Assembly (NCBI GenBank): GCA_023667045.1
Contig: JAMPAU010000011.1
Span: 1 to 58,213 of the forward strand
DNA: 58,213 bases
Reading direction: 5' to 3'
Source: Ruminococcus flavefaciens
GTDB taxonomy: Bacteria > Bacillota > Clostridia > Oscillospirales > Ruminococcaceae
A program made the position numbers and the translations under genes. A model generated the notes under the pieces. That model had not been told where the DNA came from. It searched no databases and saw only the letters and a program-made list of their open reading frames with translations. Below, piece after piece: positions 1-58,213 of this stretch (positions within the stretch are counted from its first letter, which is position 1; the number at the start of each line of letters is the position of its first letter).

Positions 1-1
1 A

Positions 2-142
2 AAATGGCTGTTTATGAAAAATGTGGATTTAGATGTGCATATCTGCAAAAACAAAGACGGTCTGCCGTGCATAAAATTTATGAATGGAAATCATTATGAT
101 TATGATGAATTTCTGAAAATCGAAAAGGAGGGATTACCGTGA
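2..142 (+). CDS. 3' end of an unidentified small gene (partial)
   Basis: Only the last 46 codons are in the window; the gene starts upstream of base 1. The visible part reads as an acidic, aromatic C-terminus (for example KNKDGLPCIKF, then NHYDYDEFLKIEKEG) and stops at TGA 140-142. The stop overlaps the GTG start of the next gene as GTGA, which suggests translational coupling in one operon. The AGGAGGG ribosome site of the next gene lies in its last codons. No family is recognised. It was chosen over the other frame (ATG at 4, ending after 31 codons) because of this overlap. Confidence 0.55.
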   Translation, partial: KWLFMKNVDLDVHICKNKDGLPCIKFMNGNHYDYDEFLKIEKEGLP

Positions 143-462
143 CTGAAATTGAAAAAAGATACGCTGAAAACGGTCTAAAAAACTATATTCTTAGAAATAC
201 CGACGACCTTAAAAACGTTCATGGCGTTGATGTTGTGAAAATCAAGGGTTATAAAAAACTCAATGTCAATGAGGATTTTTTCAAGAAAATGCTTGTCCGT
301 TTCTACAACGCACAGGGACTTCAGGTGCGTTCCAGAATTGAGCCGTTGGCGGTCAGATATGTGCCAAGCACCAAAAACACAAAATCATATCTTCGTTTTG
401 ATGTCAAAATCGGTGACAGAAATGAATGGTATCATTTCAATGGAAATGGTGAATGGTACTAA
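139..462 (+). CDS. hypothetical protein, 107 aa
   Basis: A basic, soluble 107-residue protein with no membrane segment or known motif. The start is GTG 139, set by AGGAGGG at 127-133 and by the 4-base overlap with the preceding gene. The C-terminal half is rich in aromatic residues and ends in repeated W-Y/H-F-N-G-N-G elements (EWYHFNGNGEWY), which look like a small beta-sheet. It sits at the end of a short operon just before the replication gene and is followed by two inverted repeats. The function is unknown; the position suggests an accessory protein of the replication region, which is only inference. Confidence 0.6.
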   Translation: MTEIEKRYAENGLKNYILRNTDDLKNVHGVDVVKIKGYKKLNVNEDFFKKMLVRFYNAQGLQVRSRIEPLAVRYVPSTKNTKSYLRFDVKIGDRNEWYHFNGNGEWY

Positions 463-470
463 GACAAAAA

Positions 471-501
471 AATGCAGCGGTTCGAGCAAAACCACTGCAT
501 T
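471..501 (+). terminator. hairpin after the 107-aa gene, 12-bp stem with one mismatch
   Basis: AATGCAGCGGTT (471-482) pairs with AACCACTGCATT (490-501) around an 8-base loop. There is no T-run downstream on the plus strand, but an A-run precedes it, so on the minus strand the stem is followed by seven Ts. It could stop transcription on the minus strand, or act as a weak bidirectional terminator. Confidence 0.45.
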
Positions 502-507
502 AAATAG

Positions 508-552
508 GGAAAACATGGATTAATTCTGTAACATTATTATATCATGTTTTCC
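508..552. repeat. perfect 10-bp inverted repeat upstream of the primase-helicase gene
   Basis: GGAAAACATG (508-517) and CATGTTTTCC (543-552) are perfect inverted copies separated by 25 AT-rich bases. The spacing of arm centres is about 35 bp. No T-run follows, so an operator or replication-protein site for the gene starting at 605 is more likely than a terminator. The bound protein is unknown. Confidence 0.45.
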
Positions 553-604
553 TCAAAAAGTCAATACTTTTCTGAAAAGAAAATCAGAAAATCAGGAGGA
601 ATTT

Positions 605-2104
605 ATGTTAAAAATCAAACCCGAAAATGTACATTACACGACTCCGGAAAGTGCATACAATGCCGGAGAACTGCTGTACAAAAAGCAACTCACAAACAGC
701 GAAACAGATGAAACTTTCTATCAGGTTCGCCCGATTTTCGTCGTTGATAACGGCGACAAGGTAAAAATTTCAGTGCCGTTTTTATACAAGTTTTTTCAGA
801 AATCGGAAACTTGTATCATGCTCCGCAACGGAGCTTTGGACAGCGAAATCCGCTACATATACAAGGACGGCGTTTATCAGACCGCCAACGACAGCGATAT
901 AATGCAGATTTTAATGCGATATATTGAGGATTTTAATATCCGGCTTGTTAGTCCGGCAATTCTGAAACAGGCTCTTGAACTACTGGACTGCACCTGTCTG
1001 CACTGTCCGCACAACATCATGAACACAAGTGAAGATTACATAAATTTCAGAAATGGCGTTCTGAATATCGACACTTTGCAACTCACTCCGCACACGCCAC
1101 ATCTTATGTCATCAATTCAAATTCCGTGCAACTGGAACGGAAAAGAAAGTCCGACACCTAATTTTGACGGCTTTTTAAATACGTTCACAAACGGCGATAT
1201 TCAGACACAGCAACTGCTTTTGGAGTACATCGGAGCGATTATTTCCAACATTCAGGGCTGGCGTTTTAAAAAAGCGTTGTTTCTGCTCGGCAAGGGCGAT
1301 ACCGGAAAAAGTACGCTGATAAATCTGATTGCAATGCTTCTGGGTTCTAAGAACGTTGCCGAACGTGACCTTAAAAGCCTCAATGAACGCTTCGGAAAAA
1401 CTGCTGCATACAACAAACGTCTGATTTACTCAAACGATTTGTCGTTCATGAAAATTGAGGAAAATGCGGTTTTCAAAAATCTTACCGGCGGTGACTCGAT
1501 TTCAATTGAGTTTAAAAACAGAGAGCCATTTGATTTCAAATTCAAGGGTTTTCTGCTGTACGGAATGAACGATTTACCACATTTTGGCGGTGACAAGGGC
1601 GACCACGTTTACAACCGCATTATCATTGTGAAATGTCAGAATATCGTGTCAAAAGATAAGCTCGACCCTAATCTTTTGCAGAAACTTTATGATGAGCGTG
1701 ACGGGATAATTTACAAGGCGGTTATGGCTTTGAGAGAGGCGGTCGGAAGAAACTATCAATTCAGTATCACACAAGACTGTCTCGAAAATCTCACTGAGTA
1801 TAAACGTGAAAATTCCTATCCGGTGGAATTCTGGACAACCTATACACGACCGCTTTTTGCCGACGAAAAACCTTGTCTGACTTCACAGAAAATTTACGAA
1901 TTTTTCCGTCACTGGTGTGATGAACAGGGTCTTAAACGTATTCCGTCAGCACCTGAATTTCGCAAAGAGATTTCGGCATTCTGCAAGAAAAACTGGTGCG
2001 ATATGACTAAGCGTTTCAAAACCGGCGTTATGCTTACTGAAAATGAAATGAATACGCAATGGAGAGAAGAACACCCGTATTTCTACATTGGCAGTGTGAT
2101 GTAG
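605..2104 (+). CDS. D5/P4-type DNA primase-helicase (SF3), plasmid/ICE replication
   Basis: Replication initiator or helicase of the phage P4 alpha/poxvirus D5 type: an SF3 AAA+ ATPase that unwinds an origin. The Walker A motif is clear near residues 227-237 (LLGKGDTGKST), followed by an acidic B-motif region (RLIYSNDLSF) and a sensor-like segment (LYGMNDLPHFGGD). The N-terminal 150 residues contain Cys/His pairs (CTCLHCPHN) that resemble the D5_N region; no separate archaeo-eukaryotic primase domain is obvious, so priming activity is uncertain. At 499 aa it is shorter than full P4-type proteins (about 700-800 aa). The start is ATG 605 after AGGAGGA (595-601). It is followed directly by an origin-like repeat region and then parA/parB, which suggests the element replicates autonomously at some stage. 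Confidence 0.85.
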   Translation: MLKIKPENVHYTTPESAYNAGELLYKKQLTNSETDETFYQVRPIFVVDNGDKVKISVPFLYKFFQKSETCIMLRNGALDSEIRYIYKDGVYQTANDSDIMQILMRYIEDFNIRLVSPAILKQALELLDCTCLHCPHNIMNTSEDYINFRNGVLNIDTLQLTPHTPHLMSSIQIPCNWNGKESPTPNFDGFLNTFTNGDIQTQQLLLEYIGAIISNIQGWRFKKALFLLGKGDTGKSTLINLIAMLLGSKNVAERDLKSLNERFGKTAAYNKRLIYSNDLSFMKIEENAVFKNLTGGDSISIEFKNREPFDFKFKGFLLYGMNDLPHFGGDKGDHVYNRIIIVKCQNIVSKDKLDPNLLQKLYDERDGIIYKAVMALREAVGRNYQFSITQDCLENLTEYKRENSYPVEFWTTYTRPLFADEKPCLTSQKIYEFFRHWCDEQGLKRIPSAPEFRKEISAFCKKNWCDMTKRFKTGVMLTENEMNTQWREEHPYFYIGSVM

Positions 2105-2419
2105 TCAAATGTAGGTGCGGTGTAGATAGGCTTCACCATAAAAAAACGCTGTTTTTCGGACAATGGGAATAGTGGGTGTAGGTGGTGTAGGTGAAAATGA
2201 CTTGCATTCCTATATAAAATAATATTTTTTCCTATAAAAATAAAAATTACCTACACCACCTACATCATTAAAAATATACATCTATGAAAAATGGCTTAGT
2301 ACAGGCGAAAATTACAGGTGTATATATTGGTGTAACCACATTGAAAAAAGTGTATGCACTGAATTTACCTACATTGATATTTCTTTTTCAGTAAAGTAAT
2401 TCAGAAAGGTTTAAATATT
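2105..2419. other. 315-bp non-coding region with GTAGGTG repeats and a 15-bp inverted repeat; candidate replication origin
   Basis: No gene was found here. The sequence has several copies of a G/T-rich word related to GTAGGTG: one near 2111-2124, two fused in 2178-2192 (GTAGGTGGTGTAGGT), and the exact inverse ACCTACACCACCTAC at 2249-2263; ACCTAC recurs near 2367. Between the 15-bp arms lies a 56-bp AT-rich stretch. Iterons plus AT-rich DNA next to an SF3 helicase gene and a partition operon are typical of plasmid origins; the assignment here is inference from position and repeats. Confidence 0.5.
2381..2391 (+). repeat. CTTTTTCAG motif, upstream copy
   Basis: TTCTTTTTCAG followed by TAAAGTAATTCAGAAAGG runs into the ribosome site of the gene at 2420. 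It matches the post-stop copies at 4706, 15562 and 23334, but here no gene ends just before it. Confidence 0.6.
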
Positions 2420-2803
2420 ATGAATATTGTAAACTGCGACGTTGCATTTAGGGGCAAAAGCATAAGCACTGGCGAATGGGTTTATGGCGTGCCGGTTTCA
2501 AATTCACGCAAAACTTGTATTGTCAGGCTGAACGATTCAGATGAGCTGACAAGTATTCAGGTTATTCCGGAAACAGTCGGACAATTCACGGAACTTTACG
2601 ACAAGAAAGGCAACGGAATTTGTGTCGGTGATATAGTATTTTATCGCAATATGTTTTTTCAGATAAAATGGATTGATTATTTCGGAATGTTCACTGCTGA
2701 AAATGATAAAATCCCTAAAGTCATATTGTTAAGCAACATCAACCGTAAGGTCGAAATTATCGGAAATATCCATGATAATCCGGAATTGCTGAAAAATTTA
2801 TAA
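2420..2803 (+). CDS. YopX family protein
   Basis: A 127-residue small protein of the YopX family, common on phages and ICEs. It shows the family pattern throughout: FRGKSISTGEWVYG at the N-terminus, VIPETVGQFTELYDKKGN in the middle, GDIVFYRN after it, and the C-terminal IGNIHDNPELL. The biochemical role of YopX is not known. The start is ATG 2420 after AGAAAGG. The gene sits between the origin-like region and parA, so it probably belongs to the replication/partition transcript. Confidence 0.9.
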   Translation: MNIVNCDVAFRGKSISTGEWVYGVPVSNSRKTCIVRLNDSDELTSIQVIPETVGQFTELYDKKGNGICVGDIVFYRNMFFQIKWIDYFGMFTAENDKIPKVILLSNINRKVEIIGNIHDNPELLKNL

Positions 2804-2861
2804 ACGGTTCTTGGAGAAGAACATAAAAAAATACTACTCTTTTATTACGAGGTTTGAATAT

Positions 2862-3533
2862 ATGGAAAACACTAAAAAAATCGGAATTTTCAACAACAAG
2901 GGCGGAGTTGCAAAAACAACTTCCGTTATCAATCTGGCGTACAGCTTCCAGAAAAAAGACAAAAACGTGCTTGTCGTGGACTGCGACACACAGGAAAACT
3001 GCTTCTCGTTCTTTATGACAAACAGAAATGCAAGTCCGATTTTACCGACGGACTATGAAAAAATCTCCCACACAACTTGGGAACGCTACAAAAATCTCAC
3101 TGAAAAAGAAATAACAGTCTTTGACTGTATTCTGTTCGATTTACCGCCGACAATCAGTGATGAGGTCAGACAGATAATCAGGCACTTTGACGTGATTTAT
3201 GTTCCGACTATTCTCGGTGAATTTGAAATAGCCGGTCTGAAAAGAGTAACGGACGAAATCAACAAACAGGGCGTAAAACTGGGTGGAGTGTTTGTGACTA
3301 TGTATCAGGCACACAACGATTCGGAAATTATTGAGGAATTCAGAAAAATTCTGCAAGACAGACTTATGAAAACAGTTATTCCCTATTCAAAGACAGTCCG
3401 TGAAAGTCAGAAAGAGGGACTGCCGATTGAAGCGTATTTCCGTGAAAAGAACGTCCCGAAAAATAAAAATTCATGGAAAATCGTAAACGCTTATGAGGAA
3501 CTCGCAAACGAAATTTTAGGAGGTTGCAAATAA
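2862..3533 (+). CDS. parA: ParA/Soj-type partition ATPase
   Basis: Walker-type partition ATPase that would work with the ParB encoded next door to segregate an extrachromosomal form. The deviant Walker A near residues 8-17 (NNKGGVAKTT) carries the signature lysine; Walker A' (VVDCDTQENC) and Walker B (FDCILFDLPPTISDE) follow. The 223-aa length and absence of an N-terminal helix-turn-helix fit the short plasmid type (Ib). Start: ATG 2862 preceded by CGAGG; an in-frame TTG at 2811 would add 17 residues but lacks a comparable site and leaves the Walker A unusually far in. The stop overlaps the parB start as TAATG, so the two proteins are translationally coupled. Confidence 0.9.
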   Translation: MENTKKIGIFNNKGGVAKTTSVINLAYSFQKKDKNVLVVDCDTQENCFSFFMTNRNASPILPTDYEKISHTTWERYKNLTEKEITVFDCILFDLPPTISDEVRQIIRHFDVIYVPTILGEFEIAGLKRVTDEINKQGVKLGGVFVTMYQAHNDSEIIEEFRKILQDRLMKTVIPYSKTVRESQKEGLPIEAYFREKNVPKNKNSWKIVNAYEELANEILGGCK

Positions 3534-4705
3534 TGGCAAAAATGATGTTAAAAAATCTCGGTGCAATCGTTGCAAATACGCTTACCGACAGCATAAAGAT
3601 GATTGATATTGACGAGCTGCACAACTCTGAGGATAACTTTTTCGATATAAACCGCATTGAAGAATTTGCGGAAACAATTCTCGGTCAGGGCGGAATAAAA
3701 GACAATCTGGTTGTTCGTCCGCTTGATAACGGCGGTTATGAAATTATCAGCGGTCACAGAAGAAGAGCTGCGGTGCAGTATTTACTTGATAACGGGGAAA
3801 ACATTTCCCGTTATCTGCCCTGTCTGGTTCAGAATTATGAAGATAATGACGACAAACTTCTTGACATCGTTCTGATGAACGTCTCAAGCCGTCAGATTTC
3901 GGACTCTGAAATGTGGAAAAGCTATGAAATCGTTGACAGAATTCTTAAAAACAAAAAAAGCAAGGGTGAAAAATTCGGACGTGTGAGAGACAAGTTAGCT
4001 GAATATCTGGGCGTTTCCACATCGCAAGTCAAGAAAATTCAGAACATTGATAATAATGCAATTGAACCTGTAAAAAATGCTATCGAAAACGGTGAACTGT
4101 CAATCTCTACTGCTAATGAAATCGCTAAACTTGATGAAAATGAACAGGAAGAACTTATAGAAAAATCCGATTTAAATACCATAAGGCACAAAGATGTCAA
4201 GAAAATAAATGACAGTAAAAAATGTGGTACATGTACCACATTTTCAGAAAATGATACATCAGATTATAATACAGAAACAGAAGAAACTGATTTTACAGAA
4301 AATGACATGAATGAACTCAGTGATGAACTTGAAAAAAGTGGTACATGTACCACTTTTTCAGAAGACGATATAGCAGAACCAGATGAGGAAGAAACAGAAG
4401 ATATTGACTTTGACAGCGATTTTCCGGACAATAATATGCCGGAATCTGATGAAGAAACTGATATTGATGATGATTTTTCAGAAAACGATGTATCAGAACA
4501 CGACGAACCAACACCAGAAATCGCTCTTTCTGAATTTGTTTACAAGAATTATTTTGACATCGAATCAATTTTAACTACATATGTCAACATGATTAATATG
4601 ACTGATGATGCAGATGAGTTTGAAATAGAACTTATTGAAAAGTTTCAGAAACTTCTGTACCAAACCAAAGAAGCCGAAAGAAACAAGGCACGTCTCAGAC
4701 CTTGA
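3533..4705 (+). CDS. parB: ParB-family DNA-binding partition protein with a long acidic tail
   Basis: Centromere-binding partner of ParA. The N-terminal ParB/Srx-type domain shows LVVRPLDNGGYEIISGHRR, the GHRRR box used for CTP binding in ParB, followed by the helix-turn-helix region (LAEYLGVSTSQVKKIQNI, near residues 155-172). From about residue 225 the protein becomes a low-complexity acidic tail with repeated S-E-N-D/S-E-D-D units, unusual for ParB, ending in a short helical segment that may dimerise. Two perfect 26-bp palindromes lie in this tail (4219-4244 and 4333-4358). Start: ATG 3533 after AGGAGG (3518-3523), overlapping the parA stop by one base. The acidic tail may have expanded partly because of the DNA sites it carries (inference). 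Confidence 0.88.
   Translation: MAKMMLKNLGAIVANTLTDSIKMIDIDELHNSEDNFFDINRIEEFAETILGQGGIKDNLVVRPLDNGGYEIISGHRRRAAVQYLLDNGENISRYLPCLVQNYEDNDDKLLDIVLMNVSSRQISDSEMWKSYEIVDRILKNKKSKGEKFGRVRDKLAEYLGVSTSQVKKIQNIDNNAIEPVKNAIENGELSISTANEIAKLDENEQEELIEKSDLNTIRHKDVKKINDSKKCGTCTTFSENDTSDYNTETEETDFTENDMNELSDELEKSGTCTTFSEDDIAEPDEEETEDIDFDSDFPDNNMPESDEETDIDDDFSENDVSEHDEPTPEIALSEFVYKNYFDIESILTTYVNMINMTDDADEFEIELIEKFQKLLYQTKEAERNKARLRP
4219..4244. promoter_or_regulatory. parS-like palindrome, copy 1, inside parB
   Basis: Perfect 26-bp palindrome with the core GTGGTACATGTACCAC at 4224-4239 and A/T flanks. The 16-bp core length equals that of known ParB sites. It is read as coding sequence (GTCTTFSEND) in parB. 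It could also bind another regulator. Confidence 0.6.
4333..4358. promoter_or_regulatory. parS-like palindrome, copy 2, inside parB
   Basis: Second perfect 26-bp palindrome, 114 bp downstream of the first (start to start), with the identical 16-bp core GTGGTACATGTACCAC at 4338-4353 and different but again perfectly symmetric flanks. It encodes GTCTTFSEDD. The changed yet still symmetric flanks argue for selection on the DNA. Confidence 0.6.
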
Positions 4706-4718
4706 TTTTCTTTTTCAG
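4706..4718 (+). repeat. post-stop TTTTCTTTTTCAG motif (after parB)
   Basis: The motif begins at the base after the parB TGA and continues AAAAGTACAGAAAGGAG into the next ribosome site. Confidence 0.75.
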
Positions 4719-4743
4719 AAAAGTACAGAAAGGAGAACTAAAA

Positions 4744-5715
4744 TTGTATTTAAGAAATATAAAAATTATTGTCTGTGCAATGGCTTTGGTAGGCTGTACC
4801 GCCGTTTCAACCGATACAAAAGCTGTGTCAACGACTGCCACAAGAAATGCAAAATATTCTGAAATGCGGACTACAACGACTTCAAAAAGCAAAACACGAA
4901 AAGTTACTACTACATCGAAAAATTCAAAACCTGTGACAACTACAACAACTACTGCAACATATCCGTTTGCTATCGCCAAAAATCCGACTGTATCGGCGGT
5001 ATCTGTTTCTTGCCTGAAAATTGAATGGGAATCCGACAATAAACGTTCATATAGCGTGCTTGCAACAACGCAAGCACCTTATGCCGAAAATATACACTAT
5101 GTTTTTTCCGGAAATAATATCTGTTACATAACGGGCTTGCGTGAAAATTCCGACTATCATATTACGCTTACGCCTATCGCCGAAACAAATGAAAATATTA
5201 TATGTGTTCCGTTTGAACTGGACGGTCACACGCAAGCTGTTGAAGTTATAGAGGAGTTTGAACGTGAGGACGGTTGGACTTCATGCTTTGCCGGAGAACG
5301 TGCTTCCGGATTAACGCTAATGCCGTCAAGCGGTGCGATTTACGGTTCATTTGCAGATAACATTACCGGAACGGGTATCAGACGTAAAGCCAACGGCGAT
5401 TATTGCTGTGCTATGGGGCTTTTCTATGGTGTTGTCGGTGACAGATTTCTGATTGAACTGGATAACGGAATACAGTTTACAGTGCAAATCTGCGACAGCA
5501 AGGGTTGGGCAGATGATTCAGACGGCGACGAAATTCCGGACGGTAAATTTCACTGGTTCGGCGGTGAGGGTAACGGAAAATGTATTGTAGAATTTATCTA
5601 TGATGATTATAAAATACCGCCGATAGTTGCTTTTTATGGCTCTTGGGGCATAGGAAACTGGAACGGTCTTAATCTTTGCTCCAATATATCCTCGATAAAG
5701 AAAATCAACTATTAA
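4744..5715 (+). CDS. predicted lipoprotein with Thr-rich linker and FN3-like domain
   Basis: A 323-residue secreted protein probably anchored in the membrane by lipid. It begins with a short basic region, a hydrophobic stretch and the lipobox LVGC (cysteine near residue 17). A Ser/Thr/Lys-rich linker of about 50 residues follows, then an FN3-like beta domain (S-C-L-K-I-E-W-E-S, Y-I-T-G-L-R-E-N-S-D-Y-H-I), and a C-terminal beta-rich domain of about 160 residues (GDRFLIELDNGIQFTVQICD) that is not recognised. Start: TTG 4744 after AGGAG (4731-4735); the upstream ATG at 4702 overlaps parB and has no site. Likely a cell-surface accessory factor of the ICE; no enzymatic motif is claimed. Confidence 0.7.
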   Translation: MYLRNIKIIVCAMALVGCTAVSTDTKAVSTTATRNAKYSEMRTTTTSKSKTRKVTTTSKNSKPVTTTTTTATYPFAIAKNPTVSAVSVSCLKIEWESDNKRSYSVLATTQAPYAENIHYVFSGNNICYITGLRENSDYHITLTPIAETNENIICVPFELDGHTQAVEVIEEFEREDGWTSCFAGERASGLTLMPSSGAIYGSFADNITGTGIRRKANGDYCCAMGLFYGVVGDRFLIELDNGIQFTVQICDSKGWADDSDGDEIPDGKFHWFGGEGNGKCIVEFIYDDYKIPPIVAFYGSWGIGNWNGLNLCSNISSIKKINY

Positions 5716-5830
5716 ATATCGTAAAAAATTGGAGGATAGATAAATTATGTCAATCAATCTCAATAAAGAAAAAATCAACGAAAACAAAGAGACTACTGTT
5801 TTTTCGGATGAAAACTTCGAGAACATCAAT
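5713..5830 (+). repeat. duplicated leader plus N-terminal cassette, copy 1
   Basis: About 118 bp covering the untranslated leader (TAAATATCGTAAAAAA, then ATAGATAAATTATGTC) and the first 28 codons of the gene at 5747. It aligns with 6604-6722 at roughly 80-85% by eye. Confidence 0.8.
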
Positions 5831-6547
5831 TTAAACAACATTATGGAAAACAAGCGTATTTTCATACCTTATGATGAACTGCCAGACAGTGAAGAAATGC
5901 GTTATTCATACCTTGAAAGTTTGGTATCGTTTATTGAACGCAAAACCGAAAAGCATTGTTCATATTTTCCTGTCAATGAAACTGAACCTTATGAAGTAAG
6001 CGGATTTTACATTCAGACAGCTACAGAACTTAAGGACAGAAACGGTGTATATGTAAGCAACAACGACTTTGTTTATGATAAAAACGGCGTAAAATGGCAC
6101 GTTACTTATTATTACAAAAATAATCAGCTGTGCATACTTATAGACAATGACAGCTCCGGATATGTAGTTGTTTCCGGTCTTTCAGATTTTTCACTTAATC
6201 CTGATGACGATTTTGATGACGACGATTTAGATTTAGTAGGAGAAATTTCCGATGATAAAAAAACTCCTGATAAAATAAGTATTGCAAAAATAGCACTATT
6301 GGTAATAGTATGTGTGATTGCAATCATACTACTAATATATTCTCTCATATATCTTGACAACTTTATAACAGAATTTTCAGAAAATTTATTCAAAGAAATG
6401 GAAAAAACAGAAAGCAATGAATTATCACCACTAACTGAAATGAATAAATTAATAAAGGAAATGTTAATCATGTTATTTCGTATATGGGCTATAATAATAC
6501 CATTTATTACTATAAGACAAATAATTAAAAATCATTTTCGTAGGTAG
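5747..6547 (+). CDS. unknown membrane protein, 266 aa (paralogous N-terminus)
   Basis: The N-terminus (NLNKEKINENKE, then VFSDENFENIN) is shared with the protein at 6639. A soluble region of about 140 residues follows with a small beta-type domain (ELKDRNGVYVSNNDFVYDKNGVKWHV), then an Asp-rich stretch, a strong transmembrane helix (IALLVIVCVIAIILLIYSLIYL), an amphipathic segment and a second hydrophobic helix near the C-terminus, which ends in basic residues. The A+T content is higher than in the conjugation genes. Start: ATG 5747 after GGAGG. No known family. The middle domain slightly resembles the YopX-type phrase D-x-N-G-x-x-V-x-x-x-D, which is not enough for a call. Confidence 0.65.
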   Translation: MSINLNKEKINENKETTVFSDENFENINLNNIMENKRIFIPYDELPDSEEMRYSYLESLVSFIERKTEKHCSYFPVNETEPYEVSGFYIQTATELKDRNGVYVSNNDFVYDKNGVKWHVTYYYKNNQLCILIDNDSSGYVVVSGLSDFSLNPDDDFDDDDLDLVGEISDDKKTPDKISIAKIALLVIVCVIAIILLIYSLIYLDNFITEFSENLFKEMEKTESNELSPLTEMNKLIKEMLIMLFRIWAIIIPFITIRQIIKNHFRR

Positions 6548-6603
6548 GCATTAATATGTTCTGCGAACAGTAAGGAGGTGAATTACTTTACAAATACTTA
6601 AAC

Positions 6604-6722
6604 ATTAAATATCGCTAAAAAAGGAGAATAGATAAATTATGTCTGTCAATCTCAATAAAGAAAAAATTGGCGAAAACAAAGAATCTGCTGTTTTTTCTGA
6701 TGAACATTTTGAGAACGTTAAT
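6604..6722 (+). repeat. duplicated leader plus N-terminal cassette, copy 2
   Basis: The second copy of the 5713-5830 cassette, preceding and opening the gene at 6639. Similarity stops right after codon 28, where an in-gene AGGAGGTGAATAAC follows. Confidence 0.8.
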
Positions 6723-7319
6723 GAGGAGGTGAATAACATAGATAAATTCGATTATGAGGGAATATCACTGCATTCTAAGTCTTGGGAAGAATCAGAAAAG
6801 AAACTGAAAGACAGTATTGATAGCTGTAATTCGGTCAGCAAGTTAAGAAAACTTCGCCAGTTATCTGAATCGACATTAGAACAAATCAGACTTTCAAAGG
6901 TATTTTTTAGATGTGAAAGTAATGTTAATCATACAAAAATTTCACTTTCGTTATATGACGGTACGGAATTTATGAGTTTTATTTGCTTAGGCTGCATTAA
7001 AGAAGTTTTTCCGGACGAACAGGAAGAAATATTGAAATGCATATCGCATATTTATGAAGCAAGTATAAACCGCATTGATGAACGTCTGATAGTCGTTAAA
7101 AAGCTAAACGAAAAGGAAAAAACAAAAGATTTTATTACATCTATAATTATGGTGATTTTAGGAGTTATTTTCTTCGTATTTCACCAAAATATAGCTGAAA
7201 TTATAAATTTAAATTCTATGAAAAAAACAGTAGATATTTTGCTACTTTGTTTAGGAATGTTATTCATGATGAAACCGGCTTTTATAGCGATGAAGTGGTT
7301 TATAAGGGAAAATTTATAG
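6639..7319 (+). CDS. unknown membrane protein, 226 aa (paralogous N-terminus)
   Basis: It shares the first 28 residues with the protein at 5747 (NLNKEKIGENKE, VFSDEHFENVN) but nothing obvious afterwards. A charged helical region (residues 30-130) with several cysteines is followed by two hydrophobic helices at the C-terminus (FITSIIMVILGVIFFVFHQ and VDILLLCLGMLFMMKPAFIA). Start: ATG 6639 after AGGAG. At 6723-6735 the coding sequence contains AATGAGGAGGTGA, a strong ribosome site exactly at the end of the shared module, as if the cassette had been fused in front of a once independent reading frame. Function unknown. Confidence 0.65.
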   Translation: MSVNLNKEKIGENKESAVFSDEHFENVNEEVNNIDKFDYEGISLHSKSWEESEKKLKDSIDSCNSVSKLRKLRQLSESTLEQIRLSKVFFRCESNVNHTKISLSLYDGTEFMSFICLGCIKEVFPDEQEEILKCISHIYEASINRIDERLIVVKKLNEKEKTKDFITSIIMVILGVIFFVFHQNIAEIINLNSMKKTVDILLLCLGMLFMMKPAFIAMKWFIRENL

Positions 7320-7336
7320 AAAGGAGCATTAATACA

Positions 7337-7927
7337 TTGATTAGTCAGAATGAAATAATATACCGTTCTGCTTGCTTATATTATCGTGAAAAGTTACAAA
7401 AATTAAGTTTACCGGAAAATCCTAAACGAATAATACTTAATACCGAAACAACCGGTCTTGACGCTTCTGAAGATGAAATTTTACAGCTATCAATCATTGA
7501 TGAAAATGCTGAAATATTGTATAATCAGTATTTCCAACCGGAAAAAGTACGACGTTGGTGTGAAGCACAAGCGGTAAACGGAATATCGCCGGAAATGGTA
7601 AAAAATTGTCCGCCGATATGGAGAGAACAGAATAAAATACAGTCAATTATAGATTCCGCTGACATTATAATAGGCTATAATACGTCGTTTGATATGGATT
7701 TTCTGTTTCATTCTGAGATATTTTCAACCGCTAAAATAGTTGATGTCATGGAAGATTTTGCAAAAATTTATGGCGAATGGAGCGAATATTTCGACAGCTA
7801 CAAATGGCAGAAATTATCTGTTTGTGCAGAATATTACCACTACGACTGGGGAAACGATAAATCACATGATTGTCTGACTTCTTGTCGTGCAACCTTGCAC
7901 TGTTACAAGGAAATGCAGAAAAAATAA
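7337..7927 (+). CDS. DEDDh exonuclease-like protein, probably inactive
   Basis: The fold is of the DnaQ/RNase T 3'-5' exonuclease superfamily. Motif I reads ILNTETTGL instead of the usual DxETTG, so the first metal-binding Asp is Asn. Motif II is present (IIGYNTSFDMDFL). Motif III reads SHDCLTSCRAT, where the usual pattern H-x4-D would need Asp at the position held by Ser. Two of the four acidic residues are therefore lost, and the protein may be a nucleic-acid-binding relic or an inhibitor. Start: TTG 7337 after AAAGGAG (7320-7326); an ATG at 7247 lies inside the previous gene. The 196-residue length is normal for a single-domain exonuclease. Confidence 0.75.
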   Translation: MISQNEIIYRSACLYYREKLQKLSLPENPKRIILNTETTGLDASEDEILQLSIIDENAEILYNQYFQPEKVRRWCEAQAVNGISPEMVKNCPPIWREQNKIQSIIDSADIIIGYNTSFDMDFLFHSEIFSTAKIVDVMEDFAKIYGEWSEYFDSYKWQKLSVCAEYYHYDWGNDKSHDCLTSCRATLHCYKEMQKK

Positions 7928-7940
7928 TTTTCTTTTTCAG
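7928..7940 (+). repeat. post-stop TTTTCTTTTTCAG motif (after the exonuclease-like gene)
   Basis: Begins at the base after TAA and continues TGAAGTAAAATACG, which leads into the hairpin at 7947. Confidence 0.75.
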
Positions 7941-7946
7941 TGAAGT

Positions 7947-7977
7947 AAAATACGCTCTTATTCCAGAAGCGTATTTT
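7947..7977 (+). terminator. hairpin terminator, 10-bp perfect stem
   Basis: AAAATACGCT (7947-7956) pairs with AGCGTATTTT (7968-7977) around 11 bases. The four Ts belong to the stem itself; an intrinsic terminator, probably bidirectional, separating the membrane-protein operon from the XRE genes. Confidence 0.6.
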
Positions 7978-8006
7978 ATAGAGTTATTGCAATTAAGGAG
8001 GTATAT

Positions 8007-8228
8007 ATGACATTTTCAGAAAGACTTATAGAACTTCGCAAGGAGAAAGGATATACACAATCAATGATAGCACAAAAACTTGGAATTTCCCGATATGCTG
8101 TAAGCGTAATGGAACGTGGAAAAAACAAAACTAATATTGATAGATTGTGTATTCTTGCAGATTTATTTGATGTCAGTATTGATTATCTTATTGGTCACAC
8201 AGATGACCCGATACTGCACAAAAAATAA
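8007..8228 (+). CDS. XRE-family transcriptional regulator 1
   Basis: A 73-residue single-domain Cro/C1-type helix-turn-helix protein (LRKEKGYTQSMIAQKLGISRYAVSVMERGKNKTN) with the usual tail DLFDVSIDYLIGHTDD. Start: ATG 8007 after AAGGAGG. The last residues, DPILHKK, are identical to those of the next protein, showing that the two are recent paralogues. Three such genes in a row suggest a repressor/anti-repressor switch for the ICE; the target sites are not known. Confidence 0.92.
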   Translation: MTFSERLIELRKEKGYTQSMIAQKLGISRYAVSVMERGKNKTNIDRLCILADLFDVSIDYLIGHTDDPILHKK

Positions 8229-8270
8229 AAAACATTGTAAATGATGTGTCAATAGGTTGGAGAAAATTTT

Positions 8271-8501
8271 ATGATAGAATTTAGTGAACGTTTAAAGGCT
8301 ATAAGAAAGTCTCAAAATAAAACACAAAAATATGTTTCCAGTGTTTTAAATATTACAGAGAGAAATTATCAAAGATTAGAATACGGTGAATCAAAACCAT
8401 CATTTGATACGCTTATATCACTTGCCGATTTATTCAACGTTTCAATTGATTACCTTGTTGGGCGTACAAATGACCCGATATTGCACAAAAAATCTGAATA
8501 A
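8271..8501 (+). CDS. XRE-family transcriptional regulator 2
   Basis: A 76-residue helix-turn-helix protein (IRKSQNKTQKYVSSVLNITERNYQRLEYGESKPS) ending in DLFNVSIDYLVGRTNDPILHKK, parallel to the previous gene. The recognition helix (ITERNYQRLEYGE) differs strongly from that of regulator 1 (ISRYAVSVMERGK), so different DNA sites are expected. Start: ATG 8271; GGTTGGAG at 8254-8261 serves as ribosome site. The stop is followed at once by the TTTTCTTTTTCAG motif. Confidence 0.9.
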   Translation: MIEFSERLKAIRKSQNKTQKYVSSVLNITERNYQRLEYGESKPSFDTLISLADLFNVSIDYLVGRTNDPILHKKSE

Positions 8502-8515
8502 TTTTTCTTTTTCAG
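8502..8515 (+). repeat. post-stop TTTTTCTTTTTCAG motif (after XRE 2)
   Basis: Begins at the base after TAA and continues TGAAGTAATATACATTCT; the tail matches that of the 7928 copy. Confidence 0.75.
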
Positions 8516-8550
8516 TGAAGTAATATACATTCTGTTAAAGGAGATGTTTT

Positions 8551-8877
8551 ATGTACAAAACGATAGAAGTTGCAACACGAATCAAAGAAACAGCTAAAAG
8601 AAATGGAATAAAAATTTCTGAAATGCTTTCAGCCTGTGGACTTAATATTAATACATTATCATCTATGATTAATCGTGGTTCGTGGATTCAGGCAAATAGT
8701 CTTGCCATAATTGCAGATTATCTTAGGGTTTCTGTGGACTATCTTCTTGGAAGAACAGAAAATATTTCTATAGAACAACCGGAAAATGAATTTTATTCAG
8801 ATGACAATATAATTAAAAATATGAAAATATCCATAAATGGCATAGAATATAAAATTGTTCCAATAAAGAAAATTTAA
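8551..8877 (+). CDS. XRE-family transcriptional regulator 3
   Basis: A 108-residue helix-turn-helix protein (GIKISEMLSACGLNINTLSSMINRGSWIQANSLAIIADYLRVSVDYLLGRTE) with a 35-residue C-terminal extension (INGIEYKIVPIKKI) that the two preceding regulators lack. Start: ATG 8551 after AAAGGAGATG. It is the last gene before an intrinsic terminator, so the three regulators probably form one unit upstream of the conjugation operon. Confidence 0.88.
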   Translation: MYKTIEVATRIKETAKRNGIKISEMLSACGLNINTLSSMINRGSWIQANSLAIIADYLRVSVDYLLGRTENISIEQPENEFYSDDNIIKNMKISINGIEYKIVPIKKI

Positions 8878-8885
8878 ATGTAAGC

Positions 8886-8920
8886 AAAAAGCAAGTCGTT
8901 CTGGCTTGCTTTTTTATTTT
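8886..8920 (+). terminator. rho-independent terminator
   Basis: AAAAAGCAAG (8886-8895) pairs with CTTGCTTTTT (8905-8914), loop of 9, followed by TATTTTT. It lies between XRE 3 and the ribosome site of the conjugation operon. Confidence 0.85.
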
Positions 8921-8936
8921 TAAGGAGGTTTTAACT

Positions 8937-10859
8937 ATGAGCATGAGTGATGAAGTCGCCGGTGCTGCTTTGCAGGTCAGTATGCAGGCTGCCGAAAAAA
9001 GTCTTGAAATCGGTCAGAGAGTTATCGACAGCATGATTGATAATATCGCTAAACTTCTTCAGGCTATATCCGCAAAAGAAAAACAGAAAAGTCCAAAATC
9101 AACCGATTTATCGGAAATAAAGTCGGGTATAGTGAGTATGTCTGAACTTGTCAAAAATGCAAAAAAGAACGGCGATACGCTGTCAACGTCAGAGAACGCC
9201 CTCACTAAAGACGACATGAAAAAATTAACCAGAATGGCGAAAAATTATGGTATTCCGATTGCTTTCACAAGCGACAAACACAAGGAAAATAATTATGCAA
9301 ATGTCCGCACAAGTGATTTGCAGATTTTTCAGAAAATGTGTACTGATTTAATGAAAGACAAGCTCGCTGAACGTCCGCAGGAGTTAGGCAATTTCAAGGC
9401 GAAAGACTGGGAAATTCCGTTCATTACAAATGAACTGAATAATTATGATTTATCGGCACAATTCGGAGTTACAAAAGACGGCGAAAAATTCTGTCTTTAT
9501 GAAAAATCCGACGAAAAAGCGATTATGATTGCAAGAAATGAATTTGTCAAGAAATGCGATGAAATCAATGCAAATATGACAGTTACCAAAAATGAAAACT
9601 TTTTTGTAATTCAGGATAAGCATTCCGGAAAAGAAATATCTTTTGAGGACGTTCCGTCACGTGAGGAACTTTCGGAACAAATTCAGAAAAATTTCGGTTA
9701 TGATAAAAACAAGGCTGATATTGCGTGTGCAAAATTCGGTGAAGAAAATCTGCATGGTGAGGAAAAAAAGAAATTTTTCAGCAAAAATCCGCAGAATAAT
9801 TTTTCAAAAGTTGACACAAATATCACGCTTCAGAATGAGAGCATTTACACAAAAAATTTCACTTGTTGGAGAGTAACGCCAAAGTCTGACAGAGTACCGA
9901 AAATTGTTTTTCAGGACGAAAACGGCAGATTTGCGGTACTTAATCCTGAAAAAATGACAAAGGCAAAAATGGCTGATATTCTGCAAAAAAGCCTGTTAAT
10001 CAGCGACAGAAAAACTATTGAAGCTCTGGTTGACAAGGCTGAAAAAGTCACTGATTACTATTCAAAACAGAACGAAAAAAATTTCAGTTTTGACTACAAA
10101 TTCAGCAAATCAGACTTTGATATGACAAATCCTGAAACGGTTTCCAACATGATTCGCACTGACGAAAATGGAAATACATTTACTAAAAAATTGCCGACAA
10201 ACAGCATTTCAAATGACATTCAGCGTACTGGAAAAGACGAATTTTTAGTAAAAAGTACCGTCAATGTATTGGAATTTGACCAGAACGAAAATGAGCATAT
10301 TTCCTCCGATACGCAGCAGCTCGTACTTTCTTTTTCAGATAAGAAAAATGCTATTCATCAGCTTATGGAACTTTACAAAAAACAAGGTATTTCAGAAGAT
10401 GTTGCAAAACAGATTTCAAAGGAAGTTTTTTCAAAAGCAGAATCGCAAAGTGCAGAAAAAGTGCTGAATATTGAGGAAATCCGTGCAGAAACTCAAGCCG
10501 GAAAAACTGAAACAAAAGTAATTGTCAAGTCGGGAAATCAGTCGGAAGAAGTTGAAATATCAGACCCTGAAAAAGCAGTAGAGGAAATCAGTAAAAAATT
10601 TGATGTTTCGCCTGAAACTGCTGAAACGGTTATTGGAAAAGTACAGGAAGATATTCAGGACAAAAAAATTATTGTCGTGGACGATATTCCGGAAGAAATT
10701 CCGCATGAATTTGATGAAAATGATATTCCACCAATTCCTGATGACTGGCATTTCAATGAAAATGATATACCGCCTGAAATTCCTGATTTTGCCGGAGATA
10801 TGCCGGAAATTCCGGACGCTCCTGACGTTCATATGCCAACTCCAAGAGGTAGAAGATAA
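8937..10859 (+). CDS. DUF3801/PcfB-like conjugation protein, long form
   Basis: A 640-residue soluble protein. The N-terminal 160 residues resemble the PcfB/DUF3801 proteins that precede the coupling protein in Gram-positive ICEs: a helical opening, then LTKDDMKKLTRMAKNYGIPIAFTSDK and a hydrophilic helix. The rest is a Lys/Glu-rich extension with repeated modules of about 150 residues (for example RELSEQIQKNFGYDKNKADIA, KMADILQKSLLISDRKTIEA and EEISKKFDVSPETAETVIGKV), each a short helical unit, ending in a Pro/Asp-rich tail (IPPIPDDWHFNENDIPPEIP). Start: ATG 8937 after AAGGAGG. The stop overlaps virD4 as TAATG. Typical family members are about 150-200 aa, so this is an extended version; the family call is moderate. 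Confidence 0.6.
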   Translation: MSMSDEVAGAALQVSMQAAEKSLEIGQRVIDSMIDNIAKLLQAISAKEKQKSPKSTDLSEIKSGIVSMSELVKNAKKNGDTLSTSENALTKDDMKKLTRMAKNYGIPIAFTSDKHKENNYANVRTSDLQIFQKMCTDLMKDKLAERPQELGNFKAKDWEIPFITNELNNYDLSAQFGVTKDGEKFCLYEKSDEKAIMIARNEFVKKCDEINANMTVTKNENFFVIQDKHSGKEISFEDVPSREELSEQIQKNFGYDKNKADIACAKFGEENLHGEEKKKFFSKNPQNNFSKVDTNITLQNESIYTKNFTCWRVTPKSDRVPKIVFQDENGRFAVLNPEKMTKAKMADILQKSLLISDRKTIEALVDKAEKVTDYYSKQNEKNFSFDYKFSKSDFDMTNPETVSNMIRTDENGNTFTKKLPTNSISNDIQRTGKDEFLVKSTVNVLEFDQNENEHISSDTQQLVLSFSDKKNAIHQLMELYKKQGISEDVAKQISKEVFSKAESQSAEKVLNIEEIRAETQAGKTETKVIVKSGNQSEEVEISDPEKAVEEISKKFDVSPETAETVIGKVQEDIQDKKIIVVDDIPEEIPHEFDENDIPPIPDDWHFNENDIPPEIPDFAGDMPEIPDAPDVHMPTPRGRR

Positions 10860-13312
10860 TGGCAAAAGTCGGTGTTAAAAAAACAAGTAAATTAACGCTT
10901 GTCGTTTATGGAATAGTAATTTTACTGGTAATTATTGCGTTTTGGTTTGTGGGAGCTGCTATGGATTTTGCCGTAAAACCGGACGGAAAAGTTGATATAA
11001 ATCTAATTGGCGACGGCATAAATAAAGTTATAATTGACCCTAAAATTCTTTTTTCTGCAATGAAAAATAAAGAAAGTTATGCTCCGAAAATGCTGTTTTT
11101 AGGCTTATGCAGTACCGGAATTTACGTACTTTATAAATATACAGAAGACAAAAAACGTCTTCATCGGCGTGGCGTTGAGCATGGTTCTGCAAAATGGGGC
11201 GATGAAAAAGAAATGAAATCGCTTGCCGAAAATACGGAAAAACCACATTTTCAACCGATTATTTCTGACGGAAAACGTATTTTTGATGAAAAGGGAAATT
11301 TCGTCGGAGTTACGGTTGATAACAATATTGTGCTTACAAAAGAAGTACAGCTTTCGTTAAATTCTCGGCAACATTTGCTTAATTTAAATGTCCTAATAAT
11401 CGGCGGTTCTGGTTCAGGTAAAACTCGATTTTACGCAAAACCAAACATAATGCAGTTAAATACATCTTATGTAATAACCGACCCTAAAGGCGAAATTTTG
11501 CAGTCTACAGGCAAAATGTTGAAAGAAGCCGGTTATGAAGTGCGTGTCCTGAATCTTATTCAAATGGAGCATTCAAACAATTATAATCCGTTCCATTATG
11601 TTTACGATTATAACGGCGATTTGTCGCAAGATAACATAAAAAAGATGATTAACGTGCTTTTCAAATCCACCAAAGGTGAGGGCGAAAAAGATGATTTCTG
11701 GAGTCAAAAGGGACAATCTTTGCTTGAAGCGATAACTTTTCTGCTTTTTGAAGAAAGTGAATACAACGCTGAATTTGACGAAAACGGAAAAATTATTCCT
11801 GAAACACGTGATACGTCACATCTTAATTTCTTTTCAGTTACAGAAAAAATGCGTCGGCTGCAATATCCACCAAGCAGCGGAAAAAGTCCGGACGGTTTTT
11901 TCCTTGAAAAAAATTCTGATGAAAGTGAAGAAGATTTCCGTGAAAGACAGTCAAAAGCGTTTTTGTGTCCGCTTGACAAAGATTTCATAGAACTTGAAAA
12001 ACGCAAGGGCGATACTCTCGCCGGACGTTTGTATAAGGAAGTCCGAAATGCTCCGGAAGAAACTGGACAGTCATTTTTATCAAGTGCGAATGTAAAAACT
12101 TTCATGTTCAACATGGACAACATGATGAATCTGACTTGTTGCGACAATATCAGACTTGAGACTATGGGCGACAAAAAAACAGCGTTATTTCTGATTATTC
12201 CGGCAACCGATACTACATATAACTTTTTGGTGGCAATGCTTTACACGCAGATGTTTGACGTTCTGGCAAACCGTGCTAACTTCAAATACGGCGGTACTTT
12301 GCCGGTTCACGTCCGCTGTATAATGGACGAATTTGCGAATATCGGGCAAATTCCAGACTTTGACAAAGTTATTGCTTTTGTACGTTCTATGGGAATGAGC
12401 CTGAATGTTATCATTCAGAATCTCGCACAATTAAAAGCCAAATACGAAAAAACATGGGAAGTTATAACCGGTAACTGCGACAGTCTGTTGTTTCTTGGTG
12501 GTCAGGAAGAAAGTACTTTGAAGTATATTTCTGAAGCTCTCGGAAAAGAAACTATTGATATAAGAGGTTACAACCGTACAAAAGGTAAATCTCCCAGTAC
12601 GTCCGAAAATAACAGCATTTTAGGGCGTGAACTTATGCAGCCAAATGAAGTTGCAACAATGCCCATCAGTGAATGCATTGTGCGGATACGTTCACATAAT
12701 CCGTTTTATTGTACGAAATTTCCGATAGAAAAACACGTGAATTTTAAGTTTCTTGAAGATTATGACAAGAAAAATGCGTTTGATGTGAAAACGGTTCATG
12801 CAGTAACTTTGCAGGAATTTACAGAAAAAAATATTAAAAAACAATCTTCTGAAATTACAGAAGAAATTCAGGAACAGGACAAGAAAATTGAAATTATTTT
12901 CAGTAAAAATGAAGTCCCTGAAATTGAATTTACAACCTATGAAGAAGCGGAACTGTATGCCGATGAAATTATCAACGACAGTGAAACTTTTTCTGAGGAA
13001 TATACTGATAAGGATTCGGCTGAATACGGAGAAGTTTCGGAATGGGATTCATTCGATTTGGGCGTACCCGTCAGACCGCCAAAGGAGGTGAATGATAATG
13101 ATGAAGAAGAAATTCCCACCATGTCAAAGGAATCCAACATAGAAAATGCCGTTTTCTATGAAGAACCTGATGAATTTTGTGAATCAATTGAAGATATTGC
13201 TGATGAAATTGACGCTGCTTTTGTAGACGTTGAGGAAACATATTCTGAGGCGTACAGCGATTTTGATTTACCGGAAGACGATTATGGGTTCTCGGACGAA
13301 ATGTTTGATTAA
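10859..13312 (+). CDS. virD4: VirD4/TraG-type coupling protein
   Basis: ATPase that links the relaxosome to the secretion channel. Two N-terminal membrane helices (LTLVVYGIVILLVIIAFWFV and MLFLGLCSTGIYVLY) are followed by the Walker A at about residues 181-190 (IGGSGSGKT), the TraG signature (YVITDPKGEIL), and the Walker B region (CIMDEFANIGQIPDFDKVI). After residue 640 there is an acidic extension of about 170 residues, not needed for the ATPase and unusual in length. Inside that extension, at 13082-13091, the gene contains AAAGGAGGTG followed by ATG codons in another frame. Start: ATG 10859, overlapping the stop of the previous gene. Confidence 0.95.
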   Translation: MAKVGVKKTSKLTLVVYGIVILLVIIAFWFVGAAMDFAVKPDGKVDINLIGDGINKVIIDPKILFSAMKNKESYAPKMLFLGLCSTGIYVLYKYTEDKKRLHRRGVEHGSAKWGDEKEMKSLAENTEKPHFQPIISDGKRIFDEKGNFVGVTVDNNIVLTKEVQLSLNSRQHLLNLNVLIIGGSGSGKTRFYAKPNIMQLNTSYVITDPKGEILQSTGKMLKEAGYEVRVLNLIQMEHSNNYNPFHYVYDYNGDLSQDNIKKMINVLFKSTKGEGEKDDFWSQKGQSLLEAITFLLFEESEYNAEFDENGKIIPETRDTSHLNFFSVTEKMRRLQYPPSSGKSPDGFFLEKNSDESEEDFRERQSKAFLCPLDKDFIELEKRKGDTLAGRLYKEVRNAPEETGQSFLSSANVKTFMFNMDNMMNLTCCDNIRLETMGDKKTALFLIIPATDTTYNFLVAMLYTQMFDVLANRANFKYGGTLPVHVRCIMDEFANIGQIPDFDKVIAFVRSMGMSLNVIIQNLAQLKAKYEKTWEVITGNCDSLLFLGGQEESTLKYISEALGKETIDIRGYNRTKGKSPSTSENNSILGRELMQPNEVATMPISECIVRIRSHNPFYCTKFPIEKHVNFKFLEDYDKKNAFDVKTVHAVTLQEFTEKNIKKQSSEITEEIQEQDKKIEIIFSKNEVPEIEFTTYEEAELYADEIINDSETFSEEYTDKDSAEYGEVSEWDSFDLGVPVRPPKEVNDNDEEEIPTMSKESNIENAVFYEEPDEFCESIEDIADEIDAAFVDVEETYSEAYSDFDLPEDDYGFSDEMFD

Positions 13313-13351
13313 CGCAATCACAAAAAATTTAAGAAAAGAGGATTTTTCAAA

Positions 13352-13864
13352 ATGAAGATTTCAAACAAGAAAACCATGTTTACAAGATTTGTAACAGCCA
13401 TGATTTCAACCCTTATGCTTATGGTTGTTTTTTCTTTCGGTGCAGTTTCCGTTATGGCTATGGCTGCCGACGAAGCTCAGGAAGTCGTTACCGTTGCAGA
13501 ACTTCCGACAGCTGATACAACCGAAAGTCTGGAGGTTACTCCCCTTGACGACATCACGGACGGAATTACTCTCGATACATATGCTCCGGAAATGCCCGAA
13601 GAACCGCACTTTGAAATGCTTGGTGCAGGTGGTTCAAGCGGTTCAGCTACAGCTGATAGTGCATACACAAATGTAATCAATTTCTTTATCACATGGTTAC
13701 GTCGTGTCGGTGCAATGGTTGCTCTCGTTGGTGCTATAATATTCGGTCTTGCAATCAAAAACAATGACGCTGACCAGAAACAGAACGGACTTCTCACAAT
13801 GGTAGCCGGATTTGTAGTATTTGCAATTTGTCTTGCTACTGATATGTTTGACCTGTTCTCGTAA
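13352..13864 (+). CDS. VirB2/TrbC-like pilin-type protein (single domain)
   Basis: A 170-residue secreted membrane protein. The signal peptide (FVTAMISTLMLMVVFSFGAVSVMAMA) is followed by an acidic Thr/Pro-rich spacer of about 65 residues, then a two-helix domain: F-F-I-T-W-L-R-R-V-G-A-M-V-A-L-V-G-A with the loop IKNNDADQKQNG and a second helix. This is the VirB2-like arrangement of small conjugation proteins in Firmicutes. The same domain occurs twice in the next gene. Start: ATG 13352 after AAGAGG. An RNA hairpin lies between the two genes. Confidence 0.75.
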   Translation: MKISNKKTMFTRFVTAMISTLMLMVVFSFGAVSVMAMAADEAQEVVTVAELPTADTTESLEVTPLDDITDGITLDTYAPEMPEEPHFEMLGAGGSSGSATADSAYTNVINFFITWLRRVGAMVALVGAIIFGLAIKNNDADQKQNGLLTMVAGFVVFAICLATDMFDLFS

Positions 13865-13894
13865 TTTTTTAAAGCTATACATACACATAAAAAA

Positions 13895-13928
13895 TTGTCT
13901 GTTCCGGCGGTTTTGTCGGGACAGGCAA
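13895..13928 (+). promoter_or_regulatory. intergenic hairpin between the two pilin-like genes
   Basis: TTGTCTGTTCCG (13895-13906) and CGGGACAGGCAA (13917-13928) form a 12-bp stem with two G-U pairs and a 10-base loop. No T-run follows, so it is more likely an mRNA-stabilising or attenuating element setting the ratio of the two products than a terminator. Confidence 0.55.
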
Positions 13929-13950
13929 TCTTAAAAAGGAGGTTTTTAAT

Positions 13951-14433
13951 ATGCTAAATCTGCTTGCGATACTTCCGACACCACCAACCGGCAGTCCTGC
14001 CGATATTGCACAGACCGGCTTGACATTTTTCAGTACGTGGATTGCAAGAATAGGCGGACTTGTCGCATTTATCGGAGCAATAAAATTTGCATTGTCAATC
14101 AAAAACGATGAAGCCAAAGAGCAGTTAGAAGCGATTCTGATAATGGTCTCCGGATTTATGATTGTCACGGCAATCCGGAATTTATCAATATTCAATATTC
14201 CGTCTGTGTATTCTGACGCTGCTGCAAATGCTGAATTTCAGGCAATACTTAATTTCGTTTCAACTTGGACAAGGCGTGTCGGTGCTGTCGGACTGCTTAT
14301 CGGCTCAACTATGTTCGGATTTTCCGTCAAAGACAACAACGCTGGTGGAAAAGTCACATCACTTAAAACAATGTCTGCCGGTGGTATGGTAATGGCGGTT
14401 TCTGCGATACTTCCGACATTTGCGAATATGTAA
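13951..14433 (+). CDS. tandem-duplicated VirB2-like membrane protein
   Basis: 160 residues consisting of two copies of the two-helix domain of the preceding gene: FFSTWIARIGGLVAFIGAIKFALSIKND (residues about 28-55) and FVSTWTRRVGAVGLLIGSTMFGFSVKDN (about 102-129), each followed by a second hydrophobic helix. The F-x-x-T-W-x-x-R-x-G signature is present in both and in the upstream protein. No signal peptide is obvious; four membrane helices are expected. Start: ATG 13951 after AAAGGAGG. It may be a fused pilin dimer or an adaptor at the base of the channel (inference). Confidence 0.75.
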   Translation: MLNLLAILPTPPTGSPADIAQTGLTFFSTWIARIGGLVAFIGAIKFALSIKNDEAKEQLEAILIMVSGFMIVTAIRNLSIFNIPSVYSDAAANAEFQAILNFVSTWTRRVGAVGLLIGSTMFGFSVKDNNAGGKVTSLKTMSAGGMVMAVSAILPTFANM

Positions 14434-14445
14434 GGAGTGATGATA

Positions 14446-15561
14446 TTGTTTGATTTAAAGAGAGTTGAAAACACAAGAAAACGAATTTATTTTTTAGTGA
14501 TTTTATTCGGAATAATGTGCATTTTTTCAAATCCGATTCTGGCACACGCTGATATTTTCGGATTTGAAGTACAGGATATTTACAAGGATATAACAACTAA
14601 TGTAAAGGAAACAAATGATATTCTCGGAAAGGCTTTTAAATTCGCACAATCTTCACCTTATGATGTTGTAAATGGAATTTCAGGAACGGCACAGGGAAAT
14701 ATAGCCGTTGCAATCCGGAACGCTTCAAAAACAATGGCACTTGTTGTAGCAACGCTTTTGCTTATGGTGGATTTTTTCAGAAAATCAGTTACATTTGAAT
14801 GGTCATCAAAGTGGGAAAATGTTTTGATATTCTTGATAAAAATTATCGTTATAAAACAAGTGGTTCAGAATGCAGATGTTATTGTAAGTCACATTTATGC
14901 CGGATTTCAGTCTATTAATAGTGTAGCTGTAGGCGAAGCACCTGATTTTTTGCCCTATGGTACGACAAAAGAATATTATATGGACATAAAGCAGAATATT
15001 GTTCAGCAAGCCAAAAAAGGTTGGTGGAACTTCTGGTATGACGTGGGTGCAGGTGAAATTTATGACCATTATTCCTATACAATTTCCGAAGAAGCTGTAA
15101 AAATGTTTTATCCGACAGCTACTTTTCCGTCGGGTACAGACTTAGGAAGTAACAAATTTCCTGAACCGACTACAGCTATGATGTTTATGCCAACTTTGGA
15201 AATCGTTTTCAACAAAATATATTTTTACATTATGAAAGCAGTCGCATATATCATTTTTGTAATATCAATAGGACGTGTTTTTGAATTATCAGTTTACACC
15301 ATTTTTGCCCCGTTACCGCTTGCAACTTTTGCATCAGAAACTACTCACGATGTAGCAAAAAACTTTCTGAAAAATTACATTTCAACGGTTTTACAGACGG
15401 CTGTAATTGTTGTAATGTTCATTGTTTACGTTGCTACAACTAAATATGTAACCGCAAATATGCCTGAAGTCCCGTTTGTACATTTTATTGTATTGATAGC
15501 ACTTGGACTGGGCGTTATAAAAAGCGGTGCATGCTCTAAAAAAGTATGCGGAATGGGATAA
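14446..15561 (+). CDS. VirB6/TrbL-like polytopic conjugation protein
   Basis: About 371 residues. An N-terminal signal-like helix (IYFLVILFGIMCIFSNPILAHA) is followed by an extracellular or amphipathic region and at least five membrane helices (TMALVVATLLLMVDFF, NVLIFLIKIIVIKQVV, YIMKAVAYIIFVISIGRVFEL, TAVIVVMFIVYVATT, FIVLIALGLGVI). The segment FELSVYTIFAPLPLATFASE is typical of the VirB6-like proteins found just before PrgI in Firmicutes ICEs. Start: TTG 14446, 8 bases after TAAGGAG; GTG 14437 and ATG 14440 are in frame but too close to the ribosome site. The stop is followed by the TTTTTCTTTTTCAG motif. Confidence 0.8.
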   Translation: MFDLKRVENTRKRIYFLVILFGIMCIFSNPILAHADIFGFEVQDIYKDITTNVKETNDILGKAFKFAQSSPYDVVNGISGTAQGNIAVAIRNASKTMALVVATLLLMVDFFRKSVTFEWSSKWENVLIFLIKIIVIKQVVQNADVIVSHIYAGFQSINSVAVGEAPDFLPYGTTKEYYMDIKQNIVQQAKKGWWNFWYDVGAGEIYDHYSYTISEEAVKMFYPTATFPSGTDLGSNKFPEPTTAMMFMPTLEIVFNKIYFYIMKAVAYIIFVISIGRVFELSVYTIFAPLPLATFASETTHDVAKNFLKNYISTVLQTAVIVVMFIVYVATTKYVTANMPEVPFVHFIVLIALGLGVIKSGACSKKVCGMG

Positions 15562-15575
15562 TTTTTCTTTTTCAG
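15562..15575 (+). repeat. post-stop TTTTTCTTTTTCAG motif (after VirB6-like gene)
   Basis: Begins at the base after TAA and continues AAAAGTAAATGAAAGGAG into the PrgI ribosome site. Confidence 0.75.
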
Positions 15576-15600
15576 AAAAGTAAATGAAAGGAGTTTTTTA

Positions 15601-15993
15601 ATGGTTGAAGTTAAGATTCCGGCAGAAATACAAGAATATAAAAGTAAACTTATTTTTGGTCTGTCAACACGTCAGATTATTTCAATTATCGGAGCGTTGG
15701 CGGTGGGCGTACCGTTGGGCGTTTTAGGCTATGGGCGAATTTCCGGCGATATACTGCCGTGGTTGGTTATTATATCCGTTTTTCCGTTTGCCGGTTGGGG
15801 TTTTATGACGTTCAAAGGTATGCGGTTTGAAGTTTTCATGAAGGCTTTTTTGTCGCTGAATTTTCTGCCACAAAGACGTGTTTATGAAGATACGGACGTG
15901 AATATTTTCTGTTCATTGCGTGAGGAAATTATCGAAGATGACGTTGTAAATCAGCGAATCGAAAACGGCGATTATGAATTTGAGGACGAATAA
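15601..15993 (+). CDS. PrgI family (VirB3-like) membrane protein
   Basis: A 130-residue protein with the PrgI pattern: an N-terminal VKIPAEIQEYKSKLIFGLSTRQI, two adjacent membrane helices (IISIIGALAVGVPLGVLGY and LPWLVIISVFPFAGWGF), then FKGMRFEVFMKAFLSLNFLPQRRVYE. It is the VirB3-equivalent that anchors the VirB4 ATPase. Start: ATG 15601 after AAAGGAG. It directly precedes virB4 with a gap of 14 bases, the normal order in these elements. Confidence 0.92.
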   Translation: MVEVKIPAEIQEYKSKLIFGLSTRQIISIIGALAVGVPLGVLGYGRISGDILPWLVIISVFPFAGWGFMTFKGMRFEVFMKAFLSLNFLPQRRVYEDTDVNIFCSLREEIIEDDVVNQRIENGDYEFEDE

Positions 15994-16007
15994 GGAGGTA
16001 AATAAAT

Positions 16008-18497
16008 TTGTTTGGAAAAGAAAAAAATACAAAAAAATCTGCAAGGGATATTGACAGAAAACGTGAAGCGGAGCTGAAAAAGGATACTGCAAAAGAAAAA
16101 GACGTTAAGGAAAAACGTCAAGTGAAACGCACCACAATCCAGACTTTGCCTTATGAATGTTTTGTGAGCAATTACATTATGTTGCTGAAAAGCAACGTTA
16201 AAATCGGCAGGGAAACTACCAATCTTTACTCGAAAACTTATCTTGTTCCGGACGTGAATTATTCCGCACTTACTCGTGAACAGCAACTCGAAAAAATGCA
16301 GATTTACATTGATTTGCTGAACGGTTTTGACAGCACGATAAGTTTTCAGATGACGTTGCTTAACAGCAAAATCAACAAAGAAGATTTTGAAAATCGACTT
16401 TTGCTGAAAAATAAAAATGACGGTCTGGATTCCGAAAGACAGGAATTTAATGAAATTCTGCATGATAAAATAATGCACGGTCAGAACGGTATTCAGTGCC
16501 GTAAATTCATAACCGTAACGGTTTCGGCGATTAATTTTGAGACAGCAAGCACACGATTTTTCAATGTTGAATCGCATTTGATAAATTGTCTTAGCAGACT
16601 TGGAACGGAGCTTATAACTCTGAACGCCAATGACCGTGTGCGACTTATGGCAGATATTTTGCGTGATGTTGACACAAAAATATATCCTGTTTCCCGTGAG
16701 GAATTTGCAAGACGTTCTGAAAAAATGCTTTGCTGTCCGGACTATTTTGAATTTAAAAAAGACTATTTCATGTACAATGATACGTATGCAAGATGTATCT
16801 ATTTCAAGCGACTTCCGCAGTCTGTTATGGACACAATTTTCAAGGATATTATCGAAATGAACCAGTCTTTAATTATCAGCAAAAACGTTGAATTTGTTGA
16901 GCAGTCAGAAGCGTTGACAATTCTGCACAGAAAAATAACCGATATGAAACAGGAAGAAATCACAAAAGTAAAAAAGGCTGCAACAGCTTCAAGAGGTGCA
17001 TTTGTAGACCCCATTGAGGGAACACAACTTGCGGTTGACAAGGTTCAGGCACAGGAATTTCTTGAAGATTTGCAGGAACGTAACCAGAAAATGACATTAT
17101 GCCAGTTTATCGTTATGCTTACGGCTGAAAGTTTTGAGGAATTGCAGAAAAACACAGAAGCACTTGAAATTATTCTGCGAAAATATCAGATAGAGCCGAT
17201 TAACGCACCATATCGTCAGGAACAGGCTTTCGCAAGTGTAATGCCGTTGGGTAATTCTTTTTCATGCGACAAAGAACACAATATCCAGACAAGGCGTACA
17301 ATGTCATCAGAAAGTACGGCGGTTTTCATGCCGTTCAACGCACGTGAATTACTGCACGAAAATGGTTTATTTTACGGACAAAATAAACTTACAAAAAGCG
17401 TAATAATGTTTGACCGCAAAAGGCTGAAAAATCCGAATGGATTTATTTTCGGAGTCCCCGGAAGTGGTAAAAGTTTTCTTGCGAAACTGGAAATGATTTT
17501 TTCAATTCTGTCTACTGATGACGAAATTCTGATTGTTGACCCAGAACGTGAATACACGGCACTTGCGGAACTTCTCGGCGGTGAAGTAATTTACATTTCT
17601 GAAAACTCACAGACACATATAAATCCTATGGATTTGACCGAAAATCCGGACAAAGACGACAAAGAATACAATCCGATTAAAGCAAAACTTGATTTTATGC
17701 TGTCGTTTTTTTCGGCAATTCTGGGCAATCAGGAAATAACGCCAATTCAGAAAACTATCATTGATAACGTTATGCACGCAACGTATAAAAATTACGAAAA
17801 ACCGACTTTAAAAGAATATTATGCAGAACTTGAAAAGTACGAAAATACCGCAGCAGATGAAATAAAATCGGCTGTTGCATATCTCCGTCAAACTTTGCAT
17901 TTATATGTGCATGGTTCAATGAATGTTTTTTCAAATCCATCAAATGTGAATATCAACAAGCGAATTGTTGTTTATGATATAAAAGAACTCGGCAAAAATT
18001 TGCAGACTCTCGGTATGATGATTGTACTTGAAAATCTTTGGGACAGAGTGGCTAAAAACCGTACAAAAGGTCTTGGGACAAGAATTTACATAGATGAAAT
18101 GTACTTGCTTTTCAAGTCTGAACAGTCCGCAAATTTCTTTTATGAACTTTACAAACGTGCAAGAAAATGGGGCGGTATTCCTACCGGAATTACGCAGAAT
18201 GTCGACGATTTATTACGTTCTGAACTCGCACGCACAATGCTTTCAAATACACAGTTTGTCGTTATGCTGTCGCAGAATGCAACCGACCGTGACCAACTTT
18301 CACGACTGCTGAATATTTCCCCTGAAACTATGATGTATGTCACAAATGCAAGCTCCGGAAGCGGTCTGATTTATGCGGACGAATACGGCACAATTCCGTT
18401 TGAAAATAAATTTCCGTCTAACACAAATCTTTACAGAATTATTTCAACTAAATTCGGTGAGGATTTGGAAAAAATGAAACAGGAAACAAATATCTGA
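16008..18497 (+). CDS. virB4: VirB4-type conjugation ATPase
   Basis: Energises the mating channel at the membrane. The C-terminal ATPase has Walker A near residues 480-488 (FGVPGSGKS), a conserved DPEREY box just after it, and Walker B near residue 693 (IYIDEMYLLF), followed by ARKWGGIPTGITQNVDDLL, the VirB4/TraE signature. The N-terminal half (YECFVSNYIMLLKSNVKIG, CLSRLGTELITLNANDRVRLMADILRD) is typical of the TrsE-like branch. Start: TTG 16008 after AGGAGG (15993-15998). The 829-aa length matches the family. The stop is followed immediately by TTTTCTTTTTCAG. Confidence 0.95.
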   Translation: MFGKEKNTKKSARDIDRKREAELKKDTAKEKDVKEKRQVKRTTIQTLPYECFVSNYIMLLKSNVKIGRETTNLYSKTYLVPDVNYSALTREQQLEKMQIYIDLLNGFDSTISFQMTLLNSKINKEDFENRLLLKNKNDGLDSERQEFNEILHDKIMHGQNGIQCRKFITVTVSAINFETASTRFFNVESHLINCLSRLGTELITLNANDRVRLMADILRDVDTKIYPVSREEFARRSEKMLCCPDYFEFKKDYFMYNDTYARCIYFKRLPQSVMDTIFKDIIEMNQSLIISKNVEFVEQSEALTILHRKITDMKQEEITKVKKAATASRGAFVDPIEGTQLAVDKVQAQEFLEDLQERNQKMTLCQFIVMLTAESFEELQKNTEALEIILRKYQIEPINAPYRQEQAFASVMPLGNSFSCDKEHNIQTRRTMSSESTAVFMPFNARELLHENGLFYGQNKLTKSVIMFDRKRLKNPNGFIFGVPGSGKSFLAKLEMIFSILSTDDEILIVDPEREYTALAELLGGEVIYISENSQTHINPMDLTENPDKDDKEYNPIKAKLDFMLSFFSAILGNQEITPIQKTIIDNVMHATYKNYEKPTLKEYYAELEKYENTAADEIKSAVAYLRQTLHLYVHGSMNVFSNPSNVNINKRIVVYDIKELGKNLQTLGMMIVLENLWDRVAKNRTKGLGTRIYIDEMYLLFKSEQSANFFYELYKRARKWGGIPTGITQNVDDLLRSELARTMLSNTQFVVMLSQNATDRDQLSRLLNISPETMMYVTNASSGSGLIYADEYGTIPFENKFPSNTNLYRIISTKFGEDLEKMKQETNI

Positions 18498-18510
18498 TTT
18501 TCTTTTTCAG
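18498..18510 (+). repeat. post-stop TTTTCTTTTTCAG motif (after virB4)
   Basis: Begins at the base after TGA and continues TTTGTAAATGGAGG, the most divergent tail of the set. Confidence 0.75.
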
Positions 18511-18531
18511 TTTGTAAATGGAGGTGATAAT

Positions 18532-20235
18532 TTGTCTGACAAGCAAAAATTAACGGATATGTCTGCTTCGGAACTTGAGGAACTGACGAAAAAAATTGAC
18601 ATAAAAATTCATGAAATAGACGAAAAAATTAAGGAAGTAAAGCATGATATAAAAGTCATGGAGAACGAAATTGACCTTTTGTATGAAAGAAGAGAAAGTG
18701 CCGATTTTGCAGATATTCAGCGGATTGACGACTGGATAAATGACATTAAAAGACAGATTGACAGCTGTAAAATGGAACAGGATTTACTCAATCGTGAAAA
18801 AGATGTACAGATTTCGACAAAAGAAAATGCTGAAAAAATTCTGCAAGATTTACAGAAAAATCAAAATTCAGCTTTAAAAAACGTTACTGCCGGAATTGCA
18901 AAAAAAGTTGTAACCACACCTGTATCGGCAACTGTCCGGACGGTTAAAAGTACGATAAAAAGTGCGTTTTCAAAGGCGAATCCATTTGATAAAAAAATCA
19001 ATAAAGAAGACGTTTCCGACAGCGGAATTGAGAGTATCAGACTTGCAAACAGCGGTATAAAAACCGTAAAAAAATCAATTCGCACAACTCAAAGTACAAT
19101 AAAAACTACCAGTAACGTTGTAAAGAAAACAGGTACTGCCATATACAAAACAGCCGAAATTACGACAAAAACTACTGTTGCTGTAGCAAAGTTTACTGGA
19201 AATGTTATTGTTCATATTGCAGCAACTTTAACCAGTCCGCTGATAATATTTTTAATATTTTTAGTCGTGTTTTTACTGCTAATATCTTCGTTTGTGGTTC
19301 TTCTTATGGGCGTTGGCACAAGCGGTGCAAATTCAAATGCAAAAGCGTATTCGTCGGCTTCTGGATTAGGTGACATTTCATCACAATATCAATCAGGACT
19401 TGAACTTCTGCACACTTCCCTTGAAAATCACCAGAATGATTTTAATTCCTTAATTGATTCAATGTATTTCAATTATGACGATTTGACAAACAGCAGTCTT
19501 GTGTACATGGAACGGACGAATCCGGACGGTGCAAAATCAATTTATGAAAAAAGTTTTGCGACTGATGACCGCAAAAACTCTTTAAAATCAGAATGGAATA
19601 TCCCTCTTACAGACCGTGAATTTCTTGCAATTGCTTATGTATGGCTTGAAAATGAAAAAAATACTTCCAACAATTCGCAACATGGAATTTATGAAGTGAC
19701 GTACACGGAAGAAGTTTTTGATACAATTATTGAAAAATGTGTCGTTTATAATGATACGGTTTATAACGGTCAAAAATGCCCTGACGAAAACTGTACACGT
19801 CACGTTGAGTATATCGACAATCCAGACTATCAGACAGCCGTTGAAAGAACCGACAGAAGCCATTCAGCGTGGTTGGATTGGTGCGATATTGCACAGGCAA
19901 TATACGATAGTGACGGCGTTACAGATGATATTCAAGGGTGGATTAACAACTGGATAAATACTTATAATATGAGTCCGTATTATTCAAATTATGGCTGGGA
20001 TTTCGTTGATGATTTGTATAATCAGTATTCGGATAACTGGGACGTAATGGCTGCTACTCCGGAAAAAATCGAAAAAGTCACATATATCTGCGAATACCGG
20101 CACGATTTACATTCAATTGGTCTTGCATTTTTCGACAAGGAAACTGTTATGAACGCTTTGGATTTTGACGATATAAGCAAACAGTGGGTAGAACTTACGG
20201 AAAAAGGATTTGAAAATAATCCGGATATTTCATAG
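18532..20235 (+). CDS. CD1108/p60-like conjugation scaffold without a visible hydrolase domain
   Basis: Sits at the position, directly after virB4, where Firmicutes ICEs carry a membrane-anchored cell-wall hydrolase. The N-terminal 120 residues are a coiled coil (IDIKIHEIDEKIKEVKHDIKVMENEID). A repetitive Lys/Thr segment follows (IKTVKKSIRTTQSTIKTTSNVVKKTGTAIYKTAEITTKTT broken into shorter repeats), typical of the CD1108-type proteins, then one strong membrane helix (LIIFLIFLVVFLLLISSFVVLLMG, near residues 238-261). The C-terminal 300 residues include a four-cysteine/histidine patch (CPDENCTRHVEY) and many aromatic residues, but no NlpC/P60 Cys-His-His set or lysozyme Glu motif was found. Start: TTG 18532 after GGAGGTGAT. 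Confidence 0.65.
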   Translation: MSDKQKLTDMSASELEELTKKIDIKIHEIDEKIKEVKHDIKVMENEIDLLYERRESADFADIQRIDDWINDIKRQIDSCKMEQDLLNREKDVQISTKENAEKILQDLQKNQNSALKNVTAGIAKKVVTTPVSATVRTVKSTIKSAFSKANPFDKKINKEDVSDSGIESIRLANSGIKTVKKSIRTTQSTIKTTSNVVKKTGTAIYKTAEITTKTTVAVAKFTGNVIVHIAATLTSPLIIFLIFLVVFLLLISSFVVLLMGVGTSGANSNAKAYSSASGLGDISSQYQSGLELLHTSLENHQNDFNSLIDSMYFNYDDLTNSSLVYMERTNPDGAKSIYEKSFATDDRKNSLKSEWNIPLTDREFLAIAYVWLENEKNTSNNSQHGIYEVTYTEEVFDTIIEKCVVYNDTVYNGQKCPDENCTRHVEYIDNPDYQTAVERTDRSHSAWLDWCDIAQAIYDSDGVTDDIQGWINNWINTYNMSPYYSNYGWDFVDDLYNQYSDNWDVMAATPEKIEKVTYICEYRHDLHSIGLAFFDKETVMNALDFDDISKQWVELTEKGFENNPDIS

Positions 20236-20248
20236 AAAGGACAAATTT

Positions 20249-20539
20249 ATGAAACACAATGAACGTGTGCAGAAAATAAAAAGCTTTACTGAAAAAAATA
20301 AAATTTTCGTGATAATGGCAACAATTGCCGTGATTTTTCTGTTTTCCGGTTTCTTTTTCAGTAAAGAAAATGATGTGAAAACTTCTGAAACAATTCAGAC
20401 TGAAAATGCCGAAGAAACAGTCGAAAATCCACAATGGCAATTTTACTGGTCGGACTTGTGGGTGTTATTAGGTGTGGGTGGCTTTTGTACGGTAATGATT
20501 ATTCGTGAACGAAAAAAACTTAAGGAGGAATTACAGTGA
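20249..20539 (+). CDS. small two-helix membrane protein of the conjugation operon
   Basis: 96 residues: a basic amphipathic opening, a membrane helix (IFVIMATIAVIFLFSGFFF), an acidic Glu/Thr-rich loop, a second hydrophobic segment (DLWVLLGVGGFCTVMII) and a basic tail. Start: ATG 20249 after GAAAGGAC; a further upstream in-frame start overlaps the previous gene. Its stop overlaps the next start as GTGA. This size and position match the small accessory membrane proteins in the tra region of related elements, but no family is assigned. The first helix contains the words TTTCTTTTTCAG at the DNA level (20350-20361). Confidence 0.65.
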   Translation: MKHNERVQKIKSFTEKNKIFVIMATIAVIFLFSGFFFSKENDVKTSETIQTENAEETVENPQWQFYWSDLWVLLGVGGFCTVMIIRERKKLKEELQ

Positions 20540-22686
20540 ATTATTTTTGTGATGTGCATATTCAGTCACGAAAAGATGCGGAAAAAAGAATTTTTATTGT
20601 TCTGGACAACGGAAAAATTTCAGATAAAGAGCTTCCAAATCTGACAAAAGATATTCTGATTGAAAACGGTCAGTATAAGGATTTTACGCTGAAATATAAG
20701 CCGAAAATCGTCGCTGCTGAATATAAGGTTTACTCGACGGAAGAAGAAATTTTTGCAAGCTCTCAGGACGAAATTTTTGAAAGTCTGATAGAGAATGAAA
20801 AAGCTGATTTTATCGGACAGTCTGAAATTAATATTGACTGTGCAAAAGATAAAAACGTGAAAAAACGTCGAAAGAAAAAATCTTCTCCGGCTTTGAAATT
20901 CGGTATTGTCGGTGGCGTTGTCGTTTTGAGCGTCGTTGCGTTTGGGTTCGGAAACGTCATCGGAAAGTCACATTCAAATACCATGACGGCTGAAGAAGCT
21001 GCAATTATCAAAGCGAATGAGGACGGAATGATTATTCCAGAACAGGTTGAAATTGCCGAAAATGCGGAGCAAATCACCATATCAATTGACCGTTCATATT
21101 CGGCTGTTCCGACGGAAGATTTGCAGATAAAAGGTGAAGTTATCGACGGTGTGGCACAAATCACATTGCCGGAATTTGACAAAACCGATTTTTTCACGCA
21201 CGTTTCCGGCTATACATGGGGATTTTCTACAAATCCGGACGGCAAAAAAATTGAATATTACGGTGGAAGTACATACAGTTTTTCAAAAGATACAAAACTT
21301 TACCGTGTGCTTGTGAAATATGGTGGTGGAAGCGGTACGAAAGATGACCCGTATCTGATAAATTATTTTGACCAGTTGGAACTTATGGGCGAAGAAAAAG
21401 CACGTGGATATTTCAAGCAAACGGAAGATATTGTTTTTCCGGAATGGTCTTCTCACAAGCCGATTAACACGGTAAACGAATTAAAATCCGACCCAAAATC
21501 TGAATATTTTGAATATGACGGAAACGGTTATGCAATTCAGAATCTTGATAATCCGCTTTTTGGAACAGTTTCCGGAGCGGTTATAAAAAATGTAAATATT
21601 CAAAATTCTTTTATAAATACGGTCGAATTTAAAGATTACGGATTTATCGCTTGTGAGGTTTACAATTACCGCTATGAAACTGAGGACGGCAAATCTTATG
21701 AAACGGGCGAAACTCTGATACAACATTGTTCGGTGTCGCATTGCTCGATAAATGCTGAAATTCCACAGGAAGAAAATGCAACCGAAAGTGTTCAGGTTGT
21801 GACTGCTCCGGTGGTTGTTCCACCTGATTTGGTGGAGTACGATGAGGACGGAAATATCATAGAAAAAACAACTGAACCTGAGCCGATAAAAGTCGCAAAA
21901 CACGGCGAATATGCCATTGGTGCGATAACCGGTCTGGGCGGTCAGATTGAAAATTGTTATGTCAGCGATTTCGGAATATTTGCCTATCTGGACGATTATT
22001 TTCTGTATGCCGGTGGCATTTCCGGAAAACCTGCAAACGTCGTAAATTCGGCAGTTTATTATTTTTCAGCACAGGGAAATATTTTCAATGCCGGAGGAAT
22101 TGCCGGAAGTTGTGGAGGTTCACGAATGTACAATCCGACAGGAAAAGAACTTCCGGATTTTTACGGTGGAAACATTCAAGGCTGTCTTGCAAGAAATTTG
22201 ATTTTTACTACTGAAGCTGCTGCCGGAGGAATTGCCGGTGAAAGCAGTACAAACGCTGAAAATGCCGTAATATCCAACTGTTACGCCAATAAACTTGATT
22301 TTAAAGTGGGCGTGTATGAAGAAGATAAACTGGTAAAATCCGGTTATTCCGGTGGAATTTGCGGTACGGACGGAAAAGAAAATAATGGTCACAAAATTAT
22401 GAATACCGTTTCTCCGGCTGACGTGAAACTTATCGGAAACAGAAAAATTTCAGAATATGACGATACTGTACGTCTTGCCCCTGATTACGCTTTTTATCAG
22501 GAAAATATTCTGACGGTTCTGAATAAAAACACAATATCTCCCGATAATCCGAAAGAAATTTATACCGGAAATTTCATGTTTGGTGACAGCAGCATATTCG
22601 GTGACGAAAATGGAAGTCTGCCGTTTCCGTCGGAAATAGCAGACCTTTTTGAAAAAATTTATGTGGAGGAAAATTCAGATGAATGA
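20536..22686 (+). CDS. single-pass surface protein with GLUG-type repeats
   Basis: 716 residues. The N-terminal 115 residues are cytoplasmic and end in a Lys/Arg-rich stretch (KKRRKKKSS) before one membrane helix (FGIVGGVVVLSVVAFGFGNVIG). The outside part begins with a beta domain and then G-S-G-T-K-D-D-P-Y-L-I-N-Y-F-D-Q-L, the usual opening of GLUG-repeat proteins, followed by GLUG-like units (YAIGAITGLGGQIENCYVS, YAGGISGKPANVVNSAVYY, NAGGIAGSCGG, AAGGIAGESST, YSGGICGTDGK). Such repeats form beta-solenoids in bacterial surface proteins, so a role in mating-cell contact is likely. Start: GTG 20536, coupled to the previous stop. No sortase motif is needed because of the N-terminal anchor. Confidence 0.75.
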   Translation: MNYFCDVHIQSRKDAEKRIFIVLDNGKISDKELPNLTKDILIENGQYKDFTLKYKPKIVAAEYKVYSTEEEIFASSQDEIFESLIENEKADFIGQSEINIDCAKDKNVKKRRKKKSSPALKFGIVGGVVVLSVVAFGFGNVIGKSHSNTMTAEEAAIIKANEDGMIIPEQVEIAENAEQITISIDRSYSAVPTEDLQIKGEVIDGVAQITLPEFDKTDFFTHVSGYTWGFSTNPDGKKIEYYGGSTYSFSKDTKLYRVLVKYGGGSGTKDDPYLINYFDQLELMGEEKARGYFKQTEDIVFPEWSSHKPINTVNELKSDPKSEYFEYDGNGYAIQNLDNPLFGTVSGAVIKNVNIQNSFINTVEFKDYGFIACEVYNYRYETEDGKSYETGETLIQHCSVSHCSINAEIPQEENATESVQVVTAPVVVPPDLVEYDEDGNIIEKTTEPEPIKVAKHGEYAIGAITGLGGQIENCYVSDFGIFAYLDDYFLYAGGISGKPANVVNSAVYYFSAQGNIFNAGGIAGSCGGSRMYNPTGKELPDFYGGNIQGCLARNLIFTTEAAAGGIAGESSTNAENAVISNCYANKLDFKVGVYEEDKLVKSGYSGGICGTDGKENNGHKIMNTVSPADVKLIGNRKISEYDDTVRLAPDYAFYQENILTVLNKNTISPDNPKEIYTGNFMFGDSSIFGDENGSLPFPSEIADLFEKIYVEENSDE

Positions 22687-23071
22687 AGAAAATGAAAAAG
22701 TTTATACTCTGAAAAGTGTGCAGTCTGAAATTGCAAAACTTGAAAAGTCAAGGCTGAAAAAGAAAGAAAAAATCAGCAATCTTACAGCGGAACTCAAGGT
22801 TGACAACACCAAAATGAAAGAGCTTGAAAAAATTTATGATGAGCTTTACCATGAGGATTTACAGCAGAAAATTGCTAAACTCTGGTTCAAAGAAGAAAAA
22901 ATGACAAAAGAACAGGTTGAAAAATTCCTTGAACTCAGTATAAATATTCACGATAAAATCGATGCTCTGGACGTTCAGACAATCGTAAACGCTGTTACTT
23001 ATGCTTACAATAAACAGCGTAATGAAGCGGAAAATTCCGTTAATGTCAATACGGTAAATAAAATTTCATGA
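22679..23071 (+). CDS. coiled-coil protein, DUF4315-like
   Basis: 130 residues, nearly all charged helix (VQSEIAKLEKSRLKKKEKISNLTAELK; later MTKEQVEKFLELSINIHDKID). Small coiled-coil proteins of the DUF4315 type occupy this slot after the surface protein gene in related ICEs; the match is by architecture and position only. Start: ATG 22679, within the end of the previous gene (8-base overlap) and preceded by GTGGAGGA. No membrane helix. Probably an intracellular accessory of the channel. Confidence 0.55.
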   Translation: MNEENEKVYTLKSVQSEIAKLEKSRLKKKEKISNLTAELKVDNTKMKELEKIYDELYHEDLQQKIAKLWFKEEKMTKEQVEKFLELSINIHDKIDALDVQTIVNAVTYAYNKQRNEAENSVNVNTVNKIS

Positions 23072-23102
23072 TGATAATTTACGGCAGAAAAGAGGTGATT
23101 TT

Positions 23103-23333
23103 ATGGCAATGACTGAAAAGCAAATCAGCGAACTTAAATCGTACAATATCGGCTATTGTTTACGACGTTTGCGTTGGAATAAGTGTCTGACGCAACAAAA
23201 ATTTGCCGAATTATTGGGCTGTAATCAGTCTTCGGTATCAATGTGGGAACGTGGTGTATTTCTGCCACGTGAGCAGACGCTTGAAAAAATTGCAAAACTT
23301 TATGAATTGCCACACGACTTCTTTACAAAATAA
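23103..23333 (+). CDS. XRE-family transcriptional regulator 4
   Basis: A 76-residue Cro/C1 helix-turn-helix protein (LRWNKCLTQQKFAELLGCNQSSVSMWERGVFLPREQTLEKIAKLYELPHDFF). It closes the conjugation operon and is independent of the three XRE genes near 8 kb, which have different recognition helices. Start: ATG 23103 after AGAGGTG. It could provide feedback on the transfer genes. The stop is followed by TTTTCTTTTTCAG. Confidence 0.9.
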   Translation: MAMTEKQISELKSYNIGYCLRRLRWNKCLTQQKFAELLGCNQSSVSMWERGVFLPREQTLEKIAKLYELPHDFFTK

Positions 23334-23346
23334 TTTTCTTTTTCAG
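23334..23346 (+). repeat. post-stop TTTTCTTTTTCAG motif (after XRE 4)
   Basis: Begins at the base after TAA and continues AAAAGTAATGAAAGGGGTG into the next ribosome site, closely like the 15562 copy. Confidence 0.75.
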
Positions 23347-23370
23347 AAAAGTAATGAAAGGGGTGATGAT

Positions 23371-23538
23371 ATGGATTTAACAGTAACAGAAAAATCCTCA
23401 AATACAGGCAAAAATATATTGTTAAATACACAATCAATTCAAAAAGTTAAAATCAAAAAAAATATGGGGTTTCAATTAGGTAAAAGTGGATTTAGTGGCA
23501 AAATTGTTCATGGAAAAGAAATAAAATATCAAAGATAA
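23371..23538 (+). CDS. small basic protein, 55 aa, unknown
   Basis: A Lys-rich 55-residue protein (MDLTVTEKSSNTGKN at the start, GFQLGKSGFSGKIVHGKEIKYQR at the end) with an ATG start at 23371 after GAAAGGGGTGATG. It overlaps the end of the convergent gene on the minus strand by 10 bases. No known family. The pairing with a convergent cargo gene makes a toxin/antitoxin or modification/immunity pair possible, but nothing in the sequence proves this. Confidence 0.5.
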   Translation: MDLTVTEKSSNTGKNILLNTQSIQKVKIKKNMGFQLGKSGFSGKIVHGKEIKYQR

Positions 23539-24185
23539 AGCTTTGAATTTGAATTTTTAATAACTCCTAATTCATTTTGTGCCAATAAAAAGCCTTCGTA
23601 TAGTAATAAATATATTGCTTTTTCAAATTCAGATGATAAAAGCTTTAAACTATCTTGTGGAGTAAATAAAATTCCATTTATATAATGAATGTTAGACTTT
23701 TTTCTTGCTGATACACGGTGATTACCGTCAATAACAAGATATAATGAACCACAATGACAAAAATTAACTATAAATATAGGTTCTTGACATATGCTATAAT
23801 CGTAGTTACATTTTATTATATTGGGATTTGAAAATTTAATTGTAGCTTCTGAGAAATCGTTGAAATATTCTGAAAAAATTTCTAATGGAATAATTTGTGA
23901 TTGATATGATGAGGAAATTTGTTTGGCTTTATCTATATTGAAATGAAAACGCATTTCTGCTCCATCGACAAAAATCGATTCCCAAAAGTAATGTGAATTT
24001 TGCAAATAATGTGTTTGATTTTTTTCATATTGAAAGCAATTATATAATGCTTTTTTCCAATTTTCAATGTAATTATCAATTCCTGAAACATTATACATTT
24101 TTTTATTTAAATCAACCACTTGTAATAAATTATGGATATTTATATTGCAAACAAATTTTTCATTTTTAGAGTATATATAATTCAT
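23529..24185 (-). CDS. ParB/Srx-fold protein with DGNHR motif (cargo gene)
   Basis: A 218-residue protein whose central block reads LYLVIDGNHRVSARKKSNIHYINGI. The D-G-N-H-R-x-x-A box is that of the ParB/sulfiredoxin nucleotide-binding fold. The rest is AT-rich and unrecognised, with an N-terminal helical part (IDNYIENWKKALYNCFQYEKN). It is the only minus-strand gene in the first 49 kb, has lower GC than its neighbours and its own sigma-A-type promoter, so it is probably a recently inserted cargo gene. Start: ATG 24185 with GAGGTG upstream. It might be a small-molecule or nucleotide-dependent defence or regulatory protein; this is speculation. Confidence 0.6.
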   Translation of the reverse strand: MNYIYSKNEKFVCNINIHNLLQVVDLNKKMYNVSGIDNYIENWKKALYNCFQYEKNQTHYLQNSHYFWESIFVDGAEMRFHFNIDKAKQISSSYQSQIIPLEIFSEYFNDFSEATIKFSNPNIIKCNYDYSICQEPIFIVNFCHCGSLYLVIDGNHRVSARKKSNIHYINGILFTPQDSLKLLSSEFEKAIYLLLYEGFLLAQNELGVIKNSNSKLYL

Positions 24186-24226
24186 TTAATCACCTCAAAA
24201 AATTTTTTTATAATATATCTTTACAT

Positions 24227-24255
24227 ATTCTATCACAATATGAAAATTATGTCAA
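24227..24255 (-). promoter_or_regulatory. promoter of the minus-strand cargo gene
   Basis: On the minus strand TTGACA (complement of 24250-24255) is followed after exactly 17 bases by TAGAAT (complement of 24227-24232), about 40 bp upstream of the ATG at 24185. Confidence 0.75.
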
Positions 24256-24280
24256 ATGTTAACAGAAAGGACTTGAAAAG

Positions 24281-26329
24281 ATGAAATTAGTAATAGCAGA
24301 AAAACCAAGTGTTGCAAAGGCAATTTGTCCGGTACTTGGAGCAAAAACAAAGAAAAACGGCTACATGGAGGGCAATGGTTATATGGTGTCGTGGTGTTTC
24401 GGACACCTTGTCAGACCGTATAATCCTGATGATTATGGTGAAAAGTGGTCGGGAAAATGGAGTTTTGAACAGCTACCGATGTTTCCGGAAACATGGAAAT
24501 TCAAGATAAATTCCGGCTGTGCTGAACAGTTTAAAATACTTAAAACGCTAATGAATGACAGCAACACAATGGAAATTATCTGTGCAACCGACGCTGACCG
24601 TGAGGGTGAATGTATTTTCCGATATGTTTACAGACTTGCCGGTTGCCGTAAGCCTGTAAAACGTCTTTGGGTGTCGTCGCTTGAAGAATCCGCTATTCGT
24701 GACGGCATGAAAAAACTGAAAGACAGTGCAGAATATGACAGCTTGTTTTCAGCCGGATTTGCACGTGCAAAAGCTGACTGGCTTGTTGGTATGAACGCTT
24801 CCAGACTGTTTTCAGTAAGGTACAGAACGCCTTTAAATCTGGGGCGTGTTCAGACTCCGACACTTGCAATGATTGTCAAGCGTGACAATGATGTAAAAAA
24901 TTTCGTAAAGCAAAAATATTTCACGGTTGATTTGAATTGCGGAAATTTCATTGCAGTATCGGAAAGAATTGACAATGAAAATACGGCACAAAAAATAGCC
25001 GGATTATGCAACGGAAAAAATGCCGTTGTTGCTGAACTGAAAAAAGAAATTAAAACTACAAATCCACCGAAACTCTTTGACCTCACAACATTACAGCGTG
25101 AAGCAAACAAGCAGTTTGGATATACTGCACAGCAGACACTTGATTATCTCCAGTCGCTTTATGAAGCAAAATTGACGACATATCCACGTACGGACAGTCA
25201 GTATTTATCCGACGATATGGAACAGACTGCAACAAAAGTAATATCAGACATTTACAGTGTGTTTCCTAAATTTGACAGCGGAATTTCATATAATCCAGAC
25301 GTTAAACGCTGCATAAATAATAAAAAAGTTTCCGGACATCATGCAATTCTGCCGACCGAAAAAATAACTACTGCCGATTTGTCTACGTTGCCTGAAGAGC
25401 AGAAAAATATACTTATGCTTGTGTCCGCACAGCTTTTGCTTGCAACCGGTACGCCACATAGATACGAAGCCGTAAAAGTGACTGTAAACTGCGAAAATAC
25501 GCTGTTTTCTGCAAACGGCAAAACGGTTAAGGAACGTGGTTGGAAATCAATTGAAGAACGTGTAAAAGCTGTTCTGAAAAATAAAAACAGCACTGATGAA
25601 ACTGAAAATATTTCCGCACTTCCTGAAATTGAACAAGGTCAGATTTTCAATAATGTTTCTGCTGAAAAAGCTGAACATTTCACAGTTTCGCCAAAGCCTT
25701 ATACAGAAGATACTTTACTTTCGGCAATGGAACACGCCGGACTTGAAAATTATGATGAAAATTCCGAAAAGAAAGGTCTTGGAACTCCTGCAACCCGTGC
25801 CGGAACTATCGAAGGACTTGTTACACATGGATTTGCACGGCGTGAGGGTAAACAGATTTCTGCAACCGAAAAAGGCGTAAATCTGATTAATTGTTGTCCG
25901 GAAGAAGTGAAGTCGCCTAAACTTACGGCGGACTGGGAAATGCAGTTACAGCAGATTGAACACGGCGAATTTTCGGCGGAAACGTTCATGAACGGCATAG
26001 TAAATTTTGTACAGGAACTTTGCAAAAAATACGGAACGTCCGACAGCAATAATAATTTTGTTTTTGCGACTGAAAAAATCGGAAATTGTCCAAACTGTAA
26101 AAAAGAAGTAGTCAAGGGAAAATTCGCCTATTACTGTACCGGAAAATGTGGCATGAATATTGCAAAAGTTTACGGCAGAGAACTGACTGAAACTCAGCTG
26201 AAAAAATTGCTCAGTGGCAAGGAAATTTCCTATACTGCAAACGGCAAAAAGACCGTTGTGTTGCCAAAAGTTACTAAAAATGAGTATCAGGGCAAGACCT
26301 ACCTTCAGTGGGAAACACAGAAAGGATAA
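24281..26329 (+). CDS. topB: DNA topoisomerase III (ICE type)
   Basis: Type IA topoisomerase of 682 residues. The TOPRIM part has EKPSVAKAI at the N-terminus and the DADREGE box (CATDADREGECIF, near residue 107). The catalytic tyrosine is in LTTYPRTDSQYLS (near residue 304). A C-terminal zinc-ribbon-like segment (NCPNCKKEVVKGKFAYYCTGKCG) precedes a short basic tail. TopB homologues are regular members of Firmicutes ICEs and help resolve or unwind DNA during transfer and replication. Start: ATG 24281 after GAAAGGAC. It lies directly after the inverted cargo gene with which it shares the intergenic region. Confidence 0.95.
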   Translation: MKLVIAEKPSVAKAICPVLGAKTKKNGYMEGNGYMVSWCFGHLVRPYNPDDYGEKWSGKWSFEQLPMFPETWKFKINSGCAEQFKILKTLMNDSNTMEIICATDADREGECIFRYVYRLAGCRKPVKRLWVSSLEESAIRDGMKKLKDSAEYDSLFSAGFARAKADWLVGMNASRLFSVRYRTPLNLGRVQTPTLAMIVKRDNDVKNFVKQKYFTVDLNCGNFIAVSERIDNENTAQKIAGLCNGKNAVVAELKKEIKTTNPPKLFDLTTLQREANKQFGYTAQQTLDYLQSLYEAKLTTYPRTDSQYLSDDMEQTATKVISDIYSVFPKFDSGISYNPDVKRCINNKKVSGHHAILPTEKITTADLSTLPEEQKNILMLVSAQLLLATGTPHRYEAVKVTVNCENTLFSANGKTVKERGWKSIEERVKAVLKNKNSTDETENISALPEIEQGQIFNNVSAEKAEHFTVSPKPYTEDTLLSAMEHAGLENYDENSEKKGLGTPATRAGTIEGLVTHGFARREGKQISATEKGVNLINCCPEEVKSPKLTADWEMQLQQIEHGEFSAETFMNGIVNFVQELCKKYGTSDSNNNFVFATEKIGNCPNCKKEVVKGKFAYYCTGKCGMNIAKVYGRELTETQLKKLLSGKEISYTANGKKTVVLPKVTKNEYQGKTYLQWETQKG

Positions 26330-26334
26330 AAATC

Positions 26335-26763
26335 ATGATGAAAAATTATGATATGTTTGTGCAGAGTACTTTACAATGGGTCGAAAATATGTTATTATGT
26401 GATGAGATAAGACTGAAAGATATTCCGTATGAGATACGCACGGCAAGTAGCTCTGTATACGTAATGGCATTTCGTATCAGCAACAAAGTATCCTGTAAGC
26501 GTTTTGCTAATGATATGCAGTTATTGTGTCAGGATATTTATAAAATGAGTGATAAAAATCCCATGAAACAGGAACTTGTGCATACTCTTTCGCAGTATCT
26601 TTCTCTTAATGACCACAAAGGAGAAGATATATTTGTCGATTTTCAGGAGAATATTTACGAAGAAGTATTGCAGGAACTGCGAAAACACAACCTTTCTTTA
26701 CAGCAAACTATTATCAATGGAATCGTTGATTACCGACGAAAAAAAGAAAGTAGAAAATTTTGA
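26335..26763 (+). CDS. hypothetical protein, 142 aa
   Basis: A helical, slightly basic protein (FVQSTLQWVENMLLCDEIRLKDIPYEIRTASSSVYVMAFRIS and QNIYEEVLQELRKHNLSLQ broken into parts of the fold). No membrane helix or known motif. Start: ATG 26335 with AAAGGA at 26321-26326; a start further upstream would overlap topB. The last 47 bases overlap the next gene in another frame. It is AT-rich, like its neighbour, so it probably belongs to the same cargo insertion. Confidence 0.6.
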   Translation: MMKNYDMFVQSTLQWVENMLLCDEIRLKDIPYEIRTASSSVYVMAFRISNKVSCKRFANDMQLLCQDIYKMSDKNPMKQELVHTLSQYLSLNDHKGEDIFVDFQENIYEEVLQELRKHNLSLQQTIINGIVDYRRKKESRKF

Positions 26764-27274
26764 GAAACTTAAACTTTTTTCAGAAAAATCAGAACCGGAA
26801 AACATTTTCAAAATAGTTGAATTAGATAAAATTACATTTGTAATTACTATTAAAACTACTCATGATTATTGTGCAAGATTAACTAAATTTGAATACAATG
26901 GTTACTGGCTTGAAAAAGATACTAATTATGTGAAATCTATTGCACTTTTACGTTGCGAGGTACATAATAAAATAGTATCTGATAATATTGAATATGTTCA
27001 TCATATTTATATACGGGATTTTTTTGTAGATAAACCATATCGAGAAAATGGTTATGGAACTATATTATTGAATGAATTGATAAAATATGCTAAAAAATTG
27101 CAAGTAGAGTATATTTCTGGAAAGTTATCATTTCGTGATATTGGTACAGAAGATAACCGTACTAAAGAACAGGTAGAAAATCGTAAAAGATTGTATCATT
27201 TCTATCCAAAACATGGATTTATAATTAATGAAAATGAATGCATTTATTTGCAAATAAAGAAAAAGCAGGATTAA
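26717..27274 (+). CDS. GNAT-family N-acetyltransferase (cargo)
   Basis: About 185 residues. The acetyl-CoA-binding motif A is visible: YIRDFFVDKPYRENGYGTILLNELIKYAKK, near residues 96-125, with R-x-x-G-Y-G-T/S as in GNAT proteins. The C-terminal YPKHGFIINENECIYLQI resembles motif B. Substrate unknown. The start is uncertain: ATG 26717 has no good ribosome site, so translation may be coupled to the overlapping upstream gene, or an earlier in-frame start up to 26576 may be used. Lower GC than the tra genes. The stop codon lies between the arms of the terminator. Confidence 0.7.
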   Translation: MESLITDEKKKVENFEKLKLFSEKSEPENIFKIVELDKITFVITIKTTHDYCARLTKFEYNGYWLEKDTNYVKSIALLRCEVHNKIVSDNIEYVHHIYIRDFFVDKPYRENGYGTILLNELIKYAKKLQVEYISGKLSFRDIGTEDNRTKEQVENRKRLYHFYPKHGFIINENECIYLQIKKKQD

Positions 27275-27291
27275 AAATACTCCTGCTTTTT
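27260..27291 (+). terminator. rho-independent terminator after the GNAT gene
   Basis: AAAAAGCAGGA (27260-27270) pairs perfectly with TCCTGCTTTTT (27281-27291); GCTTTTTTA follows. The left arm is the end of the coding sequence. Confidence 0.88.
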
Positions 27292-27328
27292 GCTTTTTTA
27301 TTCTTATTGAAAATTTCTATGAAAAATC

Positions 27329-27357
27329 TTGACTTTTATACTTTAAAGTGATACAAT
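27329..27357 (+). promoter_or_regulatory. sigma-A-type promoter before the giant gene
   Basis: TTGACT (27329-27334) and TACAAT (27352-27357), spacing 17. The expected start of transcription near 27364 would fall inside the ribosome site GGAGG (27361-27365), leaving almost no leader; so either the leader is extremely short or another promoter also serves the gene. Confidence 0.55.
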
Positions 27358-27373
27358 AAAGGAGGAAAATAAA

Positions 27374-30300
27374 TTGACAGAAAATGAAAAAATAAGCAAT
27401 GCTATTGATGAAATATTCAGGCATTATGACTGCTTATACGAACGCAGAGACCTTGAAATGCTTCCGCATGGTATGCAGCTGCATATTGCAGATGTATATT
27501 ACAAAAGACCGTTTGACGAAGATGACTATGACACATACGATATGAGCCGTGAACTCGACAGAGAGATTTTCAAGGCGGTAAATATCAACACTTTTAAGAA
27601 GTTAATCGGAGCGGACGAACTCGAAAAGAATGGTTTTGAAATTGTCGATATACAGACAAAAAGTGCCATTGAAAAAGATTTCTGTTTTGATGAAAACGGT
27701 TCAAGTGATGATATAGATTACGGTTTCAGCGAAAGTATAAAAGAAATTTCTTTCAGAAACTCTGCCGGTGAAAGTGCAAAATTTACAAGTTATGAGGAAC
27801 TGAAAAAATCGCTTGATAATCCTGATGACAGCTTTTTTCACAAACCTGTCCAGAGGACGCCTATAAAGGATTTCAGCAGTGCAGGAGCTGAAAAACTCCG
27901 TGAAATGACTGAAAACAGTGATACTTATATAAACTTTCTGAAATTTCAGGGACGTGTTTTCAAGCACAATGCAAGCGTTTCACTTGAATTTTTCACACAG
28001 CGTCCGGAAACAAAATTCATAGCAACACAGGAGCAGTGGGAAAAAACAAATCGTACGATTGCACAGGGCAGTGAGGCTATAAGATTTGTTGATTCAAACG
28101 GCAGAAATACTGATTTTTATGATTTTTCACAGGTTGAGGAATCTAAACCGCCGTACCAGTGGATAATAAATAAAAAGAACGCAAACGAAATAAAAAAACA
28201 GCTCGGAATACCTGAAAAAATGCCTATAATCAGCGGAGTTATTAACTCTACTGTAAATCCCACGCATATCACATCATGTATGGCTGCACTGGGAATACCG
28301 CCGAAAAATTACAGGGAATTCAGCAAATCTTACGTAAATGCAATACAGCTTGTAATTGCCGGTCGCCTTGAAGTCGGTGGAAGTAATTTCAATATTCAGC
28401 CTGACCTGACTGCACTGAAAATGCTGAAAACGGAATCGCAAAAACTTGCATTGCTTACATACGTCGCAAATACCGCCCGTGTGGCACTTATGAAAATTGA
28501 AAAAGTCGCAAAAAATTTAAGCGAGGAAGAAAGGATTGAACGCAATGGATTACAGCCAGTGGAAAACGCTGACACCACAAGAACAGCAGAACGTTCCGGA
28601 CGAAGAACTCCCGACAATTCCGACGGAAATGCTGAAGAACAGTCTGACAGAAGCCAAAGCCGTGAGAATGGACGGGGTTCTGGGTTGGGAGACGACACAG
28701 AAAGTACCGAACGGCAAGAACACAAGGTGGTTTCCGGAGTACAGAATGAAAATAGTGAGCGGTCAGAAATTCTGGTACAAATTCGACCCGATATGCGGAC
28801 TTTACAGCCTAAATCTGACGGACTTAGAACTGTCGATGGAGGAAGAGCCGGTAGGGATTTACGGAATGAAATGGATGGACTTCATGGAGGAGAATTATCC
28901 GCATTTAGTGGAGGAAATGAAACTGTATCACAGGTATCTGACGGTGGCACGCTCGGTGGACAGCAAGGCACAGGATTACAGGGACTTACTGGACGACCAA
29001 TTCGCAGAGATGAATCCACGTCCGACGGATTTCGAAGAAGTACTGAAATGGGAACAGGCGAAAATGTTTTACTCGGACAGCACGGTGATGAGGGAAATAG
29101 TTTTAGTGCCGGTGACGGAAGCATAGACGAAAAACTGAATACAGTGTTTTCAGCGGTGGAAACAGAAAAAACGTCAACTGAAAAAGCTGACGTTTTTGTT
29201 TTTGATGAAGAAATGTCCGATGAGGAAAAACTTGTGCATATCACATCTGAAATCGCTGAAAAAGAAAAGAAATTCACGGATTTGGTTAATGTTCCGGAAA
29301 GACGTTATGACTTGATTTCCGATACTGCAAGGGAAATTCAGGAATTGCAGAAAATAAAGTCTGAACTGAAAGAAAAAATTCAGGAAAAGCCAATCACAAT
29401 GGAAGATATTCAGACTTTGCGTGATATTCGTCCAGTTAGAAAATCAGTGCAGAATATGCTTGAACATGAAGTAGCACAGACATCTAAACTTGAAAAATAT
29501 TTACAGTCGGAAATGGGCGAAAAATCGCCTTATGAACAGCGTAAAAATAATAACGAATGGCGTAAAGATGAAAGTAAAAGTGTTCAGATAACCAAAATTC
29601 AACCGAAAGATTTACCGAAAAAAATTAATGATGTTCGTCAGAAAGACAATATTAAAAAAATTGAACGTGGTACTTTTTTAAACGCCGATACAAATATGGA
29701 AATCATTTTCGGCAAAAAATCGCTTGATGAAATAATCGCAAAAGCTATTCAGGACGATAAAAGAAACGTTCCGGTTGAAGCAAGAATTGCAGCACTTTAT
29801 CAAATGCAGGAAGTTGTTGAACGTGCGGTATGCTTTGATAGTCAAGTGTCTGAATACGACCCTATAACTTCAAAAAACAAGTCTCCGAATACTCTTTTTA
29901 TGCACCAGATGTATGGAATTTTAAATTACAAAAATGAAAGTTATCTTGCGAAATTGTCGGTTGAGGAATCATATATCACGGACAAGGAAAATAATTTCAG
30001 TGGCACTTCAAACCGCATTTACAATCTCAGGGGCATAAAAATAACACCCATTGAAGCTAACAGGGTTTTCAGCCCAGCAGTCAACAGCACGAATGCTGCC
30101 GAAGATACCTCAACAAGTGTTTCTATAATCAGTATACCACAGCTTTACGAAATTGTCAAGACCTATGACAAAAATTTTTTTGAAAATTCTGAAGCTGTCG
30201 GACGTGGTGAACGTGAAGCGGAACTGTATTTACAGGCAGAATATAACGACGCCGTCGCCGAAACAGAGGGAAATAATTCACATTCTGAAAAGTCTGAACT

Positions 30301-33300
30301 GCTTGAAAATGTAGCAGATTCAAGAAATATCAGCAAGGAAAAAGCAGAAGAAATTCTGCAAAAAGAAGTAAAAAAACTGGTGGTGAAACGTCCGGTTTCC
30401 GTATCAGAACGCAGAAAAATTCTTGATGATTTCGCTGAAAAGAATGGTCTTGGAAAAATAGACATCTGGTGTAAACATAGTAATCCGATTACATGGCGTA
30501 TTGCTGAATCAGAAAACGGTGAAAGACTTTTTAATGAACAGTTATGCATTATCGCAAAAGGCGAAAATCTTTCCAAAGAAAAATTATTGCAATCTCTTGA
30601 TGAATTTGAAAAATCTGATTTTCTTATTCAGTACAAGCAGAAAAAAGCTGAAAGTATATCAGAACCTGAAAAAATTTCCGATAATCAGCCGGAATATCCT
30701 TTTGTATCGGTAAAAGCCGGTTGGAATTATGATGAATATATTTCGCCGGAACTTGAACAAAAAAATTATACTGTTCCTGAATTTAATGACGCACTGAAAA
30801 AACTCAGTGAACGTTGGGACGGTGAAGAATATGAAACAAAATCTGCTTTTGTAACATTGACAATTCATATCAGTGAAACGGAAAGTTTCGAAAAAAGACT
30901 GAATGCAGAATATCAGTTTAAAACTTTGTCGGAACGTCTTGAATATGAAACGGACTGGTTTGATACAGAAACGGAACTGCGAAAAGCTGTAAAAACTGCC
31001 GAAAACAATGCAATTGTTCCTGAACTTACTGAAAAAGAAAAAGCATTTTTAAGCGGTGATATTGAGGCGTTTATGGCTAAGGCTGTACTTGCGTGGGACG
31101 AAATCGAAGATTTAGGCTACCCATTATACGAAAAAGGATATTCAGAACGTTTCTCGCCAAATACAACGGCAATATACGGAAATGGTATGAGTGAAGCTAA
31201 ATTGTATGATATGGCAAAGCGTATGCACAGTGGTGAGGATATTCGCAAGGAACTTTCATTGTCGCTTCTTGGTAATCAGAGTACGTTTACTACTACAAAG
31301 GACAATATATTCAATGTGGAATACGGTGAAGATTTTATTACTGCAAAATACGAAAATGCAGAACGTCAGATAAGCTACGAGGATATGGGAAATGCCTTTT
31401 TAAATCTTATTGAGAATGAACATAATGATATTGTCCACGACAGAACTGTAGAGGATTTACAATATGTACTTCGTGATTTAAGTGATGAATCGGCAGAAAA
31501 TCTTCTGACCGCATTTGACAATACCGCAAAACCGGACTGGGAAAATAGCCGTCAGGAACAGCAGAAAATCCAAAGTGCATTATATGATATTCTCGGTAAT
31601 GAAGCACAGGCAGAAAAAGCGTTTAAATCTATTGCAAAATGGAAATACAATTATGAGCCGATAAATGAAATAGACACGGTTCATGATTTAAAGGAAGCCG
31701 TTCTCGATAATGATAGTTTTAACGAAAATGCGGTAAAATATGCTTTCGGCAAGATTATGGAAGAACGCAAATATGATTTTTCAAATCCGACTTTTATGTA
31801 TCTCGGTCATTTGCAGAATTACATGATAGACCACCAAATTGATAATATTGTTGCCGGAATTTCTTCTGAAACACTTCAAAACCATTATGGAAATGCTCCG
31901 CTTACAGAGGAATATTTCAGTCCGGATTATACGTTTTCAAAAGATTTGCCGGAAGAATACAACGCCTATTTTCAGGAATACATCTCAATGGAAAAATCCG
32001 CTGAAAAAGAAAGTGTTTCAGAAAATGTAAAATCTGAAATACCTGATAAAATCAAGTTTGAAGTATTCGGCGGAGGCACTTTGTATTTCCGTGATGAAAA
32101 AATGAATGACCTCGCCAAAATCGGTACGGACGGTATCAAATATTATACAGAACTTTCTGAAAACGACAAGAAAAAGGTTGCCGACAGAGCAAAAGAACTG
32201 AATACAATGGCAAAAGAAGATGTTCCAAAATCAGAAAATATGACTGAACCAGAAGCAGAACAGCTTGAATTATTCCATGTTGAAGAAGAACGTCCCTATC
32301 AGGTAATCACCTATGACAGCGACAATTTGAGTGATGATAAAGAGGATTTTTCTACTCTAAAAGAAGCACAAAAAAGAGCAAAAGAATATCTGAAAGACAA
32401 TTATGAAGGTTATGCTATTTACAATAAAAATACAAAAACAATTGAGGAAACAAGTGGATATTTCCCATCTGAAAAAGTTTTTTCTTTTGATGTTCTTCGC
32501 AAAAACGGAATTATAAATTCAGAACAAGAGCCTGAAATGATAAAAGAATTTATGGAAAATCATGAAGAAAAACCGACCGAAATTATTCCAGAAAATAATG
32601 TACAACAATCTGATTTAAATATTCAAGACTACATAGACTATTTTGAAAATCTCCCTCCGGAAGATGATGAATATTCTGAACCTGAAAAAACTACTAAACG
32701 CAGAACATTCGGGGATTTTCAGCCGGTTCAAGAAGATACTGAAGAAGATGAGGAAGAAGAATCCATTGAAGAAATATTCAGAAAAGCCGGAATAAATCCA
32801 GACGGTTCGTTAATGGAAAACTACTCTGCACAAACAGAAATTGTTCAAGAAAATAATGTACAATCTGATTTAAATATTCAGGACTACATGGACTATTTTG
32901 AAAATCTCCCTATGGAAGATGATGAACATTTTGAACTGAAAAATAATGAAAATGAAGACTTAAGTTATGCAGAAAAATTATACAATAAAATCACTGAAAT
33001 GTTTCCTGAAATTGCCTCCGGTGATGAATTAGAACAAATTTCAGTTGAACATTTTGGAAGTAATGTTTACGGTTTCAAAAATCATGAATCTGATTTCACT
33101 TTTGAAGTTGACCACGAACACAAAACTATAAACATTCTCGAATACAAACAGGACGATTTGACTTTCAGCGTTTATGATGAAAATAACGTTCCGGATTGGG
33201 AACTGCTTTTATCACTGGAAAAGAATTTCATGCAGAATTTAGAGGAATATTCGCCTAATGATGAAATCGAAGATGATATAGATGAACCGGAAATTACTGA

Positions 33301-36300
33301 AACTGAAGAAATTGAAATCAATGACAATACCCCTGAATTACGTGCGGTTTTAAATGAATTTTCTGAAAAATACGGTCTTGGTGAGCTGAATGTTGAGCCA
33401 GAACGTTACAACTGGAAACTCAGCGAAAAATTTCAGGACGGCACAAATTTTACTCTCGGTGAAATTACCGCTCCGGAATATGGCAAGCCGTTTACTCCTG
33501 ATGAGTTGAAAACCGCTCTTGAAAAATTTGAAGAAGAAGTCACGTCAAGAAATCAGAATGTTTCAGAAATCTATGACAGAAAATCAATAGTAGAAAATCA
33601 CGGTGGCATTTCAGCACATCCGAAAGTACAGAAAAATCTTCCGGAAATCACATATGCAAGCAAACCGTCTGAAAAAATAAATAACAATATATCGGCAATC
33701 CGTGAAATGTTACGCCTTGAGGAAGCCGAAAAAAGAGGCGTAAATCCATACGATTCAAGAAGCAACCAGTACAACAGCCGACAAGCGTCTGAGTACCGTT
33801 TAAGGCAATATTGCGGTTGGGGCGGACTGTCACAAGTGTTCGACGAACGATTTAAACAATATGAATATCAACGCCAGTCGCTGAAACAAATGCTTACTCC
33901 GGAAGAATATTCAGCAGCAAAAGCAAGCTCTTTAAATTCCCATTACACGCCACAAATCATCATCGACGTAATGTATAAAGCGGTGCAGAATATGGATTTG
34001 CCACGTGATTCAAAGATACTTGAACCGGCTTGCGGAACGGGAAATTTTATCAGCAGACTTCCTCACAGTTTTGGAAATGCAGAAGTTACGGGCGTTGAAC
34101 TGGACAGCATTACGGCAAGAATCGCACATCAGATTAACCGTGACAATGAAAATGTTAAGATAATCAACAGCGGATTTGAAAATTCCGGTCTTGAAAATGA
34201 AAGTTTTGATTTGGCGATAGGAAACGTTCCTTTCGGCGACTACAACATGAATGACCCTGACTATGTTCAGGACTGGCGAATACATGACGCATTTTTCCGA
34301 AAAGCTCTTGACAAAGTGGCTGTCGGTGGCGTTGTTGCGTTCGTGACATCAACCGGAACTATGGACAAATCCAATCCGAAAATACGTGAATATCTCACAA
34401 CACAGGCTGAATTAATCGGTGCTGTCAGACTGCCGAATAATGCTTTTTCCGATGCCGGAACTGGTGTCTCGTCAGATATTATTTTTCTGAAAAAACGTGA
34501 AAATCCGTTGCAAAAAGATGAACCAAAACCAGACTGGTGTTATACAATTCCGGATAAAAACGGTCTGAAAATCAATTCATATTTCGTGCAGAATCCGCAA
34601 ATGATACTCGGTGAAATGAAGAAAACGACGTTTCAGGACAGGCTTACTTGTGTGCCGTTTGAAAATGCAAATCTTGAAAAACAATTGAATGAAGCTATCA
34701 AAAATCTGAATGCCAAAATTACCGTTGCAAAACGTGAAAAGAAAATAAATGAACAGCGTGGAAAAATTGAACCGTGGGGAAAAAATTTCACTTTTCAGCT
34801 GAAAGATGACAAAATTTATTATCGCAAGGGCGGTCAGATGGACGAAATAAAATGTACAAAATCTGAAAAAGAAAAGATTAAAAAACTTTGTGAAATCCGT
34901 GATGTAACCAGAAAATTAATTGATTTGCAGAAAACGTCCGTGCCTGATTCAGAACTGATTCCGGTACGTGAGGAACTTAATAAAATTTATGATGAATACA
35001 GGTCTGAATACGGTGAATTATCCGATAAATCGGCGAAAAAACTTTTTAGTAATGATTCGGATTTTCCTATTTTGCAGTCCCTTGAAAATTACAACAAGGA
35101 GACGAGAAAAACTGAAAAAGCTGATATTTTCTTCCGTCGTACAGTAAATCCGGCAATTGAAATAAAGTCGGTTGAAAGTATTGAAGAAGCGTTGCAGATT
35201 TCGCTTGACCGAAAGGGAAAACCGGATATTCCTTACATGGCAATTCTGCTTGAACAACCACCTGAAAATGTTTGTAATGAACTTCTCGAAAAAGGACACA
35301 TATTTATTGACCCTGAAAAAGTATTGCCGGACAAGCAGTTTTCCGGAGTTGTTGAACGCAGTGAATATCTTTCCGGAAATGTTCGCATGAAACTTACTCT
35401 TGCCGAAGAATACGCAAAAACAAATCCTGAATATAATCAGAATGTAAATGCACTGAAAACCGTAATTCCGGAGGATATAAAGGCAGAAGAAATTTCCGTA
35501 CAAATGGGTTGTTCGTGGATTGAACCGGCAGATTATACTGAATTTCTTGAACATTTAAGCGGTCGTGCAAACTACAATTCACGTCGTTGTGATGTGAGTT
35601 ATTCCGCTGTAACAGGCGAATTTAGCGTACTCAACGCCGGTAGCAAACAAAGCCTTAATCTGAATGAAACTACGACTTACGGCACGGCAGATTACAATAT
35701 GTATCAGCTTGCGGAAAAAATTCTTAATCAGCGGAGAATTGTTGTACAGCGTGAAAAAGTAAGTCCGAAAGACCCGTCAAAAACCGTCACCAGAACAGAC
35801 CCTCAAGCTACAAAAATTGCACTTGAAAAAGCAAAACTTATCCGTGAAGAATTTCAGAAATGGATTTTTGCGGACGAAAAAAGAAAAGAAAAATATGAAC
35901 GAAAATACAATGATATTTTCAACAGCATTGTCGGACGTAATTATGACGGCTCGCACCTTACTTTTGCCGGAATGACGAATAATTTTACACTTCGTCCACA
36001 TCAGAAAAATTGCGTTGCAAGGGCAATTTACGGTGGAAATACACTTGCTGCACACGTTGTCGGTGCAGGAAAATCAGCGGTAATTTTCACGTCCGTAATG
36101 AAGAAAAAAGAACTCGGTCTGATAAATAAGGCGTGCGTTGTCGTGCCAAAAGCGTTGACGGAACAGACCGCTAACGAATGGCGGAGAGTTTATCCGGACG
36201 CAAAAATTCTGACTGTCACAAACGACGATTTGTCAAATGAAACAAAAAGAAATTTATTTACTGCAAAAGTCGCAACGGGTTCTTACGACGCAGTTATTTT

Positions 36301-38590
36301 GTCGCAGGAACAATTTGAAAAAATTCCGATGTCAAAGGCTTACCGTGCTGAATTTATTCAGAAAGAAATCGACAGTTTGGAAGATATGCTTACTGAAAAG
36401 AAATTACAGAATAACGGCAAAAAAGACTATTCAGTCAAGGCAATTGAAAAAGCGAAAAAGCAGTTACAGACAAAACTTGAAAAACTTTTAAATCCGAAAA
36501 GTGCGTCAAGGGCAAAAGACGATTTGCTTGAATTTGAACAGCTTGGATTTGATTATCTCGTCTGTGATGAGGCACACGCTTATAAAAATGGTTTTGTCAC
36601 AACGAAAATGACAAATGTTGCAGGAGTTACCACAAGACCGTCCGGCAGAGCAGAAGATATGCAGATGAAAACTGATTATTTCAATGAACAGCTCGGACAA
36701 GGACACATTCTATTTTGTACCGGAACACCTGTGAGCAACTCGATGACAGAGCTTTATGTTATGACAAGATATTTAAGACCTGACTTGCTGAAACAGGCAG
36801 GAATTGAGCGTTTCGACGACTGGGCAGCCACTTTTGGAAATGTTGTCACGAAAAATCAGCAGACAGCGGACGGCACACTGAAAATGAAAACAAGTTTTGC
36901 AAGTTTCGCAAATCTTCCGGAACTTATGGCAATGTACAAGGAATTTGCGGACGTTCAGAGTGCAGACAAACTCAATCTTCCACGTCCGGAACTCAAAACC
37001 GGAAAACCGCAGATAATAAGCGTTCCGGCAACTCCGGAACAAAAAGCATACGTGCGTCAGCTTGCGGAAAGAGCCAAAGCAATTGAAAACGGAAGTGTTG
37101 AACCGCATGAAGATAATCACCTGAAAATTACTGGTGAAGCACGTCTGATAGGTCTTGGAAACAAGGCTATAAAGGCACTTTATGAAAAGCGTGACGAAGA
37201 ATTGCCGTATGACTTTATCGACGATAAAAACAGCAAAGTTGATAAATGTGTTGAAAAAGTTGCGGAAATTTATGAAAAAACGAACGATACAAAAGGTGTG
37301 CAGATTATTTTTTCGGATATTGCAGTCAATTCAGATAACGGAAATTTTTCAGTTTACGACTATCTGAAAACTGAATTAATCGCAAAGGGCATTCCTGAAA
37401 ATGAAATAATATTTGCTCCGAAATCCGATTCAAAGGAGCGTGAAAATATTTTCCGTGACATAAATAATTCAAAATATCGTGTCGTAATTGCAAGCACAGG
37501 CACGCTCGGAACTGGTGCGAATATTCAGCAGAATTTGTGTGCGTTACATCACATTGACGTGCCGTGGAAGCCGTCAGACTTTGAACAGCGTGAGGGCAGA
37601 ATTTTATGTCAGGGCAACAAAAACAAGGAAGTCGAAATTTTCAATTACGTTACGGAGGGTACGCTTGACAGCTATCTTTATCAGACGGTCACCAACAAGG
37701 CACGTTTCATCGCACAGCTTCTGGACGATAAAGCACCGGCACGAGTTTCTGAGGACTGCGACGAAAAAGTGCTTACATACGGCGAAATTCAGGCAGCAGC
37801 AGAGGGAAATCCGGACTTTAAACGTCGTATTGAAGTATCAAATGAAATCGCTGAATTAACCATGCTGAAAAATAATTATGTTCATGAAACGGCTGTCACA
37901 AAAGAAAAAATTGAACGTATTCCGAAACAGATTGAAACACAAAAAGAATTGCTGTCGCACGTCCGGAATGACAAAAAATCTTCTGAAAAAATCCGTGAAA
38001 TTGCACTTTCTGGAACGGCAAAAAATTCAGATTACGTTGTCATGACACGTGAAAAAGTCAACGCACATCTGCTGAAAATGGCACAGGAAAAACTTGCAAA
38101 TCCTGAAAAAGAAATACCGTCGGTAAACATAAATAATTTTGAAGTTTCGGTTTATTTTGACAAGTTTAATGATGAAGTTTGTTTTCAGGTCAGGGGTGAA
38201 AGTACATATTCTTGTATCGCCGGAACTGCCGAAAATCAGGACAATTATCAGCGTATCAGCAATCTTTTTGAAAAGGGCATTCCGAAAAAAGAACAGGAAA
38301 TTATGAAAGAAATTTCAGCCCTTGAGGAAAATTTAGAACAGGCAAAAGAACGTGTTGAAAAACCGTTTTCGCATGAAACGGAGCTTGCAGAAAAGATTGA
38401 AGAATTTCAGAAACTGGAAGAAAAACTTTCCGGACTTTCGGTTCAGGAAGATGTTGTTTTTGACCCTAAAGAAGAGCCAATTATTGAAACAGCAGAAGAA
38501 AAATCAGCACGTGAAAAAATTTACAATGTTGATGATGACGACTATCAGCCGACAGACAATGATGACAATTCAAAAAATATCAGACGTTAA
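27374..38590 (+). CDS. giant multidomain protein: ArdC-like region, polyvalent modules, N6-adenine methylase and SNF2-type helicase (3738 aa)
   Basis: The large helicase/methylase protein characteristic of Firmicutes ICEs, here very long. Visible order: an N-terminal module; a region like the antirestriction ArdC-type domain (residues about 175-390, FLKFQGRVFKHNASVSL, SEAIRFVDSNGR); a Gly/Ser/Arg/Asp-rich linker (390-600) overlapping a second gene; repeated helical modules including two similar units near 1015-1083 and 1989-2055 (DDFAEKNGLGKIDIW, NEFSEKYGLGELNV); a YodL-like module near 1639-1710 (YQVITYDSDNL, DNYEGYAIYNK); a methylase with EPACGTGNF near 2216 and NVPF near 2284 in place of NPPY; and a helicase with GAGKSA near 2897, CDEAHAYKNG near 3063 and QREGRILCQGN near 3404. 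Probably protects and remodels incoming DNA. Start: TTG 27374 after GGAGG. Confidence 0.9.
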   Translation: MTENEKISNAIDEIFRHYDCLYERRDLEMLPHGMQLHIADVYYKRPFDEDDYDTYDMSRELDREIFKAVNINTFKKLIGADELEKNGFEIVDIQTKSAIEKDFCFDENGSSDDIDYGFSESIKEISFRNSAGESAKFTSYEELKKSLDNPDDSFFHKPVQRTPIKDFSSAGAEKLREMTENSDTYINFLKFQGRVFKHNASVSLEFFTQRPETKFIATQEQWEKTNRTIAQGSEAIRFVDSNGRNTDFYDFSQVEESKPPYQWIINKKNANEIKKQLGIPEKMPIISGVINSTVNPTHITSCMAALGIPPKNYREFSKSYVNAIQLVIAGRLEVGGSNFNIQPDLTALKMLKTESQKLALLTYVANTARVALMKIEKVAKNLSEEERIERNGLQPVENADTTRTAERSGRRTPDNSDGNAEEQSDRSQSRENGRGSGLGDDTESTERQEHKVVSGVQNENSERSEILVQIRPDMRTLQPKSDGLRTVDGGRAGRDLRNEMDGLHGGELSAFSGGNETVSQVSDGGTLGGQQGTGLQGLTGRPIRRDESTSDGFRRSTEMGTGENVLLGQHGDEGNSFSAGDGSIDEKLNTVFSAVETEKTSTEKADVFVFDEEMSDEEKLVHITSEIAEKEKKFTDLVNVPERRYDLISDTAREIQELQKIKSELKEKIQEKPITMEDIQTLRDIRPVRKSVQNMLEHEVAQTSKLEKYLQSEMGEKSPYEQRKNNNEWRKDESKSVQITKIQPKDLPKKINDVRQKDNIKKIERGTFLNADTNMEIIFGKKSLDEIIAKAIQDDKRNVPVEARIAALYQMQEVVERAVCFDSQVSEYDPITSKNKSPNTLFMHQMYGILNYKNESYLAKLSVEESYITDKENNFSGTSNRIYNLRGIKITPIEANRVFSPAVNSTNAAEDTSTSVSIISIPQLYEIVKTYDKNFFENSEAVGRGEREAELYLQAEYNDAVAETEGNNSHSEKSELLENVADSRNISKEKAEEILQKEVKKLVVKRPVSVSERRKILDDFAEKNGLGKIDIWCKHSNPITWRIAESENGERLFNEQLCIIAKGENLSKEKLLQSLDEFEKSDFLIQYKQKKAESISEPEKISDNQPEYPFVSVKAGWNYDEYISPELEQKNYTVPEFNDALKKLSERWDGEEYETKSAFVTLTIHISETESFEKRLNAEYQFKTLSERLEYETDWFDTETELRKAVKTAENNAIVPELTEKEKAFLSGDIEAFMAKAVLAWDEIEDLGYPLYEKGYSERFSPNTTAIYGNGMSEAKLYDMAKRMHSGEDIRKELSLSLLGNQSTFTTTKDNIFNVEYGEDFITAKYENAERQISYEDMGNAFLNLIENEHNDIVHDRTVEDLQYVLRDLSDESAENLLTAFDNTAKPDWENSRQEQQKIQSALYDILGNEAQAEKAFKSIAKWKYNYEPINEIDTVHDLKEAVLDNDSFNENAVKYAFGKIMEERKYDFSNPTFMYLGHLQNYMIDHQIDNIVAGISSETLQNHYGNAPLTEEYFSPDYTFSKDLPEEYNAYFQEYISMEKSAEKESVSENVKSEIPDKIKFEVFGGGTLYFRDEKMNDLAKIGTDGIKYYTELSENDKKKVADRAKELNTMAKEDVPKSENMTEPEAEQLELFHVEEERPYQVITYDSDNLSDDKEDFSTLKEAQKRAKEYLKDNYEGYAIYNKNTKTIEETSGYFPSEKVFSFDVLRKNGIINSEQEPEMIKEFMENHEEKPTEIIPENNVQQSDLNIQDYIDYFENLPPEDDEYSEPEKTTKRRTFGDFQPVQEDTEEDEEEESIEEIFRKAGINPDGSLMENYSAQTEIVQENNVQSDLNIQDYMDYFENLPMEDDEHFELKNNENEDLSYAEKLYNKITEMFPEIASGDELEQISVEHFGSNVYGFKNHESDFTFEVDHEHKTINILEYKQDDLTFSVYDENNVPDWELLLSLEKNFMQNLEEYSPNDEIEDDIDEPEITETEEIEINDNTPELRAVLNEFSEKYGLGELNVEPERYNWKLSEKFQDGTNFTLGEITAPEYGKPFTPDELKTALEKFEEEVTSRNQNVSEIYDRKSIVENHGGISAHPKVQKNLPEITYASKPSEKINNNISAIREMLRLEEAEKRGVNPYDSRSNQYNSRQASEYRLRQYCGWGGLSQVFDERFKQYEYQRQSLKQMLTPEEYSAAKASSLNSHYTPQIIIDVMYKAVQNMDLPRDSKILEPACGTGNFISRLPHSFGNAEVTGVELDSITARIAHQINRDNENVKIINSGFENSGLENESFDLAIGNVPFGDYNMNDPDYVQDWRIHDAFFRKALDKVAVGGVVAFVTSTGTMDKSNPKIREYLTTQAELIGAVRLPNNAFSDAGTGVSSDIIFLKKRENPLQKDEPKPDWCYTIPDKNGLKINSYFVQNPQMILGEMKKTTFQDRLTCVPFENANLEKQLNEAIKNLNAKITVAKREKKINEQRGKIEPWGKNFTFQLKDDKIYYRKGGQMDEIKCTKSEKEKIKKLCEIRDVTRKLIDLQKTSVPDSELIPVREELNKIYDEYRSEYGELSDKSAKKLFSNDSDFPILQSLENYNKETRKTEKADIFFRRTVNPAIEIKSVESIEEALQISLDRKGKPDIPYMAILLEQPPENVCNELLEKGHIFIDPEKVLPDKQFSGVVERSEYLSGNVRMKLTLAEEYAKTNPEYNQNVNALKTVIPEDIKAEEISVQMGCSWIEPADYTEFLEHLSGRANYNSRRCDVSYSAVTGEFSVLNAGSKQSLNLNETTTYGTADYNMYQLAEKILNQRRIVVQREKVSPKDPSKTVTRTDPQATKIALEKAKLIREEFQKWIFADEKRKEKYERKYNDIFNSIVGRNYDGSHLTFAGMTNNFTLRPHQKNCVARAIYGGNTLAAHVVGAGKSAVIFTSVMKKKELGLINKACVVVPKALTEQTANEWRRVYPDAKILTVTNDDLSNETKRNLFTAKVATGSYDAVILSQEQFEKIPMSKAYRAEFIQKEIDSLEDMLTEKKLQNNGKKDYSVKAIEKAKKQLQTKLEKLLNPKSASRAKDDLLEFEQLGFDYLVCDEAHAYKNGFVTTKMTNVAGVTTRPSGRAEDMQMKTDYFNEQLGQGHILFCTGTPVSNSMTELYVMTRYLRPDLLKQAGIERFDDWAATFGNVVTKNQQTADGTLKMKTSFASFANLPELMAMYKEFADVQSADKLNLPRPELKTGKPQIISVPATPEQKAYVRQLAERAKAIENGSVEPHEDNHLKITGEARLIGLGNKAIKALYEKRDEELPYDFIDDKNSKVDKCVEKVAEIYEKTNDTKGVQIIFSDIAVNSDNGNFSVYDYLKTELIAKGIPENEIIFAPKSDSKERENIFRDINNSKYRVVIASTGTLGTGANIQQNLCALHHIDVPWKPSDFEQREGRILCQGNKNKEVEIFNYVTEGTLDSYLYQTVTNKARFIAQLLDDKAPARVSEDCDEKVLTYGEIQAAAEGNPDFKRRIEVSNEIAELTMLKNNYVHETAVTKEKIERIPKQIETQKELLSHVRNDKKSSEKIREIALSGTAKNSDYVVMTREKVNAHLLKMAQEKLANPEKEIPSVNINNFEVSVYFDKFNDEVCFQVRGESTYSCIAGTAENQDNYQRISNLFEKGIPKKEQEIMKEISALEENLEQAKERVEKPFSHETELAEKIEEFQKLEEKLSGLSVQEDVVFDPKEEPIIETAEEKSAREKIYNVDDDDYQPTDNDDNSKNIRR
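28545..29126 (+). CDS. TnpV-like protein nested in another frame inside the giant gene
   Basis: A 193-residue reading frame, shifted relative to the giant gene, with a plausible start (ATG 28545 about 9 bases after AAAGGA). Its product is rich in structured, hydrophobic/aromatic residues (KFWYKFDPICGLYSL; EEEPVGIYGMKWMDFMEEN; DFEEVLKWEQAKMFYSDS; MREIVLVPV), whereas the giant frame in the same stretch is a low-complexity Gly/Ser/Arg/Asp linker. The C-terminal 100 residues follow the pattern of TnpV proteins of Clostridial transposons: EP-x-G-x-x-G, a basic or aromatic helix, P-x-L, a Leu-rich helix, and a final R/A-E-I-V-L. The function of TnpV is not known. Both frames seem to be in use, so this is a fully overlapping gene. 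Confidence 0.6.
   Translation: MDYSQWKTLTPQEQQNVPDEELPTIPTEMLKNSLTEAKAVRMDGVLGWETTQKVPNGKNTRWFPEYRMKIVSGQKFWYKFDPICGLYSLNLTDLELSMEEEPVGIYGMKWMDFMEENYPHLVEEMKLYHRYLTVARSVDSKAQDYRDLLDDQFAEMNPRPTDFEEVLKWEQAKMFYSDSTVMREIVLVPVTEA
32582..32680 (+). repeat. direct repeat in the giant gene, copy 1
   Basis: Encodes NNVQQSDLNIQDYIDYFENL, then PPEDDE. Matches 32840-32935 at about 85-90% with a three-base insertion. Confidence 0.8.
32840..32935 (+). repeat. direct repeat in the giant gene, copy 2
   Basis: Encodes NNVQSDLNIQDYMDYFENL, then PMEDDE. The repeat unit reads like a short docking or interaction peptide given twice in an acidic linker between the YodL-like module and the methylase. Confidence 0.8.
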
Positions 38591-38603
38591 ATTTTAATAT
38601 CGG

Positions 38604-38641
38604 AAATGCCCTTGCTATCAAAAAAGTGAGGGCATTTTTTT
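38604..38641 (+). terminator. rho-independent terminator after the giant gene
   Basis: AAATGCCCT (38604-38612) pairs with AGGGCATTT (38629-38637), followed by further Ts up to 38641. Confidence 0.85.
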
Positions 38642-38663
38642 GAAAAAATCAAGGAGAAAAATT

Positions 38664-39728
38664 ATGCAGAAAGAAGATTTTAATCAGCTTGTACAGTCCG
38701 CACGTGAAGCGGATTTGCTGTCGTATTTTCAGAAAAGCGGATACCATATTGACCGTCATGGAGAGAATTATTACGTGAAAGAATTTCGTGGATTGTGCAT
38801 AAAACCGGACAAAAATCAGTGGTACAATCACTACACAAATACCGGCAGAACGAACAACTCAATTGACTGTCTGACGCTGGTTCTCGGAAAAAGTTTCAAT
38901 CAGGCGGTCTTTGAATTAACTGGAAAAGATGTCACACTTATGAGGTCGTCAGACTATCCGAAAAGTCAAGCTCCGCAATTTACATCTCCGCCAAAACCGC
39001 TGTTAACTCCGAAAGAAAATAAAGTTTTGAAAATGCCTGAACAAGCTCCAAATATGCGTCAATTGTTAGCATATCTTTGCCAGACAAGAAAAATTCCGGC
39101 ACAAATTGTTGAGGAATTTGTTCACGCAAAATTGCTTTATCAGTCGCAGAATACTTTCAACACGGTCATAAATGGTGTTCCGAAAACTTTCAAAAATGCC
39201 AACGCAATTTTCGTGCATAGAAATGAAAAAGGTGAAGCAATCGGCGGTGAAATTCAGGGTTGCAATTCGTTCAAAAGGTTCAAGGGAATTGTTACCGGAA
39301 CGGGTGAAAGTGCGTTTATGTTTTCGCCGTTTCCTGCAAAAGACGGCAAGCCGAAACGTGCATATATTTTTGAAAGTGCGATTGATTTGATGAGCTTTTA
39401 CACGTTTTGCGACAAGAAAAAATTGACCGGTGCGGTGTTCGTTTCAATGGCGGGACTTAAACCGACTATTCCAAATAAACTGCGTGAACAGGGCGTACAG
39501 ATTATTTCGTGCGTTGACAATGACAAACACGGAAGACAGTTTGAAAAAGATAATAATTTTGTGCGTTCTGAATCGGTTAAAAGCTATCTGGACTACAGAG
39601 GTTTTAAAGACTGGAACGCACTTTTAGTATTCAAAAGTGAAAATCCGAACGCAAATATTATGGAAAAAACTCCTGCACCAATGGAGCAGAAAAACGAAAA
39701 AACAAATTTCTTTTCAAGGAGAAAATAA
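38664..39728 (+). CDS. DUF3991/TOPRIM primase-like protein
   Basis: A 354-residue protein with an N-terminal CHC2-like fold lacking the cysteines (RGLCIKPDKNQWYNHYTNTGRTNNSIDCLTLVLG in parts), a DUF3991-like middle (LLAYLCQTRKIPAQIVEEFVHAKLLYQ in parts) and a TOPRIM domain: a Glu in AYIFESAIDLMSF and the DxD-type box VDNDKHG near residues 287-293. It resembles the primases that ICEs carry near the relaxase, perhaps to prime the complementary strand in the recipient. Start: ATG 38664 after AAGGAG; an upstream TTG at 38640 lies within the terminator. The stop overlaps the next start as TAATG. Confidence 0.85.
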   Translation: MQKEDFNQLVQSAREADLLSYFQKSGYHIDRHGENYYVKEFRGLCIKPDKNQWYNHYTNTGRTNNSIDCLTLVLGKSFNQAVFELTGKDVTLMRSSDYPKSQAPQFTSPPKPLLTPKENKVLKMPEQAPNMRQLLAYLCQTRKIPAQIVEEFVHAKLLYQSQNTFNTVINGVPKTFKNANAIFVHRNEKGEAIGGEIQGCNSFKRFKGIVTGTGESAFMFSPFPAKDGKPKRAYIFESAIDLMSFYTFCDKKKLTGAVFVSMAGLKPTIPNKLREQGVQIISCVDNDKHGRQFEKDNNFVRSESVKSYLDYRGFKDWNALLVFKSENPNANIMEKTPAPMEQKNEKTNFFSRRK

Positions 39729-40012
39729 TGAAAACCGAAAGAAAAAATTCAAAAAGAGGTGCTGTTGAAGTTTTCATCACAACCGATTTGTGCAACTCTT
39801 TAATTTCAGCTTTGGACAGTTTTATTGTTGCAGATTCCGGCAATAAGTACGCTGTTTATGCACAAAAAATCAAAAATAAAATTTTGAAACATGGTCGCAT
39901 TTTTTTGAACAGCAATGAGGAAAATGTTGCAATTTATTTTTACGAAAATGAAGCTGCACTGCTGATAAAAATGTTTGCGATTTACGTAAACGCTACCGGA
40001 AATATCGAATAA
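39728..40012 (+). CDS. hypothetical protein, 94 aa
   Basis: A small basic/helical protein (VFITTDLCNSLISALDSFIVADSGNKYAVYAQKIKN in parts), coupled to the primase-like gene by a TAATG overlap, with AAGGAG upstream (39717-39722). No membrane helix or known motif. It lies just before the probable oriT and the relaxase gene, where accessory relaxosome proteins are often found, so a DNA-binding role in nicking is possible but not shown. Confidence 0.65.
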   Translation: MKTERKNSKRGAVEVFITTDLCNSLISALDSFIVADSGNKYAVYAQKIKNKILKHGRIFLNSNEENVAIYFYENEAALLIKMFAIYVNATGNIE

Positions 40013-40197
40013 AATTAAAAAGGAAAATTCAGAATGATGATAAAATCTTGTAACAAAAAATTTACAAAAAAGGGGTTTGGGGATTTCCTCAATCTGCGGA
40101 GCAGACCAGACTTTCCGGACGATTTTTTTGGAGAAAAAATTTCAGATTTTCGTGAAAATCCGTCGAAAAGTTTAAGCCGTCAAGGTCGCAGACTTTG

Positions 40198-40268
40198 CCC
40201 AATAAATGAGCGGAGCGGAATGTTCTGTTTTGATGAGCCTTTCAGGGCTTGTCAAAACAGATATTGGG
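40198..40268. other. nested inverted repeats upstream of the relaxase gene; candidate oriT
   Basis: Outer arms CCCAATA (40198-40204) and TATTGGG (40262-40268); inner arms CTGTTTTGA (40225-40233) and TCAAAACAG (40252-40260) with a further AGCC/GGCT pair inside. The structure lies about 70-140 bp before the MobV/Pre relaxase start, the usual place for its transfer origin. The nick site cannot be read from the sequence. A weak reading frame (40034-40339) runs through it and is judged not to be a gene. Confidence 0.55.
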
Positions 40269-40335
40269 TAAACACTATCCATTCTGTCATGCATCCCCCA
40301 AAAATCAGCCATTCTGAAAAAAGAAAGGTGAAAAA

Positions 40336-42195
40336 ATGAGTAAATTAAGCACAAGTTTTACGCTTGGAAAAGCAAGTATGCCACATGAAGCCAACGTTGA
40401 ACACAACAACAGAGAATTTATCGCAAGCAATGTAAACAAAAGCAGAATTTCCGAAAATATCACGTACATAAAACAAGATGTCCGTGACGCATATCAGCAA
40501 CTTTTCGGACAGTCGCTTGATGAATATAATTCAAAACAAACTCGCAGAGACAGAATAATTCCGGACTATTTCAAGCACATTTCAAAAAGTAAAAGAGAAG
40601 AGGCGTTTTATGAAATTATCGTGCAGTTTGGTGACAGCAAAACTGCTCCGTGCAGAAGTGAAAATGGAAAAATCACACAAGAAATGCTCGACGAATACAT
40701 GAAAAGTTTTCAGAAAAGAAATCCAAATCTGCACGTTTTCAATGCCGTTCTGCACATGGACGAAGCAAGTCCGCACCTGCACATAAATTTTATTCCGTTC
40801 TATACTCAGGGACGAAAAAACAGTTTGAGCAAAGGTGTTTCAATGAAATCAGCATTGATTGAACAGGGTTTCAATCCGAAAAGTATCAAAGAAAATCAGC
40901 TTGTTGCATGGGAAGAAAGTGAACGTCAGATTATGGAAGAAATTCTGAAAAAGCACGGTTTTGAACGTGAGGACAAACAGGCAAAATACGCACACCAGAC
41001 TGTCGATGAATTTAAAAAATCTCAGGACGAAAAGAAAATAATTTCAGCAATCAGAGCGTCAAGAAAAGTTTCCGGAGAAGAAATTTCTGCTGAAAAAATT
41101 CGTCGTCTGAAAGAAAAACTGAAACTTATTGAAAAGAAAAATGAAATTCTTGAAACACAAAAAATTTCTCCGTACAAATCATTTTTTTATTCGTTGCCGG
41201 AAAAACAGGCTTTTATTCAGGCAAGACTTGATGAAAAAAATATTCCCTATCGTGAAACGGAAAACGGATTTGAAGCACAGGAATGTTATGTCGATGAAAT
41301 ACGAAAAATTGAAAAAGAATTTAAACCGACTGGTTCAATCCGTGAAAAAATCCGTGATGATATTGACAGACTTTTAATGCAGTCTGCAAGCATTGATGAG
41401 TTACTCGAAAAACTCCGCAAAGAAAAATATGAAATCAAACACGGAAAATATCTTGCTGTAAAGTCGCCGGAATCAAAAAATTTTGTACGTCTGAAATCTT
41501 TAGGCGAAAATTACAGCGAATATGCTATCCGGAACAGAATCAAGGCAAGGAAAAAATACGAATTTGAAATTGAAAATAAAATCAATTCTGCGAAAAAAGA
41601 AAGTCCGGAAATCATAGTTTTTAGGACGATAAAATTTTATACAGTGGCATTTTCAAACGGGGCGTTGCCGATGAGACGACGTGAAAAAAACAAGCCGTTT
41701 TCATGGACGAACGACAGCGAACTTGATAAAATTATCGCACTTAACAACAAAATAAATTCCGGTGCAACTCTTGAAACTTTGCGTAAAGATTTTGAAAACG
41801 CTGAAAATACTTTCACTGAAAAAGAAAAAAATCTTGATAAGGCGAAGTCTGATTTGAAAACTTTTTATGAACTAAAAGAAAAAATAGAAATCATTTTTGA
41901 GGGCAAAAAATCAGAAATTTTCACACTTCAACAGGCAGAAGAAACGCTGAAAAAATATCCAAATATCAACAACTTCAACTATCACAACGTTGACATTCTG
42001 ATAAATAATGAAACTGAAAATGTTCGTCAGGCAGAAGAAAATTTACAGTCCGCACGTGAAAAACTTAAACAGTCAGCGGATATTTTTTCAATTGCGGAAA
42101 AAGTTTTTGGTGGTACTTATGTGCAGTCGCTTGTCGGTGAAGAACGTGAACGCAGAGAGTCAGAAATTATTCCGAACGGTCTTAAAAATGCGTAG
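40336..42195 (+). CDS. MobV/Pre-type relaxase
   Basis: Relaxase of 619 residues that should nick and covalently bind oriT. The N-terminus (LSTSFTLGKASM, then EHNNREFIASNV) and the metal-binding box HMDEASPHLHINFIPF near residues 138-153 fit the MobV/Pre family (H-x-D-E-x-x-P-H-x-H). A tyrosine-rich stretch (ITYIKQDVRDAYQQLFG) precedes it. The C-terminal 400 residues are mainly coiled coil, as in related ICE relaxases. Start: ATG 40336 after GAAAGGTG. It is followed closely by traX. Type: MOBV. Confidence 0.92.
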   Translation: MSKLSTSFTLGKASMPHEANVEHNNREFIASNVNKSRISENITYIKQDVRDAYQQLFGQSLDEYNSKQTRRDRIIPDYFKHISKSKREEAFYEIIVQFGDSKTAPCRSENGKITQEMLDEYMKSFQKRNPNLHVFNAVLHMDEASPHLHINFIPFYTQGRKNSLSKGVSMKSALIEQGFNPKSIKENQLVAWEESERQIMEEILKKHGFEREDKQAKYAHQTVDEFKKSQDEKKIISAIRASRKVSGEEISAEKIRRLKEKLKLIEKKNEILETQKISPYKSFFYSLPEKQAFIQARLDEKNIPYRETENGFEAQECYVDEIRKIEKEFKPTGSIREKIRDDIDRLLMQSASIDELLEKLRKEKYEIKHGKYLAVKSPESKNFVRLKSLGENYSEYAIRNRIKARKKYEFEIENKINSAKKESPEIIVFRTIKFYTVAFSNGALPMRRREKNKPFSWTNDSELDKIIALNNKINSGATLETLRKDFENAENTFTEKEKNLDKAKSDLKTFYELKEKIEIIFEGKKSEIFTLQQAEETLKKYPNINNFNYHNVDILINNETENVRQAEENLQSAREKLKQSADIFSIAEKVFGGTYVQSLVGEERERRESEIIPNGLKNA

Positions 42196-42210
42196 AAAGT
42201 CGGTGACATC

Positions 42211-42933
42211 ATGAATAAAAAATTTCTTTCAGCAAACACTTTGAAATATATTGCGGTCATTGCAATGACGATTGACCACGTTGCTTTTGTGTTTGTTTCT
42301 CCGGACAGTCCGCTTTATTTTATAATGCGTTTCATCGGACGACTTACAGCTCCGATAATGAGTTTTTTTATTGCGGAGGGTTTTACTCACACAAGGAATT
42401 TTAAAAAATATTTTTTCAGAATGTTAGCATTTGCGATAATCTCACAACCGTTTTATTTCGTCATGATTTTCCGACGAACTCCGCAAAATACAGCGGAATT
42501 TATCATGAATTTAAATGTCATGTTCAATTTCTGCATAAGTCTGATAATGCTGAAAATTGTTTCCGGAAAATTACGTACTGAAAAGAAAATATTAATTTGC
42601 GGAATTTGTTTCATGTTCTCCGATTTGTGCGATTGGTCGATTGTAATTCCGGCTTGGGTACTGATATTTTTCTTTTTCAGAAACAGTAAATTCAGAACGG
42701 CGTTGTTCATCGGTGTGAGTGTCGTTCTGGTTACGCTGAAATATCTTCCGATGTATAACAGCTTTTTGGAATTTTCATACCAATATGGTGTGATTCTGGC
42801 AACGGTTCTGATTGCTCTGTATAATGGCAAACGTCCTGAAAAACATATCAAAATAAACCGTTGGTTTTTTTATGTGTATTATCCGCTTCACATTGCGATT
42901 TTAGAAATATTGTTTTTCATAATAATTAAATAA
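42211..42933 (+). CDS. traX: TraX family membrane protein
   Basis: A 240-residue polytopic protein with the TraX signature at its N-terminus (LKYIAVIAMTIDHVAFVF) and in the middle (MRFIGRLTAPIMSFFIAEGFTHTRN). About seven to eight membrane helices. In F-like plasmids TraX acetylates pilin; in Firmicutes ICEs its substrate is unknown. Start: ATG 42211 after a weak site (AAAGTCGGTGAC). Within the coding region at 42667-42680 the DNA again contains TTTTTCTTTTTCAG. Confidence 0.92.
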   Translation: MNKKFLSANTLKYIAVIAMTIDHVAFVFVSPDSPLYFIMRFIGRLTAPIMSFFIAEGFTHTRNFKKYFFRMLAFAIISQPFYFVMIFRRTPQNTAEFIMNLNVMFNFCISLIMLKIVSGKLRTEKKILICGICFMFSDLCDWSIVIPAWVLIFFFFRNSKFRTALFIGVSVVLVTLKYLPMYNSFLEFSYQYGVILATVLIALYNGKRPEKHIKINRWFFYVYYPLHIAILEILFFIIIK

Positions 42934-42974
42934 TAAATATACTATAAAATTAGGAAAAAATTACAGAAAAACTC

Positions 42975-43003
42975 TTGACAAATGCCGTCAAATATGATAA
43001 AAT
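42975..43003 (+). promoter_or_regulatory. sigma-A-type promoter of the RNA leader
   Basis: TTGACA (42975-42980) and TAAAAT (42998-43003) with 17 bases between. The expected start near 43010 is the first base of the first hairpin. Two direct repeats, TAATAAAGTTGATA (43004-43017) and TAATAAAATTGATA (43022-43035), at the start could be an operator. Confidence 0.75.
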
Positions 43004-43009
43004 TAATAA

Positions 43010-43361
43010 AGTTGATAAAACTAATAAAATTGATATTTTGTCAACAAGCAACTTGAAAATTGAATAGTTAGTCACGTCGTGGAGTATTATAAATTGACTG
43101 TGCATTGAAAACCTCCGAAAACACAACTCGGAGTGGTACTGCTCGGCTTTTATGAATATGGCTTCCGCTGAATAGAGAACGAAAAGCGGACTTGGTGAAA
43201 ATCCTTGTGAGGACGATTGGGAAAATCGGCTGAAAAGTTTCATGTTTCGGAACATGATAAGGCGTGCATGGAAAAACTTTGAAAATTATCGGCAGGACTT
43301 CGGTTCTGCCGTGTGATAACGTTTCCGGAAGTGCATGAGCTTGCGGAAATGACCATACATT
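43010..43361 (+). ncRNA. structured RNA leader with at least eight hairpins upstream of the rpn gene
   Basis: The stretch between traX and the nuclease gene has no reading frame but a series of stems: GTTGATAAAA/TTTTGTCAAC (43011-43045), CTCCGA/TCGGAG (43113-43133), TCCGCT/AGCGGA (43164-43190), TCCT/AGGA (43202-43213), CGATT/AATCG (43214-43228), TCATGTT/AACATGA (43240-43257), CGGCAGGAC/GTTCTGCCG with a TTCG loop (43290-43311), CGTTTCCG/CGGAAATG (43320-43351) with GTGCATGAGC in its loop. The last two recur at 44233-44301. It has its own promoter and ends directly at the ribosome site of the rpn gene. A cis-regulatory leader or a stable RNA are both possible; no Rfam class is recognised. Confidence 0.7.
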
Positions 43362-43381
43362 TATAAAGGAGTGTGACCCCG

Positions 43382-44200
43382 ATGATACAGGAAGAAACAT
43401 CAAAAACCAAACATAAATTAAAAGACAGCGTTTTTGTAGACCTGTTTGAAAATGCGGAAAATGTTCTGCGTTTGTACAAGGAACTTCACCCAGAGGACGA
43501 AAATGTAACAGTTGATGACATTAAAATACAGACAATAAAATCTGTTCTTGTAAACACGCTGTATAACGACTTGGGATTTATTGTAAAAGACAAGTTTGTA
43601 ATGCTTGTTGAGGCACAGAGTGCATGGAATCCGAATATCACATTAAGACTGTTTTTCTATCTGGCAGAAACGTACCGTCGTTATCTTGCGGAAACAATAC
43701 AGAGTGAGCATTCTTCTTCAAAGGTGAAAATTCCAAAACCGGATTTATATGTAGTATACAGCGGTGAAAGAAAGTGTCCTGAAGTAATATCGTTCAGCGA
43801 GACATTTTTTGGTGGCGAATCACCTGTTGAGTTGAAAGTAAGAGTTTTAACCGAAGTCGATATGACCATTCACGGACAGTATATAGGCTTCTGTAAAGTT
43901 TTCAACGAACAAAGAAAAATTCATAAAAACAGCATTGAATGTGCAAAAGAAACAATTCGTATCAGCATGGAAAAAGGTTATCTTGTTTCATATCTTCAGG
44001 AGCATGAAAAGGAGGTTGTGGATATGATGTCAGAATTATTTGATGAGGAATATCAGCGTGCAGCTTATAACCGTGCAAGCAACAAGGAAGCAATAGAAAT
44101 CGGCAGAGCAGAGGGTAAAGCAGAAAGAGAGACAGAATTAGTTGAAAAAATGAGGGCAAAGGGCTATTCAGAACAGGAAATAGCAGAAATTCTCAGCTGA
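43382..44200 (+). CDS. Rpn/PD-(D/E)XK nuclease-family protein
   Basis: A 272-residue protein of the Rpn (recombination-promoting nuclease, YhgA-like) family with a PD-(D/E)XK fold. The metal site is visible in LYNDLGFIVKDKFVMLVEAQSAWN (Asp, then E-x-Q), near residues 60-83, followed by TLRLFFYLAETYRRY and CPEVISFSETFFGG. The C-terminus is a basic helical tail (GRAEGKAERETELVEKMRAKGYSEQEIAEILS in parts), as in the family. Rpn proteins are toxic DNases with antiphage roles in E. coli. Start: ATG 43382, 10 bases after AAAGGAG; an in-frame GTG at 43373 is too close. It is preceded by the RNA leader and carries an internal start at 44024. Confidence 0.85.
   Translation: MIQEETSKTKHKLKDSVFVDLFENAENVLRLYKELHPEDENVTVDDIKIQTIKSVLVNTLYNDLGFIVKDKFVMLVEAQSAWNPNITLRLFFYLAETYRRYLAETIQSEHSSSKVKIPKPDLYVVYSGERKCPEVISFSETFFGGESPVELKVRVLTEVDMTIHGQYIGFCKVFNEQRKIHKNSIECAKETIRISMEKGYLVSYLQEHEKEVVDMMSELFDEEYQRAAYNRASNKEAIEIGRAEGKAERETELVEKMRAKGYSEQEIAEILS
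44024..44200 (+). CDS. internal in-frame product of the rpn gene (RpnS-like, 58 aa)
   Basis: Inside the nuclease gene, AAAAGGAGG (44007-44015) stands exactly 8 bases before an in-frame ATG (44024), giving a 58-residue protein made of the C-terminal part (MMSELFDEEYQRAAYNRAS at its start). Known: in E. coli, small RpnS proteins are translated from within rpn genes and block the toxic full-length protein. Here the ribosome site is visible but expression is inferred. Confidence 0.6.
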   Translation: MMSELFDEEYQRAAYNRASNKEAIEIGRAEGKAERETELVEKMRAKGYSEQEIAEILS

Positions 44201-44201
44201 A

Positions 44202-44214
44202 TTTTCTTTTTCAG
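44202..44214 (+). repeat. post-stop TTTTCTTTTTCAG motif (after rpn)
   Basis: One base after the TGA; continues ACAAGTAAATAAACAACAAA to the second RNA module. Confidence 0.75.
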
Positions 44215-44232
44215 ACAAGTAAATAAACAACA

Positions 44233-44301
44233 AAAGGCGGTATTTCGATACTGCCTTTATATCGTTTCAAAGGTGCATGAGCCGGAGAAACGCCATACAT
44301 T
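44233..44301 (+). ncRNA. second copy of the two-hairpin RNA module
   Basis: AAAGGCGGTAT/ATACTGCCTTT (44233-44258) with a TTCG loop, then CGTTTC/GAAACG (44263-44292) with GTGCATGAGC (44273-44282) in its loop, then CCATACATT (44293-44301). The order, loops and end match 43290-43361, while stems differ but still pair (CGTTTCCG/CGGAAATG there). It lies just before the small gene of the recombinase operon and may also end rpn transcripts. Confidence 0.7.
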
Positions 44302-44333
44302 ACAGACAGCATTACATGAAAAGGAGGCGTATT

Positions 44334-44540
44334 ATGGAGAGCGACTTTAGCCGATTTATCAAGTTAAAGGACATCTGCGAAGTTGAAATTTCACAAGAAT
44401 TGTGTCCGGCTGAAAAGAAAAGAGAGTACATCAGGCAGACCGGCAGCAGCACAAACCACAAGGTTGGTGATGTTGAGGTGGAATGTGTTTACGGCAGCAT
44501 GAAGCTCGAAAAAATGCTTGCGGATATAATCTGCGAATAA
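44334..44540 (+). CDS. small protein preceding the recombinases (DUF6870-like)
   Basis: 68 residues, acidic (FIKLKDICEVEISQELCPAEKKREYIRQTGS, in parts, and VGDVEVECVYGSMKLEKMLADII). It resembles small proteins found in front of serine recombinase clusters, where an opening about conserved D-I-x-E-V, a P-x-x-x-K-x-x-Y/F-x-x-Q segment and a final coil occur; the family name is tentative. Start: ATG 44334 after AAAGGAGG. Probably co-transcribed with the three recombinases, perhaps as a directionality or regulatory factor (inference). Confidence 0.55.
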   Translation: MESDFSRFIKLKDICEVEISQELCPAEKKREYIRQTGSSTNHKVGDVEVECVYGSMKLEKMLADIICE

Positions 44541-44598
44541 GTGTAATGCCTGCATATTCCTTGTGCTTTGGTGGTACGAATTTACAAGGAGTATTGAT

Positions 44599-46155
44599 AT
44601 GGACAAAATATACAAAACTGCAATTTATCTCAGGCTCTCACGTGATGAGGAGGGCGAAAAAGAAAGTTTGAGTATTTCAAATCAGCGTGAAATGCTTATG
44701 AGTTTTCTGAAAAGCAGGGACGATTTGGATTTTACGGCTGAATACTCTGACGACGGCTACAGCGGTTATGATTTTGACCGTCCGGATTTTCAGCGAATGA
44801 TAGAAAGTGCGAAAAACGGCGAAATTGACTGCATTGTGGTTAAAGATTTTTCACGTCTGGGACGTAATTTTCAGAAAACAGAAGAATTTATGCAGCGTAT
44901 TTTTCCGAAAATGGGAATACGCTTTATTTCTGTAAACGACTTTTACGACAGTAATCGTGAAATGTCATCAAGCGAACGTCTTGCGAATCCGATAATCAAT
45001 CTGATGAATGAATATCACGTCATGGAAACGTCGCAGAAAGTGCGTAACGTTCTGGAACATTATCGTCAGAACGGAAAATTTATCGGAAATCGCACGGTTT
45101 ACGGTTACATAATTAAGGATAAACAGCTTGAAGTTGACCCTGAAGCAGCTAAAATTGTGCGAATGATTTTTGACCTAAAAATTGACGGAATGAATCATCA
45201 GGCAATTGCTGATTATCTGAATGAAATGGATATAAATTGTCCGTTGGAATACAAAATCGAAAACGGAATAAAAACTATTTCTACACATTTCAGAACCGGT
45301 GAAAAAGCTGTGTGGTCGCCCGTATCTGTTCGCCGAATACTCGAAAATCCGGTATATATTGGCACTTTGATACAAGGAAAAACTACATCTTTAAGTTACC
45401 GTGACCGCCGACGTTTCAAAAAAGACCCGTCAGAATTGATTGCATTTGAAAATGCCCATGAAGCGATAATTTCCGAAACTGCTTTTTTAATAGTACAGGA
45501 TTTGTTGAAAAAAGATACTTGTAGTGGCAGAAATGTTAATAAAGTTTACTGCTTTTCAGGATTTTGTTATTGTGGAAATTGCGGAAAAACCATGTATCGC
45601 TATCAAAGAAATAAAACAGATATATTATGGATATGTATGAATAAAGCGTGTCAAAGTAAAAGTCGGATAAAAGAATCAATTCTTTCAGAAGTTATTTTTG
45701 AAACTCTGAAAAAACATATGGAAGTAATTCTGAACAACTCCGAACCTGTGATTAAGTCCGATTTTATGCAGAATATTAACATTACAAGTCTGGAACTGCA
45801 AGAACTTGAAAAGCAGTCTGAACAGTTGAAAAAATCGCAGAAAAATCTTTTATTGCAGAAAGAAAATGGTATGATTTCCGAAAATGATTACAAGGAAATG
45901 AATGAATTTTATGCCAATAAAATTGCAAAAAATGAATTTGAATGTGAAGAAATCCGCAATCAGAAAATGCGACTTCTGGAATGTGCTGATGAAATAAAAA
46001 ATCAGTATGAAAAGTATTTTTCGTCGCCGGAACTTACACGTCGCATGGTTGTAACTTTTATTGAAAAAATTGAAGTTTTCAAAAAAAGTAAGATTAAAAT
46101 TTATTTCAGATATGAAGATATTTTCAGAACGGACGGTGACGCAAATGGCACGTAA
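44599..46155 (+). CDS. large serine recombinase 1
   Basis: Site-specific recombinase of 518 residues. The catalytic domain has AIYLRLSRDEEG (nucleophile Ser near residue 12), the conserved YSDDGYSGYDFDRPDF and the VKDFSRLGRNF box (Arg near residues 84-88). A recombinase domain and a zinc ribbon (CYCGNCGKTMY, then CMNKACQSK) follow, then a coiled coil. Start: ATG 44599 after AAGGAG (44586-44591). The gene overlaps the next by 11 bases. The three adjacent recombinases probably act together in integration and excision. Confidence 0.93.
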   Translation: MDKIYKTAIYLRLSRDEEGEKESLSISNQREMLMSFLKSRDDLDFTAEYSDDGYSGYDFDRPDFQRMIESAKNGEIDCIVVKDFSRLGRNFQKTEEFMQRIFPKMGIRFISVNDFYDSNREMSSSERLANPIINLMNEYHVMETSQKVRNVLEHYRQNGKFIGNRTVYGYIIKDKQLEVDPEAAKIVRMIFDLKIDGMNHQAIADYLNEMDINCPLEYKIENGIKTISTHFRTGEKAVWSPVSVRRILENPVYIGTLIQGKTTSLSYRDRRRFKKDPSELIAFENAHEAIISETAFLIVQDLLKKDTCSGRNVNKVYCFSGFCYCGNCGKTMYRYQRNKTDILWICMNKACQSKSRIKESILSEVIFETLKKHMEVILNNSEPVIKSDFMQNINITSLELQELEKQSEQLKKSQKNLLLQKENGMISENDYKEMNEFYANKIAKNEFECEEIRNQKMRLLECADEIKNQYEKYFSSPELTRRMVVTFIEKIEVFKKSKIKIYFRYEDIFRTDGDANGT

Positions 46156-47335
46156 GTCAAGAAAAAATCTCACTGAAAAAATAAATTTCAAAGTCTATAA
46201 AACAGCGATATATGCACGTTTATCAAAGGAAAATCAAAACGGCGAAAAAATTGAAACTCAGATTGAGGAAATCAAAAATTACATAGAAAATCGCCGGATT
46301 TTTGAACTTGTTGACGTTTATGCAGACAACGGCTACAGCGGTACGAATTTCCAAAGACCTGAATTTGAAAGGCTTATGGAGGATATTCGTAACCGTAAAA
46401 TTGACTGCATAATTGTCCGTGATTTGAGCCGTTTTGCCCGTGAACATATCGGTGCGGAAGATTATCTGAATAATATTTTTCCGTTTCTTGGAGTGCGATT
46501 TATAGCCATAAACGACGGTTATGACAATCTGAATATCGAACCGCAGGAATATTTTATGACGGCTTTTAAAAATCTTGCCCATGAATATTTTGCACGTGAA
46601 ACGTCACGAAAAGTCGGAATGGCTCAGAAAGAACTTCAGAAGCAAGGAAAATTTGTCGGTTCTAATCCAGCTTTTGGCTATTTGTGTGACCCGAATGATA
46701 AACATAAACTCGTGATAAATGAGGAAGAAGCCGTAATTATTCGTGAAATTTTTCAAAAAGCAGCTGACGGCGAAACAATATATCAGATTGCAAATGACCT
46801 TATTCGGCGTGAAATCAAGGGTTGTGCGTGGAGAGATTCACGGATAAGTGCCATTCTGAAAAAAGAAATTTATAAGGGAACTTTGGTACAACATCAGACT
46901 GAAACATCTTTTTACAACGACGAAAAAAGGCATAAAATAGCCGAAAATGAACAGATTAAAATTGAAAATGCTGTACCGGCAATTGTGAGTACTGAATTGT
47001 GGGAAAAAGCAAATGCTGTTGTTACTGAAAGAGAAGCAGAACGTCATAGAAATTCTCCGGAAAATCCATACAAAAACCTTGCGTTTTGCGGAAAATGCGG
47101 TAAAAAACTTATATGTGGGTTTACTAAAAAACGTGGCGATTTTGAATTGAACTGCACAAAATGCAAAAGTGGAATTTTTGTCAGAGGCAAGGCAATAAAT
47201 GAAGCAGTGCGTAATCACCTTGAATTGCCTGAAAATTCAGAAATAACAAAGAATTTGCTAAATGAAAAATTTGAAAAAATTCTTGTTTTTGAAAAGAAAA
47301 ATATCGTTCTGGTTGACAGAGGTGATTCAGAATGA
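46145..47335 (+). CDS. large serine recombinase 2 (short form)
   Basis: 396 residues. Catalytic domain with AIYARLSKENQNG (Ser near residue 26), VYADNGYSGTNFQRPEF and IVRDLSRFAREH; zinc ribbon (FCGKCGKKLICG, then CTKCKSG). It lacks the long coiled coil of the other two and ends soon after the zinc ribbon, so its site binding or subunit pairing probably differs. Start: ATG 46145, within the end of recombinase 1. No strong ribosome site, hence translational coupling. The stop overlaps the next start (ATGA). Confidence 0.9.
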   Translation: MARKSRKNLTEKINFKVYKTAIYARLSKENQNGEKIETQIEEIKNYIENRRIFELVDVYADNGYSGTNFQRPEFERLMEDIRNRKIDCIIVRDLSRFAREHIGAEDYLNNIFPFLGVRFIAINDGYDNLNIEPQEYFMTAFKNLAHEYFARETSRKVGMAQKELQKQGKFVGSNPAFGYLCDPNDKHKLVINEEEAVIIREIFQKAADGETIYQIANDLIRREIKGCAWRDSRISAILKKEIYKGTLVQHQTETSFYNDEKRHKIAENEQIKIENAVPAIVSTELWEKANAVVTEREAERHRNSPENPYKNLAFCGKCGKKLICGFTKKRGDFELNCTKCKSGIFVRGKAINEAVRNHLELPENSEITKNLLNEKFEKILVFEKKNIVLVDRGDSE

Positions 47336-48789
47336 CAATTGCCTGTTATGCTCGAAAATCAAACGAATTGAAAAATGACAGCATTGAAAACCAACTTTCA
47401 ATAATCAAAGATTACATAAGTCATCATCAGGATTTACAGAGTGCGGAAATTCTGCAATTTTCGGACAATGGTGCAAGCGGTCTTGACCTGAACCGTGACG
47501 CATTTCAGGAGCTGTTAGCCAAAATCAGACAGCGTGAAATTGACGTTGTAATTGTAAAAGATTTGTCACGTCTCGGAAGAAATTATCTTGATGTCTGCAA
47601 ACTCACGGACAGTATTTTTCCGTTCATGAAAGTGCGTTTAATTGCGATTTCTGAAAATTACAACAGCAAATACAAAAAAATAAATTCTATGGATTTGTCG
47701 GCTGCATTCAAGTCTGTTCTGAATGAATATTACGCTTTGGAAACTTCCGAAAAAATACGAAATTCATACAGACAGCGTATAAAAAATGGCGAATTTACGG
47801 GCAGTATTGCATACGGATATTTTCTGAAAGACCGATACACAGCCGTAATTGATGAAGAAAAAGCCGAAGTAGTACGCAAAATATTCAGTCTGTATCTTGA
47901 AAAGAAAAGATACATTGATGTTGTGAAATTTCTGAATGAAAATCAAATTTTACCGCCGTCCTCCAGAACTTCAAAATGGATTTCTGGCACTGTGAGAGGA
48001 ATTTTAAAAAATGAGCAGTATATCGGAAAACGTGTTTCGCTTACCCATTATAAAGACCTGAAAACAAAGAAAAAAATTCCAAATGACAGAAGTGAATGGT
48101 ACGTCAACGAAAACGCATTTCCCCCGATTATAAGCCGTGAAACATTTGAAAAGGTTCAGGAAATTTTACCGAAAAGCAGAAAAGTAAATATGTCAGAAAG
48201 TCATATTATGTCACGGAAAATTTATTGTGCCGTCTGCGGTAAATCATTGTACAAAAACAGAAATTTTTATTGCAGAAATAGTTGCCGGACTGGTGAAAAG
48301 CCTTGTTTTCAAGGTTCACTTAAATGTGAAGTTTTGTATAAAGACGTTCTTGAAAAAGTGAAAGAATTTATTTCATCGGATATTCCGGACGGCAGATTAC
48401 AATTTTCTTTTTCAGATATAGCAAAAATTGAGGCTGAAATTACTTTGCTGAAAGAAAAAAAGGCAGAAATTTTTGAACAGCTTTTTAGTGAAAACATAAA
48501 TCAAGAGGAATTTGAAAAACAAAATTCCAACGTTTCATCACAAATTGCTGAAAAGCAGAATGAACTGAAAATTTGTCGTAAAGCTGTTGCTCTGAATACG
48601 AAGTATGGTTCAGAACGTCCGCTTGATACACTGAAACGTCTTTATGCTTCTGATGAGCTTACTAGAGAACATATGCAGTTTGTAAAACGTATCAATGTGT
48701 TTGATTCAGAACACTTTGAAATAATCATGCAGCCGGATAGTCCGCTGGCTGTTTTGTGTAAAAATATGGACATTTATGAGGAGGTGTGA
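47332..48789 (+). CDS. large serine recombinase 3
   Basis: 485 residues. Catalytic domain with ACYARKSNELK (Ser near residue 10), FSDNGASGLDLNRDAF, and IVKDLSRLGRNYLD; recombinase domain (RGILKNEQYIGKRVS), zinc-ribbon-like segment (YCAVCGKSLYKN, then CRNSCRTGEKPC) and a coiled coil (IEAEITLLKEKKAEIFEQL). Start: ATG 47332 with overlap ATGA. Together with the two preceding genes it forms the integrase set of the element, at its expected right end. Confidence 0.93.
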   Translation: MTIACYARKSNELKNDSIENQLSIIKDYISHHQDLQSAEILQFSDNGASGLDLNRDAFQELLAKIRQREIDVVIVKDLSRLGRNYLDVCKLTDSIFPFMKVRLIAISENYNSKYKKINSMDLSAAFKSVLNEYYALETSEKIRNSYRQRIKNGEFTGSIAYGYFLKDRYTAVIDEEKAEVVRKIFSLYLEKKRYIDVVKFLNENQILPPSSRTSKWISGTVRGILKNEQYIGKRVSLTHYKDLKTKKKIPNDRSEWYVNENAFPPIISRETFEKVQEILPKSRKVNMSESHIMSRKIYCAVCGKSLYKNRNFYCRNSCRTGEKPCFQGSLKCEVLYKDVLEKVKEFISSDIPDGRLQFSFSDIAKIEAEITLLKEKKAEIFEQLFSENINQEEFEKQNSNVSSQIAEKQNELKICRKAVALNTKYGSERPLDTLKRLYASDELTREHMQFVKRINVFDSEHFEIIMQPDSPLAVLCKNMDIYEEV

Positions 48790-48791
48790 TT

Positions 48792-49205
48792 TTGAAAAAA
48801 GTTGGAGATTTATTAACTGCACTTGGTGCTGTCGGTTTTATTGCTGTTGTACTGGAATTTATAATCGGTTGGGGAATGCTTCCGCAATCAATAATTCTTT
48901 GGTTTATTATCGGTAGCTTTGTTTTGCTTGTTATCGGATTAATTATCAGAAATTCGGGTGAAAATAAAGCAAACGGAAAAGATATGAAACAGATTGGAGT
49001 AGCAATGCTGATTTTTGGTGTTGCTTTACTCGGCATAATGTTTGCCGGAATGTTTTCATCAGACCAACAGTCAGTATTATCTCAGTTTGTCAATGACCGT
49101 TTCTTTTTTATGGTTGTCTTCGGATTGGTATTTCTTGTATTGGGAATTATTCTTAGAAGTGTTGGAAAATCTAAAGAAACAGTCTCTGAAAAAACCGAAA
49201 AATAG
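48792..49205 (+). CDS. four-helix membrane protein, unknown
   Basis: 137 residues with four membrane helices (LTALGAVGFIAVVLEFIIGW, LWFIIGSFVLLVIGLII, IGVAMLIFGVALLGIMFAGMF, FMVVFGLVFLVLGIILRSVG). No known family. Start: TTG 48792, about 7 bases after GAGGAGG; a GTG at 48786 is too close. It is the last plus-strand gene, just before the inverted repeat, and may belong to the recombinase transcript. Confidence 0.65.
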   Translation: MKKVGDLLTALGAVGFIAVVLEFIIGWGMLPQSIILWFIIGSFVLLVIGLIIRNSGENKANGKDMKQIGVAMLIFGVALLGIMFAGMFSSDQQSVLSQFVNDRFFFMVVFGLVFLVLGIILRSVGKSKETVSEKTEK

Positions 49206-49218
49206 CCTAAATTCGATG

Positions 49219-49276
49219 TTATTGGTAGAATTATACAAATTAGTTGAAAAAACTTTGTGTAATTTTCTACCAATAA
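49219..49276. repeat. inverted repeat at the strand switch; bidirectional terminator and possible element end
   Basis: TTATTGGTAGAA (49219-49230) and TTCTACCAATAA (49265-49276) are perfect inverted copies, with further imperfect pairing inside. TTGAAAAAACT occurs as a direct repeat at 49244-49254 and 49280-49290. Genes converge here. The stop codon of the minus-strand DUF960 gene is part of the right arm. Confidence 0.65.
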
Positions 49277-49590
49277 TATTTGAAAAAACTATTGACATTA
49301 TCCTTGCACGCTAAAAGCATAGTACAGTGGTCGCCGTCGTCGATTATGTAGACTTTAGCCATTACAGGTTCAAGCATGGTCGGGAGCAGGTACTCCATTT
49401 TGTATTCGGGCTGTTCTGCTGTATGCTGAATAACCTGTATTCCGTTCATGTTGCTGAGTCTGAACACCTGTAAGTAGTCTTTCGGTTCGAGCATTCTGTC
49501 AACGCACTGCCACATAAAAAGCTGTACATCAAAAGGAATTTCAGAATCAATTCCTCTTGTGATATATCTCGGTTTATCCTTTTCAAACAT
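49267..49590 (-). CDS. DUF960 family protein
   Basis: A 107-residue protein with the family pattern: RYITRGIDSEIPFDVQLFMWQCVD, DYLQVFRLS, VIQHTAEQPEYKMEY and the C-terminal KVYIIDDGDHCTMLL. In family members the protein usually ends soon after M-L-L-A; here about 13 more residues (CKDNVNSFFKYYW) run into the inverted repeat, and the TAG is formed inside it. Start: ATG 49590, overlapping the stop of the upstream recombinase gene as TAATG. Function unknown; often carried by ICEs and phages. Confidence 0.85.
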   Translation of the reverse strand: MFEKDKPRYITRGIDSEIPFDVQLFMWQCVDRMLEPKDYLQVFRLSNMNGIQVIQHTAEQPEYKMEYLLPTMLEPVMAKVYIIDDGDHCTMLLACKDNVNSFFKYYW

Positions 49591-51146
49591 TATTTTTTCT
49601 CCTCTCTGATTCTCGACTTGAATAACCCATAGAGTTCTCCTCGTCTGATTTTCACGATTGCGTTTATTTTGTCGGCTATGCCAAGTCCTGTATTGATTTC
49701 AATTTCAAGATGATATGGGTATACAGTAATTTTTTTGACATAGTTTTGTATGAAAGTTCTGAACTTCTCAGTATTTCTTTCAAGCTGTCTGAATTCGTCT
49801 ATTACAGGCAAAAAGTCGCTGTATTCTATCAAATAAAGCTGATGAATTTCTGAAAGTTTTATTTCAATTTCAGCACGTTTCTGCTCCAGTTCTTCGGCAC
49901 GATTTATCAGACTTTCAGTTATAATTCCTTTCTCAACCGCCTTTGTAATGTTGTTAAGATTTGCCTGTATTTCGTCGTATTCAGCTTTTACACTTTCATA
50001 GTTTGTATCATAATCACTGTTATACTGTCGGATATATGTATTGACGTTATTGACAAGATGTTTCAGAGAAGTTGCGTTAAAAATCTTCTTTCTCAGCAAC
50101 TCGACAATGTAAACATCAAGGTAATCCTTGTTGATTTCCTTGTTTTTGCACTCTGAACGGTGCGTATTACAGCGATATGTCACAAGTCGTGTTTTACTTC
50201 TGCCCGAAAATCTGAGGTTTCCCTGCATACGTTTACCGCATATTCCACAGAAAATTTTACCAGTAAACAAGTAAAATTCTTTATTGTGATAACGTCCAGT
50301 GTTGCGTTTATTTGCCGCCTTAATTCTTTGTACTTTTGCAAAAAGTTCTTTGGAAACTATCTGCGGACAACCGTTTTCAATTCTGATAGTATTGTTTGAA
50401 CTTTTACAGGCATGATTATTACGTTTTCCGTCCACTTTAGAAGCAGCTTTATTGAACACAAAAACACCTGTATATTTCTCATTTCTGAGAATTTCATACA
50501 ACGAATTTTTACCGAAAATCTGACCTCTTTTTGTTTTGTAACCGTGTTCGTTCAGATAATTTATAATCGCCATATAGCCGTGACCGTCGGCAAACATCTG
50601 AAAAATTATTTTGACTGCTTCAGCTTCGTGAGGATTTATTATCAGTTTTTTATTTTCGTCAAGGTCGTATCCGAGAGGAGTGCAGCCTCCAGTGTGCTTG
50701 CACTGGAGAGCTGTTTCCTTCATTCCTTTCATAACTTCACGACCAAGATTTTTTGAATAATATTCAGCCATACCTTCAAGGACACTTTCCATCATGATAC
50801 TTTCGGGGCTGTCGTCAATTCTTTCAAGAACACTACACAATTTCACATTATTTTTTTTCAGACGTTTTTTGTAAATTGCACTATCATATCTGTCACGGCT
50901 GAATCTGTCCAGTTTGTGTACAAGAACAATATCGAAAATGCCCTTTGAACTGTCCACTATCATCTGCTGAAATTGTGGGCGATTGTCAGTAGTCGCTGAA
51001 CGTGCCTCGTCTGTGTATGTTGCAACGACCTGCCAATGATTCTGTTTGCAGAATTGATTCATCGCTCTGACCTGAGCATCAATCGACTCGGTACGCTGAT
51101 TGTCGCTTGAAAATCTTGCGTATAATGCGACTTTTTGTATCAGCAT
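49590..51146 (-). CDS. large serine recombinase 4 (minus strand)
   Basis: 518 residues. Catalytic domain with VALYARFSSDNQ (Ser near residues 13-14), YTDEARSATTDNRPQF and LVHKLDRFSRDRYD; recombinase domain (LYEILRNEKYTGVFVF) and zinc ribbon (FCGICGKRMQGN, then CNTHRSECKN), followed by a coiled coil. It is not a close relative of the three plus-strand recombinases: the YTDEARSATTDNRPQF pattern is different. It is probably the integrase of another element or island. Start: ATG 51146 after GAGG, overlapping the previous gene by 7 bases. Confidence 0.92.
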   Translation of the reverse strand: MLIQKVALYARFSSDNQRTESIDAQVRAMNQFCKQNHWQVVATYTDEARSATTDNRPQFQQMIVDSSKGIFDIVLVHKLDRFSRDRYDSAIYKKRLKKNNVKLCSVLERIDDSPESIMMESVLEGMAEYYSKNLGREVMKGMKETALQCKHTGGCTPLGYDLDENKKLIINPHEAEAVKIIFQMFADGHGYMAIINYLNEHGYKTKRGQIFGKNSLYEILRNEKYTGVFVFNKAASKVDGKRNNHACKSSNNTIRIENGCPQIVSKELFAKVQRIKAANKRNTGRYHNKEFYLFTGKIFCGICGKRMQGNLRFSGRSKTRLVTYRCNTHRSECKNKEINKDYLDVYIVELLRKKIFNATSLKHLVNNVNTYIRQYNSDYDTNYESVKAEYDEIQANLNNITKAVEKGIITESLINRAEELEQKRAEIEIKLSEIHQLYLIEYSDFLPVIDEFRQLERNTEKFRTFIQNYVKKITVYPYHLEIEINTGLGIADKINAIVKIRRGELYGLFKSRIREEKK

Positions 51147-51433
51147 TTTCTTACCTCAACAGGCAGATAAATGTCCTCGCCGTAGCTGTCACCAAGAATT
51201 TTTACACCGTGAAGATAGTGCGAATCTCCGATTTTCAGAACCTCCACAAACTCCATTTCAGACACCTCAAACATCTGATTTTCTGAACTGTCAAGCACAA
51301 CAAAACATCCGATATCGTCGAGATTTTCAACGCTGTATTCGTTCATCATTTCGGTCGCTTTGCTGAAGATGTATTCTCTGATTTCAGGCTCAGAAATAGC
51401 CTTTATTTCGCTGATTTCTGTAATTTTAATCAT
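51140..51433 (-). CDS. hypothetical protein, 97 aa
   Basis: A small acidic protein (KITEISEIKAISEPEIREYIF; then YLHGVKILGDSYGEDIYLPVEV) with no known motif. Its beta-rich C-terminus and size suggest a small cytosolic domain. Start: ATG 51433 directly after the stop of the DUF1643 gene, with GGAGG upstream. The end overlaps the recombinase start by 7 bases, so both are translationally coupled. Confidence 0.65.
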   Translation of the reverse strand: MIKITEISEIKAISEPEIREYIFSKATEMMNEYSVENLDDIGCFVVLDSSENQMFEVSEMEFVEVLKIGDSHYLHGVKILGDSYGEDIYLPVEVRKC

Positions 51434-51952
51434 TTAGATTTCCTCCATTTCATAAGGCTCTAACTCCCATTCGTTTCTGACCGCTGGTGTTAGTGGGTGG
51501 AAGCCTTTTTCGCCGATTTTGTAAAGTTTGTTTGCATACGGTTTAAGCAGTTCAAGCAATTCTGACTGCCTGTCACGGACACGCTGACTGCTGTTTCCCA
51601 CACAACCCCAAGCAATAATTATTGCGTCGCTCATAGCCGCATACTGCTTGATAATTTTGTCGGTATCACTTTCAAGCAAATCCTCGTCCGAATTAAATCT
51701 TAAAGAAAGTTTCTCCATGATTCTGCTGTACAAATTTACGATATTTACCGTGCCAAACCCCAGTTTATTGAGGTTATTTATGACAAGCATTGTCGTCAAA
51801 TCGTAATTGAGAGTGTCCGCTGTGTTGGGATTTATCATGATAATCATTGCGGATTTTTTTTGACTATCCCACTCTTTACGGAGCAGAAAACGGTGAAGTC
51901 CGTCGTCTGAAAACAAGGCTTTACTCTTGATTACCTTAGTTTCCTCTTTCAT
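51434..51952 (-). CDS. DUF1643 family protein
   Basis: A 172-residue protein with the family pattern: RFLLRKEWDSQKKSAMIIMINPNTAD, VINNLNKLGFGTVNIVNLY and IIIAWGCVGN, ending in FHPLTPAV. DUF1643 proteins occur on mobile elements and have no settled function; the conserved N-P-N/S-T-A-D and W-G suggest a nucleotide-processing or glycosylase-like fold (inference). Start: ATG 51952 with GGAGGAAAAA upstream; the TTG ten codons earlier has no site. Confidence 0.85.
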   Translation of the reverse strand: MKEETKVIKSKALFSDDGLHRFLLRKEWDSQKKSAMIIMINPNTADTLNYDLTTMLVINNLNKLGFGTVNIVNLYSRIMEKLSLRFNSDEDLLESDTDKIIKQYAAMSDAIIIAWGCVGNSSQRVRDRQSELLELLKPYANKLYKIGEKGFHPLTPAVRNEWELEPYEMEEI

Positions 51953-52011
51953 TTTTTCCTCCTTTCTGTCAAGCAGGAGCAAAGCGAATTTGCTCTGTTT
52001 TGACTTATTTC

Positions 52012-52107
52012 TTACTTCTTTGCACCGAATTTTTTCGCAATTTCAGCAGTGAAAATCACGCCCTGAATAACGAGGACTGTCACCATTCCTGCAACGAATT
52101 TTTTCAT
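52012..52107 (-). CDS. 31-residue membrane microprotein
   Basis: Between the amidotransferase and DUF1643 genes the minus strand reads ATG at 52107 with AAAGGTGGTGATAAT upstream, then one short hydrophobic helix (FVAGMVTVLVIQGVIFTA) and a basic end (IAKKFGAKK), stop TAA at 52012. The spacing of 4 bases to the preceding stop and the good ribosome site favour a real gene, too short for most annotation programs. Confidence 0.55.
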   Translation of the reverse strand: MKKFVAGMVTVLVIQGVIFTAEIAKKFGAKK

Positions 52108-52111
52108 ATTA

Positions 52112-53056
52112 TCACCACCTTTCAATGCCCTTGATTTCATTCAATACTTCTTCCAGTGCTGTCGTATTCATGAGCAAATCCTCGATTTCGTCCGCTGTAT
52201 AGCCATATTCCAGCAATAACTCAACGTCATTTTCTGATACTCCGAACATTCCACAGTAATCAAAAAGCAGGTCTTTTTCTTCGCTTTCAAAATCGTTGTA
52301 CCAGTCGTCACAGCAGGAATAATTCCAGTAACGTGGCACGAATTTTTCAGCAATTTCAAAAGTATCTTTCACTGCTGTACCATCAGAATTTATCTGCAAA
52401 ATTTCGCCGTCTGTCATTTTGATTTCCTTGTGTTTATGATTGAATCCAACGACTTTCAAAGCATTGTCAAGAATTTCTTTCGTACTTGCATAGACATAAA
52501 TTCCGAGTTCTGCAAAGTGATAAATTGTTATCGGATTTGTACCTTTAACAAGGAAAAGCGTGTTGTCGTTTCTGAGAATTGTGAAAGTAAAGCTACCCTC
52601 AACGACTTCACTCATACACTTGATACTCTCCATATCTGCACCGCCAAAATGCTCCAACAACTGTACTGCAACATAACTGTCCGTTTCAATTTTTGTATCG
52701 GAGAGCATATATTTTTCATGGAGTTCCTTGTCGTTGTACAGCACTCCATTATGTGCCAGTGCAAAGCCTTTTTCCGACTCAAAAGGGTGATTGTTATAAT
52801 TAAATTTTTCGTCACCTTGAGTTGAAAAACGTGTATGACCGATTACGGTTTTTATGCCTGTCGGAAAGTACAGCTTGACTTTATGTGCAGGTTTTGCTTT
52901 CTTAAACGTCACAATTTTTCCGTCCTTGACGTAAGAAATTCCTGTTGCATCTGTGCCTCTGACCTCCGCACAGATTGAAAGAGCCTTTATCAGCCTTTTC
53001 AGAACCGCATTACTTACCTTGTTGCCGTGATTTAAAAATCCGAATATCGCACACAT
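52112..53056 (-). CDS. class II glutamine amidotransferase
   Basis: A 314-residue protein with an Ntn-type glutaminase domain that releases ammonia from glutamine. Met is followed by Cys (MCAIFGF), the catalytic nucleophile after Met removal. Further landmarks are RGTDATGISY, the GHTRFSTQGD motif, NNHPF, AHNGVLYN and ETDSYV. The C-terminal 90 residues are acidic and Cys/Trp-rich (WNYSCCDDWYNDF) and may bind a partner. Start: ATG 53056 after GGAGGA, one base after the stop of the amidoligase gene. It most likely supplies ammonia to that ligase. An in-frame start 13 codons upstream would hide the Cys and is rejected. Confidence 0.9.
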   Translation of the reverse strand: MCAIFGFLNHGNKVSNAVLKRLIKALSICAEVRGTDATGISYVKDGKIVTFKKAKPAHKVKLYFPTGIKTVIGHTRFSTQGDEKFNYNNHPFESEKGFALAHNGVLYNDKELHEKYMLSDTKIETDSYVAVQLLEHFGGADMESIKCMSEVVEGSFTFTILRNDNTLFLVKGTNPITIYHFAELGIYVYASTKEILDNALKVVGFNHKHKEIKMTDGEILQINSDGTAVKDTFEIAEKFVPRYWNYSCCDDWYNDFESEEKDLLFDYCGMFGVSENDVELLLEYGYTADEIEDLLMNTTALEEVLNEIKGIERW

Positions 53057-53057
53057 T

Positions 53058-54155
53058 TTAAACTTCCTCCTCTGTAAAAATTTCTTCGTTGACATAAAGA
53101 CGACGTTCTTTCAGATACTGAATCAGCTCATCATATCTGACTGAACGCACAAACTCGCTCCAACTCATGCTGTCGATTTCTTCCTCAGACATGGTTAAAG
53201 CCACCCTGCAAACTTCACTTACGAATTGCAAGGTGGCTATAAACGTGTTATATCTGAGAGTTCCTCTGAAAAGCCTGAACTCGACTGTAGAGTAGTTGCG
53301 TAAATTTACAGCAACATAGCGATTTCCGCAGTCTTTCGCCTTGTCGAGAATTTCTTTTCCTGACTTTTCCATACCCAGACGGCAACTCCAACGGTTCATG
53401 TTGCCTTCGGTTCTTCTGCTGAATCTGAAAATCTCATTCCAGTGCTTCTCCACAAAAAACAACACACGGCTGATGATTTCTTCCTGCTCCGACTGATTGA
53501 TACCAAACGCATCACGATTTACATGAACGTGCAAACCACAAGTGCTTGTATCGTGGGACTTGTAGTCCATTTCGACTGCTTCATAAAGAACACTTTCCCA
53601 GTCCATTGTGTTCATGTGATAGTCAAGTGTCATCGGGTGACTTACAATTTCAAAGCCGTCGTCAATAGAACCGTCAGACTTTATGTAGATATGCTCATCA
53701 TGGACGTTCGCAACATCTTTCAGTCTTTTGGCATTTTCACCGTCCTTACCGCCATCATCGACTTCAAGCTCCACACCGAAGTACAGATAGCTGTCACCGT
53801 AAAAAATCGGGTCGGGCTTGTAGCTGTAGTCCTCGATTTCATAGTCACTGTCGATTTCGTCATAACAGCTATTACAGTAAGGTACATTATCGTACCAGTT
53901 TACGTCGTTGTCGTGAATGATGTGGTTGCAATTTTCGCATCTGCGGTAGTAGTCGTTGTAGCAGTCAGCACAAAGACAGATGTTATCATCGCTCTCTGAG
54001 TCTTCGGAATACACAGTATCACCACAGTGGTCGCAGACAATACACTCCTCGTCCACACAAGACTCACAAAGCAAGTCTTCACCTATCCATGTGCCATAAT
54101 CGTTCTCATCAAGAACGTCACCGCAACAGGAGCAGATTCTTTTTTCTTCTTCCAT
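53058..54155 (-). CDS. amidoligase with N-terminal zinc ribbons
   Basis: 365 residues. The N-terminal 105 carry several CxxC zinc-ribbon-like units (CSCCGDVL, CESCVDEECIVCDHCGD, CADCYNDYYRRCENCNH, CNSCYD). The catalytic part belongs to the COOH-NH2 (glutamine-synthetase-like) amidoligase group: FGVELEVD near residue 127, the SDGSIDDGFEIVSHPMT box, CGLHVHVNR and NRYVAVNLRNYSTVEFRLFRGTL. Such ligases form amide bonds with ATP, usually with an amidotransferase encoded next door, as here. The substrate is unknown; the zinc ribbons may hold the target. Start: ATG 54155 after GGAGG. Confidence 0.88.
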   Translation of the reverse strand: MEEEKRICSCCGDVLDENDYGTWIGEDLLCESCVDEECIVCDHCGDTVYSEDSESDDNICLCADCYNDYYRRCENCNHIIHDNDVNWYDNVPYCNSCYDEIDSDYEIEDYSYKPDPIFYGDSYLYFGVELEVDDGGKDGENAKRLKDVANVHDEHIYIKSDGSIDDGFEIVSHPMTLDYHMNTMDWESVLYEAVEMDYKSHDTSTCGLHVHVNRDAFGINQSEQEEIISRVLFFVEKHWNEIFRFSRRTEGNMNRWSCRLGMEKSGKEILDKAKDCGNRYVAVNLRNYSTVEFRLFRGTLRYNTFIATLQFVSEVCRVALTMSEEEIDSMSWSEFVRSVRYDELIQYLKERRLYVNEEIFTEEEV

Positions 54156-54186
54156 TTTTCAAACCTCCATATATAAAAATAATTTC

Positions 54187-54210
54187 GGCAAGCAAGGAAG
54201 CCAGCTTACC
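54187..54210 (-). promoter_or_regulatory. leader hairpin of the amidoligase operon
   Basis: On the minus strand GGTAAGC (complement of 54204-54210) pairs with GCTTGCC (complement of 54187-54193), one G-U pair, loop of 10. It lies about 30 bases upstream of the ATG. TATAAT is found upstream (complement near 54216-54221) but without a good -35 box. Confidence 0.4.
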
Positions 54211-54284
54211 AAAATTATAATACATATTTAATTAATCTATTGAATACGGTCTGAAAATCTGAAATTTTATTTTAAATAAAAAAT

Positions 54285-54311
54285 CCCGATAAGGCTTTTG
54301 ACCTTATCGGG
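54285..54311 (-). terminator. rho-independent terminator of the AAA/membrane operon
   Basis: CCCGATAAGG and CCTTATCGGG form a perfect 10-bp stem with a 7-base loop; on the minus strand it is followed by ATTTTTTATTT. It lies just after the stop of the gene at 54319-55836 and also has an A/T-run on the other side. Confidence 0.92.
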
Positions 54312-54318
54312 ACAATTT

Positions 54319-55836
54319 TTATACAGGACAACCTGCAAGTTCGTCTATCTGATTAGCGGATAAGTCTTCATCTAAATAATCTCTGTGCTGTTCAAAATCC
54401 TTACCATATTCTTCCTTGATAATTCCGTTTTCGTCTTCATGGATTACAGAATAAAGGTAATCGCCTTTTTCATTCATAGCAGGCTGTTTTTTTATCCAAT
54501 TTTTCTTGATTGAAGTATCAATCTCTGTGTTAGTCATTGCTGAATATAAATCATCAAATTCTTCTTTGAAAAGACCAGGATTATTCCTGAGACAATCCAA
54601 ATCCGTTTCACTTACATAGCAGTCAAGAAATCTATTGCTGTACATATAATTCAACAAAAATTCCTTTGAAAACGGCACTTCCGCTAACTTCGGGACGGTT
54701 TTCAGCTTCTGCTCAAATGCTGACATCAATTCCTGTAAGAGTAAATCACTGAAAAATGCAACATCTTCTATATACCAGTATGAAGTATTAAGAATGCCGA
54801 AGCTGTCAATTATTTCTGTTAAATGGATATTCTGTTCTTTAAGATAGCCAAGAAATTCAGCATAAGAATAATAGAAAGAAATAATTCCGATAGTTTTGTC
54901 TTTGCTCTCGTCCATTTCTATCATAAATTCTTTCTTTATTCCATCGATTACAAGGTTTTTCAAGGTCGATTTCATAAAATCTTTGGCACTTACGCCATTA
55001 ACCTTATAATCTTCCCGCAATAAACTTTTAGTCTTCTCCTGTGAAAAGAACGAAGATTCAGTTATCTGATTCTGGCGGTCACTGCCGTTACTGATATTGT
55101 TAACATATTCAGCCATATATCCTTCTATTCTTGATTTGTACGATTTTTTAGCTATTATCATACATATAATTAAAATAACAAAGAGTATAACAGGCATTGC
55201 AGCTAAAATCAGTAATGCAGTTTTGATAAATCCGCCTTCAAAGAAATTCTGTATGAACAGCATTGCGGAAGTAAACAATACACAACCCTTTAAAAGACCG
55301 TCGATTTTTCCGAACAGTGCCGCCAATATATATACGACAACAGCAAATATCGCAAAATGCAGGGGCAAAGCCTTGTATAATATCGTTTCCGTAACTGCGA
55401 TAGCAGCACATATTAATGCATAATATATTGTGAATCTGTGCTTGGATTTATTTATCTTTTTCAGAAGTGAAAATCCTCCCACAGACAACAATGCAATGAT
55501 AAAAATCGCAGCTGAGGCTAAAAAGACAATGGTGGTACACTTTTCATTGGAAAAGCTCAATATTGATATTGCAATAGCTGACAGTGCAAGCTGACCTTGA
55601 AAAAAACGGCTAATTTTCTCGAATACCTTTATCATTCCAAAAACGACAACAGAGAAAATTATGTAACCCAAAGGAAAAGCACTTCCATCAAGGAATGATA
55701 TAAACTTCATAGTTCCAATAATAAGAAAACTTATCACATATAATACGGTGAAAAAGTTCTCTTTCAGAAACTCGTTGATGTCGTCCAAAATAGACCCTAC
55801 GACACAAACCAGTATGATAAGTATGATTATTCCCAT
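54319..55836 (-). CDS. polytopic membrane protein with cytosolic C-terminal domain, 505 aa
   Basis: The first 240 residues hold about eight membrane helices (for example IIILIILVCVVGSIL, VLYVISFLIIGTMKFI, FIIALLSVGGFSLL, LLILAAMPVILFVILIICMII). The remaining 260 are soluble and acidic, with a helical part (FMKSTLKNLVIDGIKKEF), EQKLKTVPKLAEVPFSKEFLL, and a tail rich in Glu/Asp/Tyr. No known family or catalytic motif. Start: ATG 55836 with GGCAGGA upstream. It is the last gene of the operon with the AAA ATPase and three small proteins and could be their membrane anchor or transport partner. Confidence 0.7.
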   Translation of the reverse strand: MGIIILIILVCVVGSILDDINEFLKENFFTVLYVISFLIIGTMKFISFLDGSAFPLGYIIFSVVVFGMIKVFEKISRFFQGQLALSAIAISILSFSNEKCTTIVFLASAAIFIIALLSVGGFSLLKKINKSKHRFTIYYALICAAIAVTETILYKALPLHFAIFAVVVYILAALFGKIDGLLKGCVLFTSAMLFIQNFFEGGFIKTALLILAAMPVILFVILIICMIIAKKSYKSRIEGYMAEYVNNISNGSDRQNQITESSFFSQEKTKSLLREDYKVNGVSAKDFMKSTLKNLVIDGIKKEFMIEMDESKDKTIGIISFYYSYAEFLGYLKEQNIHLTEIIDSFGILNTSYWYIEDVAFFSDLLLQELMSAFEQKLKTVPKLAEVPFSKEFLLNYMYSNRFLDCYVSETDLDCLRNNPGLFKEEFDDLYSAMTNTEIDTSIKKNWIKKQPAMNEKGDYLYSVIHEDENGIIKEEYGKDFEQHRDYLDEDLSANQIDELAGCPV

Positions 55837-55851
55837 AGATTCCTGCCACCC

Positions 55852-56310
55852 TTATGCGACATTCAGTTCATTACAAGCATACTCCTGCTTGTTTGCTGTC
55901 TGATTTGAAATATCTATCATGTTGTTGTTTTCCATTTGCAGTGCAAGAGCCTTTATATCGGCAGGAATTTCGTCCTCAGAAACAAACGTCTGTCTTACGA
56001 CTGTATTCTTCATGTAAGAGCCATCCGACTGCTTGGTGTAGTGGTAGGAAATCTCCTGATATTCGTTGTTGACTTTCTTCAGAAACGTCTGCACGCCATT
56101 TACCACTACATTGAATTTTGTGGTAACATAATTAACAGCCTGACCAATCCACTGTGTAAGAAGTGTAAAGAACTTACCAATAATCATGGCAACCTTTCTT
56201 ATGCTCTGTGCGATAATGCCTATCAGTTTCTTGGTGAAATTCAGTATTTTCTCTGCAACACTGTTGATAACCTCTCCTGCTGTAGAAAGCAGATTCTTAA
56301 AAAATCCCAT
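55852..56310 (-). CDS. membrane-associated protein, 152 aa, with S-E-D-E-I-P motif
   Basis: The N-terminal 70 residues are several hydrophobic or amphipathic helices (FFKNLLSTAGEVINSV, KLIGIIAQSIRKVAMIIGKFF). The C-terminal half reads YQEISYHYTKQSDGSYMKNTV, then VSEDEIPADIKALALQM and an Asn/Gln-rich end. This part is similar to the protein at 56774 (KEISKNYSKVGEQWQVTEV, PSDKIPDEI), so the two are paralogues. The AAA ATPase of the same operon ends in a related segment. Start: ATG 56310 after AAAGGAG. Function unknown. Confidence 0.65.
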   Translation of the reverse strand: MGFFKNLLSTAGEVINSVAEKILNFTKKLIGIIAQSIRKVAMIIGKFFTLLTQWIGQAVNYVTTKFNVVVNGVQTFLKKVNNEYQEISYHYTKQSDGSYMKNTVVRQTFVSEDEIPADIKALALQMENNNMIDISNQTANKQEYACNELNVA

Positions 56311-56315
56311 AATAA

Positions 56316-56762
56316 TTACTCCTTTTCGTTTTTAATCTGTGGTGTTTCCACATTAAATTCATACTGCTCTGTTTTCAGCTTTTCAAGCTGATTTTTTGTT
56401 TCCTCGTCGTCAAGTGCAAAGCCCTCGAAACTTCTTTCAGTATGAAGCGGATAAATCTGAAAGTTATTCTCAGCTTTGAACTGGTCTTTGTAATACAGCT
56501 CCGCATCTACATTAAGAACAAACTTTTTCTCTTCCTTTTCCGATACAGTAACCGTAAAGCGACATTTTCCGCCCACATAGATAAGTCCCTCTTTTTTGGC
56601 GTGAGCAATGAGACGTTTGTCGATTTCACTGCCTGTTTTGGTGACAAATTCCTCCCATGTAAGCGGACGTGATACTTTCTTTTTGATATCGCTTTCGGCT
56701 TCTGTTTCAGTCATTGTCTTGTCAAGCTGACGACCTAATTTTTCAAAGAAATTAATGCCCAT
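56316..56762 (-). CDS. hypothetical soluble protein, 148 aa
   Basis: An acidic protein with a helical start (FFEKLGRQLDKTMTETEAESD), a short conserved-looking segment (RPLTWEEFVTKTGSEIDKR) and a beta domain (GLIYVGGKCRFTVTVSEKEEKKF, LNVDAELYYKD). No known family. Start: ATG 56762 after GGAGG. It lies between the two paralogous membrane-associated proteins, and may be their soluble partner. Confidence 0.65.
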   Translation of the reverse strand: MGINFFEKLGRQLDKTMTETEAESDIKKKVSRPLTWEEFVTKTGSEIDKRLIAHAKKEGLIYVGGKCRFTVTVSEKEEKKFVLNVDAELYYKDQFKAENNFQIYPLHTERSFEGFALDDEETKNQLEKLKTEQYEFNVETPQIKNEKE

Positions 56763-56773
56763 GATACCCTCCT

Positions 56774-57145
56774 TTACTGATAATTTTTAAGAAGCTGTGC
56801 TTCAATGTCCTGTGTGAGTTCAAGCATATCGCTGTTTACCTGCATTGACTGCTGATAAATTTCATCGGGGATTTTGTCAGACGGAACGTCCCTTGAAACT
56901 TCCGTAACCTGCCACTGCTCGCCGACCTTCGAGTAATTTTTGGAAATTTCCTTTCCAGCAGTACGCAGTGTTGCACGTCCGACGTTTATAAAAGTCTTGC
57001 AACCAATAAGTGCGCCCTGCACAACCCTTTTCGCTACCTGTCCGATAGTCTTGAGCCACTTGATAATGTCATCATAAAACATATCAATAAGGCTTGAGAT
57101 GATGACCGCCGCACCTACGGCAGCCAGTGCTGTGAATAAAATCAT
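56774..57145 (-). CDS. membrane-associated protein, 123 aa, with S-D-K-I-P motif
   Basis: An N-terminal membrane helix (ILFTALAAVGAAVIISSLIDMFY) is followed by an amphipathic region (WLKTIGQVAKRVVQGALIGC) and KEISKNYSKVGEQWQVTEV, then VPSDKIPDEIYQQSMQV and a short helix. It is a paralogue of the 152-residue protein at 55852, despite a different N-terminus. Start: ATG 57145 after GGAGGAATG. Function unknown. Confidence 0.65.
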   Translation of the reverse strand: MILFTALAAVGAAVIISSLIDMFYDDIIKWLKTIGQVAKRVVQGALIGCKTFINVGRATLRTAGKEISKNYSKVGEQWQVTEVSRDVPSDKIPDEIYQQSMQVNSDMLELTQDIEAQLLKNYQ

Positions 57146-57159
57146 TTTTCATTCCTCCA

Positions 57160-58092
57160 TTACATATTTTTTGATTTTTCTACTATATCTCTCGGAACTT
57201 CTGATTCCGATATAGTCTCGGTTTTTGTGATTTTCATGTCACTACTGTCAATGTTTTTGTTTGCATTCTTGCTCTTAATAATCTCGTCTATTGCAGTTTC
57301 AAAATTCGACTGCTTAACAAGAAAATCGTGGTCTTTTGCTGATTTCAGAGCCGCTTTAAGAACTGCATTAGATATGTCGCTTCCGCTTACGCCGTCATAT
57401 TTTTCGGCAATTTCAGAAATATTAATATCTGTGGGCATTTCTTTTGGTATGTACATTCGCCACAGCTTTTCACGAAGTTCCTTATCAGGCAGTTCAAACT
57501 TTACATGATACTGTATTCTCCGCATAAAAGCAGGGTCGTAATTGCTGATAAAATTAGTCGCAAAAATTACCATACCACTGAAATCATTCAGCAATGTCAG
57601 CAGAACGGAACGGGTCTGGTTAACGCTTACATCAGTTGAACTGGACATATTTGTTACACGCTTGCTAAGTAAAGCATCAGCTTCATCAAAGAAAATAATA
57701 ACATCTTTTTCTTCGGCAGTCCGAAACAGATTCGTCAGATTTTTACTCGTCTCACCCACGTATTTCGATTCAATATCCGCATAGTTAACGCATATCATCT
57801 CTTTATTCAGTTCGCTTGCAATCGCATGAGCAGCCATTGTCTTGCCTGTTCCTGGTTCACCATACAGATTGACAAACAGGCTTTTTCTCTGCTTCATTAT
57901 AGATTGCAGATTCCATTCCACAAACACTCTGTTCCAATATTCCTTAGCCTTGATGACTGTCTGCAATTCGTCAAGATTTTTTTCAGACAAAATCAAGTCA
58001 GAAAGTTTGTATTTAGGCTTTGAAACCATAAAAACTACTTCCTGCTTAACATTTGCCGTATTTGAGCTGTTTTTTGTCGGTACTAATGGCAC
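57160..58092 (-). CDS. AAA ATPase (FtsH/Cdc48-like clade)
   Basis: About 310 residues with one AAA module: Walker A YGEPGTGKTMAAHAI, Walker B IIFFDEADALLS, sensor-1 VIFATNF and the arginine-finger region DPAFMRRIQYHVKF. The C-terminal lid is followed by a charged tail (ITKTETISESEVPRDIVEK) that resembles the S-E/D-x-I-P-x-D/E-I motif of the small proteins downstream. No protease domain, so it is probably a remodelling or disassembly ATPase for these partners (inference). Start: GTG 58092, 8 bases after AGGAGG; an ATG at 58098 lies only two bases from that site. Confidence 0.85.
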   Translation of the reverse strand: MPLVPTKNSSNTANVKQEVVFMVSKPKYKLSDLILSEKNLDELQTVIKAKEYWNRVFVEWNLQSIMKQRKSLFVNLYGEPGTGKTMAAHAIASELNKEMICVNYADIESKYVGETSKNLTNLFRTAEEKDVIIFFDEADALLSKRVTNMSSSTDVSVNQTRSVLLTLLNDFSGMVIFATNFISNYDPAFMRRIQYHVKFELPDKELREKLWRMYIPKEMPTDINISEIAEKYDGVSGSDISNAVLKAALKSAKDHDFLVKQSNFETAIDEIIKSKNANKNIDSSDMKITKTETISESEVPRDIVEKSKNM

Positions 58093-58147
58093 TTGCATTA
58101 CCTCCTATCATATTTTTGAAAATTAATTTTATCTATACTCCGCTTAC

Positions 58148-58176
58148 ATTATAACATACTATAATCAAAATTGCAA
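58148..58176 (-). promoter_or_regulatory. sigma-A-type promoter of the AAA operon
   Basis: On the minus strand TTGCAA (58171-58176) is followed after exactly 17 bases by TATAAT (complement of 58148-58153). It lies about 55 bp before the start codon. Nothing else was seen from here to the end of the window. Confidence 0.88.
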
Positions 58177-58213
58177 GTAATTTTTAAATATATTTTTGCT
58201 TATATTAATTTGT

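Follow-up and report, generated by a model that had tools for sequence, protein, structure and literature searches.

To our knowledge, no test of the function of the pemK RNA (Rfam RF02913) has been reported. BoxA elements have been established in E. coli as sites that associate with NusB and ribosomal protein S10, and the leaders targeted by LoaP contain a UNCG hairpin to which it binds (both as given in the consulted sections of PMC12691694). RpnL and RpnS, as presented in the consulted sections of PMC10327210, are genes within genes, in which the C-terminal part of a nuclease is made from an internal start. In this study, we report a structured RNA leader of roughly 300 bases that opens a mobile-element operon in Ruminococcus and probably serves to control the nuclease and recombinase genes of that element. 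The window analysed is a 58,213-nucleotide stretch of Ruminococcus flavefaciens (contig JAMPAU010000011.1), and the features described below lie on its plus strand unless stated otherwise.

When 297 genomes were searched at the DNA level, the leader was recovered at full or nearly full length from the source genome and six congeners (76-84% identity); nine genomes were matched, and G061, G108 and a second G090 row were excluded as matches of 24-31 bases. A pattern scan of contigs gave six contigs (L032-L037), which are the same six relatives and not independent of them. A covariance-model search had been recommended in an earlier note on this DNA, and the model of the leader domain (R2), run against 375 genomes, returned 17 rows in 16 genomes; seven were strong (206-256 bits; the next 27.5) and came only from the seven Ruminococcus leader genomes, while the 10 weak rows were all read and, on inspection, resemble coding sequence or unrelated DNA. 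The Rfam/Infernal search, likewise recommended, matched no family to the leader. At the gathering cut-off there were no matches in the whole window, and hence no riboswitch family, while E-value mode gave four implausible matches for 42930-44620 and a single minus-strand match (E 9) for 43120-43290. No Rfam intron family was credibly matched in either the gathering or the E-value mode, which speaks against a group I or II intron remnant. Plasmid and phage collections gave no DNA matches, and viral contigs gave none by nuclease, pattern or DUF6870. The leader was not recognised among the titles and abstracts listed for boxA and antitermination, Rpn, Ruminococcus RNAs and recombinases, pemK and candidate RNAs, or LoaP.

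Upstream of the leader lie a TraX gene and a long gene which we take to be a relaxase. On this side of the leader in L034, the gene before TraX is reduced to its tail and large genes on the other strand precede it, an arrangement that suggests a rearranged element. The earlier note had given the leader its own promoter, and a sigma-70-type sequence, TTGACA-17-TAAAAT, is present at 42975..43003 (11/12 match, with TG ahead of the second hexamer). The promoter scan returned 11 sites against 5.2 expected, so that the match alone is weak; the promoter is readable in four of the six relatives (G090, G076, G091 and G106), differs in G122, and falls where the contig is cut in G086. Downstream of the leader are an Rpn-like nuclease gene (43382..44200), a 68-aa DUF6870 gene (44334..44540; PF21757, 25.1 bits against a cut-off of 24.4) and three serine recombinase genes (44599..48789). 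A fourth serine recombinase gene lies on the opposite strand (49590-51146). Since the scan found no plus-strand promoter-like site between 43541 and 44581, the nuclease, DUF6870 and recombinase genes are likely to form one operon, despite the terminator-like score given in the same scan to one hairpin between them, the first hairpin in the second copy of a module described below. The ribosome site of the first recombinase is covered by a hairpin (44553..44595) with a fold z of -1.90, equalled by 8 of 200 shuffles. This hairpin is nearly invariant among seven sequences, with one mismatch, in L033, and is a possible translation lock on recombinase 1.

The family scores of the nuclease were weak, at 17.3 of the 52.1 bits required for TIGR01784 and 14.4 of 21 bits for Transposase_31 (PF04754), and the protein had no PADLOC match and no convincing solved relative. 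An internal AAAAGGAGG followed by an ATG at 44024 (44003-44026) is kept in all five genes of the Rpn type, one of which contains N letters. Translation from this site would give a possible 58-aa, RpnS-like C-terminal product (44024..44200), as in RpnL/RpnS pairs. The 13 bases of the internal site recur in the DUF6870 ribosome site at 44315.

The leader starts with a boxA-like element, CTTGAAAATTGAATA, at 43052..43066; CTTGAAAAYTGAATA occurs at seven exact sites in the source genome, against none in a reversed control. In the rRNA leader of the congener G034, AGCATCTTGAAAATTGAACAA lies 186 bases before the 16S start and agrees with the window's AGCAACTTGAAAATTGAATAG at 18 of 21 bases; the 16S gene was located by its conserved opening string, and two other loose matches in that stretch were unrelated. 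This comparison was made with one congener only because the source assembly contains no 23S gene. The sequence thus points to a boxA-type leader, a feature absent from the earlier reading, and by analogy with E. coli the element may function via NusB and S10 in Ruminococcus. Four of the seven exact boxA-like sites (L003, L073, L076 and L077) lie directly behind apparent tyrosine integrase genes, as judged by eye. Another site, L075 (G000:C28:718-732, minus strand), leads with its downstream sequence a third kind of structured-looking leader, which had no Rfam match.

At least eight stems had been claimed for the leader, and the consensus fold of the seven leaders indeed comprises eight helices, with 71 pairs and 95.7% of cells paired. 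Both partners are changed in 11 pairs, where shuffles average 5.3 and one in 500 reached 11; the sequences are related and come from seven genomes of one genus, so the changes are few and the counts overstate independent events. Further pair types were not above shuffles (349/500), and the fold of a single sequence exceeded chance by a moderate margin only (z -1.72; 5/100 shuffles). A domain at 43072..43268 is closed by the long-range stem P1 (43072-43078 with 43261-43268), which begins five bases after the boxA-like element and covaries in two alignments (A4 and A5). Helices P2 and P3 occupy 43087..43155, with three changed pairs in P3, and are followed by P4 (43165..43190), by P5 (43191..43207), in which two pairs are changed on both sides in relatives and which is imperfect in the window copy (two U.U cells), and by P6 (43240..43257), which is 100% paired and has no pair with both bases changed. 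Individual pair-preserving changes fall in separate helices, namely P1 in L036 (G-C to A-U), P2 in L035 (A-U to G-C) and P4 in L032 (U-A to C-G). Such compensatory changes, together with conservation in six other genomes, support the view that this is a selected RNA. Two further candidates were set aside: a leader peptide, as the seven-codon reading frame at 43152-43175 has no Shine-Dalgarno sequence in range by eye and its frame continues in L036, and a T-box likeness of GUGGUAC, for which Rfam gave no match.

One contig with another copy of the boxA-like element bears a pemK RNA. The source genome contains three pemK RNAs over the cut-off, one of which precedes a DUF6870 and a serine recombinase gene, and 31 of the 149 related genomes searched contained pemK matches. 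A boxA-like element lies upstream in 27 of the 32 pemK loci read (L080-L118), at a cut of at least 11 of 15 bases that was set after viewing the loci; L101, L103, L107 (contig cut), L108 and L115 fall below it. Within up to 1.5 kb, these 32 loci have MazF-like genes in 10 cases, serine recombinases in 10, ParA in 6 and DUF6870 in 2, while 12 loci have none of them, as counted by regular expression, which undercounts them (by eye, L081 and L094 also look MazF-like and L080 has a recombinase). Fifteen of the 32 loci, all with boxA, were prepared for alignment and 13 were aligned (A8; L104 and L114 were omitted). Outside the 61-position Rfam model, these 13 leaders have a closing stem P1 in which 85.4% of cells pair and 8/8 pairs change on both sides, the stem having been placed by eye before counting and the changed-pair number alone being reached by 77 of 500 shuffles. 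Its covariation score was 0.857; shuffles gave 0.282, and sliding the stem gave no more than 0.228. The spacing from boxA to P1 is 3-5 bases in the pemK leaders and 5 in all seven window-type leaders, with spans of 201-269 and 178-199 bases, respectively. The extended pemK-type plan as defined here, a boxA-like start followed after 3-5 bases by P1, is thus common to the pemK leaders and the window leader.

The likeness does not extend to the cores. RF02913 (gathering cut-off 34.8) gave no match to the leader. When the AUAAUGAUACUUCCG segment followed by the GGUGAAAUUCC hairpin was sought in the seven leaders, the combined score was reached by 83, 11, 5, 27, 64, 17 and 2 of 200 shuffles; the second of these pemK segments alone was reached by 3-10 of 200 in four of the seven. 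Profile comparison gave a best E of 2.4, with neither profile finding the other, and R2 found 0 of 40 sources at E 10. Sequence homology of the leader and pemK cores is therefore unsupported by the model, profile, two-segment and covariance-model tests.

The main reading, to which we give a probability of roughly 55%, is that of a structured 5' leader acting in cis at the head of one mobile-element operon, combining boxA antitermination, modulation by P1 and an operator shared between two genes. Transcription would start near 43010, and boxA, about 40 bases downstream, would recruit NusB and ribosomal protein S10 to RNA polymerase and thereby render it termination-resistant, following the established rrn mechanism. 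The P1-closed domain, directly after boxA, may set or modulate this antitermination step. Once boxA and the P1 domain had formed, within about 260 bases, the modified polymerase would transcribe about 5.8 kb. A two-hairpin module, present twice, would be the shared operator for a protein or other trans factor and would tune translation of the nuclease and DUF6870 jointly, while the ribosome site of recombinase 1 would stay masked by the hairpin over it until some additional signal, a putative trigger, arrived. In such a leader, a mobile element of gut bacteria that couples a toxin-like nuclease with the element's recombinases would have an RNA control system that is defined and open to testing.

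The two copies of this module lie at 43290..43351 and 44235..44292. The recurrence of the last two hairpins, noticed earlier, was clear on alignment of 43290-43361 with 44235-44301: the local score was 51, and the highest of 2000 shuffles reached 29. The 10-mer GTGCATGAGC, with one mismatch allowed, is not significant alone (4 matches; 20/100 shuffles). The earlier note had put the second copy before the recombinase operon; the repeat stands, but the gene that follows this copy is that of DUF6870, and only then come the recombinases. Pairing of the second stem was said to be kept despite base changes, and this holds in 13 module copies from seven genomes, where one C-G is U-A in six copies and two G-C pairs are A-U in two copies and in one. 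For the 13 copies, the covariation score was 0.313 against 0.175 in shuffles (0/500) and at most 0.074 when slid, and 21 cells were changed on both sides against 9.7 (0/500); pairs changed on both sides (5; 163/500) and pair types (19; 192/500) were not above shuffles. Identity is 82% within position 1 and 88% within position 2, against 66% between positions, which suggests that the duplication predates the genomes compared. A search of 125 genomes with the module gave 27 rows in 19 genomes, of which 14 in eight genomes were strong (at least 65 bits), G026 having copy 2 only, at a contig edge; the 13 weak rows scored 21.7-27.1 bits, and one of them, L046, was read. The module precedes both genes in every contig containing both places (L034 ends ahead of copy 2), and it sits 16 bases before the nuclease ribosome site and 30 before that of DUF6870. 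Judged from this arrangement, joint control of the nuclease and the recombinases, by one module before the nuclease and another before DUF6870 and the recombinases, is plausible.

These positions, kept in the six relatives as far as the contigs reach, would also suit a leader that is a translational operator and nothing else, with an element-encoded protein, such as DUF6870 or the C-terminal part of the nuclease, binding the leader and modules and repressing both starts, and with boxA incidental. A TA-like nuclease with an internal start fits such a scheme as well. The P1 domain and the pemK-like placement of boxA are left unexplained by it, however, and we regard it as unlikely, though worth serious attention.

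Conservation of the leader was compared with that of the genes in 10 leader pairs. Leader columns 27-128, 201-240 and 287-352 are 74-96% identical, and the nuclease four-fold sites, at 45-81%, fall below these conserved columns in each of the 10 pairs. Columns 129-200 vary widely (60-94%), and the whole leader, at 77-91%, is about equal to nuclease DNA overall (77-89%). Four-fold sites of DUF6870 are 67-100% conserved, on few sites (15-18 per pair). Between L037 and L032, leader windows are 91-98% identical, the stretch 300-949 bases past the core is 34-46% identical, and identity from 1150 on is 93-100%. In L032 the place of the Rpn-like nuclease of the other genomes is taken by a PF12784 nuclease, which passes TIGR01784 at 128.7 bits, although the leader and the downstream DNA on either side are almost identical in this pair; the two kinds of nuclease share a similar C-terminal tail. 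Because the nuclease has been swapped behind a near-identical leader, the RNA goes with the operon and not with one nuclease.

The occurrence of a near-identical leader before two different nucleases also argues against a trans-acting RNA, in which the leader would be cut free and would guide or inhibit the nuclease or recombinases. A large conserved RNA adjoining nuclease and recombinase genes, matched by no known cis family, could suggest such a role, but the scan found no plus-strand terminator-like site between leader and nuclease and no variable guide-like stretch was recognised in the leader, which makes it decidedly improbable. Exchange of the nuclease between the two module copies in L032 and L037 might instead reflect a function in DNA, with the copies as boundaries or homology arms for cassette exchange; yet the copies differ consistently by position, their pairing is kept through changed bases, which points to RNA, and similarity begins returning at the nuclease tail and not at copy 2, so we give this little credence. 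A LoaP-type mechanism, in which termination would be prevented by a NusG paralogue bound to the UUCG hairpin as LoaP is to UNCG hairpins (consulted sections of PMC12691694), is scarcely credible, for although both window copies have a UUCG loop and the genome has two NusG/LoaP-like genes, several relatives do not have the UNCG form of the loop, neither gene is over the LoaP cut-off, and the LoaP search also matches in 13 of 14 control genomes.

The cis-acting leader with boxA, P1 and a shared module can be set beside the known systems. With the LoaP-controlled dfn and mln leaders it has in common a hairpin in a long leader, with a UUCG loop in the window copies; it differs from them in its unconserved loop and in a genome with no LoaP over the cut-off. 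The nuclease-like gene resembles RpnL/RpnS in that a ribosome site and start within the gene could serve its C-terminal part, whereas the window protein is below the Rpn cut-offs and leader RNA is not a topic of the consulted sections of that report (PMC10327210). The boxA-like element is close to that of the G034 rRNA operon over its 21 bases, but is followed by the P1 domain and a protein-coding operon and not by rRNA. Unlike the pemK RNA, the leader gains no score from the pemK model and has no recognisable AUAAUGAUACUUCCG segment; like the extended pemK RNA, it precedes toxin-like, DUF6870 or recombinase genes. No counterpart of the repeated module was noticed in the pemK RNAs. On these sequences, the best reading is a lineage-specific relative or analogue of the pemK-type leaders. 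The comparison suggests in turn that the pemK RNA is part of a longer boxA-initiated domain, which would offer a possible function for a widespread orphan RNA. Tentatively, the pemK RNAs and the leader may belong to one large, unrecognised class of mobile-element leaders, in which boxA and a P1 domain, through a terminator-resistant polymerase, gate toxin or nuclease and recombinase genes jointly; we hold this to be possible rather than probable, and if it is correct, the Rfam pemK model describes only the 3' core of the real RNA.
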